From a virus, in the IMG/VR virus record IMGVR_UViG_3300034272_000362, positions 1 through 26,872 of that record: DNA of 26,872 nt; one strand, given 5' to 3'. Each line of letters begins with the position of its first letter. The first letter of the stretch is position 1. The notes below the pieces were generated by a model that was given only the letters and a program-made list of their open reading frames with translations, did no database searches and was not told the DNA's origin. The translations under genes were made by a program, and so were the position numbers. Of this stretch, positions 1 to 26,872 are shown in pieces.

Positions 1-1182
1 GTGTTGAGATGCGGACTTAGGACGAACCATATTCTCAGACATCTTCCATTGTAATAGGATATTGGTACCCATTACCAAAATGCCTTCATACCAAACGTCA
101 ATAGTCTTTTCAATTTTTTCAAACTTACCCTCTTCCATCATTTCAACCGGAGGATTAAAGTTTTCATCTTTCTCAATAATTCTTGAACCGCCACCCTCAA
201 GTATCTTTTTCTTATAAACTATTTTCTTGGTAGACTTATAATTAAAATACATTAGTGTACAAGTGTCACGATAAAACAAACTGTTCTCATAAAATTGAGC
301 AACATTGTAATAATCATACCATCCTTGACTGTATTGAGTAATTTCTTGTAAATCTTCTTTGGTTAAAGATTGGTCAATCTTCATTAATTCTGTTAATGAA
401 ACTGTCTTAATCTCACCCCAATAAAAACAATCTTTAAAGAAAGGGTCTTCTGTGTAGCTATAGACAATATTAGCCGGGTCAACATACGATATTTTAACTC
501 CTGCTCCTTGAAGAAACTCGTGTTTTGCAACACCTATACCAATAACTGTGGTGTCATAGTCTATTCTTTTACGAGTATCTTCATAATGATTTTCATCAAA
601 TATGGTATTAATACCTACCTCCTCAGCAATTTCAATAGCAGGTTTATACTTAAGTTGCATATACAATGCTAACTCCTCGTCATTTTCCGGTAACTCTTCG
701 GGGTCTATAGTGAATGCATTAACTCCTGTTTTATCTTTAATAGTTGTTAATATATCTTTTGAAATCATTTGCCCCTCTAATTCATCTTGATATTTGCTTC
801 TTTTAGATTGAGACATTGCATCTTGTGCATAAGCCTTAACCTTAAATAATCTATCAGACATACCATTGACAACAATGTCAATAAATTTAGGAAGGATAGG
901 GACCGGAGTCCAATCTAAGTTCAAATAAGATAAGTCACCATCAATAGCTAACTCATCTTTATATTTTGCAATTGATTGTTCGCCACGAGCATAAAGCCTA
1001 AGTCTACGGAAGTCTCTCCATTGACTATAGTATCTACAAGAGTTACCATCTTTTCTGAACCACTCATATTGGATAGCTTGCCCCACTTGCAACCCAAATG
1101 CATCCGAAGCCTTTTCTGCATCAGTTGCTAACTGACTTGGAAATGAAGTGGCATTTATCTCTATTTTTATGTCGTTTTTCAT
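1..1182 (-). CDS. Portal protein, N-terminal part (cut by window start)
   Basis: The frame is open from an ATG at 1182 to the window edge, about 394 residues, so the C-terminus is missing. The portal forms the dodecameric ring through which DNA enters and leaves the capsid. The call rests on recognition of crAss-like portal features, such as the YARGEQSIAKYKDEL stretch (about residues 63-77) followed by SYLNLDWTPVPILPKFIDIV, and on its place directly after the large terminase. Its ATG overlaps the terminase stop by 4 bp (ATGA), which points to translational coupling. It is hydrophilic with no membrane segment or signal peptide. A different head-neck protein is possible but less likely. Confidence 0.75.
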   Translation of the reverse strand, partial: MKNDIKIEINATSFPSQLATDAEKASDAFGLQVGQAIQYEWFRKDGNSCRYYSQWRDFRRLRLYARGEQSIAKYKDELAIDGDLSYLNLDWTPVPILPKFIDIVVNGMSDRLFKVKAYAQDAMSQSKRSKYQDELEGQMISKDILTTIKDKTGVNAFTIDPEELPENDEELALYMQLKYKPAIEIAEEVGINTIFDENHYEDTRKRIDYDTTVIGIGVAKHEFLQGAGVKISYVDPANIVYSYTEDPFFKDCFYWGEIKTVSLTELMKIDQSLTKEDLQEITQYSQGWYDYYNVAQFYENSLFYRDTCTLMYFNYKSTKKIVYKKKILEGGGSRIIEKDENFNPPVEMMEEGKFEKIEKTIDVWYEGILVMGTNILLQWKMSENMVRPKSASQH

Positions 1183-3428
1183 CTAATCAATTGACTTGTT
1201 GTACCTTCGTTTTTATACTTAGCGAAGTTAATAATTATTTTTGATTCTTTTTTCTCAGGAATGTAGAGGTGCTTTTGGTTAGCCATTATACATAATCCGG
1301 AACTTATCGAAGCATCAAACTTGGTTCTATCGTTAATATCAAACTTTGCCCAATCTTCAAGAGTCCTTGTAAATGGCATTGTTCCCATTTCTTCCGGGTC
1401 TCTATACTTAGCCTCTAAATCTAATCCAACGTGTTTCTCTATGTACGACTCAATTGCTGAAGCGTGTGCCTGCCTAACATCTTCCGAAGAGTTTGGAATA
1501 CCACCTAATTCTCGTTCAGTTTTTGTTAGCTTAGACATCTGCTTGTCAGGTCTATTAATAGAAAATCCTCTGTACCCCCTATTTTTAAGATGGTATAAAA
1601 GTCTTGGCTTATTATTTTCTACTAAGATAGGCATTCCATAAAATACTATTGCCATAAGGACTTCCTCAAAAAAGATTTCTGCTGTCTGCGGACGAGCAAC
1701 ATACTCCAAGAAGAACTCATTTACAGGAGCATCGTCCATGTGGAATTTAGTCTGACCATGCAATGCACCATTCGAACCACGTCCACCAACTACTGCTGAT
1801 ATGTCATAGGAGTCACAACCAAATGAACCAAGGTGCTCATTACCCGGGTATTTAACACCATTGCGGATATGCACATTGTTCTGCATATGTTTTGGTGGTG
1901 CCCAACTGATGTTGAATCTACCTCGTGTGTCAGGAGTCCATATTACTTGGGTATCTTTAATGCCATCTTTCCATGAGAATGAGCCACGAGTAAGGTAGTG
2001 TTCCTTAATCATTGAGTCATTGTAGTCAATCTGCTGATAGATTTTGGTCAAATTAAATAAGGACTGCTTACTCTCATCCCGGAAAGCATGAGACTGCGTT
2101 CTTGGAAACTGACGATAAAATTCGTTTAACGCATCGGCATCACTCTTTAACGATTCTACTTCAGCCTCCCAATAGTCTATTGCTCCATTTGTAATCCAAT
2201 TGCCATCAACTCCCATGATAGGTTCTTTAGGCTTTCTGAATACAGGATGACCATACCTGTCAATAAATCCTTCCATGTTCCACTCCATGGGAATAAACAA
2301 GGAATATAGACCACTCTTAGTCTGACCGTTGGCATTTCTTTTTAATAAATTTGAATCCTCAAACATATCTTTATAGTTCTGCCCTCCTTTTGATAATGCA
2401 TTTGAGGTTGAACCCATCATACACTTACCAATAATCTTGCTACCTAATCGAAGACAAGTCTTAGTTACACGCCAATTCTCCTTGATACTAACCGGCTTTG
2501 TCCATTTTCCACTTTCGTCATGAGCCAAGAATAATAGCTTTTCTCCATCATATGAGTTGTCGTCTGTATTTTTCCAATCTATTGACGTGTCAAGACCTTC
2601 TACTTCTGTATCGTCAGTGTCATACATATTCTTTTTGGTAATCTTGGATGCCGGTATCCTGAAAGCTAATTCAGTTTTAGGCTTGTCCATACCATCCATG
2701 ATAGGCTTGAAGAAAAATGGAAGACGACTATTGATAGGAACAACCTTGTCGGTAAACATTTTTTTAGCATCGGGTCCCGTCTTTGACAATATACCTATAC
2801 GTGCATTCCGTGCAAGCGTACCTATATTGACGCATTCAGATGAAGACATAAATGAGAATCCCGAACGTCTAATCTTTAAGTATATCATACCAAATGACCT
2901 CGGGTCGGCACGACAGGCTTCCCAAAATATCCAATAGATGCGGTTGGCTTCACGGAAGTCAGGATAGCCAACGTCAATACTTGACCACTGCAAGTACATA
3001 TAATGAGAACCGGTTATGTAGGTCTTAACACCATTGTTCATGAACCAAAAACCTTGCTCACGAAAATCAAACTCGTTCTCGATGTAGTCTACCCAACGAT
3101 TTTTAAATTCTTTTGATTTTTCGTTCCATTGAAATATGGTTTGTATTCTTGCTAAATCACGAGGGAGTTCTTGGCGTTCCCAATATTGTTCAGCTTTTGA
3201 TGCGTGTCTTTGGAGACACTTATCGGGAGTGGCAGGCAATGCTATTTTGAGTCCTTCTATTTCTACAATTTGACCAATCTGACCTGTCTTTGAAATTACT
3301 ATGACATTGTATTGCTCGTTATAGCCATAGAGCCAAGACTTCACTCTGTTTTTATTAGAGATGACACCTGCCGGTATATAGTTTTCTATTATACGGCAAA
3401 GACTATTGCTTTGACCTTCGTTCTGCAA
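1179..3428 (-). CDS. terL: Terminase large subunit (crAss-like)
   Basis: Packaging motor ATPase and headful nuclease, 749 aa. The ATPase half shows a deviant Walker A-like stretch KIRRSGFSF (residues 185-193) and a Walker B-like LLFLAHDE (298-305, D304/E305). The C-terminal RNase H-like nuclease has GCDSYD (537-542) with acidic D539, ILVENNKP with E604, and a late acidic/His segment near D650. The EWNMEGFIDRYG stretch (382-393) and the VENNKPRLLYHLKNRGY block (603-619) resemble crAss-like TerL. The start is TTG: an in-frame stop lies eight codons upstream and no early in-frame ATG exists. An AAGGA sits just before it, and the ORF overlaps the upstream gene by 26 bp. Start uncertain, function fairly sure. 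Confidence 0.88.
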   Translation of the reverse strand: MQNEGQSNSLCRIIENYIPAGVISNKNRVKSWLYGYNEQYNVIVISKTGQIGQIVEIEGLKIALPATPDKCLQRHASKAEQYWERQELPRDLARIQTIFQWNEKSKEFKNRWVDYIENEFDFREQGFWFMNNGVKTYITGSHYMYLQWSSIDVGYPDFREANRIYWIFWEACRADPRSFGMIYLKIRRSGFSFMSSSECVNIGTLARNARIGILSKTGPDAKKMFTDKVVPINSRLPFFFKPIMDGMDKPKTELAFRIPASKITKKNMYDTDDTEVEGLDTSIDWKNTDDNSYDGEKLLFLAHDESGKWTKPVSIKENWRVTKTCLRLGSKIIGKCMMGSTSNALSKGGQNYKDMFEDSNLLKRNANGQTKSGLYSLFIPMEWNMEGFIDRYGHPVFRKPKEPIMGVDGNWITNGAIDYWEAEVESLKSDADALNEFYRQFPRTQSHAFRDESKQSLFNLTKIYQQIDYNDSMIKEHYLTRGSFSWKDGIKDTQVIWTPDTRGRFNISWAPPKHMQNNVHIRNGVKYPGNEHLGSFGCDSYDISAVVGGRGSNGALHGQTKFHMDDAPVNEFFLEYVARPQTAEIFFEEVLMAIVFYGMPILVENNKPRLLYHLKNRGYRGFSINRPDKQMSKLTKTERELGGIPNSSEDVRQAHASAIESYIEKHVGLDLEAKYRDPEEMGTMPFTRTLEDWAKFDINDRTKFDASISSGLCIMANQKHLYIPEKKESKIIINFAKYKNEGTTSQLIR
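3204..3219. repeat. Palindrome GTGTCT-TTGG-AGACAC inside the terminase gene
   Basis: One of two copies within minus-strand coding sequence, read there as codons for KCLQRHA. A 12-base match by chance in 27 kb is unlikely, so a genome-wide function (protein site or RNA element) is suggested. Confidence 0.85.
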
Positions 3429-3690
3429 ATCCTTGTTTTGTATCTGTTCTGCTTACTCCACGCTCTGCGGAGTCAAGATTTTCTTGTTCTAATTCTATTC
3501 TACTTAGTATTTCGAACGCATCAAAGATAGCTAACTTTTTAGCTGCTGCTGCGTTCTTCATTTTATCAGCAGATACGTCAGTATCTGACTCGGTATTAAT
3601 AATATCTTCCTCAGCCACTTTTACAAGATGGTTGACCGCTTTGTACCCGGCTTCAATGATTCTTGACTTTATCTCTTTAGTGTCTCTCAT
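3403..3690 (-). CDS. Possible terminase small subunit
   Basis: 95 aa, ATG start at 3690, next to the preceding gene and overlapping the TerL start by 26 bp. The sequence is mostly helical and charged: an N-terminal helix (KEIKSRIIEAGYKAVNHLVKVAEE) and a central Ala/Lys-rich helix (NAAAAKKLAIFDAFEILSRIELEQ). Size, helical content and position directly upstream of TerL fit a small terminase that recognises the packaging site. No helix-turn-helix can be assigned by eye, so the call depends mainly on synteny. It could also be an unrelated small late protein. Confidence 0.4.
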   Translation of the reverse strand: MRDTKEIKSRIIEAGYKAVNHLVKVAEEDIINTESDTDVSADKMKNAAAAKKLAIFDAFEILSRIELEQENLDSAERGVSRTDTKQGFAERRSKQ

Positions 3691-4163
3691 TACTTAGCTT
3701 TTAAAAATATTACCTGAACCAATCGAGATTGTTCACCTGAGCCAAAGTTCTCAAGAATATTCCTTGAATGTGGGGCATCAGAGTTAAATACAACCATGCG
3801 GTTGAATTTAGAGTACATTGTAAGTAAAGGATTTTTATCTTTATCGTAGATAGTTGTTCCATCATTGTCAGGTGCTTGTTCATTTAAGTATAAAATACAA
3901 GTAATATCACCCATCATTTCATCAGTATGTATGAAATTTGGTTCTTTTTGATTTAATGGAGACTTCCTTACAAAGTTAAATGAAACACTGTATTGGTCAA
4001 ATAGTTCAGAAACGTACTGAGCGAACTCATCGTTATTATCTCTTGGCTGAATGTTTTTAAATATGTTCTCTCCATCTGCAATATCTTGAAAGCCATACTT
4101 GTGTATGTCATCAACATAAGCAACCGGGTCTTTTATTATATTATCAAGTGTAATCATATTCAT
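3690..4163 (-). CDS. 2OG-Fe(II) oxygenase-like protein
   Basis: 157 aa double-stranded beta-helix protein. Iron ligands are visible as H79-T-D81 (FIHTDE) and H132 (DAPHSR). R147 in SRLVQVIFLK fits the 2-oxoglutarate carboxylate-binding arginine. The stretch ITCILYLN (87-94) and the FNRMVVFNSDAPHS segment (120-133) match small prolyl-hydroxylase-like oxygenases (DUF6445-like). Such enzymes hydroxylate protein, nucleotide or other substrates using O2 and 2OG. The substrate here is unknown. It sits in the late operon between a GroES-like gene and the terminase genes, overlapping the former by 4 bp. That hints at modification of a virion or packaging protein, but this is inference. Confidence 0.75.
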   Translation of the reverse strand: MNMITLDNIIKDPVAYVDDIHKYGFQDIADGENIFKNIQPRDNNDEFAQYVSELFDQYSVSFNFVRKSPLNQKEPNFIHTDEMMGDITCILYLNEQAPDNDGTTIYDKDKNPLLTMYSKFNRMVVFNSDAPHSRNILENFGSGEQSRLVQVIFLKAK

Positions 4164-4723
4164 AATTTCATTGTTATTTGATGGTCATACATTCTGTACA
4201 ACTTTTCATCATCCACTGTGAACTCATATTCGCTGTCAGGAGAGAAGCAAATCATATCCCCGGGGTTTATGCCTTTCTTTAATAAGTATTCGTTAGGGTA
4301 CTTCATTATACCCATCAGTGGCTCCTCTGAAAAAGGCTTCTTGATATAACTCTCTGTAATGCCAATTGGTTTAACAAAACAGTATCTATCATAAGCATAC
4401 CACGTAGCGTTGTGCTTATACATAAAGAATTGGTCAGGCTCAATAAAAAATAGGTCGTCTTTAAAAAAAGACTTACCACTCTTTTGTCTGCCCTTCATGT
4501 CATTGTAAAACTTAAAGACATTATGGTGTACAAGAAGAGTATCTGACTTTTGAATAGGTCCGGAATAATCTAATGGCAACTCAACGACTTCTGCAAATCG
4601 GTTAGAAAACCTGTGGTCTTCTTCAGAGGTGCTGACAATAAAGTCAACACCACCTATCTCTTTTGTATTATCGTATCGCTTTCCATTAACCGGCTTGGCT
4701 ATGAAATAGAATGGCGACCTCAT
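4160..4723 (-). CDS. Protein with two GroES-like segments
   Basis: 187 aa. The C-terminal part (about 112-187) reads like a GroES fold: CFVKPIG start, then NPGDMICFSPDSEYEFTVDDEKLYRMYDHQITMKL (154-187). This is the arrangement of GroES, with GD, a short strand, charged turn, V-D-x-E and a final I-T/D strand. The N-terminal part (5-105) has a similar order: YFIAKP, FAEVVELP, KSDTLLVHH (59-67), and FFKDDLFFIEPDQFFMYK. It may be a duplicated GroES barrel acting as a phage co-chaperonin or scaffold, analogous to T4 gp31. It has no clear mobile-loop IVL tripeptide. A true GroES is encoded at 16256-16513. Structural prediction would decide. Confidence 0.45.
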   Translation of the reverse strand: MRSPFYFIAKPVNGKRYDNTKEIGGVDFIVSTSEEDHRFSNRFAEVVELPLDYSGPIQKSDTLLVHHNVFKFYNDMKGRQKSGKSFFKDDLFFIEPDQFFMYKHNATWYAYDRYCFVKPIGITESYIKKPFSEEPLMGIMKYPNEYLLKKGINPGDMICFSPDSEYEFTVDDEKLYRMYDHQITMKL

Positions 4724-4950
4724 TAGAAGTTAATGTTATATTCAATTGAAATTGGAATAGTGGAAGTGAACTCTTTCCAAAGTATCACTTCCTTATTCAA
4801 GTTTATGATGTAAATTTTGATTGAATTTTTCTTTCCATCAATTTTTATAAGATGAATTTCACTCGTATCTCCAAGAACTTTTTGACCAACAAGATAATGC
4901 ATGGCACCACCCTTGTAGTCCGGTCCTATTGATATTTTACGAATGTCCAT
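4723..4950 (-). CDS. Conserved small phage protein, unknown function
   Basis: 75 aa, starting MDIRKISIGPDYKGGAMHYLVGQ. This opening looks familiar from other Bacteroidetes phage late operons. The rest is beta-rich with alternating Ile/Lys residues and no membrane segment or cysteines. It touches the genes on both sides (overlap by one base at 4723 and 4950), so translation is coupled. No function assigned. Confidence 0.75.
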   Translation of the reverse strand: MDIRKISIGPDYKGGAMHYLVGQKVLGDTSEIHLIKIDGKKNSIKIYIINLNKEVILWKEFTSTIPISIEYNINF

Positions 4951-5339
4951 TACAATTCTTCTTCTTCCTCTTCTTTAAGGAAGTTAACGCCTGTCACCCA
5001 ATCTTTAAGAAAATAAAATTTTTCTAAGCCTTGAGGATTAACAATACTGATAGGGGTGAAGTCAAATTCCTTCTCACCTAATTCGGTAATGTCCTTAGTA
5101 AGTTTTTTGAGTCCTTCTTTACTGAACTTGTATCCACCTTTTTCATCAAGGATTAAACAATCTTTTTCATCCACCTGTGCATTGTCAAGTCTTAACCCTT
5201 CGATTTCTGACTGAAATGTTTCGTGATGAGATTTGATTTTCTCGTAGATGCGGAATAACTTCTTTTGAGTTTTGCTTTCTTGAGAACCGATTACGGAATT
5301 GAGGTTAGCAACTAACGTGTTAATTTGATTAAATTTCAT
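4950..5339 (-). CDS. Coiled-coil phage protein, unknown function
   Basis: 129 aa. The N-terminal 50 residues are strongly helical (NQINTLVANLNSVIGSQESKTQKKLFRIYEKIKSHHETFQSEIEGL) and the C-terminus ends in a run of six Glu before Leu. The ATG is preceded by an AT-rich leader (TTAAATCAAA) typical of this genome and of Bacteroidetes non-Shine-Dalgarno starts. It resembles small DUF1617-type phage proteins in size and layout only. It lies between the fibre genes and the packaging genes. Confidence 0.7.
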   Translation of the reverse strand: MKFNQINTLVANLNSVIGSQESKTQKKLFRIYEKIKSHHETFQSEIEGLRLDNAQVDEKDCLILDEKGGYKFSKEGLKKLTKDITELGEKEFDFTPISIVNPQGLEKFYFLKDWVTGVNFLKEEEEEEL

Positions 5340-5373
5340 TTTGATTTAATTTGATTTATATAAAAGTAATAAT

Positions 5374-5670
5374 TTATTCTGAAACTTCAACTATTGGCTC
5401 AACAACAGGAGGAACGTAATCTCCTATAATAGTTAAATTAAGTTGACCTGCTACCCAATCATAAGCGTAGTCATTAGTTTGCCACGCATCATAATCATCT
5501 CCTGACATAGTTAAATTACCTTGTGCAAGTTGTTGCATACTCTCACTTAAAAGAGTGTAGTAAAATGTTGCAGATGTACTTAAATTGTCATTAATACAAT
5601 AGGCATTTAATACTGTTGCTTCTTGTACTATGCCATTATCCCATATAGAGATAGGTGTGATTTGTTTCAT
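5374..5670 (-). CDS. Small protein downstream of the tail fibre
   Basis: 98 aa, starting 2 bp after the stop of the 1693-aa fibre. It has a beta-rich N-terminus, a Thr/Ser-rich middle, DDYDAWQTNDYAYDWVAGQLNL at about 58-79, and a Pro/Val/Glu tail. Similar small proteins next to long S74 fibres are common and may be fibre-associated or assembly factors. This is inferred from position; no catalytic motif is visible. Confidence 0.65.
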   Translation of the reverse strand: MKQITPISIWDNGIVQEATVLNAYCINDNLSTSATFYYTLLSESMQQLAQGNLTMSGDDYDAWQTNDYAYDWVAGQLNLTIIGDYVPPVVEPIVEVSE

Positions 5671-5672
5671 AA

Positions 5673-8600
5673 TTAGTTATTTTTTAAAATGTCTATTTCT
5701 GCTTTTAATTCTTTTATTGCATTTACCATAGTAACTATAATAGCATTGTAATTTAATCCTATAAAGTTATTATTATCTTCATATGCTTTAGGTATAAAGT
5801 CTTTAACTTCTTGAGCAACTAAACCCACTTGTTTTTCATCTCCATCTTTTTGGAAATCCATATTGTAAAGTTTAGGCTGCAGTCCTAAAATTGCTGAAAG
5901 ACCATTTGAGTAAGTTTCAAAATTTCTTTTACGTTTTGCATCTGATGCAGCAACCCAAACAGATGAAGAGTTTAATAAAACATATCCTCCATTTGTTGAA
6001 TAACCATATAATGCAGAACCAAATCCTCCCAAATAACCACTATATGTGCCTTGATAACCTAATCCTAAACTTAATGTATTATTATCTGAAGTTATATTAA
6101 GAGCATTTCCTGTTCCACTAATATATGCCTGACGACCTGATGTGATACGCATAAATTGAACTTGATTAACCCCAATAGATAATCCATTTGCTTGAGCGGT
6201 TGTTATAACTGCATCCCAAGGAGATGAACCTGTTTGCAATTGAGCAGCTGTAGAACCTTCAACACCATAAAGCAATGAACCACTTGTATTAGTCCAATAA
6301 CCATATATATATCCTGTTGTTGCTCCTGTAACACGATGAACAAGTACATTATTACCAACATTATTAATCATATTTCCTGCCACCTGAAATTTTTGACCTC
6401 CATCTGTGGAACTTCCTATTAATACGTTACCACCTGATGTGATACGCATACGTTCTGAACCACCAAGTTTAAAGAATAAATTCATTCCACTTGTTATCTC
6501 TATCTCAGCATCAACATTTAAGTTGCTGACATTTGCGTTTAATTCAATTTTTTTACCACTTCTATTAAATGTAGCAACACCACTTGCAAGTTGCAAATCT
6601 CCACCTGATGTGATACGCATACGTTCAGCAATAGTTCCTCCATCAGGTTTAGTATAAAAATACATTAAGCCACCATTAGTACCTACTTTTTCAACTCCTA
6701 TTGAACCATTAATATTTGAACCTGCATTATTAGTAAAGTTCATTTGAGAAAAATCATCTGCTGACCTTGCTCGTAACTCTAAACCTATTGCACTACTTGG
6801 TGCAGTGGAAATAATACCACTCGAAAACGTAGCACTTGTTCCTGTTAACGCTTGTGCTAATGTAACTTGTTGACTTGTATTAATAGTTAATGCAGCCTTG
6901 CTTAAAGTACCTAAAATTAAGGATGTTGTACCTACTGTCTTTAATACTGTTGAATAAGATATACCACCATCTGCTACGCTTATTTGAGTTGGAGTAGAAC
7001 CCTCAACGCCAATAGCCATATCACCCGAAGTATTACCTATTCTAATGAATTTGGTTGTAGTTGATGCAGCAGTATTATTTATAAAATCATTTAACCCACT
7101 AAACGTAGCACTTGTTCCTGTTAATGCACCACTAAATCTACCCGTACCATTAACATCTAATTTATATCCTGCGTCTGTTGTAGTTCCTATTAGTACGTTA
7201 CCACCTGATGTTACAATTAATCTATCAATTGGACTACCTGAAGGTGATGTTTGCAAAGAAATGCCATAATTAACTGCATCCATTGCTATTTGTGCCCTTT
7301 GAGGGTAATTTACTGTATGATAACCTGCACCTATAGTTAAATTTACTCCCCCATTACCTAAAGAAATAAATGGATAATTATTAACTTCAGTACCACCGAC
7401 TAATTGAATATTAGGATAATTGGCATTATTTGCTGTTGAACCTAAAACCTTTAAATAGTTGCCTATTGTACTACCACTTCCTCCCACAGTAACACTACTC
7501 GAAAACGTAGCACTTGTTCCTGATAAAGCTCTGCTCACCAATGTAACAGTAGTTCCATCGTCAGTAATAGCACTATCTCCTATTGCACTTGCAGCAGTAA
7601 ACTTAGGTAAGAAATTAGTAGTACCTGTTCCTGTGACAGGGTTTGTTAGAACGCTTTGATATTGAGGTATATTTAAAGTGTTTCCGATAAATGTTGCTGC
7701 TCCACTTGTACCTGTGGTTGTAAGTGTGATAGTATCTTGTTTTGAATTAAAGGTAGTCCAATCAGCAGATGATAATACACCACGATTGGTAGCCGATGCA
7801 GTAGGTACGTTAAGCGTAATTACAGGGGTTGTGGTTGAATTTGCTACTGTTGATGATAAGTCAGTTCCACTTGTTCCTAAAGTTAAAGCAGCAACGCTTG
7901 TAACAGTTCCTACATTATATGTTCTATCTGCTGATAAATCTTGAGAAGTTCCGTTAATTGTTATAGTCCTTGATGTTGGAACACCTCCCAAACCTGATAA
8001 AGTATAGGTAGGTACATTTAAAACATCTGCTATAAATGTACTTGAACCACTCGAGCCTGTTGTAGTTAGCGTAATAGCGTTCTGCTTGTTATTAAACGTA
8101 CTCCAATTCGCTGAGCTTAATGCACCTCTATTTGTAGCACTCGCAGTAGGCAAATTAAAAGTATGTGTATCAACTGAACTTGAAATAGCAAAGTCAGTTC
8201 CACTTGTGCCGACTGCAAGGTATTGTGTTTGTTTGGTTAGTCCGTTTAATGCCTGTAAGCCTGTGGTGAATGTGGTAATTACTTGACATAAGTGAGCGCC
8301 TTCCGTATGTAACGTAATTGTTCTGCTTGAATTATTAACAAAAATTCGAACAGCAAGTCTATCGGTTGCTAACAATACAGTCTCGGGTACTGCTAAGGCT
8401 GAAAAATAAGGTTGTATTGATGTACCAAATGATATTAATTCAGGAGTTGCTGAATTACTCGCAATTAAAGTAAACGTAGTTCCATCAAATTTGTAAAGTT
8501 CAACATAAAAAGAAGGAGAACCACCCCCCGAAGAAGCACTAAAATAAGTTTCAAAATTCCAATTACCTGCTGGTATTAACAATGAATTAGGGTCATTTGC

Positions 8601-10754
8601 ATCCGTTAAGAATTGAGCAATGTAACCATTGGAAGAAATTGTAAAATCTGTACCTGCACCTAATATAGGCACTTTGTTCATTTCGTAGTACGTATTACCG
8701 CCAAATGTTCCCTGATTAACAGAACCATTTAGATAGTAAGATACCGAAGAACCACCTCCTCCTCCGCCTGTTGGGAAGTCAGCTAACTGTCCATCACCTC
8801 TAATATACTGCGATGCTAAACCTGCACCTGTTACTGCAATCGTTCCTGAACTTGTTATTGGACTACTTGCCACGCTAAAAGCAGCAGGCATTGATAAGCC
8901 TACTGAAGTAACTGTACCTACACCTACACCACCCACCAAAGCTAATGTACCTGTTGCAGATGGTAAAGTATATGTATATGTTCCGTTTGTAATTGTAGAG
9001 CCTAATGTTAGCTGACCTGTAAAGTTAGCAGTAGTTCCTGTTAAACCTGCTGCTGCATTTAAACTAAAATAAGATGTATTAACTTGAGTCGCTGCATCAA
9101 TCGCAAACATATTACCTCTGCCTGTGCTATGAAATAATATCTTCTCACCACTGCCTCCACCACCTGCTACACCTGTTCCTATAACTAAGGTTTGTACACC
9201 CTCTGTAAATGCTCCAAGCGTAGAATTTCCGCCTGTATAAATCTGCATATTGATGGTTGCCCCATCAGCCATAAATAGTCCTCGTCTTTGTGTAGGACTT
9301 GAGTTTATGGAAGTCCAAAACAAATCCCCTGCGGTACTACCCAAACTTGGACTTGCACTAAAAGTCTTAGCACCTGTCATTGTTTGAGTCCCTGCATCAA
9401 GTATCATTGTCCCACCAAAATTCGGAATAGTAAGAGTGTAATTTGAAGTTGCAGAACTTGATATATCATGATATTGTGTTGCAGGAACGGCATTATAAAC
9501 TCGTAATTTATCTAAAACAACACGACCATTTGAGCCATCTATTGCAGTTGTCGAACCTGTACCAAAGGTAACAGTCCCACCAAAAAATTTATTTCCTGCA
9601 AAACTTTGCGTTCCTGTAGTTACAACACCACCAAAAAATGCATCAGCAGGTTGTAAGTTTAAAACTGTTCCTGTAATAGTTGCAGCATTAGCGTTTGGAG
9701 TTGACCCAATAGCTGATAGTGATAAAACACCGCCATCTGCGTAATTAGGAATATTTAGCGTAGAACCTAATAAAGTAGCCGGACCCGATGTACCTGTTGT
9801 AGTTAAGGTAATAGCATCTTGCTTACCGTTTATTTGATTTTGTGCTTTGCCAAATGCTTGTAATATTGTATCGGTTGCTGTTATTGCTGCACCTGTAACT
9901 GAGAGACCTGTTAATATTTTACCTATTACAGCAGTGTTTGAAAGTGTAATAGCAACAGAGCCGGGTCCTGTAGCAGTAGCTTCACCCGTAAGAGCAGTAA
10001 TATAATTTCCTGCATTCTGTTTACCATCAAAGTTTATCCAATCCGTAGAAGATAAATAACCATTTTGAGTTGAATTTGCTACTTGAATAGAAAAAACACC
10101 GGTTATTGAATTAAAAAATAAAGGAGAAATTGCTGAGTAAGAAGGTAAATCAACCCATTGAACTCCTGTTACGGTACTACTTAATACCTTACCTAAGGTA
10201 CCAACTGATGCGGTTCCATCGGTTAATGTTCCGTCAATCGTTATATCAGTAGAAAAAGTTGCTGTATCTGAGCTAACATCTAATGCACTAAGGTTTGATG
10301 TTAGAATAATATCAACCGTTGATGTGTTTCCTTCAGTTAAAACTTGTTGTAAATTGGGAGTAAAAATAGGAGGAAGGCTGTACCATTCAACGCCTGCACC
10401 TGTACTTATAAGAACTTGACCGGCAGTACCAACAAAATCGTTCGAGTCAAATAAAGAACCTACTATATGAACTTCATCATTTAAATAAGTTATAAATAAA
10501 TTTGAGGTATTTGTTACGTCAAGATTAGTAGTAGTAATTGTACCAAATAGATTAATATCTTGTGTAGCTGTATTGCCAAAATTTAAAACCCCTTGCAAGT
10601 TATTTGCAGGAATGAAAGGAATAAATAGATTCAATAATTCTTGTAACGTAAAGTTGTACGTTACATCTTCTATTTCGCCACCAACGCTTGTACCAATTAG
10701 CTTATCGGCTAATTTAGGTACAGGTACAACTTCGTATGTACTAATCCTTGACAT
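5673..10754 (-). CDS. Tail fibre with S74 intramolecular chaperone domain
   Basis: 1693 aa, the receptor-binding fibre or spike. The N-terminal 50 residues (STYEVVPVPKLADKLIGTSVGG..YNFTLQELLNLF) look like a virion-attachment region and recur in the small protein just upstream. The shaft is Ser/Thr/Gly-rich with many degenerate beta repeats: blocks with LTTTGTSG and LNIP, SSADWTTFNSKQ-type blocks, ALTGTSATFS blocks, and RITSGGNVLIG blocks. The C-terminus is a peptidase S74 chaperone that trimerises the fibre and cleaves itself off: SDAKRKRNF from residue 1604, so S1604 with K1609 fits the Ser/Lys dyad, then LSAILGLQPKLYNM, GLVAQEV and a final helical coil. Matching DNA repeats (e.g. 6431, 6602) could allow recombination between fibre variants. 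Confidence 0.9.
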   Translation of the reverse strand: MSRISTYEVVPVPKLADKLIGTSVGGEIEDVTYNFTLQELLNLFIPFIPANNLQGVLNFGNTATQDINLFGTITTTNLDVTNTSNLFITYLNDEVHIVGSLFDSNDFVGTAGQVLISTGAGVEWYSLPPIFTPNLQQVLTEGNTSTVDIILTSNLSALDVSSDTATFSTDITIDGTLTDGTASVGTLGKVLSSTVTGVQWVDLPSYSAISPLFFNSITGVFSIQVANSTQNGYLSSTDWINFDGKQNAGNYITALTGEATATGPGSVAITLSNTAVIGKILTGLSVTGAAITATDTILQAFGKAQNQINGKQDAITLTTTGTSGPATLLGSTLNIPNYADGGVLSLSAIGSTPNANAATITGTVLNLQPADAFFGGVVTTGTQSFAGNKFFGGTVTFGTGSTTAIDGSNGRVVLDKLRVYNAVPATQYHDISSSATSNYTLTIPNFGGTMILDAGTQTMTGAKTFSASPSLGSTAGDLFWTSINSSPTQRRGLFMADGATINMQIYTGGNSTLGAFTEGVQTLVIGTGVAGGGGSGEKILFHSTGRGNMFAIDAATQVNTSYFSLNAAAGLTGTTANFTGQLTLGSTITNGTYTYTLPSATGTLALVGGVGVGTVTSVGLSMPAAFSVASSPITSSGTIAVTGAGLASQYIRGDGQLADFPTGGGGGGSSVSYYLNGSVNQGTFGGNTYYEMNKVPILGAGTDFTISSNGYIAQFLTDANDPNSLLIPAGNWNFETYFSASSGGGSPSFYVELYKFDGTTFTLIASNSATPELISFGTSIQPYFSALAVPETVLLATDRLAVRIFVNNSSRTITLHTEGAHLCQVITTFTTGLQALNGLTKQTQYLAVGTSGTDFAISSSVDTHTFNLPTASATNRGALSSANWSTFNNKQNAITLTTTGSSGSSTFIADVLNVPTYTLSGLGGVPTSRTITINGTSQDLSADRTYNVGTVTSVAALTLGTSGTDLSSTVANSTTTPVITLNVPTASATNRGVLSSADWTTFNSKQDTITLTTTGTSGAATFIGNTLNIPQYQSVLTNPVTGTGTTNFLPKFTAASAIGDSAITDDGTTVTLVSRALSGTSATFSSSVTVGGSGSTIGNYLKVLGSTANNANYPNIQLVGGTEVNNYPFISLGNGGVNLTIGAGYHTVNYPQRAQIAMDAVNYGISLQTSPSGSPIDRLIVTSGGNVLIGTTTDAGYKLDVNGTGRFSGALTGTSATFSGLNDFINNTAASTTTKFIRIGNTSGDMAIGVEGSTPTQISVADGGISYSTVLKTVGTTSLILGTLSKAALTINTSQQVTLAQALTGTSATFSSGIISTAPSSAIGLELRARSADDFSQMNFTNNAGSNINGSIGVEKVGTNGGLMYFYTKPDGGTIAERMRITSGGDLQLASGVATFNRSGKKIELNANVSNLNVDAEIEITSGMNLFFKLGGSERMRITSGGNVLIGSSTDGGQKFQVAGNMINNVGNNVLVHRVTGATTGYIYGYWTNTSGSLLYGVEGSTAAQLQTGSSPWDAVITTAQANGLSIGVNQVQFMRITSGRQAYISGTGNALNITSDNNTLSLGLGYQGTYSGYLGGFGSALYGYSTNGGYVLLNSSSVWVAASDAKRKRNFETYSNGLSAILGLQPKLYNMDFQKDGDEKQVGLVAQEVKDFIPKAYEDNNNFIGLNYNAIIVTMVNAIKELKAEIDILKNN

Positions 10755-10766
10755 TAGATATGAATT

Positions 10767-11033
10767 TTAATGAACTACTTTTAAGAAATCACCTGTTCTA
10801 TAAATTTGACCTACAGCTAAACCGGCTAATAACGCTGCAGCATTATCTGCATAAACAGGAATATCTGAAATTACAATAGAATCAGCATTAAAATTTGCTT
10901 CAAACAAACTCAATAAATCTTCAAGCGTAAAGTTATATGTTTTATTAAGCGGTGTTCCACCAACACTTGTACCAACAAGTTTGTCATTTAATTTTGGTAA
11001 AGCAACAATAGCATATGAATTAATCTTTCCCAT
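10767..11033 (-). CDS. Short paralogue of the fibre N-terminus
   Basis: 88 aa from ATG at 11033; a longer reading upstream exists, but this start aligns with the fibre start. It begins MGKINSYAIVALPKLNDKLVGTSVGG..KTYNFTLEDLLSLF, clearly paralogous to fibre residues 1-50. It then diverges into Ala-rich sequence and a YRTGDFLKVVH end. It lacks the repeat shaft and S74 domain. It ends 12 bp before the fibre start. It may share the fibre's docking site (an adaptor, or a second short fibre), or be the remnant of a fibre replaced by recombination. Confidence 0.75.
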   Translation of the reverse strand: MGKINSYAIVALPKLNDKLVGTSVGGTPLNKTYNFTLEDLLSLFEANFNADSIVISDIPVYADNAAALLAGLAVGQIYRTGDFLKVVH

Positions 11034-11259
11034 TTTGTGTTTGTTTAACTTCTCCTGTCTGCATATTGATAACAGCATTTTCGCCATACTTAGCAATCAG
11101 AACTTTTTCATTATTTTTAAAAGCCTCCATTATTACATCAGCTTGTTTAATTAGATTTTGTTTTTGCAACTCAATATCTCCAAGACTAATCTTAATTTTT
11201 GTAAATTCTTGCGTTCCTGATTTAATAAATTCTAATTCTTCTGTTGTTAAATTTGCCAT
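11020..11259 (-). CDS. Helical protein upstream of the fibre genes, unknown function
   Basis: 79 aa using ATG at 11259, which is preceded by AAATTAAATCAAAATCAA, the leader pattern seen before many genes here. An upstream in-frame ATG at 11283 is unlikely because it would fall on the candidate -7 element. The protein is helical and charged (MANLTTEELEFIKSGTQEFTKIKISLGDIELQKQNLIKQADVIMEAFKNN), with no membrane segment. It overlaps the next gene by 14 bp. It could be a chaperone or structural connector for the fibre. Confidence 0.65.
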   Translation of the reverse strand: MANLTTEELEFIKSGTQEFTKIKISLGDIELQKQNLIKQADVIMEAFKNNEKVLIAKYGENAVINMQTGEVKQTQNGKD

Positions 11260-11280
11260 TTGATTTTGATTTAATTTATA

Positions 11281-11288
11281 CAAATATA
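11281..11288 (-). promoter_or_regulatory. Candidate -7 element TATATTTG
   Basis: On the minus strand the site reads TATATTTG, a full match to the Bacteroidetes -7 consensus TAnnTTTG. It lies about 20 bp upstream of the ATG at 11259. No convincing -33 TTTG was found at the usual distance, so this is moderate evidence. It would start a fibre/terminase transcript separate from the lysis genes. Confidence 0.4.
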
Positions 11289-11302
11289 GTAAATAAAAAT
11301 TA

Positions 11303-11758
11303 TCATTTTAGAGCCAACCTTCTTAGCACAAACCATGTAAATGGTATCAATAAGAGCCATAACAATACCCAATAGTTTGCTTTCTTCTCAACTTTTTTGT
11401 CAAACACTTTTGATTTTAAATGCTTCTTTACCGAAACTTTATTCTCAGACGAAAGAGATACAGTAATCTTGGACGTATCCAATACTTGTCTACGTGTTTT
11501 TTTAAGTCTAACTATAGCGTTATAGTACTTTTTATCGCCTATTATTATTGGCTGAGTTGAATCAATTGGTACTATCTCAACCTCATCAACATCCTCTTTA
11601 ACAGAAATAGCGTTCTGCTGTACAGAAACGCTATCTTTCTTTTCGACAACTGTGCTATCAATGTGTGTTTCAATTTGTGTTTTGTTTATTGCTACTTTCT
11701 TAGATGCACAAGAGAATAGTGAGAAACTAAGTAATAGCAGTATAAGATGTTTTGCCAT
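11303..11758 (-). CDS. Unimolecular spanin-like lipoprotein
   Basis: 151 aa. The N-terminus is a lipoprotein signal (MAKHLILLLLSFSLFSC, lipobox Cys17). The middle is charged and beta/coil-rich (about 20-125). The C-terminus has a hydrophobic segment (YWVLLWLLLIPFTWFVL, about 129-145) followed by basic RRLALK. A lipid anchor for the outer membrane plus a C-terminal inner-membrane helix is the layout of u-spanins such as T1 gp11, which fuse the two membranes in the last step of lysis. It overlaps the M15 endolysin-like gene by 32 bp, which supports a lysis role. No sequence family was identified. Confidence 0.65.
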   Translation of the reverse strand: MAKHLILLLLSFSLFSCASKKVAINKTQIETHIDSTVVEKKDSVSVQQNAISVKEDVDEVEIVPIDSTQPIIIGDKKYYNAIVRLKKTRRQVLDTSKITVSLSSENKVSVKKHLKSKVFDKKVEKKANYWVLLWLLLIPFTWFVLRRLALK

Positions 11759-12191
11759 TTGATTTGATTGCTTTTAATTTTTGATTTCTATTTTTTCCTT
11801 CATTGTAAGAAACGTGAACCCAATCCGGATTAGTATCATCTCCAAACTCCCAAATTAATTGGTCAAATTTTAAGTTGTCCTTAATGTAGTCATAGACCAT
11901 CTTATTGGTAACTCCATTGGTGCTGCCATCCATATCAATGTCAATGGCTTGACCTTTGCAATGCTGACTGCTTGCACTTCCCCCAATCTTTGCATTTAAC
12001 TCTTTGCTTCTGTACCCGGATGATATATGAATTGGAACGCCAAAATGTTCTCTGATAGGCTCAAATACTTTTTCAGCCAATATCATAAAGTTTGCAATAT
12101 GCTCACCGGTTGGCATATTTGAAATTTGATTACGTTTTGCAGATTCGCTGCGTGTAACTTCGCTTAAATCTAAATGTTTAGATAGTTTCAT
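11727..12191 (-). CDS. M15 peptidase endolysin (D-Ala carboxypeptidase-like)
   Basis: 154 aa, cutting peptide cross-links or stems of peptidoglycan. Zinc ligands of the M15_3 type are visible: SGYRS (58-62), SSQHCKGQAIDIDM with H77 and D84, and DWVHVSY with H126. The acidic residue E115 (WEFG) may contribute to catalysis. No signal peptide is present, so release probably needs the neighbouring holin-like protein. The 3' end overlaps the u-spanin-like gene and the 5' end overlaps the holin-like gene, giving a compact lysis cassette. Confidence 0.88.
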   Translation of the reverse strand: MKLSKHLDLSEVTRSESAKRNQISNMPTGEHIANFMILAEKVFEPIREHFGVPIHISSGYRSKELNAKIGGSASSQHCKGQAIDIDMDGSTNGVTNKMVYDYIKDNLKFDQLIWEFGDDTNPDWVHVSYNEGKNRNQKLKAIKSNGKTSYTAIT

Positions 12192-12402
12192 TTTTCTTCT
12201 TAAATATTTTTTCAGCAGAGGTTAAACCTAAACAACCAAAAGCCAATAAAGCTACTGACTCAACCAATATAGTTGAAGGTGCAGTATGTTCCTCACTAAA
12301 GGAGTTATGGTACATAGTAACGCATAACGCAATAACACAAAGCAATCCGCATAAACGCTTCATGCTTAGACTTCCACTTTCATCACAAAAAAACTGTTTC
12401 AT
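12178..12402 (-). CDS. Holin-like small membrane protein
   Basis: 74 aa with two hydrophobic stretches (about 17-30, LCGLLCVIALCVTM; and 45-62, LVESVALLAFGCLGLTSA), a short polar loop and a basic tail KIFKKKN. This is the class II holin layout: N- and C-termini inside, small and cationic at the end. It overlaps the M15 peptidase by 14 bp and the upstream lipoprotein gene by 4 bp. Holins permeabilise the inner membrane to release endolysin. The call rests on topology and context. Confidence 0.6.
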   Translation of the reverse strand: MKQFFCDESGSLSMKRLCGLLCVIALCVTMYHNSFSEEHTAPSTILVESVALLAFGCLGLTSAEKIFKKKNETI

Positions 12403-12737
12403 TGTACTGTGTCTTTTTTACTTTTACCCCAAAAGTTTTTCTTTTCTGTAACAAAAACAGTATCCCTAATAGTATCAATTTGAATTTGTACTCTTGGATT
12501 TGCTTTTATTTCAGCTACCTCACTAAACAATTGTTTAATCTGTTTTTTATCCTCAATAATACTTTCAACAGTTTTGTTAATTATTTTAGCTTCTTTCTTT
12601 GTAGCCTCAACAATACTACTATCCATTTTTAATTGACTTTTAGCAACTTTTAATAGTAAAGTATCGTATTTGTTTACCTGCTCGGGTTCAGTTGTTGTAC
12701 ACGAACTTATGAAAAGTATGAATACTAAATATCTCAT
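12399..12737 (-). CDS. Lipoprotein with coiled coil, possible outer-membrane spanin
   Basis: 112 aa. The signal MRYLVFILFISSC has a lipobox with Cys13 followed by TTTEPE. A long charged helix (about 25-80) precedes a segment rich in VFVTEKKNFWGKSKKD. Start and stop overlap both neighbours by 4 bp. Together with the adjacent TM/coiled-coil protein it could be an o-spanin/i-spanin pair, which would make two spanin solutions in one lysis cluster. A superinfection-exclusion lipoprotein is an alternative. Confidence 0.5.
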   Translation of the reverse strand: MRYLVFILFISSCTTTEPEQVNKYDTLLLKVAKSQLKMDSSIVEATKKEAKIINKTVESIIEDKKQIKQLFSEVAEIKANPRVQIQIDTIRDTVFVTEKKNFWGKSKKDTVQ

Positions 12738-13027
12738 TTGATTTTCTGAATTTTACCTAATGATTCCAACGTGCTTAACTTTGCAGATGCTCCACTCATT
12801 GCACCCTCGCACTTAATTAATGACTGACTCATAGCATCCATTTTAGCTTCGAGCTTTTCGATTTTTGCTCCTTGATTATCAATTTGCTCATGAAACGTGC
12901 TTCTAATATCAATGTATAAAGCACTAATGCCAATGATTACTAAGAACATTGTAGCTACAATTGGATTTTTTGAAAATGTTTTAAAATCCATTATGCTTGT
13001 GACCGGGTTTAAATTTTTAACTGCCAT
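12734..13027 (-). CDS. Membrane-anchored coiled-coil protein, possible inner-membrane spanin
   Basis: 97 aa. One hydrophobic helix (about 24-42, VATMFLVIIGISALYIDI) is followed by a long amphipathic coiled coil (EQIDNQGAKIEKLEAKMDAMS..). An N-terminal anchor plus periplasmic coiled coil matches i-spanins such as lambda Rz, although the cytoplasmic N-terminus is longer than usual. Its stop overlaps the start of the lipoprotein gene (ATGA). A holin-associated protein cannot be excluded. Confidence 0.5.
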   Translation of the reverse strand: MAVKNLNPVTSIMDFKTFSKNPIVATMFLVIIGISALYIDIRSTFHEQIDNQGAKIEKLEAKMDAMSQSLIKCEGAMSGASAKLSTLESLGKIQKIK

Positions 13028-13038
13028 AATATTATTAT

Positions 13039-13170
13039 TTAACGTCCTTGACCTCTATATTTTTTTTTATAAAGTTTGCTTGTTTTAATGCTGCTTGTTT
13101 TGCTTTTTGCAGCTACGCCTTTTTTGTCGGATTTTTTAACGTATAAACTTACGTTTATTGACTTTGCCAT
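13039..13170 (-). CDS. 43-aa basic protein
   Basis: A short frame of 43 residues, MAKSINVSLYVKKSDKK.. to YKKKYRGQGR, rich in Lys and Arg. The ATG overlaps the stop of the upstream gene (TAATG), and the frame fills an otherwise empty gap, which supports a real gene. The ending SKLYKKKYRGQGR looks conserved among Bacteroidetes phages from memory only. It could bind nucleic acid. Confidence 0.6.
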   Translation of the reverse strand: MAKSINVSLYVKKSDKKGVAAKSKTSSIKTSKLYKKKYRGQGR

Positions 13171-13460
13171 TATTTATTGAGAATAAATTCAGTGATAACT
13201 TTTAATGCACCCAATCCAACTAATGTAACCAAAGCATAGAAGTAAGCCTTGTACTTTTTTAACTCAGCTTTTAACTCATAGACCTCCTTCTTAACTTCTT
13301 TGAAGTTACCTATCAGTCCACTTGAATCTTTGTCAATTGGATTGCCGGCTAATAAAGTGTACACGTCTTTCAACATGGCTTTCATTTCAGATACTTCCTT
13401 CTTGATAGACTCTAATTCGTCTGCCATAATATCAAGCCTACTATTATCTTGTTGGTTCAT
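13170..13460 (-). CDS. XhlA-like coiled-coil membrane protein (holin accessory candidate)
   Basis: 96 aa from ATG at 13460; a TTG four codons upstream is less likely. The N-terminus is a coiled coil (ADELESIKKEVSEMKAMLKDVYTLL) and a second one runs to the membrane (KEVKKEVYELKAELKKYK). A single C-terminal hydrophobic helix (AYFYALVTLVGLGALKVITEFIL) follows. This topology matches hemolysin XhlA-type proteins that assist holins. It is separated from the M15 gene by several small membrane genes, so lysis is a reasonable but unproven role. Confidence 0.5.
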   Translation of the reverse strand: MNQQDNSRLDIMADELESIKKEVSEMKAMLKDVYTLLAGNPIDKDSSGLIGNFKEVKKEVYELKAELKKYKAYFYALVTLVGLGALKVITEFILNK

Positions 13461-13465
13461 AAGAA

Positions 13466-13957
13466 TTACCAAAGAGCATTAATGAGTGTTGCTGTTGTAC
13501 CGCTACCTATTGAATGAACCTTAATTACCTGAACCGGTAACACTGTTCCTACAGGAACCGCTGTAAATGTAATTATATCTTGACCGATTGTAGTAACTCT
13601 TACATTACCTGCTCCACCAACATATAAGAAACACCCTTGATTACCAATAGTTGTTTGAGAAGACGCTTGATATACAACAAAATCTTTTGCTGTTGCAGTA
13701 AAAATGTCTGCATTTAAAAGCAATGTAGTTGCATTAACTACTGCAAGTACAGTAGCAGCAGTTCCATCTGTTGTATTATACACAATGTCACCTGTAGCAA
13801 CTCTGCTTGTTAAGAAGTTTGAGGTAGATGACACCAATGATGCAACAACAACTGAGGTGTTTGCTCCACTTGTAGCCGGTGCAGGAAAAGGCACGTTAGC
13901 GTTGTCTGTAGGAATGACACGGAGTGCTCTTGAAAATGTTGTTTTAAATACTGACAT
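13466..13957 (-). CDS. Beta-rich virion protein (capsid decoration or auxiliary)
   Basis: 163 aa, Ala/Val/Thr-rich with very few charges. It contains GDIVYNTTDGTAATVLAVVNATTLLLNADIF (57-87), and later GCFLYVGGAGNVRVTTIGQDIITFTAVPVGTVLPVQVIKV. This reads as repeated beta strands and matches, by recognition, small capsid-associated proteins in Bacteroidetes phages that end in an ALW-type C-terminus. It lies among small late genes and is well translated in context. A head-fibre or tail-sheath-associated role is equally possible. Confidence 0.6.
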   Translation of the reverse strand: MSVFKTTFSRALRVIPTDNANVPFPAPATSGANTSVVVASLVSSTSNFLTSRVATGDIVYNTTDGTAATVLAVVNATTLLLNADIFTATAKDFVVYQASSQTTIGNQGCFLYVGGAGNVRVTTIGQDIITFTAVPVGTVLPVQVIKVHSIGSGTTATLINALW

Positions 13958-13961
13958 ATTT

Positions 13962-14123
13962 TTATTTTTTATCTTGATAAGGGAATACTCTATTTAATGC
14001 GTCTCTACGTGCTTTACAGCCACAATCCTTTCCTGCAGCTTTAGCCACAGTCTCAACAACCTTCTTAATTCCGGTAGCTGTTGTAATTTTCTCAATGGTA
14101 TCGCCAAGACCTTTACTTTGCAT
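13962..14123 (-). CDS. 53-aa cysteine-containing phage protein
   Basis: Short frame, MQSKGLGDTIEKITTATGIK.. with a DCGCKARRDALNRVFPY C-terminal block. The CxC pair in a basic context (KDCGCKARR) is notable. The GLGDTIEKIT..ATGIK opening is familiar from Bacteroidetes phages. It lies in a tight run of small late genes with an AT-rich leader (AAATTTAATCAA) before ATG. Function unknown. Confidence 0.65.
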   Translation of the reverse strand: MQSKGLGDTIEKITTATGIKKVVETVAKAAGKDCGCKARRDALNRVFPYQDKK

Positions 14124-14134
14124 TTGATTAAATT

Positions 14135-14473
14135 TTAAATGTTTGAAACTCTTCTGCCCATACCAACTCTTGACTTCTCAGCTTTCTTTGCAGCCAACCT
14201 TGATGGACTTATCTCTGATTTTGTTTTAGGTGTCTTTGAAGACACCCTATTTGTAGGTCGGCAGTACTCATTTCTACCACCGGCACCACACGCTTTACCA
14301 CTCTTGGTATCCTGCCACTTCTCTTTCTCCCACCTCTTCAAGTTGCTGCCTGCCTCAGTCTTCCTCACACTACCTGAACTCTTGCGACACTTAGCAATTG
14401 CTTGTGATGCACGAGCAGATGGGAACACATCATACGATGCTTTAACTTTTCGGTAGCAAGCGTCCTTTGGCAT
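14135..14473 (-). CDS. DUF5872-like basic phage protein
   Basis: 112 aa from ATG at 14473; an upstream TTG reading is less likely. The N-terminus, DACYRKVKASYDVFPSARASQAIAKCRK, is the recognisable core of DUF5872-type proteins found in many phages. It is followed by KRWEKEKWQDTKSGKACGAGGRNEYCRP with several cysteines, then a basic tail. It is positively charged and probably virion- or nucleic-acid-associated. One copy of the dispersed palindrome GTGTCTNNNNAGACAC lies inside this gene (14230-14245), read as codons for RVSSKTP. Confidence 0.7.
   Translation of the reverse strand: MPKDACYRKVKASYDVFPSARASQAIAKCRKSSGSVRKTEAGSNLKRWEKEKWQDTKSGKACGAGGRNEYCRPTNRVSSKTPKTKSEISPSRLAAKKAEKSRVGMGRRVSNI
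14230..14245. repeat. Palindrome GTGTCT-TTGA-AGACAC inside a late gene
   Basis: A 16-bp inverted repeat with 6-bp arms, identical in the arms to the copies that head plus-strand modules. It lies within the DUF5872-like CDS. Because the arms are perfect, it exists on both strands and could be a protein-binding site or an RNA hairpin. Confidence 0.85.
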
Positions 14474-14474
14474 T

Positions 14475-14660
14475 TTACTTTTTCTTCTTTGCAATAACTC
14501 CCTTAGCCATTAACACATCCTTCTTGGTTACTTTTCCGTCACCACTAACATCGGGAAATGATTTCTTTGCTTTGCCTGTATTGCCCTTAAGGAACTTCAT
14601 AGGACCATCTAATGATTTCTTAGACTCGTACTTGGCTGCTTTTTCAATCACCTTTTTCAT
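14475..14660 (-). CDS. 61-aa Lys-rich protein with EF-hand/dockerin-like loop
   Basis: MKKVIEKAAKYESKK.., then PDVSGDGKVTKKDVLMAKGVI and a KKKK tail. D-x-S-G-D-G-K-V-T-x-x-D is the calcium-loop pattern of EF hands and dockerin repeats, followed by a helix. One loop only, so any calcium binding may depend on dimerisation or on a partner. It is directly abutted by its neighbours. Function unknown; a structural or folding role is a guess. Confidence 0.65.
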   Translation of the reverse strand: MKKVIEKAAKYESKKSLDGPMKFLKGNTGKAKKSFPDVSGDGKVTKKDVLMAKGVIAKKKK

Positions 14661-14661
14661 A

Positions 14662-14841
14662 TTACATTTTTTTGGCTTTGATTAAACGGTTTTCTGTTTT
14701 AGCTGCTCTTCCAAGAAGTCTGTCAGCCTTTCTATCTCTACCTTCATCTATAGCCTTATATCCTTTTCTTACAAGTCTATTTTCTTTTCTTTCTAACCTA
14801 TCTATGTTAGGGGTTGGTGCTAATGGATAATCTCTGTTCAT
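14662..14841 (-). CDS. 59-aa Arg/Lys-rich helical protein
   Basis: A 59-residue frame starting MNRDYPLAPTPNIDRLERKENRLVRKG and ending LIKAKKM. It is strongly basic with a helical repeat-like ID.L.RKENR / DR..RKADRLLGRA pattern. It fills the gap between two neighbours exactly (1-4 bp spacing), which supports it as a gene. Function unknown; DNA condensation or capsid interior are possibilities. Confidence 0.6.
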   Translation of the reverse strand: MNRDYPLAPTPNIDRLERKENRLVRKGYKAIDEGRDRKADRLLGRAAKTENRLIKAKKM

Positions 14842-14845
14842 AACT

Positions 14846-15136
14846 TTAATATTTGCCTCTACGACCTTTTGGATTACTTGTTGTGGCTCCGCCCGGTCCT
14901 GCCCATAAATTTTTACACGCCCAATACCTTGGAGTTAATTTGTCAGTAGCTGTGTCGCAACTATGTCTTGCCTTGAAACTCTTACGTGCCGCAGGACTGT
15001 AATTGTTCCCGTAACCCTTTGCTCCAAAGTGGAGGAGTTTCTCCTCCCCTGCGGAACAGGCTTTTACCATCCTCTTTTTCCCGGCTCTATCCGATGGAAC
15101 AGGACGATTGCATTTCATATTTGCTTTATCAGCCAT
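14846..15136 (-). CDS. 96-aa basic phage protein
   Basis: Starts MADKANMKCNRPVPSDRAGKKRMVKAC and contains GEEKLLHFGAKGYGNNYSPAARKSFKARHSCDTATDKLTPRYWACKNLWAG. It is basic and Cys-containing, with C9, C27, a HSCD cysteine and a WAC cysteine, so a zinc or disulfide site is possible. Similar proteins are common among Bacteroidetes and marine phages but have no firm function. It is encoded within the run of small late genes. Confidence 0.7.
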   Translation of the reverse strand: MADKANMKCNRPVPSDRAGKKRMVKACSAGEEKLLHFGAKGYGNNYSPAARKSFKARHSCDTATDKLTPRYWACKNLWAGPGGATTSNPKGRRGKY

Positions 15137-15141
15137 GCTAA

Positions 15142-15312
15142 TTAGTTTCTGAAGTCACGTCTTGCATGACCCGGGTACTGAACTATCTTTTTAGGCTCAG
15201 GCATAGCGTATGCATCTTTTTCAGCAACAGCTTTCTTAACCTCAGCTACAGTTTCTTCAGACAACTCTAAGTTGTCTTGAACAACCTCATCAATTAGTTT
15301 TGACTTTGCCAT
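15142..15312 (-). CDS. 56-aa acidic-to-basic small protein
   Basis: A frame of 56 residues, MAKSKLIDEVVQDNLELSEE.. to PGHARRDFRN. The N-terminal half is acidic and helical. The C-terminal half has MPEPKKIVQYPGHARRDF, a possible short binding motif. It is placed tightly between neighbours (5-6 bp). Function unknown. Confidence 0.55.
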   Translation of the reverse strand: MAKSKLIDEVVQDNLELSEETVAEVKKAVAEKDAYAMPEPKKIVQYPGHARRDFRN

Positions 15313-15318
15313 CTTGAT

Positions 15319-15498
15319 TTATTTTTTAATTAAATTAGATACACCACCTGCTTTGATTGCAGACTTTGCTCCTTTTGAAGGAACACCACCTGACATAGCT
15401 AATGGCTTTGCTTTCAATGCACCTTTGATTGCAGGAGCAACAGGTCCTGAAGGCATTTTCATTCTTGAAGAAGCCGGTAAGTTTGGAGTTGATTTCAT
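15319..15498 (-). CDS. 59-aa Lys/Pro/Ala-rich protein
   Basis: A 59-residue frame starting MKSTPNLPASSRMKMPSGPVAP and ending GGVSNLIKK. It is basic and low in complexity, with KGA/KAG repeats, and likely disordered. The neighbours leave this gap otherwise empty, and spacing (6 and 4 bp) suits an operon gene. Function unknown. Confidence 0.55.
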   Translation of the reverse strand: MKSTPNLPASSRMKMPSGPVAPAIKGALKAKPLAMSGGVPSKGAKSAIKAGGVSNLIKK

Positions 15499-15502
15499 AT
15501 TT

Positions 15503-15745
15503 TTAGTTTTTAGTTTTTGTAAATTGATTTCCTAATGTGTTACCCATACCCTGAAGACCCTGAAGACCTTGAACTCTTCCAACGGCAGCCTGATATTTTT
15601 TTTTATTACGACCCAAATTGTCCTTCAACCTTTCTTTGCCTTCTTGAATAGATTTTATCTTTTCAGCTTGGGCATTTTTGAAGGTAATAGCGTCCAATTT
15701 TTGTTGTAGGCTATTTAATGTTGGTTCTTTCTTTTCAATTGCCAT
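15503..15745 (-). CDS. 80-aa helical protein with Gln/Gly-rich tail
   Basis: MAIEKKEPTLNSLQQKLDAITFKNAQAEKIKSIQEGKERLKDN is helical and charged. The C-terminus is GRVQGLQGLQGMGNTLGNQ, a short repeat of QGL. The ATG is preceded by an AT-rich leader. It is the first minus-strand gene after the plus-strand insert, so a promoter just upstream is likely. Function unknown. Confidence 0.6.
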   Translation of the reverse strand: MAIEKKEPTLNSLQQKLDAITFKNAQAEKIKSIQEGKERLKDNLGRNKKKYQAAVGRVQGLQGLQGMGNTLGNQFTKTKN

Positions 15746-15768
15746 AATAAAAATGTAATTTTGATATA

Positions 15769-15776
15769 CAAATGTA
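15769..15776 (-). promoter_or_regulatory. Candidate -7 element TACATTTG
   Basis: The minus strand reads TACATTTG, matching TAnnTTTG, 23 bp upstream of the ATG at 15745. No clear -33 element was found at usual spacing. It would restart late transcription downstream of the oppositely oriented gene at 15792-16259. Confidence 0.4.
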
Positions 15777-15791
15777 ATAAAATTTAATTAA

Positions 15792-16259
15792 ATGAAAACA
15801 CAACCACATGACTACCTAAAGTTTTGGAGAGTAATAAGATATTACATGAAATCCAAGCATGGTTTAGGTCAGGCTGACCTCGACATGATACTATTTTTAT
15901 ACTCAGAAGGCTATTTTGGAAAGGAAAGGTTCGATGAATTTGCTCAACTTGTAAGTTGGGAACTCGGAAGATTTGAACGACTACGCCACGAAGGGTGGAT
16001 TGAACGCTTCAGAAGGAAAGGTAAGGACGGTAAAGCACTTTATCAACTGAGTTATAAATCCACACGCATGGTATTGGACATCTACAGAAAACTAAATGGG
16101 GAAGAAATCCCCGTTAGCATATCAAGCAACGCAATGTTCCATAAGAATGTCTGCTACAATGACAAGGTTTACCGGAACATGATTCTCCAAATGAACGCCT
16201 ACCAAAGGGCAAACCCCTACCGGACCCCACCCAAGCAAGTCAAAGAAGAGGATGATTAA
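15792..16259 (+). CDS. Winged-helix-like protein on the plus strand within the late block
   Basis: 155 aa. LKFWRVIRYYMKSKHGLGQADLDMILFLYSEGYFGKERFDEFAQLVSWELGRFERLRHEGWIERFRRKGKDGKALYQLSYKSTRMV (about 9-94) reads as a MarR-like winged helix: helices ending in LSxAxLDM-LFLYSEGYF, a recognition helix, then a basic wing RKGKDGKALYQLS. The C-terminus is polar and Pro-rich. It is the only plus-strand gene between 1 and 19112 and converges with GroES (stops overlap by 4 bp). A role in switching late transcription is plausible. Related conserved proteins occur in other Bacteroidetes phages, from memory. Confidence 0.65.
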   Translation: MKTQPHDYLKFWRVIRYYMKSKHGLGQADLDMILFLYSEGYFGKERFDEFAQLVSWELGRFERLRHEGWIERFRRKGKDGKALYQLSYKSTRMVLDIYRKLNGEEIPVSISSNAMFHKNVCYNDKVYRNMILQMNAYQRANPYRTPPKQVKEEDD

Positions 16260-16513
16260 AGAACCACAACCACGTCACGCTCAGAGATGATGGTGTACTG
16301 CGTGTCATCTATCAGCATCGTAAAACTGTGAGCCTTGTCGTAGTACAACTCATCACCTTCCTCAATAACACTCACGTCAGTGCCCGGTGCTACGACAGAG
16401 GCACGCTTGTACCTTAGCTGATTGGTGTCTTCACCCGAAAGTACCAAACCACTCTCCGTGGTTATGGTCTCTTGGATGTCTTTTACTACGATATATTTCC
16501 CGATTGGTGTCAT
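16256..16513 (-). CDS. groES: Co-chaperonin GroES
   Basis: 85 aa, the lid of the GroEL folding chamber. MTPIGKYIVVKDIQE matches the first strand of GroES. TESGLVLSGEDTN is a candidate mobile loop with the hydrophobic tripeptide. EEGDELYYDKA and the final YTIISERDVVVVL complete the barrel. It is about ten residues shorter than usual. It lies in an operon with GroEL, separated by one small gene overlapping both. It converges with the plus-strand winged-helix gene. Phage GroES proteins can enlarge or retune the chamber for capsid proteins. Confidence 0.85.
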   Translation of the reverse strand: MTPIGKYIVVKDIQETITTESGLVLSGEDTNQLRYKRASVVAPGTDVSVIEEGDELYYDKAHSFTMLIDDTQYTIISERDVVVVL

Positions 16514-16761
16514 ATTCTTTTAAAAATTATTGGTTGATTGTCTGCAATGTATGAGCCTGCTATGTTGTACTCATAAAACTCAATAGCGTCCTCTGCGGTC
16601 ATGTTATCTGTCAGAATTAAGTTATGAATTATTGTGTCCTCGCAATACACAAGCCTCATGTCGTTGCTTACGCCAACAATGGCGTTGTCATGACCATCAA
16701 TCACAATGAACGCCTCATCCGGATATTGCTCAATTATGGTTTGTATCTTAAGATTGCTCAT
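16510..16761 (-). CDS. 83-aa conserved phage protein between GroEL and GroES
   Basis: Contains PDEAFIVIDGHDNAIVGVSNDMRLVYCEDTIIHNLILTDNMTAEDAIEFYEYNIAGSYIADNQPIIF. The MTxEDAIEFYEYNIAGSYI..PIF segment is a family seen across many environmental tailed phages, usually unannotated. It overlaps the GroEL 3' end by 14 bp and the GroES start by 4 bp. Position suggests a link to folding or to transcription timing, but the sequence gives no mechanism. Confidence 0.7.
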   Translation of the reverse strand: MSNLKIQTIIEQYPDEAFIVIDGHDNAIVGVSNDMRLVYCEDTIIHNLILTDNMTAEDAIEFYEYNIAGSYIADNQPIIFKRI

Positions 16762-18361
16762 ACGTTCGTGCCATGGTTATAATTGCGTTAGTACTTAGTA
16801 TCGTTACAGCCACACTCACTGCGTTCTGCAATGCACATCGTGTAACCTTTAACGGGTCAATGACACCCATCTCAATCAAGTCACCCATTACGCCTGTCTT
16901 CAAGTTGTATCCATGACCAACAGGAGTGCTGTCCTTGTACACGTCACTTGGCTTCAGTCCTGCGTTAGCAAGTATTTGTTGGAATGGAGCCATCAATGCG
17001 TTACGAACAATGCTTAATGCAGCATTATACTCTACACTTTTTGTTTCTTCACCCAACTCAGCACTCTCATCAAGCAATGCCTTGCCGGCACCGGGTAATA
17101 TACCCTCCTCCAAGGCTGACCTTACTGCACACACCGCATCGTCAACCCTGTCGTACAACTCTTTTTGCTCCAAGTCAGTCTGACCACCAACAAAGATGAC
17201 ACCAATGCCACCTGTCAATGATGCTATACGCTCCAACAGGAAGTCCTTGTCACCCTTTTTAGTCGCCTCACCATGTGCGTTCCACAACTGCTTGACACGC
17301 TCCTCAACGGCAGCCTCGTCAGACTTTGCTGCACTGCGAATAATGACCGTCTTGTCCTTGCTCACAATGACCTTTGCTGCGTGACCCAAGTCACCATAGT
17401 GCATAATGCTCAAGTCATCACCGGTCTTCTCACTGAAGTAGGTCGCACCCACACTTATCGCTATGTCCTGCATCAACTCATGCTGCTTGTATCCGAAATT
17501 TGGCGGAGGCACAGCTACAACCTTCAAGTTCCCCTTCATGCTGTTCGCTGAAAGCGTGTTCACCACGTTCACATTGCACGGAGAAATTATTAATAGCTTC
17601 TTGCCCTCAGAAATTATTGGCTTCAACACGTTCTCAATCTGTAATATATTCGCTATCTCCATGTCAGCAACCAACACCATCACGTCCTCAAACACACACT
17701 CATCCTTCTTGGTGTCATTAATGAACAACGGACTCAAATACCCCCTGTCAATCTTTAACCCCTTGGTCGTCTCAGCATACGTCTCAGCAGTCTGACTCCG
17801 CTCCACCGTAACAATACCGGTCTTGCCCACATCTTTGTACACCTCAGAAATAATACGCCCTATCTCACGGTCATTGTTAGCCGAGATAGATGCCACATCT
17901 AAGAGCATCGCACTACTAACCTTCTTCGCCTTACGCTTCAGCTTGTCCACCACCTTAGTGCTTATGTCCACCATGTGTCTGAGCACCTCAGTCCTGTTCA
18001 TCTCCTCATTGATGTGCTCAAGTCCTCCCAACACCAAACCCTCTGTCAACACAATAGCCGTAGTCGTACCATCACCTGCCGCAGTGGCAGTCTTGTCTGC
18101 CGCCTCCCTCATCATCTTAACCGCAAGGTTCTCACTCGGGTCAATCAGGTCAATAGCCTTCGCCACCGTTACACCATCCTTAGTCACGGTGATGCCGTGC
18201 GTGTGATGCGGACTCTCAATCAAGACCGTGTTCCCACTTGGACCCAAAGTCGACTTGACAGCCTTTGACATTTTAATAACTCCACTGATTAATTTCTTGC
18301 GTCCTTCGCTTCCGAATTGCAAGTCCTTGGGTGAATACCCAATTCCTGATGTCTCTACCAT
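16748..18361 (-). CDS. groEL: Phage-encoded chaperonin GroEL
   Basis: 537 aa ATP-dependent group I chaperonin. Conserved features: TLGPSGNTVLIE (38-49), KDGVTVAK (61-68, D62 for nucleotide), GDGTTTA (96-102), and the late RVDDAVCAVRSALEEGILPGAG block carrying the catalytic Asp (D398 of E. coli). Length is close to bacterial GroEL (about 545), so it has all three domains. Notable differences are the absent GGM tail (it ends ARTYEQS) and many apical-domain changes. It is led by the non-SD leader AATCAAATG and a TATATTTG -7 element. Presumed clients are phage capsid or fibre proteins. Confidence 0.95.
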   Translation of the reverse strand: MVETSGIGYSPKDLQFGSEGRKKLISGVIKMSKAVKSTLGPSGNTVLIESPHHTHGITVTKDGVTVAKAIDLIDPSENLAVKMMREAADKTATAAGDGTTTAIVLTEGLVLGGLEHINEEMNRTEVLRHMVDISTKVVDKLKRKAKKVSSAMLLDVASISANNDREIGRIISEVYKDVGKTGIVTVERSQTAETYAETTKGLKIDRGYLSPLFINDTKKDECVFEDVMVLVADMEIANILQIENVLKPIISEGKKLLIISPCNVNVVNTLSANSMKGNLKVVAVPPPNFGYKQHELMQDIAISVGATYFSEKTGDDLSIMHYGDLGHAAKVIVSKDKTVIIRSAAKSDEAAVEERVKQLWNAHGEATKKGDKDFLLERIASLTGGIGVIFVGGQTDLEQKELYDRVDDAVCAVRSALEEGILPGAGKALLDESAELGEETKSVEYNAALSIVRNALMAPFQQILANAGLKPSDVYKDSTPVGHGYNLKTGVMGDLIEMGVIDPLKVTRCALQNAVSVAVTILSTNAIITMARTYEQS

Positions 18362-18388
18362 TTGATTAAATTAAATTTTGATGATGTA

Positions 18389-18396
18389 CAAATATA
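18389..18396 (-). promoter_or_regulatory. Candidate -7 element TATATTTG upstream of groEL
   Basis: Minus strand TATATTTG (perfect TAnnTTTG), about 27 bp before the groEL ATG. Two TTTG/TTGAC-like stretches lie upstream, at shorter spacing than the ideal 19-21 bp, so the -33 assignment is weak. The same -7 octamer is used before other genes in this window. Confidence 0.5.
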
Positions 18397-18421
18397 GTCA
18401 AATGTCAACAAAATATATGCC

Positions 18422-18705
18422 ATGTCGATTTTTTCTGAAATAATGTCGATTTTATTTTAAGCAAAAGTGCCCTAACGATACCAACAACAAAGATTATGGT
18501 GTGTTAACACCTACAAATGACGAAATGTCAAAAAATTTTCCCCTATTACTCTATATATATTTCCCTCCTTTTTATTTTTTTTTCCACTACATTTCTTCTT
18601 TTTTTTCGACATTTTCGACATTAAAGAGATAAAGTATTAATAATCAATAAGTTATAAAAATCAAATCGACATAAAATCGACATAAAAACATACTAAAAAT
18701 GTCGA
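18422..18705. repeat. Seven-copy ATGTCGA/TCGACAT array, possible origin or operator region
   Basis: Non-coding, AT-rich. ATGTCGA occurs at 18422 and 18443, TCGACAT at 18606, 18615, 18666 and 18677, and ATGTCGA again at 18699. That gives two clusters in opposite orientation around an AT-rich centre (pyrimidine and TATA runs, 18541-18605). A 10-bp palindrome GTGTTAACAC lies at 18501-18510. Layout fits a replication origin with iterons or a multi-site operator between the late and early blocks. No protein partner is shown by the sequence. Confidence 0.55.
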
Positions 18706-18720
18706 GGATGACATTAACCT

Positions 18721-18736
18721 ATCATAATTTTATGAT
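18721..18736. repeat. AT-rich palindrome ATCATAA-TT-TTATGAT
   Basis: Inverted repeat with 7-bp arms and a 2-bp centre, just beyond the ATGTCGA array. It overlaps the left copy of a second inverted repeat pair (GATTGGTGTAT 18734-18744 / ATACACCAATC 18848-18858). Likely part of the same regulatory region. Confidence 0.45.
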
Positions 18737-18780
18737 TGGTGTATTTTAGATGTATGCATAAATAGTAAAAAACTAATTGC

Positions 18781-18801
18781 ATTGACTGATTTACAGTCAA
18801 T
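18781..18801. repeat. Stem-loop ATTGACTG-ATTTA-CAGTCAAT
   Basis: Perfect 8-bp stem with a 5-nt loop, in the non-coding gap directly beyond the minus-strand terminator. It lacks a following U tract on the plus strand, so is not a plus-strand intrinsic terminator. It may support termination or be a binding site. Confidence 0.5.
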
Positions 18802-18835
18802 AAAAAAAGGGGAGCCTAACTAAAGACACCCCCTT
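18802..18835 (-). terminator. Intrinsic terminator after the 84-aa gene
   Basis: Read on the minus strand: AAGGGG, a 17-nt loop, CCCCTT, then a T run (seven T in total). It lies 23 bp beyond the stop of the gene at 18858-19112. It would isolate that gene from the groEL transcript and from the origin-like array. Confidence 0.6.
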
Positions 18836-18857
18836 CAAAATTGGATGATACACCAAT

Positions 18858-19112
18858 CTACATCTCGTAACCCTCAGTCATCTCTGACCTCATGTTACCC
18901 AACATCACAGCCTCAGCATACATATCAATCTTCTTAGCACGCTTGACTTCACTCTTCAATTGTGCAGCCTGCTGAATGCCGGTCTGCCCATCAGGTCTGT
19001 TGTTAATTAACATACCCTTGTTAACAGTCAACCCAAAGTCAGCACCGCTCTGCTGATAAATACTGTTCGACAAGTCAGCCTTGTAAACAGAGTTTCCAAA
19101 TTTTAACTTCAT
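18858..19112 (-). CDS. 84-aa monocistronic protein, unknown function
   Basis: MKLKFGNSVYKADLSNSIYQQSGADFGLTVNKGM.. then a helical, charged C-terminal half (QQAAQLKSEVKRAKKIDMYAEAVMLGNMRSEMTEGYEM). It has its own -7 element upstream and its own terminator downstream, unusual in this dense phage. That isolation suggests separate, perhaps early or continuous, expression. No domain recognised. Confidence 0.65.
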   Translation of the reverse strand: MKLKFGNSVYKADLSNSIYQQSGADFGLTVNKGMLINNRPDGQTGIQQAAQLKSEVKRAKKIDMYAEAVMLGNMRSEMTEGYEM

Positions 19113-19150
19113 AATGATTTTGTTTTAAAACGTACACGAAATATTTCAGT

Positions 19151-19158
19151 CAAATATA
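19151..19158 (-). promoter_or_regulatory. Candidate -7 element TATATTTG for the 84-aa gene
   Basis: Minus strand TATATTTG, about 38 bp upstream of the ATG at 19112. No ideal -33 was seen. It is one of three perfect TATATTTG boxes in the hub between late and early genes and the dnaA-like gene. Confidence 0.5.
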
Positions 19159-19194
19159 AGCATTAATTACAAGTAGTGTTTGGGCTATATAGCG

Positions 19195-19412
19195 GTTTGG
19201 CGAGCCGAGCCACGAACCGAAAGTCGTTTTTTTCGAGGGGGTGGGGGGTCGGTTTCAATTCGCCCGTTCGGTTTTTTTGGCGTTTTGCTATGCCCGTGCC
19301 CGTGCCCCCGTGCCCGTGACGTGTACACGTGCCCTCTATGCGACCCTTTGCCGTGCATCCGTGACCGCATCCGCTCCCTTTGCCCCAATGTCCGCTCCAT
19401 TTGCCCCCAAAA
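19195..19412. other. GC-rich non-coding island with direct repeats and palindrome
   Basis: In an AT-rich genome this 220-bp stretch is strikingly GC-rich. It holds G runs (19218-19250), iterated CCCGTG units (19291-19317), a perfect 12-bp palindrome ACGTGTACACGT (19319-19330), and a direct repeat CCGCTCC(C/A)TTTGCCCC at 19371-19386 and 19392-19407. Overlapping frames exist on both strands but read as low-complexity Gly/His/Arg or Cys/Pro/Arg sequence and look non-coding. It could be an origin element, a packaging signal or a structured RNA. Confidence 0.5.
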
Positions 19413-19413
19413 C

Positions 19414-19429
19414 GTGTCTTTATAGACAC
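19414..19429. repeat. Palindrome GTGTCT-TTAT-AGACAC
   Basis: First copy of the dispersed hairpin on the early side. It lies at the edge of the GC-rich island, about 220 bp before the first plus-strand gene. No hammerhead core follows it. Confidence 0.85.
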
Positions 19430-19562
19430 AAAGGACACTAAAGAAGAGGGCGTAACCCAATCATTGTCAGATGACCGTTCAAATTTAGTTCAATAAAAAA
19501 TAGTGCCTAACGTATTCAAAACCAAACAAATTGAAAATAATCAATAAAAAGTGAAAAAATAT

Positions 19563-19593
19563 TTTGCAGTTAATAAGAATTGTACTATAATTG
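19563..19593 (+). promoter_or_regulatory. Bacteroidetes-type early promoter
   Basis: A -33 TTTG (19563-19566), 19-bp spacer and -7 TATAATTG (19586-19593, one mismatch to TAnnTTTG). Transcription would begin near 19600, giving a leader of about 50 nt before the ATG at 19652. The leader contains ACGAAAATTGAACAT (19617-19631), repeated before the gene at 26382. This is the best full promoter seen and probably drives the early operon. Confidence 0.6.
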
Positions 19594-19616
19594 TACATGC
19601 AATCGACGAACGGTTG

Positions 19617-19631
19617 ACGAAAATTGAACAT
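19617..19631 (+). repeat. Leader repeat ACGAAAATTGAACAT, copy 1
   Basis: Exact 15-bp match to 26352-26366, in both cases followed by (A)TTAACT and then a start codon about 15-20 bp on. It may be a promoter-downstream or translation-enhancing element. Confidence 0.5.
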
Positions 19632-19651
19632 TTAACTAACAAAACAACACT

Positions 19652-20242
19652 ATGAGTACATTATTAGCAATTGAGAGCCACTTTTTAACAACTGCAAATG
19701 CAATTGAGGGGTTAAAATTAAGAGAGTTAAGACGTTTGGTAACAGCGGACTTGAACGCCACTAAGAAGAGATTTGAAACAAGCCTACAGCTATCACAGAT
19801 AGTGGCTGAGGGGTTCGAGTGGTATAAGTCTACAGCGGGCAAAGCCACAATGACCAATGAGGGCATTACGTGGAATGCAGAAGAGTTCGCATTGAAAGTC
19901 TACGGATACCAAAAGAGTTTCTTCTACAAATTAGTGAAAGCAGGTGCGGTAGAGACTGAAAAGGTAGAGGAGTACAAGACCTACGAGCCGAACAACAGAA
20001 CGATTGAGGGACTATTGAAGTTCGTCAAATCAGGTGGAAAGGGTGCTGAGGGTGAGGGTGGAGAAGAGGGCGACGGCGAGACTGCAGAACGTCCGACAAC
20101 GGTATTGACGTTCACCTACAAAACAGATGCCGGAAACGTGTCCGTACGTGTCGACTCAAACGGTGGTGTTAAGACCACTAATACAAATGAGCAAATAGCT
20201 GAGGCTATTGCATTCTTATCAGCAACATTAATCAATAATTAA
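19652..20242 (+). CDS. First early gene, 196-aa protein of unknown function
   Basis: A helical N-terminal domain (about 1-120; contains KLRELRRLVTADLNATKKRFETSLQLSQIVAEGFEWYKS and VYGYQKSFFYKLVKAG) is joined by a Gly/Glu/Lys linker (127-147) to a small beta-rich domain (148-196, TTVLTFTYKTDAGNVSVRVDSNGGVKT). Two-domain architecture with an acidic disordered linker suits a DNA-binding or regulatory protein. Its place right after the strongest promoter suggests an immediate-early product. No family recognised. Confidence 0.7.
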   Translation: MSTLLAIESHFLTTANAIEGLKLRELRRLVTADLNATKKRFETSLQLSQIVAEGFEWYKSTAGKATMTNEGITWNAEEFALKVYGYQKSFFYKLVKAGAVETEKVEEYKTYEPNNRTIEGLLKFVKSGGKGAEGEGGEEGDGETAERPTTVLTFTYKTDAGNVSVRVDSNGGVKTTNTNEQIAEAIAFLSATLINN

Positions 20243-20245
20243 ACC

Positions 20246-20261
20246 GTGTCTGTGAAGACAC
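20246..20261. repeat. Palindrome GTGTCT-GTGA-AGACAC before the amidoligase
   Basis: Sits 16 bp before the amidoligase ATG and just after the stop of the preceding gene. No hammerhead core lies between hairpin and start. It shares arms exactly with the other seven copies. Confidence 0.85.
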
Positions 20262-20277
20262 ACTAAAACCTAAAACT

Positions 20278-21147
20278 ATGAGCAACAATGGAATTGTCTA
20301 CGGACTAACGGGCGAAAGCCAAAGAGGTGATGCTGATACAGCATATCACCGTAAGCCTGCCCCCCTATTTTTAAACAAGACTAAGTATCCGATTGACGTG
20401 TCGGGTCTTAAGAAAGCCGACCAAAGGACTGCAATTAAATTTGACGGAGAGGACTTTGTGTCAAAGTTCACTATCGGGTTCGAGGTTGAGAAAAACCAAT
20501 TGAACCGTAGTGCGATTCGGGAGTATGAGTTGTTTTGTGGGTTCGAGCGTGACAGTTCATGTGGATATGAGGCGGTCACCCACGTGTTACCACTATTGCC
20601 TGCAGGCAAGTGGCGGACAAAGGTATTTGACATGATGCACAAGGCTGAAAAAATCATTGATGACCGTTTCAGTCCCTCTGATAAGAGGTGTGGAGGTCAT
20701 ATAACGATTGCGGTTGACGGGTTAACAGCATGGGACTTAAGGGACGCAATACGTGGGAATTGTGGAATTGTGTACGCATTGTTTCGGCATAGGCTTGACA
20801 ATTACTACTGCAAAAACAATAACCGTATGAGTAACGGTTACCCGTATGATACCCGTTATCAGATAACATTGGCAAAGGGTGACTGTTTGGAGTTTCGGTT
20901 ACCGTCACGGTTCGAGTCGGTCAAGCAGATGATGAGGCGATATGAGCTGTTTTATGAGTTGGTGGACTTCAGTATCAACAAACCGAACGGGTCGCATGAC
21001 GCATTCCTGAGACGTGTGAAGCCTATTGTCTTATCAATGTACAACGGTGACGAGGGCAAGGTTGAGAGCATCCTGAGCCTATCAAAACACTTCAGGGCAT
21101 ATATACTGAAGGGCAAGATGAGTACTGAGATAATGGGATACCTTTAG
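20278..21147 (+). CDS. Amidoligase_2-like (glutamine synthetase-fold) ligase
   Basis: 289 aa. The motif order matches the COOH-NH2 amidoligase family (Amidoligase_2) described by Iyer and colleagues: GFEVE (67-71, E69/E71), ERDSSCGYEAVTHVLPL (90-106, acid and E98), CGGHITI (138-144, H141), LFRHRLDNYY (168-177) and LEFRLPSR (204-211, E205/R207/R211). These enzymes use ATP to join an amine to a carboxylate, forming amide or isopeptide bonds. The same window carries an amidotransferase/cyclotransferase fusion, the known genomic partners. The target is unknown. It may modify a host or phage peptide, or make a small metabolite. The family call is by motif, not by search. Confidence 0.75.
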   Translation: MSNNGIVYGLTGESQRGDADTAYHRKPAPLFLNKTKYPIDVSGLKKADQRTAIKFDGEDFVSKFTIGFEVEKNQLNRSAIREYELFCGFERDSSCGYEAVTHVLPLLPAGKWRTKVFDMMHKAEKIIDDRFSPSDKRCGGHITIAVDGLTAWDLRDAIRGNCGIVYALFRHRLDNYYCKNNNRMSNGYPYDTRYQITLAKGDCLEFRLPSRFESVKQMMRRYELFYELVDFSINKPNGSHDAFLRRVKPIVLSMYNGDEGKVESILSLSKHFRAYILKGKMSTEIMGYL

Positions 21148-21163
21148 AGTTCAAAGGGGCATG

Positions 21164-21179
21164 GTGTCTACAAAGACAC
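21164..21179. repeat. Palindrome GTGTCT-ACAA-AGACAC before hammerhead 1
   Basis: Lies in the gap after the amidoligase stop. It ends 13 nt before the predicted ribozyme cleavage site, so it would form the 3' end of the cleaved upstream RNA. Confidence 0.85.
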
Positions 21180-21187
21180 TGTGTCCC

Positions 21188-21236
21188 CCGTATGCGGATG
21201 AGTGTCCGTACTGATGATTGCGAGAGCATGAAACGG
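21188..21236 (+). ncRNA. Type III hammerhead ribozyme 1
   Basis: Stem III CCGT (21188-21191) pairs ACGG (21233-21236). A at 21192 is the cleavage nucleotide (GUA). Stem I is TGCGGA/TCCGTA around the loop TGAGTG (21199-21204). The core is CTGATGA (21211-21217). Stem II is TTGC/GCAT closed by a GAGA tetraloop, with its first pair a U-U mismatch. GAAA (21230-21233) completes the core. Self-cleavage would occur after 21192, leaving a 72-nt ribozyme leader before ATG 21265. Confidence 0.75.
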
Positions 21237-21264
21237 AATTATAAACAAATTAAAAAACAAAATT

Positions 21265-21465
21265 ATGAGAACAGAGATTTTATTCAAATTGAAAATCAGA
21301 GGTACGTTTAATCGTACGGGATTTGTTGCTGATAGTTCAGCGGCTGAGTTGACACTAACCAAATTTGCGGACGGTACGGTGATGCTAAAGCACGGACGTA
21401 CGACCTTAAAAAATAGGTTCAGTGGTTGCAAAAAAATAACTGATATGCTTTTAAATTCAATTTAA
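21265..21465 (+). CDS. 66-aa early protein after hammerhead 1
   Basis: MRTEILFKLKIRGTFNRTGFVADSS.. and KFADGTVMLKHGRTTLKNRFSGCKKITDMLLNSI. It is beta-rich with two RGTFNRTGF/KNRF motifs, basic, soluble, with no family recognised. It is preceded by an A-rich leader (AAAAAACAAAATT) and is the first gene of the module released by the ribozyme. Confidence 0.65.
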   Translation: MRTEILFKLKIRGTFNRTGFVADSSAAELTLTKFADGTVMLKHGRTTLKNRFSGCKKITDMLLNSI

Positions 21466-21467
21466 TT

Positions 21468-21578
21468 ATGGGAACGCACATCACAATTTTAGAGGCAATT
21501 ATAGTAGGTGGGTTCAGCCTATTGGTATTTTTATTAATCAATGCACTATTAGAGTACATTAAATCAAAAACAAAATGA
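21468..21578 (+). CDS. 36-aa single-pass membrane peptide
   Basis: A 36-residue frame, MGTHITILEAIIVGGFSLLV.. to LEYIKSKTK. It has one hydrophobic helix over most of its length and a basic C-terminal tail, so an N-out/C-in orientation is likely. Its stop overlaps the next ATG (ATGA) and its start is 2 bp after the previous stop, supporting translation. Possibly a membrane toxin or host-remodelling peptide; function unknown. Confidence 0.55.
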   Translation: MGTHITILEAIIVGGFSLLVFLLINALLEYIKSKTK

Positions 21579-22120
21579 GACAGATTACAAGAGAAATTAC
21601 GAGGGCGTTCGAGGAACGTAGGACGTTAAAGATTGACAACAGCTACACTGATGGCAATTCACTATGGCTATTTGGCAACAAGATAGCTGTGTGGCGTGAC
21701 GGTTACTTATGGATAACCAATGCATTGTGGAAGAGTAAGACCACGAAGGAACGGTTGAACGGTCTGAGTGGTGTCAATATCAGGCAAGAGCGTGGCGTAT
21801 GGTATCTGAATGATAAGGTGTGGGATGGCAGATGGGTGAACGTGTGGGAGTGGACTAATGAGCGTGAGGCGGTGGCTAATGAGCCTGAGTTTGACGTGAC
21901 GAGTGAGTGGACGGACTTAGGCTATAGCAGACCCGTGTACAGCGTCTTTCATACGTTTGTGGAGTCAGTGCTTGAGGCAGTGGAGCAGAGGCTTGCAGAG
22001 GCAGGCATACCTACAAAGAGAATGGAGTCAGACACTGCAGGTATGTACAAACCAAACTACTTTATAGTGGTTCGTCCTGATGAGGTAACAGAGGCATTAA
22101 GAGTATTAGCAAACAATTAA
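21575..22120 (+). CDS. 181-aa conserved phage protein, unknown function
   Basis: An N-terminal domain (MRQITREITRAFEERRTLKIDNSYTDGNSLWLFGNKIAVWRDGYLWITNALWKSKTTKERLNGLSGVNI) reads like a family seen in many phages, with short beta hairpins and Trp residues. The C-terminal part is acidic and mixed. The start overlaps the preceding gene. No catalytic motif was identified. Confidence 0.65.
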   Translation: MRQITREITRAFEERRTLKIDNSYTDGNSLWLFGNKIAVWRDGYLWITNALWKSKTTKERLNGLSGVNIRQERGVWYLNDKVWDGRWVNVWEWTNEREAVANEPEFDVTSEWTDLGYSRPVYSVFHTFVESVLEAVEQRLAEAGIPTKRMESDTAGMYKPNYFIVVRPDEVTEALRVLANN

Positions 22121-22131
22121 ATCAAATCAAA

Positions 22132-22341
22132 ATGGCAAACAAAATGAAAATTAGAGATGCGTTTGTGTGGTTATTTATAACCGACAAAGCAAAAGAGGTG
22201 TTTCAGTCGGGACTATTCGAGGTGTACAAGTTCCACGATGATGGCACTGAGAGCCTATGCGAGTCCTATGCGGATATAAATGACGCATTGGAGAGTGGCA
22301 TTGAGTTGGCAATTGAGGTGGGTGACTTGCTTGATGCTTAG
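22132..22341 (+). CDS. 69-aa protein, unknown function
   Basis: MANKMKIRDAFVWLFITDKAKEVFQSGLFEVYKFHDDGTESLCESYADINDALESGIELAIEVGDLLDA. It is acidic and soluble. Its leader (AATTAAATCAAATCAAA) is a clear example of the AT-rich start context. It is the last gene of the module before the second hairpin and ribozyme. Confidence 0.65.
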   Translation: MANKMKIRDAFVWLFITDKAKEVFQSGLFEVYKFHDDGTESLCESYADINDALESGIELAIEVGDLLDA

Positions 22342-22350
22342 CAAATGGGT

Positions 22351-22366
22351 GTGTCTTTACAGACAC
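22351..22366. repeat. Palindrome GTGTCT-TTAC-AGACAC before hammerhead 2
   Basis: Ends only 6 nt before the predicted cleavage site of hammerhead 2, the tightest spacing of the three ribozyme copies. Confidence 0.85.
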
Positions 22367-22418
22367 TCCGTCCCTGAGTGTGTTGCTCAGGCTGATGAGT
22401 TCAAAAGAACGAAACGGA
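22367..22418 (+). ncRNA. Type III hammerhead ribozyme 2 (best match)
   Basis: Stem III TCCGT (22367-22371) pairs ACGGA (22414-22418). C22372 is the cleavage nucleotide (GUC). Stem I is CCTGAG/CTCAGG with loop TGTGTTG (22379-22385). The core is CTGATGA (22392-22398). Stem II is GTTC/GAAC with loop AAAA. GAAA (22411-22414) follows. All core residues fit the consensus, including G-C next to the core in stem II. Its loops differ from those of ribozymes 1 and 3. Confidence 0.85.
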
Positions 22419-22429
22419 ATTATAAACCC

Positions 22430-22449
22430 GTAGGGTTAAACCACCCTAC
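22430..22449 (+). repeat. Extra leader stem-loop GTAGGGT-TAAACC-ACCCTAC
   Basis: A perfect 7-bp stem with a 6-nt loop between hammerhead 2 and the ATG at 22464, present only in this leader. It could tune ribosome access or protect the processed 5' end. Confidence 0.6.
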
Positions 22450-22463
22450 ACAAAAAACAAATT

Positions 22464-22802
22464 ATGAGGTACAGAATTTTAAAACAAACAAATGAAGAAT
22501 TTGACATTGTCACTGAAGATGGTGGCATTGCATCGGTTCATCACAATGGTAGTAATCTTATTACAACCTATTATCAAACACGTTTGACTGAGATAAGTGG
22601 AGATGATATTTGGGGTGAAATCGGAGAAGGTAAAACCTATTCAAAAGAATGGGAAGATGGTGCAAAACAAAGTGATATTATTTTAGATGCACTTAATTGG
22701 TTAGTTACCCCTATGCCAATTGTATGGGATTATGACAATAACTTATTTAATGAATTTTTTAATCAAATTAAATCAAATCAAAATGACAACAGAAGAGCGT
22801 AA
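22464..22802 (+). CDS. 112-aa early protein after hammerhead 2
   Basis: MRYRILKQTNEEFDIVTEDGGIASVHHNGSNLITTYYQTRLTEISGDDIWGEIGEGKTYSKEW.. then an acidic C-terminal half rich in Asp/Asn. It is soluble and mixed alpha/beta, with no family recognised. It overlaps the next gene by 20 bp. It is the first gene of the module released by the second ribozyme. Confidence 0.65.
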   Translation: MRYRILKQTNEEFDIVTEDGGIASVHHNGSNLITTYYQTRLTEISGDDIWGEIGEGKTYSKEWEDGAKQSDIILDALNWLVTPMPIVWDYDNNLFNEFFNQIKSNQNDNRRA

Positions 22803-22962
22803 AGAAATTATTCAAGACGTAATTGACAGACTTTTGTACTTGCCTGAGGCACAACTGAAGGAGTATGAAAGCTATTTGAGCAGACTAACTGCGGTGTATG
22901 TAATCCCGATGGAGGTAAAAGACGGGGTGCGAGTTTATCAACTAAATAAAAACTTACAATAA
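22783..22962 (+). CDS. 59-aa helical protein
   Basis: ATG 22783 is chosen because it follows the recurring AATTAAATCAAATCAAA leader; the longer frame upstream overlaps the previous gene much more. MTTEERKEIIQDVIDRLLYLPEAQLKEYESYLSRLTAVYVIPMEV is helical then beta. Function unknown. Confidence 0.55.
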   Translation: MTTEERKEIIQDVIDRLLYLPEAQLKEYESYLSRLTAVYVIPMEVKDGVRVYQLNKNLQ

Positions 22963-23147
22963 TGGAAGAGAATCAAATAGATTTATTAGACCACTATGAG
23001 ACACTACCTGAATCAGTTCAGAAGATTATCATGGAGATGGTACATACCTATGATGGTATAAAAGAAGCCAATGAGAAGCTAAAGAAAATTGGATACGTGT
23101 TTGAATATGGGCTTGATGCAGAGCCTTATAACCTTAGAAAAATATGA
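22962..23147 (+). CDS. 61-aa acidic helical protein
   Basis: MEENQIDLLDHYETLPESVQKIIMEMVHTYDGIKEANEKLKKIGYVFEYGLDAEPYNLRKI. It reads as a small helical bundle. It abuts its neighbours (start on the previous stop, 4-bp overlap with the next). Similar LLD..YETLPE..I small proteins occur in phages. No function known. Confidence 0.6.
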   Translation: MEENQIDLLDHYETLPESVQKIIMEMVHTYDGIKEANEKLKKIGYVFEYGLDAEPYNLRKI

Positions 23148-23368
23148 GACTATTTAAATTAATGGAGGCAAATGGAGGGTACTCTGTTTGCCACACGAAG
23201 GGACTAACTGAAGAGGAAGCAGATGAGATGCGTGAGCATCACGCTGAGTGCTTTCCTGATTTGCAATATTGGATACAGCCGCACGATGAGGACGATGACG
23301 AGGAAGATGAGCCGAGGCACTATAATGAGAATGCGTGTGATGGTTGGGAGGATATTTATAAATTATGA
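23144..23368 (+). CDS. 74-aa acidic protein
   Basis: MRLFKLMEANGGYSVCHTKGLTEEEADEMREHHAECFPDLQYWIQPHDEDDDEEDEPRHYNENACDGWEDIYKL. It is strongly acidic in the C-terminal half, with a run of Asp/Glu and several His/Cys. Acidic small early proteins sometimes mimic DNA, but this is speculation. Overlaps its neighbours by 4 bp. Confidence 0.6.
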   Translation: MRLFKLMEANGGYSVCHTKGLTEEEADEMREHHAECFPDLQYWIQPHDEDDDEEDEPRHYNENACDGWEDIYKL

Positions 23369-23535
23369 TTGATATGGAGAACAGTCATTACTTCAATGTC
23401 TATTATGGTAAGGTATGCGTATGGTCAGTAGTCGCCCACACAAAGTGGGAGGCTATTGACAAAGCGTACTACAAATTCATTGAACAGCACCCAAAATTGG
23501 AACGTAAAAAATTTGACGCAAGAATAGTTTATTAA
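23365..23535 (+). CDS. 56-aa protein, unknown function
   Basis: A 56-residue frame starting MIDMENSHYFNVYYGKV and ending FDARIVY. It is basic and aromatic-rich, with no membrane segment. Its ATG overlaps the previous stop (ATGA), which supports translation. Confidence 0.55.
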   Translation: MIDMENSHYFNVYYGKVCVWSVVAHTKWEAIDKAYYKFIEQHPKLERKKFDARIVY

Positions 23536-23542
23536 AATAAAC

Positions 23543-23573
23543 TTGCCTATGTCAGATAAATGTCGTATCTTCG
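23543..23573 (+). promoter_or_regulatory. Bacteroidetes-type promoter before the amidotransferase fusion
   Basis: A -33 TTG (23543-23545), 20-bp spacer and -7 TATCTTCG (23566-23573, one mismatch to TAnnTTTG). Transcription would begin near 23580, about 20 bp before the hairpin at 23602, so the hairpin would lie near the 5' end of this transcript. Confidence 0.55.
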
Positions 23574-23601
23574 TTCAATATTCGTTCATTACTCAGGTTC
23601 T

Positions 23602-23617
23602 GTGTCTTCATAGACAC
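23602..23617. repeat. Palindrome GTGTCT-TCAT-AGACAC before the fusion gene
   Basis: Lies 20 bp before the ATG at 23638. No hammerhead core is present; the gap holds only a short A-rich leader. Confidence 0.85.
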
Positions 23618-23637
23618 TGCCTATTAAACAAAAAACT

Positions 23638-24750
23638 ATGTGTATAATAATTATCAAGCAGTCAGGGAAGACAGTTCCTCAGGAGGTTGCAAAGACTTCA
23701 GCACGCATCAATCCGCACGGGTTGGGCATCATTTGGTTGGACACTTTTGAGGTGACCTACCACAAGTCAGCAGATTACAAGCTGTTGGACACGAAGCGTC
23801 CGTTCATTGCACACTTTAGGTTCGCCACGGTTGGTGCTATCAACAAAGAGAACACGCACCCGTTCAGGTGCGGTAACAACAAGCAAGAGTGGCTTATGAT
23901 GAACGGTACTATCAGGGGGTTGGGTAACCACAAGCAAAGTGACTCAAGAGTATTGGCTGAGAACCTTGGACGGATACCACGACACAAGTGGAAGCAAGAG
24001 TTGGAGCGGTACAATTGCAGGTTCGTGACGATTAACACGTACAGCAGGACGTTTCAGATTTATAACAAAGCATCATGGGTGCAGAAGGATGGCGTATGGT
24101 ACAGCAAGGACAATGTGTTGGAGGACAATTTGGTTGCGGTGTATGGCACGTTAAAGAAGGACTACAGCAACTACTACAGCTACCTTACGAGTTCAAAGTA
24201 TATCGGCAAGGGTCAGACCAAAGACAAGTATCCGTTGGTGATTAAGGGTCTACCTTATCTGATTGAGGAGAAGGGCAGAGGTCACAACGTGGAGGTGGAC
24301 GTGTTCAAAGTCAGTGGAACAGTGTTGGCACAGTTGGACAAGTTGGAGGGTCACCCGAATTGGTACAGAAGGAAGCAGATTGAGATTGGCATGGTGGATG
24401 GCAAGGTTCTTAGCTGTTGGATTTACTTCAACCTGAGGGAGCGGTCAGTGGGTGAGGTTCACCACAAGGCGTACACGCAGAACCCGTATCAGTACAGTTG
24501 GTATGAGAAGCAGGACAAGATTGAGACAAGCAGAAGCTACGGGAGGTTCAGTGAGCATGAGTTGAATCTTCTTGAGATATACAAGGATGATGACTGCGAG
24601 GGGTGTGAGTTTGACATTGAGAATGAAAAGCCGATATGTGTCAATTGCTTTCACGACTTGGAGCATGACGAGTTTGCAAACTATCATTGCAGTGGTTGTG
24701 ATGAGTGGTTTGCTGAGTCTGATGTGCTACGGTTTCAGCATTGGGATTAA
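23638..24750 (+). CDS. Class II glutamine amidotransferase + GGCT + zinc-ribbon fusion
   Basis: 370 aa in three parts. First, an Ntn amidotransferase-like domain: Cys2 directly after Met as nucleophile, HFRFATVG (59-66), ENTHPF (71-76) and NG (89-90). It would free ammonia from glutamine or an amide. Second, a gamma-glutamylcyclotransferase-like domain: VAVYGTLKKDYSN (166-178) and LDKLEGHPNWYRR (233-245) with E237 as the likely acid/base. Third, a C-terminal Cys pattern (C320, C323, C334, C337, C351, C354), probably a zinc ribbon for binding a partner or nucleic acid. GAT-II and GGCT domains are known partners of amidoligases, and one is encoded upstream. Confidence 0.8.
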   Translation: MCIIIIKQSGKTVPQEVAKTSARINPHGLGIIWLDTFEVTYHKSADYKLLDTKRPFIAHFRFATVGAINKENTHPFRCGNNKQEWLMMNGTIRGLGNHKQSDSRVLAENLGRIPRHKWKQELERYNCRFVTINTYSRTFQIYNKASWVQKDGVWYSKDNVLEDNLVAVYGTLKKDYSNYYSYLTSSKYIGKGQTKDKYPLVIKGLPYLIEEKGRGHNVEVDVFKVSGTVLAQLDKLEGHPNWYRRKQIEIGMVDGKVLSCWIYFNLRERSVGEVHHKAYTQNPYQYSWYEKQDKIETSRSYGRFSEHELNLLEIYKDDDCEGCEFDIENEKPICVNCFHDLEHDEFANYHCSGCDEWFAESDVLRFQHWD

Positions 24751-24761
24751 GTTTATGGGTG

Positions 24762-24777
24762 GTGTCTACAAAGACAC
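24762..24777. repeat. Palindrome GTGTCT-ACAA-AGACAC before hammerhead 3
   Basis: Same loop as the copy at 21164. It ends 11 nt before the predicted cleavage site. Confidence 0.85.
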
Positions 24778-24782
24778 TACCC

Positions 24783-24833
24783 TCCGTCCATAGGTGAGTG
24801 CCTATGCCGATGATTACGAAAGTATGAAACGGA
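24783..24833 (+). ncRNA. Type III hammerhead ribozyme 3, variant core
   Basis: Stem III TCCGT (24783-24787) pairs ACGGA (24829-24833). C24788 is the cleavage nucleotide (GUC). Stem I is CATAGG/CCTATG with the loop TGAGTG as in ribozyme 1. The core is CCGATGA (24807-24813) instead of CTGATGA, so U4 is C. Stem II is TTAC/GTAT with a GAAA tetraloop and a U-U first pair. GAAA (24826-24829) follows. The core change could lower or abolish activity. Stems I and II differ in sequence from ribozyme 1 but keep pairing, which supports selection on the fold. Confidence 0.65.
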
Positions 24834-24859
24834 ATTTTAAACCCTTATAATAAACAAAC

Positions 24860-25177
24860 ATGAAAAAAGAAATGAAATTTAACCACAGTGCCGATTCAAT
24901 GACAGAGGCATTTGGAATGAGTCAGTCATCTGATGAGGTAGCGATGTCTGTCTGTGAGGCAGTACAGAAATGGTCAGAGGACAAATCAGATTACAAAAGT
25001 GCGAGCCTTCTATCTGAGTACTTGCACAAGAATCTGTCGTACGAGATAATCTTAATGATTGCCACACGGGAGGTACACAACAAACTTCAAGGATTATTAA
25101 CTGAAAGTACTGCTGAGAGTGAGGTACTAAATTTATTAAAATCATTGGACATTAAAAGAAAAACGAGGGAGAATTAA
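24860..25177 (+). CDS. 105-aa helical protein after hammerhead 3
   Basis: MKKEMKFNHSADSMTEAFGMSQSSDEVAMSVCEAVQKWSEDKSDYKSASLLSEYLHKNLSYEIILMIATREVHNKLQGLL.. is largely helical, acidic at first and basic at the end. It is the first gene of the third ribozyme module, which also carries the MazG-like gene. A CTGATGAG sequence inside it lacks hammerhead partners. Function unknown. Confidence 0.65.
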   Translation: MKKEMKFNHSADSMTEAFGMSQSSDEVAMSVCEAVQKWSEDKSDYKSASLLSEYLHKNLSYEIILMIATREVHNKLQGLLTESTAESEVLNLLKSLDIKRKTREN

Positions 25178-25178
25178 G

Positions 25179-25403
25179 ATGCAAGTGTTTATAATCAAGA
25201 CCACAGAGTGGTCAGAGGATGACTTTTATATAATGACATCCTTAAGCGAGGAGCAAATCCGGAAAGTAATTCAGCCTATTGTAAACTTCGAACGAGAGAA
25301 TGACTTGTCGGGCAATCCATACGACTACCTATCGGCATTAAATTCAACGTACTCAAGGTCAACAATAATAGCAGAGGACAATTTTGAAACGATTCGTTTA
25401 TGA
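25179..25403 (+). CDS. 74-aa protein, unknown function
   Basis: MQVFIIKTTEWSEDDFYIMTSLSEEQIRKVIQPIVNFERENDLSGNPYDYLSALNSTYSRSTII. It is preceded by GAGGGAG, an SD-like sequence unusual in this genome, 6-7 bp before ATG. Small mixed alpha/beta protein, often found in phage accessory operons. Confidence 0.6.
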   Translation: MQVFIIKTTEWSEDDFYIMTSLSEEQIRKVIQPIVNFERENDLSGNPYDYLSALNSTYSRSTIIAEDNFETIRL

Positions 25404-25531
25404 TGCACTTTATTGAAGAGGAGCCTGAAAAACAAAATCGTGCTTTTTGGGTAATAATAACAGCAGTAGCAATAGTTGTAATTATTTTTATTGTAGAGGT
25501 TTTTATAGAATTTTACTTAAATATAAATTAA
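25400..25531 (+). CDS. 43-aa membrane peptide
   Basis: A 43-residue frame starting MMHFIEEEPEKQNRAFW and ending in LNIN. It has one strongly hydrophobic helix (about 17-40, WVIITAVAIVVIIFIV..) after an acidic N-terminus. The start overlaps the preceding stop. Together with the 36-aa peptide at 21468 it makes two tiny membrane proteins in the early region. Function unknown. Confidence 0.55.
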   Translation: MMHFIEEEPEKQNRAFWVIITAVAIVVIIFIVEVFIEFYLNIN

Positions 25532-25535
25532 CAAG

Positions 25536-25931
25536 ATGGAAATCACAATCAAGCAAAAAATTAGCAGAGAGGTCTTGGAAGACGTTTTTGTTACAGCATT
25601 AGAGGGTGGCAGTAACTATTGGTACTACCTACCTGATGAATCAGTCAAAGCAATCAGGGAAGCAGTTCCAAAGAGTGAAGACCCGTACTTGAGTACAGCA
25701 ATTCTCAAGGCAATCTTAGACCACAATGTACGAGTTCTTGTCAATGACGCTGAGAACGAGGACGAGTTAGTGGGTATCATCTCACGATTAACATTGGAGT
25801 CAAGGTTGCAGACGTTGTCAGATAGTGAACATAGGTGGGCATTAGATAGGCACATGAACGAGGAAGGCGATGCCGACTCCGCTGACATAGTGTTCCAATA
25901 CTTAGCGATGGGGGAGGTGGTGTATGGATAA
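25536..25931 (+). CDS. 131-aa conserved phage protein
   Basis: MEITIKQKISREVLEDVFVTALEGGSNYWYYLPDESVKAIREAVP.. The VTALEGGSNYWYYL segment belongs to a widespread unnamed phage family. It is followed by helices and an acidic C-terminus ending QYLAMGEVVYG. It overlaps the MazG-like gene by 8 bp, which suggests joint expression. Biochemical role unknown. Confidence 0.7.
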   Translation: MEITIKQKISREVLEDVFVTALEGGSNYWYYLPDESVKAIREAVPKSEDPYLSTAILKAILDHNVRVLVNDAENEDELVGIISRLTLESRLQTLSDSEHRWALDRHMNEEGDADSADIVFQYLAMGEVVYG

Positions 25932-26343
25932 GCCAACAACATTGGACGAGTTGGTTACAAGCGTAACAGCGTGGGCACAAGAGAAGGGATTGCTTGAGAA
26001 AGAGAATGCACCAAAGCAGATGCTTAAAGTGATGGAGGAGGTCGGAGAGACAGCCTCCGCACTTCTTAAGAATGACCACGACAAAATCATTGACGGAATC
26101 GGGGACTCCTTGGTCACGCTGATTGTATTGTCAAAGCAGTTGGGTCTTGAGCCATTGTATTGCTTGGAGGTTGCTTGGCAAGAAATCAAAAACCGAAAGG
26201 GTAAGATGGTTCAAGGGGCATTTATAAAAGAATCCGGGTTCAGTAGTATTCAAGTTATTACTCCTGAGTCTTGGGAGAAGGCTGACAAAATCACTCACGA
26301 TGGGTTTGTGTACGTAAAGTACAATGACCTAATATCAAAATAA
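25924..26343 (+). CDS. MazG-like nucleotide pyrophosphohydrolase
   Basis: 139 aa all-alpha NTP-PPase fold. The metal-binding motif is EE-x-x-E (E38, E39, E42) in KVMEEVGETASALLKN, with D57 and D61 in DGIGDSLVTLIVLS. These hydrolyse NTPs or dNTPs to NMP and pyrophosphate, or act on alarmones such as ppGpp in some phages. It is longer than minimal MazG (about 100 aa), with a C-terminal beta-like extension (GFSSIQVITPESWEKADKITHDGFVYVKY, about 104-132). Confidence 0.82.
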   Translation: MDKPTTLDELVTSVTAWAQEKGLLEKENAPKQMLKVMEEVGETASALLKNDHDKIIDGIGDSLVTLIVLSKQLGLEPLYCLEVAWQEIKNRKGKMVQGAFIKESGFSSIQVITPESWEKADKITHDGFVYVKYNDLISK

Positions 26344-26351
26344 CGAATTGT

Positions 26352-26366
26352 ACGAAAATTGAACAT
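26352..26366 (+). repeat. Leader repeat ACGAAAATTGAACAT, copy 2
   Basis: Exact 15-bp match to 19617-19631 and again followed by ATTAACT and a start codon. A related ATGAACATATTAACT is at 26615-26629. The repeats may mark transcription starts or leaders. Confidence 0.5.
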
Positions 26367-26381
26367 ATTAACTTTAATCAA

Positions 26382-26603
26382 ATGGACAAATTAATTGACA
26401 CGGGCAGGTTTATATGCAAGGAATCGTTCCTTCAAAAGCACCCAACAGAACAGCTATTAAAAGAGTGTACTGACGTTGTAGCATACGCTAACGGGCATTA
26501 TATTCAAGTTTTAAAGTCAGGAGAGTTTTACTTAGACGAGACATTTAAGAGTCGCTCACTTGACGAAGCGGAAATAAAATTGTTAGAAAAAATTAATAAA
26601 TAA
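26382..26603 (+). CDS. 73-aa protein, unknown function
   Basis: MDKLIDTGRFICKESFLQKHPTEQLLKECTDVVAYANGHYIQVLKSGEFYLDETFKSRSLDEAEIKLLEKINK. Mixed alpha/beta with two Cys. It is flanked by the leader repeat upstream and a promoter downstream, so it may be a one-gene unit. No family recognised. Confidence 0.6.
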   Translation: MDKLIDTGRFICKESFLQKHPTEQLLKECTDVVAYANGHYIQVLKSGEFYLDETFKSRSLDEAEIKLLEKINK

Positions 26604-26636
26604 TTGAACAATTTATGAACATATTAACTATATTTG
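26604..26636 (+). promoter_or_regulatory. Bacteroidetes-type promoter for the DnaA-like gene
   Basis: A -33 TTG (26604-26606), 22-bp spacer and perfect -7 TATATTTG (26629-26636). Transcription would start around 26643, leaving a very short leader with AAAAAGGAATT before ATG 26658, one of the few Shine-Dalgarno-like sites here. Confidence 0.55.
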
Positions 26637-26657
26637 TTGTCAAATCAAAAAGGAATT

Positions 26658-26872
26658 ATGAAGCACGATGTTTTTAATCAGTACGTGGAGAGGGTCTCTG
26701 ACCTTTTTAGCGTAAGTAGGGACGATATGTTCTCGAAGTCAAAGAGGAGGGAGTGCGTAGATGCGAGGCATTTAGTTTATTACTTGTGCAACAAGAGACC
26801 TATGCAGATTTCATACATACAAAAGTACATGAAAGAAGCAGGCTACGAAATCAAGCATTCCTCAATCATCTA
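26658..26872 (+). CDS. DnaA domain IV-like protein, start only
   Basis: 71 residues visible and open at the window end. MKHDVFNQYVERVSDLFSVSRDDMFSKSKRRECVDARHLVYYLCNKRPMQISYIQKYMKEAGYEIKHSSII matches the DNA-binding C-terminal domain of DnaA: FSVSRDDMFSKSKRRECVDARHLVYYL is the helix and basic loop, and KHSSII stands in for the DHSTV signature. It begins directly with this domain, so lacks the AAA+ part at the N-terminus. It could bind DnaA-type boxes as a replication initiator or a decoy regulating the host. Confidence 0.75.
   Translation, partial: MKHDVFNQYVERVSDLFSVSRDDMFSKSKRRECVDARHLVYYLCNKRPMQISYIQKYMKEAGYEIKHSSII

Follow-up and report, generated by a model that had tools for sequence, protein, structure and literature searches.

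A phage-encoded GroEL–GroES pair with a shortened co-chaperonin roof and a probable second, tandem-domain co-chaperonin

The GroEL–GroES operon

We analyzed the 26,872-nt virus record IMGVR_UViG_3300034272_000362 (hereafter the window, meaning this whole stretch of DNA), and our overall reading, which we consider probable, is that it encodes a phage chaperonin that is autonomous, having a dedicated lid with a shortened roof and a probable second lid of tandem type. The genes for GroEL, an 83-aa protein and GroES are intact and all lie on the minus strand. The genes that bear on this reading are the following (positions in the window):

16748–18361, minus strand: Group I chaperonin (GroEL/Cpn60), 537 aa, no GGM tail (PF00118, PHROG 5725, ATP-site residues)
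16510–16761, minus strand: putative cargo gene, 83 aa, phrog_13182-like, overlapping both neighbors
16256–16513, minus strand: single-domain co-chaperonin GroES/Cpn10, 85 aa, shortened roof segment (PF00166)
4160–4723, minus strand: probable second co-chaperonin of 187 aa with two Cpn10-like domains, encoded next to the large terminase (phrog_13932; AF2 model compared with Cpn20)

GroEL matched the Pfam family Cpn60 (PF00118) over the full-length domain with 192.9 bits against a cut-off of 34.3, matched PHROG 5725, “chaperonin groEL,” with an E-value of 3.5e-132, and passed two NCBIfam GroEL subfamily cut-offs (NF009487: 492 against 352). GroES exceeded the cut-off of Pfam Cpn10 (PF00166; 40.2 bits against 21.1) and stayed below the NCBIfam cut-offs for housekeeping GroES, the best score being 34.2 against 120 bits. 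The preliminary description had reported a complete GroEL and a complete GroES in one operon, and this was confirmed, as both genes are intact at the positions given above and pass their family cut-offs. For comparison, we assembled a set of 82 loci, consisting of the best 80 of 476 IMG/VR loci, MW202828 and the window, with 71 distinct GroELs. GroEL and GroES co-occurred on the same strand in all 82 loci.

Divergence from bacterial chaperonins and abundance in phages

The identity of the window GroEL to bacterial GroELs was about 37–41% (38.9% to E. coli in the alignment). In the tree, the window belonged to a clade that takes in MW202828 and stands apart from the bacterial GroELs on a long stem (support 97/90; SH-aLRT 100 in a second tree). 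Five rows of this clade (L083–L086 and L179) are metagenome-assembled genomes with mixed labels, which we assumed to be phage contigs. A grouping of the window clade with the GroELs of phage elemoF and of Callevirus was not recovered in the second tree; long branches make this result unsure.

These data bear on whether the phage recently captured a host groE operon and kept a host-like function. Such a capture would account for a full-length Group I chaperonin that scores above two GroEL subfamily cut-offs, but the deep divergence from bacterial GroELs, the separate clade with its long stem, a score below the equivalog cut-off of TIGR02348 for housekeeping GroEL (452.7 against 582.1 bits) and a GroEL–GroES gene order that reverses that of E. 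coli, where groS precedes groL, all speak against it. Because the identity to bacterial GroELs is so low, with about 41% as the highest value and hence no near-identical host copy, and because the window GroEL falls in its own clade, recent host capture was ruled out at the sequence level among the genomes sampled, and we regard it as extremely unlikely.

The view that phage GroEL is rare proved to be overstated: 261 of 50,697 phage records matched GroEL at E ≤ 1e-3, and 476 IMG/VR stretches encode relatives of it. A few of the 261 records, e.g., “Acinetobacter phage MD-2021a” and Salmonella records, resemble bacterial DNA.

Conservation of the ring and its lid

The ATP-binding and catalytic residues D52, D87, D398 and D495 (E. 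coli numbering) were each present in 82 of the 82 GroELs, so the ATPase residues are not missing from this family. T30-L-G-P, K51, the G-T that follows D87, T91, G414 and G416 were likewise kept in all 82; T90 was kept in 81, and G415 was replaced by A in 81. The GGM tail, which had been described as lacking, is indeed absent from the window GroEL and from all 82 family members. It is also missing from the GroELs of elemoF, phi40:1, phi14:2, EL and AR9, so its absence is ordinary for phage chaperonins.

On the side of the lid, 81 of the 82 loci have a GroES mobile loop in which a glycine precedes the hydrophobic tripeptide [L/I/M]xL (LVL in the window); the one exception reads EDL and may be an artefact of the pattern. 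The roof segment comprised 10–11 aa in all 82, compared with 17 in E. coli. In the apical domain of GroEL, Y199, F204 and N265 were kept in 82 and L237 in 81 of the 82 proteins. Position L234 was E in 79 and T, Q or D in the others, V263 was A or S, and V264 was A throughout. According to PMC3514286, in the part accessible to us, L234, L237 and V264 of E. coli GroEL touch the GroES loop. With L234 and V264 changed, binding of the lid could be weak. However, the contact surface is changed in a consistent manner, as would be expected if ring and lid had co-evolved away from the host pair, and the phage ring and lid probably fit each other and not the host pair. We consider it very probable that the phage ring is active and that the 85-aa protein serves as its lid.

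A different arrangement is conceivable in view of the contacts between rings. Positions 105, 109, 461 and 464, which we take to form the ring–ring interface in E. coli, where they are K, A, E and V, were E in 62 (position 105), E or D in 65 (109), K in 70 (461) and D or E in 76 (464) of the 82 GroELs. Because these positions are changed and charged, it is possible that the phage GroEL forms single rings. The EL chaperonin dissociates to single rings with ATP (PMC7185714, as far as its accessible text goes), and the chaperonins of EL, OBP and AR9 are reported, in the accessible part of PMC9598537, to work without a co-chaperonin. By extension, the ring studied here might split into single rings or work without any lid, with the GroES-like genes as mere accessories. 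We consider this distinctly unlikely: GroES was present in every one of the 82 loci with its mobile loop kept, and a lid-free ring would not need the loop. Moreover, single rings and the use of a lid are compatible, and only the lid-free part is truly at odds with a lidded phage ring.

The gene between GroEL and GroES

The 83-aa gene shares 14 nt with GroEL and 4 nt with GroES and matches phrog_13182, a family whose function is unknown (E = 4.3e-16). The overlap with both genes, as noted in the preliminary description, therefore stands, but the conservation that it also ascribed to this gene does not: a homologue occupies the interval in 31 of the 82 loci, one of them as a 46-aa fragment, and is absent from the other 51. 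The length of the GroEL–GroES interval ranged from −4 to 3478 bp with a median of 411, and was ≤20 bp in 10 of the 82 loci. Other genes found in it, named by inspection, include those for a small membrane-like protein (21 loci) and for HNH-like and MazG-like proteins (5 loci each).

The overlaps in the window and the recurrence of the same small family in 31 loci might indicate a functional partner of the chaperonin. Against this, the gene is missing from most of the loci, and elsewhere its place is taken by small genes unrelated to it. Among 80 viral loci retrieved with the alignment of the small gene, 16 had a GroEL within 4 kb and 64 had none within that distance. The predicted structure of the 83-aa protein, although confident (pLDDT 90.0), had no structural match at E ≤ 0.001, and no solved relative was found (best E = 0.73). 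With neither a structural match nor a solved relative, and with a family widespread away from GroEL, we rejected the role of partner as very unlikely. Since the interval varies in length and content and most relatives of the small gene have no GroEL nearby, we interpret the interval as a cargo site and, from these sequence comparisons, the 83-aa gene as a changeable passenger that is not part of the chaperonin machine.

A probable second co-chaperonin

The 187-aa co-chaperonin-like gene at 4160–4723 was missed by the preliminary description. Its product matched phrog_13932, “co-chaperonin GroES” (E = 2.7e-18), and relatives were found in at least 598 IMG/VR stretches and in 77 phage records; within the window clade, 19 of 21 long contigs carried a homologue. 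The best of five AF2 models, of moderate quality (pLDDT 75.7, range 47.5–75.7; pTM 0.73) had as its best PDB match 7ekq_R, whose molecule name is Cpn20 co-chaperonin subunit, i.e., the chloroplast tandem Cpn10. This match extended over residues 1–187 (Foldseek E = 6.3e-4), and structural comparison of this model of pLDDT 75.7 with 7ekq_R gave a Z-score of 10.2 with 158 aligned residues, an rmsd of 3.8 and 12% identity. Single co-chaperonins matched residues 103–187 (Z 6.2–8.8), and a good match to the N-terminal half came from Cpn20 alone.

At the sequence level, the 187-aa protein itself had no Pfam or NCBIfam match above the cut-off, and 15 of 31 relatives matched Cpn10 weakly (best E = 0.011). 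Its homologue gp089 of phage phi40:1 (E = 3.4e-34) scored 28.2 against the Pfam Cpn10 cut-off of 21.1, in the C-terminal half only. An internal repeat was not found in the 187-aa sequence by hhalign (E = 0.088), and the profile match between the 187-aa and 85-aa families was weak (probability 11%). On inspection, the N-terminal loop of the tandem-type protein of elemoF reads NGLIL, resembling the SGLIL of single lids. We consider the 187-aa protein to be probably a co-chaperonin, and most likely one of the tandem-domain Cpn20 type.

The position of the gene supports another interpretation. Of 153 loci of the 187-aa gene (some contigs being counted twice), 152 have a terminase gene on the same strand, 166–1483 bp downstream, and in the sole remaining locus just 295 bases are left. 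The protein could thus have a Cpn10-like fold and yet act as a head or packaging protein together with the terminase, leaving a plain GroEL–GroES pair as the chaperonin. Its place in the packaging module, away from GroEL, agrees with this, and oxidoreductases, too, contain GroES-like folds (Z up to 4.9 against the model). We take this to be a real possibility, although not the one that we favor, because the nearest structures of the model were all co-chaperonins, with tandem Cpn20 the best. In addition, the 77 phage records with the gene all came from groups in which GroEL has been shown or reported for members (compared at the level of groups), and some homologues are already annotated as cpn10 or GroES.

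Comparison with known chaperonin systems

The GroEL–GroES pair is already known in phages, being annotated in Elemovirus, Callevirus and MW202828. GroEL is also present in 36 environmental phi38:1-group genomes (PMC5332604), GroEL and GroES are reported in a Maribacter phage (PMC11590407), and gp054 of phi38:1, a related phage GroEL, was detected as a protein in infected cells (PMC13288928), each as stated in the accessible part of the source.

The closest named genome is MW202828, a circular podovirus of 60.8 kb from Manatee Spring, with identities of 59.5% for GroEL, 64.7% for GroES and 74.6% for the tandem-type gene. It has the same convergent neighbor at the same place as the window; however, its GroES abuts GroEL with no insert gene, and its tandem-type gene is annotated as hypothetical. 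In elemoF (Elemovirus, phage of Flavobacterium sp. BAL314; NC_055853), GroEL is followed on one strand by an 83-aa GroES, and a 180-aa “co-chaperonin GroES” stands just before the terminase, with the portal after it, so that the three-gene set is the same as in the window. In contrast, its GroEL is 35% and its GroES 28% identical to those of the window, GroES directly follows GroEL with no insert gene, and there is no TCGACAT array near GroEL. The Callevirus phages phi40:1 and Calle_1 of Cellulophaga have GroEL and a single Cpn10 (91 aa in phi40:1); the tandem-type gp089 of phi40:1 lies in the structural block, and Calle_3 and phi38:1 have a matching tandem-type gene; any such gene of Calle_1 would be located beyond the stretch compared. 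Unlike in the window, the order in Callevirus is Cpn10, small gene, GroEL, inside a replication gene cluster, and GroEL is 37% identical. The chaperonins of EL (gp146) and AR9 likewise are GroEL-like, phage-encoded and devoid of the GGM tail, but they show 23–26% identity and, in the accessible text of PMC9598537, are described as working without a co-chaperonin.

Outside phages, the chloroplast Cpn60 ring uses both a single-domain Cpn10 and the tandem-domain Cpn20 (PMC5780408, accessible part), the latter being the best match of the 187-aa model, although the two proteins share 12% identity over the match and come from different organisms. The pair alone would be one more member of a known set. 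If the second lid is real, a ring served by both a single-domain and a tandem lid would make these phages the first viruses found with the chloroplast type of two-lid arrangement; it is otherwise known from plant chloroplasts, and no report of tandem or of two co-chaperonins in phages was found in the literature searched, which consisted largely of openly accessible papers. The combination, with its probable tandem lid, is kept across at least three phage groups, namely the window clade, Elemovirus and Callevirus. Besides chloroplasts, it would give an independent second case in which to ask how a lid protein of two domains fits a ring with an odd number of subunits, and its presence in cultured phages means that it can be tested at once.

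Proposed mode of action and clients

We infer that the phage protein assembles into rings, that a promoter of its own is used, that particular clients are served and that both lids cap this ring, and propose the following course. During infection, the operon would be transcribed from a promoter region of its own, and the phage GroEL would form an ATP-driven Group I ring whose own 85-aa GroES lid has co-evolved with it. Non-native phage proteins would be bound by these rings, and ATP and the dedicated lid would shut the chamber, which the shortened roof of the lid would make unlike that of the host. The folded clients would be phage proteins, most likely head proteins, and the 187-aa tandem-domain protein may act with the 85-aa lid, or alternate with it, on the same ring.

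Capsid or the 1693-aa fiber had been suggested as clients, and capsid, like other head proteins, is a plausible one. The last domain of the fiber is a Peptidase_S74 “chaperone of endosialidase” domain, and chains that fit into a Cpn60 cage are limited to about 60 kDa. The fiber is therefore an unlikely client, since it has a self-chaperoning tail of its own and its chain is too long for such a cage. Head proteins are named by analogy with T4 gp31, which serves the folding of the T4 capsid protein (PMC5780408, accessible part), and we put them forward tentatively, at somewhat short of even confidence. According to the same part of that source, single and tandem co-chaperonins of chloroplasts build mixed lids of seven domains. 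By analogy, the 85-aa and 187-aa proteins might co-assemble to seven domains (e.g., one single and three tandem), as an independently arisen counterpart of the Cpn10/Cpn20 lid that tunes the chamber for head proteins; this is a speculative model, and we rate it as rather unlikely.

Genomic neighborhood of the operon

Three further features flank the operon:

15792–16259, plus strand: convergent 155-aa gene, phrog_17028, function unknown; it and GroES overlap by 4 nt at their ends
18389–18396, minus strand: TATATTTG, which fits the Bacteroidota −7 element TAnnTTTG, just upstream of GroEL
18422–18705, no strand assigned: 7 copies of the TCGACAT/ATGTCGA repeat, arrayed in noncoding DNA upstream of GroEL (7-mer counts)

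A neighbor of the 155-aa type, adjacent to GroES and convergent on it, was present in all 82 loci. Since this plus-strand gene converges on GroES, the pair is not simply the head of a late operon. Its placement at the start of the late block in the preliminary description thus applies loosely, with the convergent gene separating GroES from the late minus-strand genes.

The sequence TAnnTTTG, the Bacteroidota −7 promoter consensus, occurred within 100 nt upstream of GroEL in 77 of the 82 loci, compared with a mean of 6.1 in shuffles, a count that is inflated by shared ancestry. Across the whole window it was not enriched (28 occurrences against 33.3 expected), the enrichment being confined to the fixed place upstream of GroEL. 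This pattern suggests that the operon is expressed from its own promoter region. The relatives and the promoter-like element together point to a host in the Bacteroidota; the mixed labels of the bacterial contigs that hold relatives do not settle the host.

Lastly, TCGACAT was the most enriched 7-mer upstream of GroEL in an unbiased count. The window has seven copies in the 600-nt stretch upstream of GroEL and one elsewhere, and over the loci the density was 6.1 per kb upstream of GroEL compared with 0.085 per kb elsewhere.

Genes and repeats surrounding the GroEL–GroES operon

The interval between GroEL and GroES ranged from −4 to 3,478 bp across the related GroEL loci L002–L082 and was occupied by unrelated small genes; it is a variable cargo site. 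The features discussed below are as follows (window coordinates).

3690–4163, minus strand: 157-aa protein, between the probable tandem co-chaperonin and terminase
4160–4723, minus strand: probable second co-chaperonin gene, tandem type, beside terminase
5673–10754, minus strand: 1693-aa fibre, C-terminal Peptidase_S74
15792–16259, plus strand: 155-aa gene, function unknown, converging on GroES
18422–18705, mixed orientation: TCGACAT/ATGTCGA repeat array, 7 copies, upstream of GroEL

The 155-aa gene was convergent with GroES in all 82 loci (the window, MW202828 and the best 80 of 476 IMG/VR relatives), and the gene at its position in MW202828 is annotated as “repressor protein.” Several repeat copies in the window array lie 9–22 bp apart, and repeats also occurred upstream of GroEL in related loci, with at least two copies in 71 of the 77 loci with enough sequence. 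Their density there was approximately 70-fold that elsewhere, and the array could represent operator or origin repeats.

The terminase-side gene probably encodes a second co-chaperonin of the tandem type, which was not picked up in the preliminary description. The neighboring 157-aa protein weakly matched 2OG-Fe(II) oxygenase (29.3 vs. 27 bits). At its C-terminal end, the fibre carries a Peptidase_S74 domain (residues 1604–1657), which is an intramolecular chaperone.

In the phage collection, CAKLQF020000019 and CAKLQH020000021 are labeled Acinetobacter phage MD-2021a; despite this label, groS-groL-dgkA in CAKLQF020000019 resemble ordinary bacterial chromosome DNA.

Follow-up and report, generated by a model that had tools for sequence, protein, structure and literature searches.

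What is an array of short, nearly identical sites doing in the non-coding DNA next to a phage groEL gene? The window, i.e., the whole stretch of 26,872 nucleotides analysed here, is a linear fragment from IMG/VR that ends at position 26872. It contains eight exact copies of ATGTCGA (2.1 expected), seven of which fall in 18422–18705: at 18422 and 18443 on the plus strand, at 18606, 18615, 18666 and 18677 on the minus strand, and at 18699 on the plus strand again. The eighth copy (15880) lies within a coding gene, outside the array. In 5000 local dinucleotide shuffles of 18362–18857, the mean was 0.05 copies and the maximum two, against the seven observed; the array reported in the first-pass annotation is thus real and strongly non-random. 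The two ATGTCAA variants at 18402 and 18525 are further site positions of the array, and the GC content of the region is 27%. Its description as two opposing clusters is roughly right, the orientation being ++/----/+. The features of the locus are as follows.

16748–18361, minus strand: groEL gene (PF00118 and phrog_5725), left neighbour of the array, with its start at 18361
18389–18396, minus strand: Bacteroidetes-type -7 element TATATTTG, leftward promoter of the groEL (late) operon; conserved block TTGACTATATTTGTAC
18402–18449, plus strand: left cluster, ATGTCAA at 18402 and ATGTCGA at 18422 and 18443, 20–21 bp apart
18501–18510, no strand: palindrome GTGTTAACAC, sequence not conserved
18525–18531, plus strand: variant site ATGTCAA, the plus site of the module, ~82 bp before the first pair
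18532–18605, no strand: AT tract rich in pyrimidines, containing CTATATATA as well as T-runs; candidate for the unwinding element, common to modules A and B (see below)
18606–18621, minus strand: first pair TCGACAT-N2-TCGACAT, 9 bp apart
18642–18654, plus strand: IHF-like 13-mer AATCAATAAGTTA in the spacer, matching the IHF consensus WATCAANNNNTTR, candidate bend site
18666–18683, minus strand: second pair TCGACAT-N4-TCGACAT, 11 bp apart
18699–18705, plus strand: right-hand site ATGTCGA
18803–18840, minus strand: terminator-like hairpin with a T-run, serving the leftward gene at 18858–19112, on the outer side of module A
18858–19112, minus strand: leftward gene for a conserved 84-aa protein, separating the array from the early genes
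26658–26872, plus strand: protein consisting of DnaA domain IV only (PF08299), truncated where the window ends; a candidate for a replication protein but not the favoured binder

The surroundings of the array agree only in part with their first description. The array is non-coding, but it is not the only large region of this kind, as no convincing gene occupies most of 19113–19651 either. GroEL does flank it on the left; the right neighbour, however, is transcribed leftward like groEL, which places the divergence of early and late genes ~0.5–1 kb to the right of the array. The 84-aa product of this neighbour has no Pfam or PHROG match and has homologues in distant relatives, and its terminator hairpin gives the strongest fold signal across relatives at that offset.

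The phage encodes both GroEL and GroES. GroEL relatives, which align from residue 1, are encoded on 476 IMG/VR stretches, and the portal and large-terminase genes place Flavobacterium elemo phages and Cellulophaga phages among the relatives. The closest in GenBank is MW202828 ('Podoviridae sp. ctfjg026', 60.85 kb, circular), with 79% identity in the large terminase and 59.5% in GroEL. Several long relatives measure 62–65 kb (full length ~63 kb), and their terminal overlaps of 87–127 bp suggest closed assemblies. Contigs of the group also occur in GTDB MAGs (L255–L265) labelled Aliivibrio, Gammaproteobacteria and even an archaeon, labels that say little about hosts because they are probably binning errors. 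Elsewhere in the window, the gene at 23638–24750 encodes a protein that has a gamma-glutamylcyclotransferase (AIG2-like) domain and also a weak class-II glutamine amidotransferase match. A literature search with little coverage of subscription journals found no paper on these arrays.

The array stands beside groEL in 72 of 80 IMG/VR relatives, if presence is taken as two or more exact ATGTCGA copies in the 900 bp before groEL; among the other eight, L015 and L076 have less than 200 bp of sequence there, and in several the module is present but its sites are variants. The conserved core, termed module A, reads in the orientation of the window as ATGTC[A/G]A, a pyrimidine-rich AT tract of ~75 bp, TCGACAT-N2-TCGACAT, a spacer, and TCGACAT-N4-TCGACAT. 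The plus site precedes the first pair at -82 to -92 in most relatives, and their AT tract contains TATATATA and T-runs. In the measurable non-redundant cases, the spacer from first to second pair is 51 bp in 19, 41 bp in four, 62 bp in two and 52 bp in one; judged by length, 41, 51 and 62 bp are steps of one helical turn. The IHF-consensus 13-mer is found in 30 of 44 A modules against 0.45 expected, an excess that reflects conservation and not independent events because the sequences are related. Beyond the core, the 21-bp spacing of the left cluster recurs in relatives with a varying copy number (none in G004 and G008), and the right-hand plus site is present in G007, G009, G011 and G012 and is ATGTCAA in others. 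We note that in one clade (L064, L066, L040 and related contigs) the second pair of module A is replaced by sites of the CGTCGC-N-ACGTC type, which suggests a shifted binding sequence in part of the module.

The palindrome had been described as part of an AT-rich core. The AT-richness stands and GTGTTAACAC is present, but the palindrome is absent from 15 long relatives, and a hairpin of at least 6 bp occurs at its place in 10 of 43 relatives (2.2 expected), a weak feature; with its sequence not conserved, we rejected the palindrome as the core.

One possible answer to the question is regulatory. The first-pass annotation had offered an operator for a switch between strands, and in this form a phage regulator would bind the ATGTCG sites and turn the primase-helicase operon and the late promoter of groEL on or off. 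A leftward promoter element does lie beside module A in 43 of 43 relatives (consensus TAnnTTTG), and the left site cluster adjoins this late promoter, which counts against an origin of replication. The distance from the element to the first TCGACAT pair, however, varies from 106 to 329 bp, whereas the internal spacings of the module are fixed. In L080 and L083 an extra open frame, with a TAnnTTTG-like element of its own, lies between groEL and module A, which keeps its form despite the intervening gene, a point in favour of an origin. Because of this range and this open frame, neither the promoter nor groEL stands at a constant distance from module A, and a pure operator role becomes less likely with the late promoter at a variable distance. 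In addition, the shared AT tract would not be needed by an operator.

Whole-record searches of the relatives revealed a second cluster of the same motif 10–16 kb to the right of A. This module B aligns with module A over the entire module (with the IHF-like 13-mer mostly in a one-mismatch form) and lies directly before the ATG of the primase-helicase gene in 15 long relatives and in MW202828; the present phage would carry it beyond the window end at 26872, at about 29–30 kb in window numbering to judge by its close relative G020. Module B is on the same strand as A, though the groEL and primase-helicase genes point opposite ways. It follows a terminator-like hairpin, and both A and B have an intrinsic terminator on the outer side, another point in favour of an origin. 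The first pair is near-unique to the two modules within whole relatives. Among 100 IMG/VR loci read for the 18-mer of this pair, 78 are beside groEL, nine beside the primase-helicase gene, two elsewhere in the phage group and 11 without any group gene; the seven of these 11 that were listed look isolated, in unrelated contigs, and the matches outside the group were set aside. The sites, their conservation and base-exact spacing, the gene contexts, and module B in the relatives are all directly visible in these genomes. As far as they tell, the precisely spaced module is common to dozens of related aquatic Bacteroidetes phages, usually twice per genome. The base-exact conserved architecture and the second co-oriented copy before the primase-helicase gene strengthen the reading of module A as an iteron-type phage origin of replication, which we consider likely. 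The replication origin suggested at first is in this respect the best explanation and has gained comparative support.

Module B also bears on the regulatory alternatives. Modules A and B both head operons, and only a few bases separate the second pair of B from the primase-helicase start codon, where an operator would also lie, which we count against the origin. The two modules are nevertheless co-oriented while their downstream genes are not, and TAnnTTTG was not seen upstream of the gene in B, although phage promoters may differ. Module B is absent upstream of the primase-helicase gene in L229 and several relatives on GTDB contigs, which again counts against an origin; L229 without B keeps A. 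On this evidence an operator is kept as a competing explanation or a second function, and as the sole explanation we hold it to be rather unlikely. A further variant, which overlaps the origin reading, is an autoregulated iteron origin whose initiator also represses or activates neighbouring promoters, regulation being the main conserved function and replication secondary. Module B, placed where the candidate initiator gene starts, and the sites near the late promoter at A would suit it; it faces the same counterpoints as the operator, and we judge it improbable.

The way paired sites on the two strands surround an IHF-like sequence also recalls complexes for recombination, packaging or partition, and the two copies, being co-oriented, could recombine. 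No crossover core can be made out, however, and an unsystematic look at the annotation of G006 and MW202828 noticed no integrase or ParA/ParB. The early genes would be lost if A recombined with B, and TerL lies ~15–19 kb from A. A site of this kind in place of replication initiation is therefore the least probable of the explanations considered, and very unlikely.

The arrangement expected of an origin has parallels in known systems. In Bacillus phage SPP1, oriL and oriR lie ~13 kb apart in the circular genome, are alike in organisation, and combine repeats with an AT-rich unwinding element; a proposed role of the second site is fork stalling that sets off concatemer synthesis (PMC6316719). 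The phages studied here likewise have, in relatives, two similarly organised sites per genome, repeats beside an AT-rich tract, one site at the replication genes and one intergenic at the late genes, and an encoded annealing protein and exonuclease. They differ from SPP1 in the repeat, in the host phylum, and in the pairs set in helical register around an IHF-like sequence, and the candidate initiator of the putative origin is a primase-helicase instead of gp38. Initiation proteins of the gp38/gp39/gp40 type were not among the Pfam matches of the scanned early proteins, which are part of the early set. Eight early proteins scanned against Pfam included proteins of replication and recombination but no DNA polymerase, which we count in favour of an origin. 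Satellite phage P4 has two iteron-bearing sites, ori1 and crr, in one genome, served by the alpha primase-helicase, which is thought to have a C-terminal DNA-binding domain. Two iteron-bearing sites and a primase-helicase candidate recur here, whereas the repeat sequence and layout differ, and a PDB sequence search with the whole primase-helicase gave no match to the solved P4 alpha domain. The iteron origin of the PLE satellite also has short repeats in a non-coding region and an initiator encoded by the element (PMC7145576); unlike there, no RepA_N protein was seen here, and the module occurs twice. With bacterial oriC the likeness is the phage-encoded DnaA-domain-IV protein, which lacks the AAA+ domain, and neither A nor B has clustered TTATNCACA.

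Which protein would bind the sites? The first proposal paired the origin with the DnaA-like protein. This protein matches the DnaA domain IV structures 1l8q and 2hcb and has no AAA+ domain. Its recognition helix varies (HSSII, HPPIV, SPPII, HTTIL and MANIQ) in lineages with an identical first pair, and this divergence over unchanged sites makes it improbable that the DnaA-like protein is what binds them. DnaA boxes TTATNCACA were likewise rejected, at zero to four per genome, none in A or B and none clustered. We observed a second small protein in L087–L090 (G006; rotated 18286–18798), annotated 'chromosomal replication initiation protein' in MW202828, which is fast-evolving and has no Pfam match. 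The gene at 15792–16259 is a lone plus-strand gene against the late block, beside groES (phrog_17028, function unknown), and its homologue in MW202828 carries the annotation 'repressor protein'. The 15792 product was rejected as binder because elemo phages encode a homologue (26%) and the 27 kb read from one of them showed no array; this elemo phage also gave no DnaA-IV match, and its primase matched over only 40% of the length.

The gene after module B encodes ~807 residues with BT4734-like_N and, sub-threshold, PriCT_1 and DUF5906, and is read as a primase-helicase. It retains 69–76% identity across the lineages where the DnaA-IV helix changes. The full-length AlphaFold model is poor (pLDDT 40) and usable only near the C-terminus, where a helix-helix-wing is predicted with a pLDDT of about 80–90. 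The better Foldseek matches of this C-terminus are mainly winged-helix proteins, none of them significant (best E 0.2), which counts against the origin reading. In two relatives with altered sites, L257 (AACAT) and L269 (CGACAC), the putative recognition helix SRTKFYKW is SRTRFYRW and SQVRFNKW, respectively, a correlation on very few lineages in which DnaA-IV residues differ too. This correlation points weakly to the C-terminal winged helix of the primase-helicase as a better candidate for initiator and binder than the DnaA-domain-IV protein.

GC skew, named at the outset as a check, neither located nor refuted the origin. The minimum lies mostly 0.7–1.5 kb from groEL (80 bp in G014) and the maximum at 16–24 kb, but these turning points coincide with switches of gene direction, where transcription diverges or converges. 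The skew is therefore non-discriminating, and we rejected it as proof and count the confounding against the origin reading. At four-fold sites, the skew of the opposite-strand late-block gene (15792–16259) is -0.25 (n = 203) and follows location, not coding strand, and the value for the small gene on the right side of A, 0.013 (n = 158), is neutral.

For an origin at module A, we infer protein binding, bending, melting, origin activity and the identity of the initiator along the following lines. A phage-encoded initiator, more likely the primase-helicase, would bind the ATGTCG sites, and the two pairs, in helical register around an IHF- or HU-type bend, would form a nucleoprotein complex. The complex would strain the adjacent pyrimidine-rich AT tract until it melts, and the helicase-primase and host polymerase could then be loaded onto the melted tract. 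Module B, bound by the same protein, may serve as a second origin and/or as a site that stalls forks and mediates autoregulation, in line with the proposal for SPP1 oriL/oriR. The Sak annealing protein and the exonuclease-like protein carried by these phages fit an SPP1-like switch to concatemer synthesis.

At its fullest, and only as a speculative extension, this would describe a widespread, undescribed group of Bacteroidetes phages whose primase-helicase itself binds two origin complexes, co-oriented and in helical phase; B would autoregulate the replication operon and A would head the late chaperonin operon, coupling firing to late transcription. Binding and plasmid replication could both be assayed directly on so compact a module, and the reading makes, if true, a clear prediction on the initiator. 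Uncultured GroEL-encoding phages of Bacteroidetes, a large group with genomes of ~63 kb, would then gain a defined origin that can be tested, and the two-origin organisation of SPP1 would extend to another host phylum.
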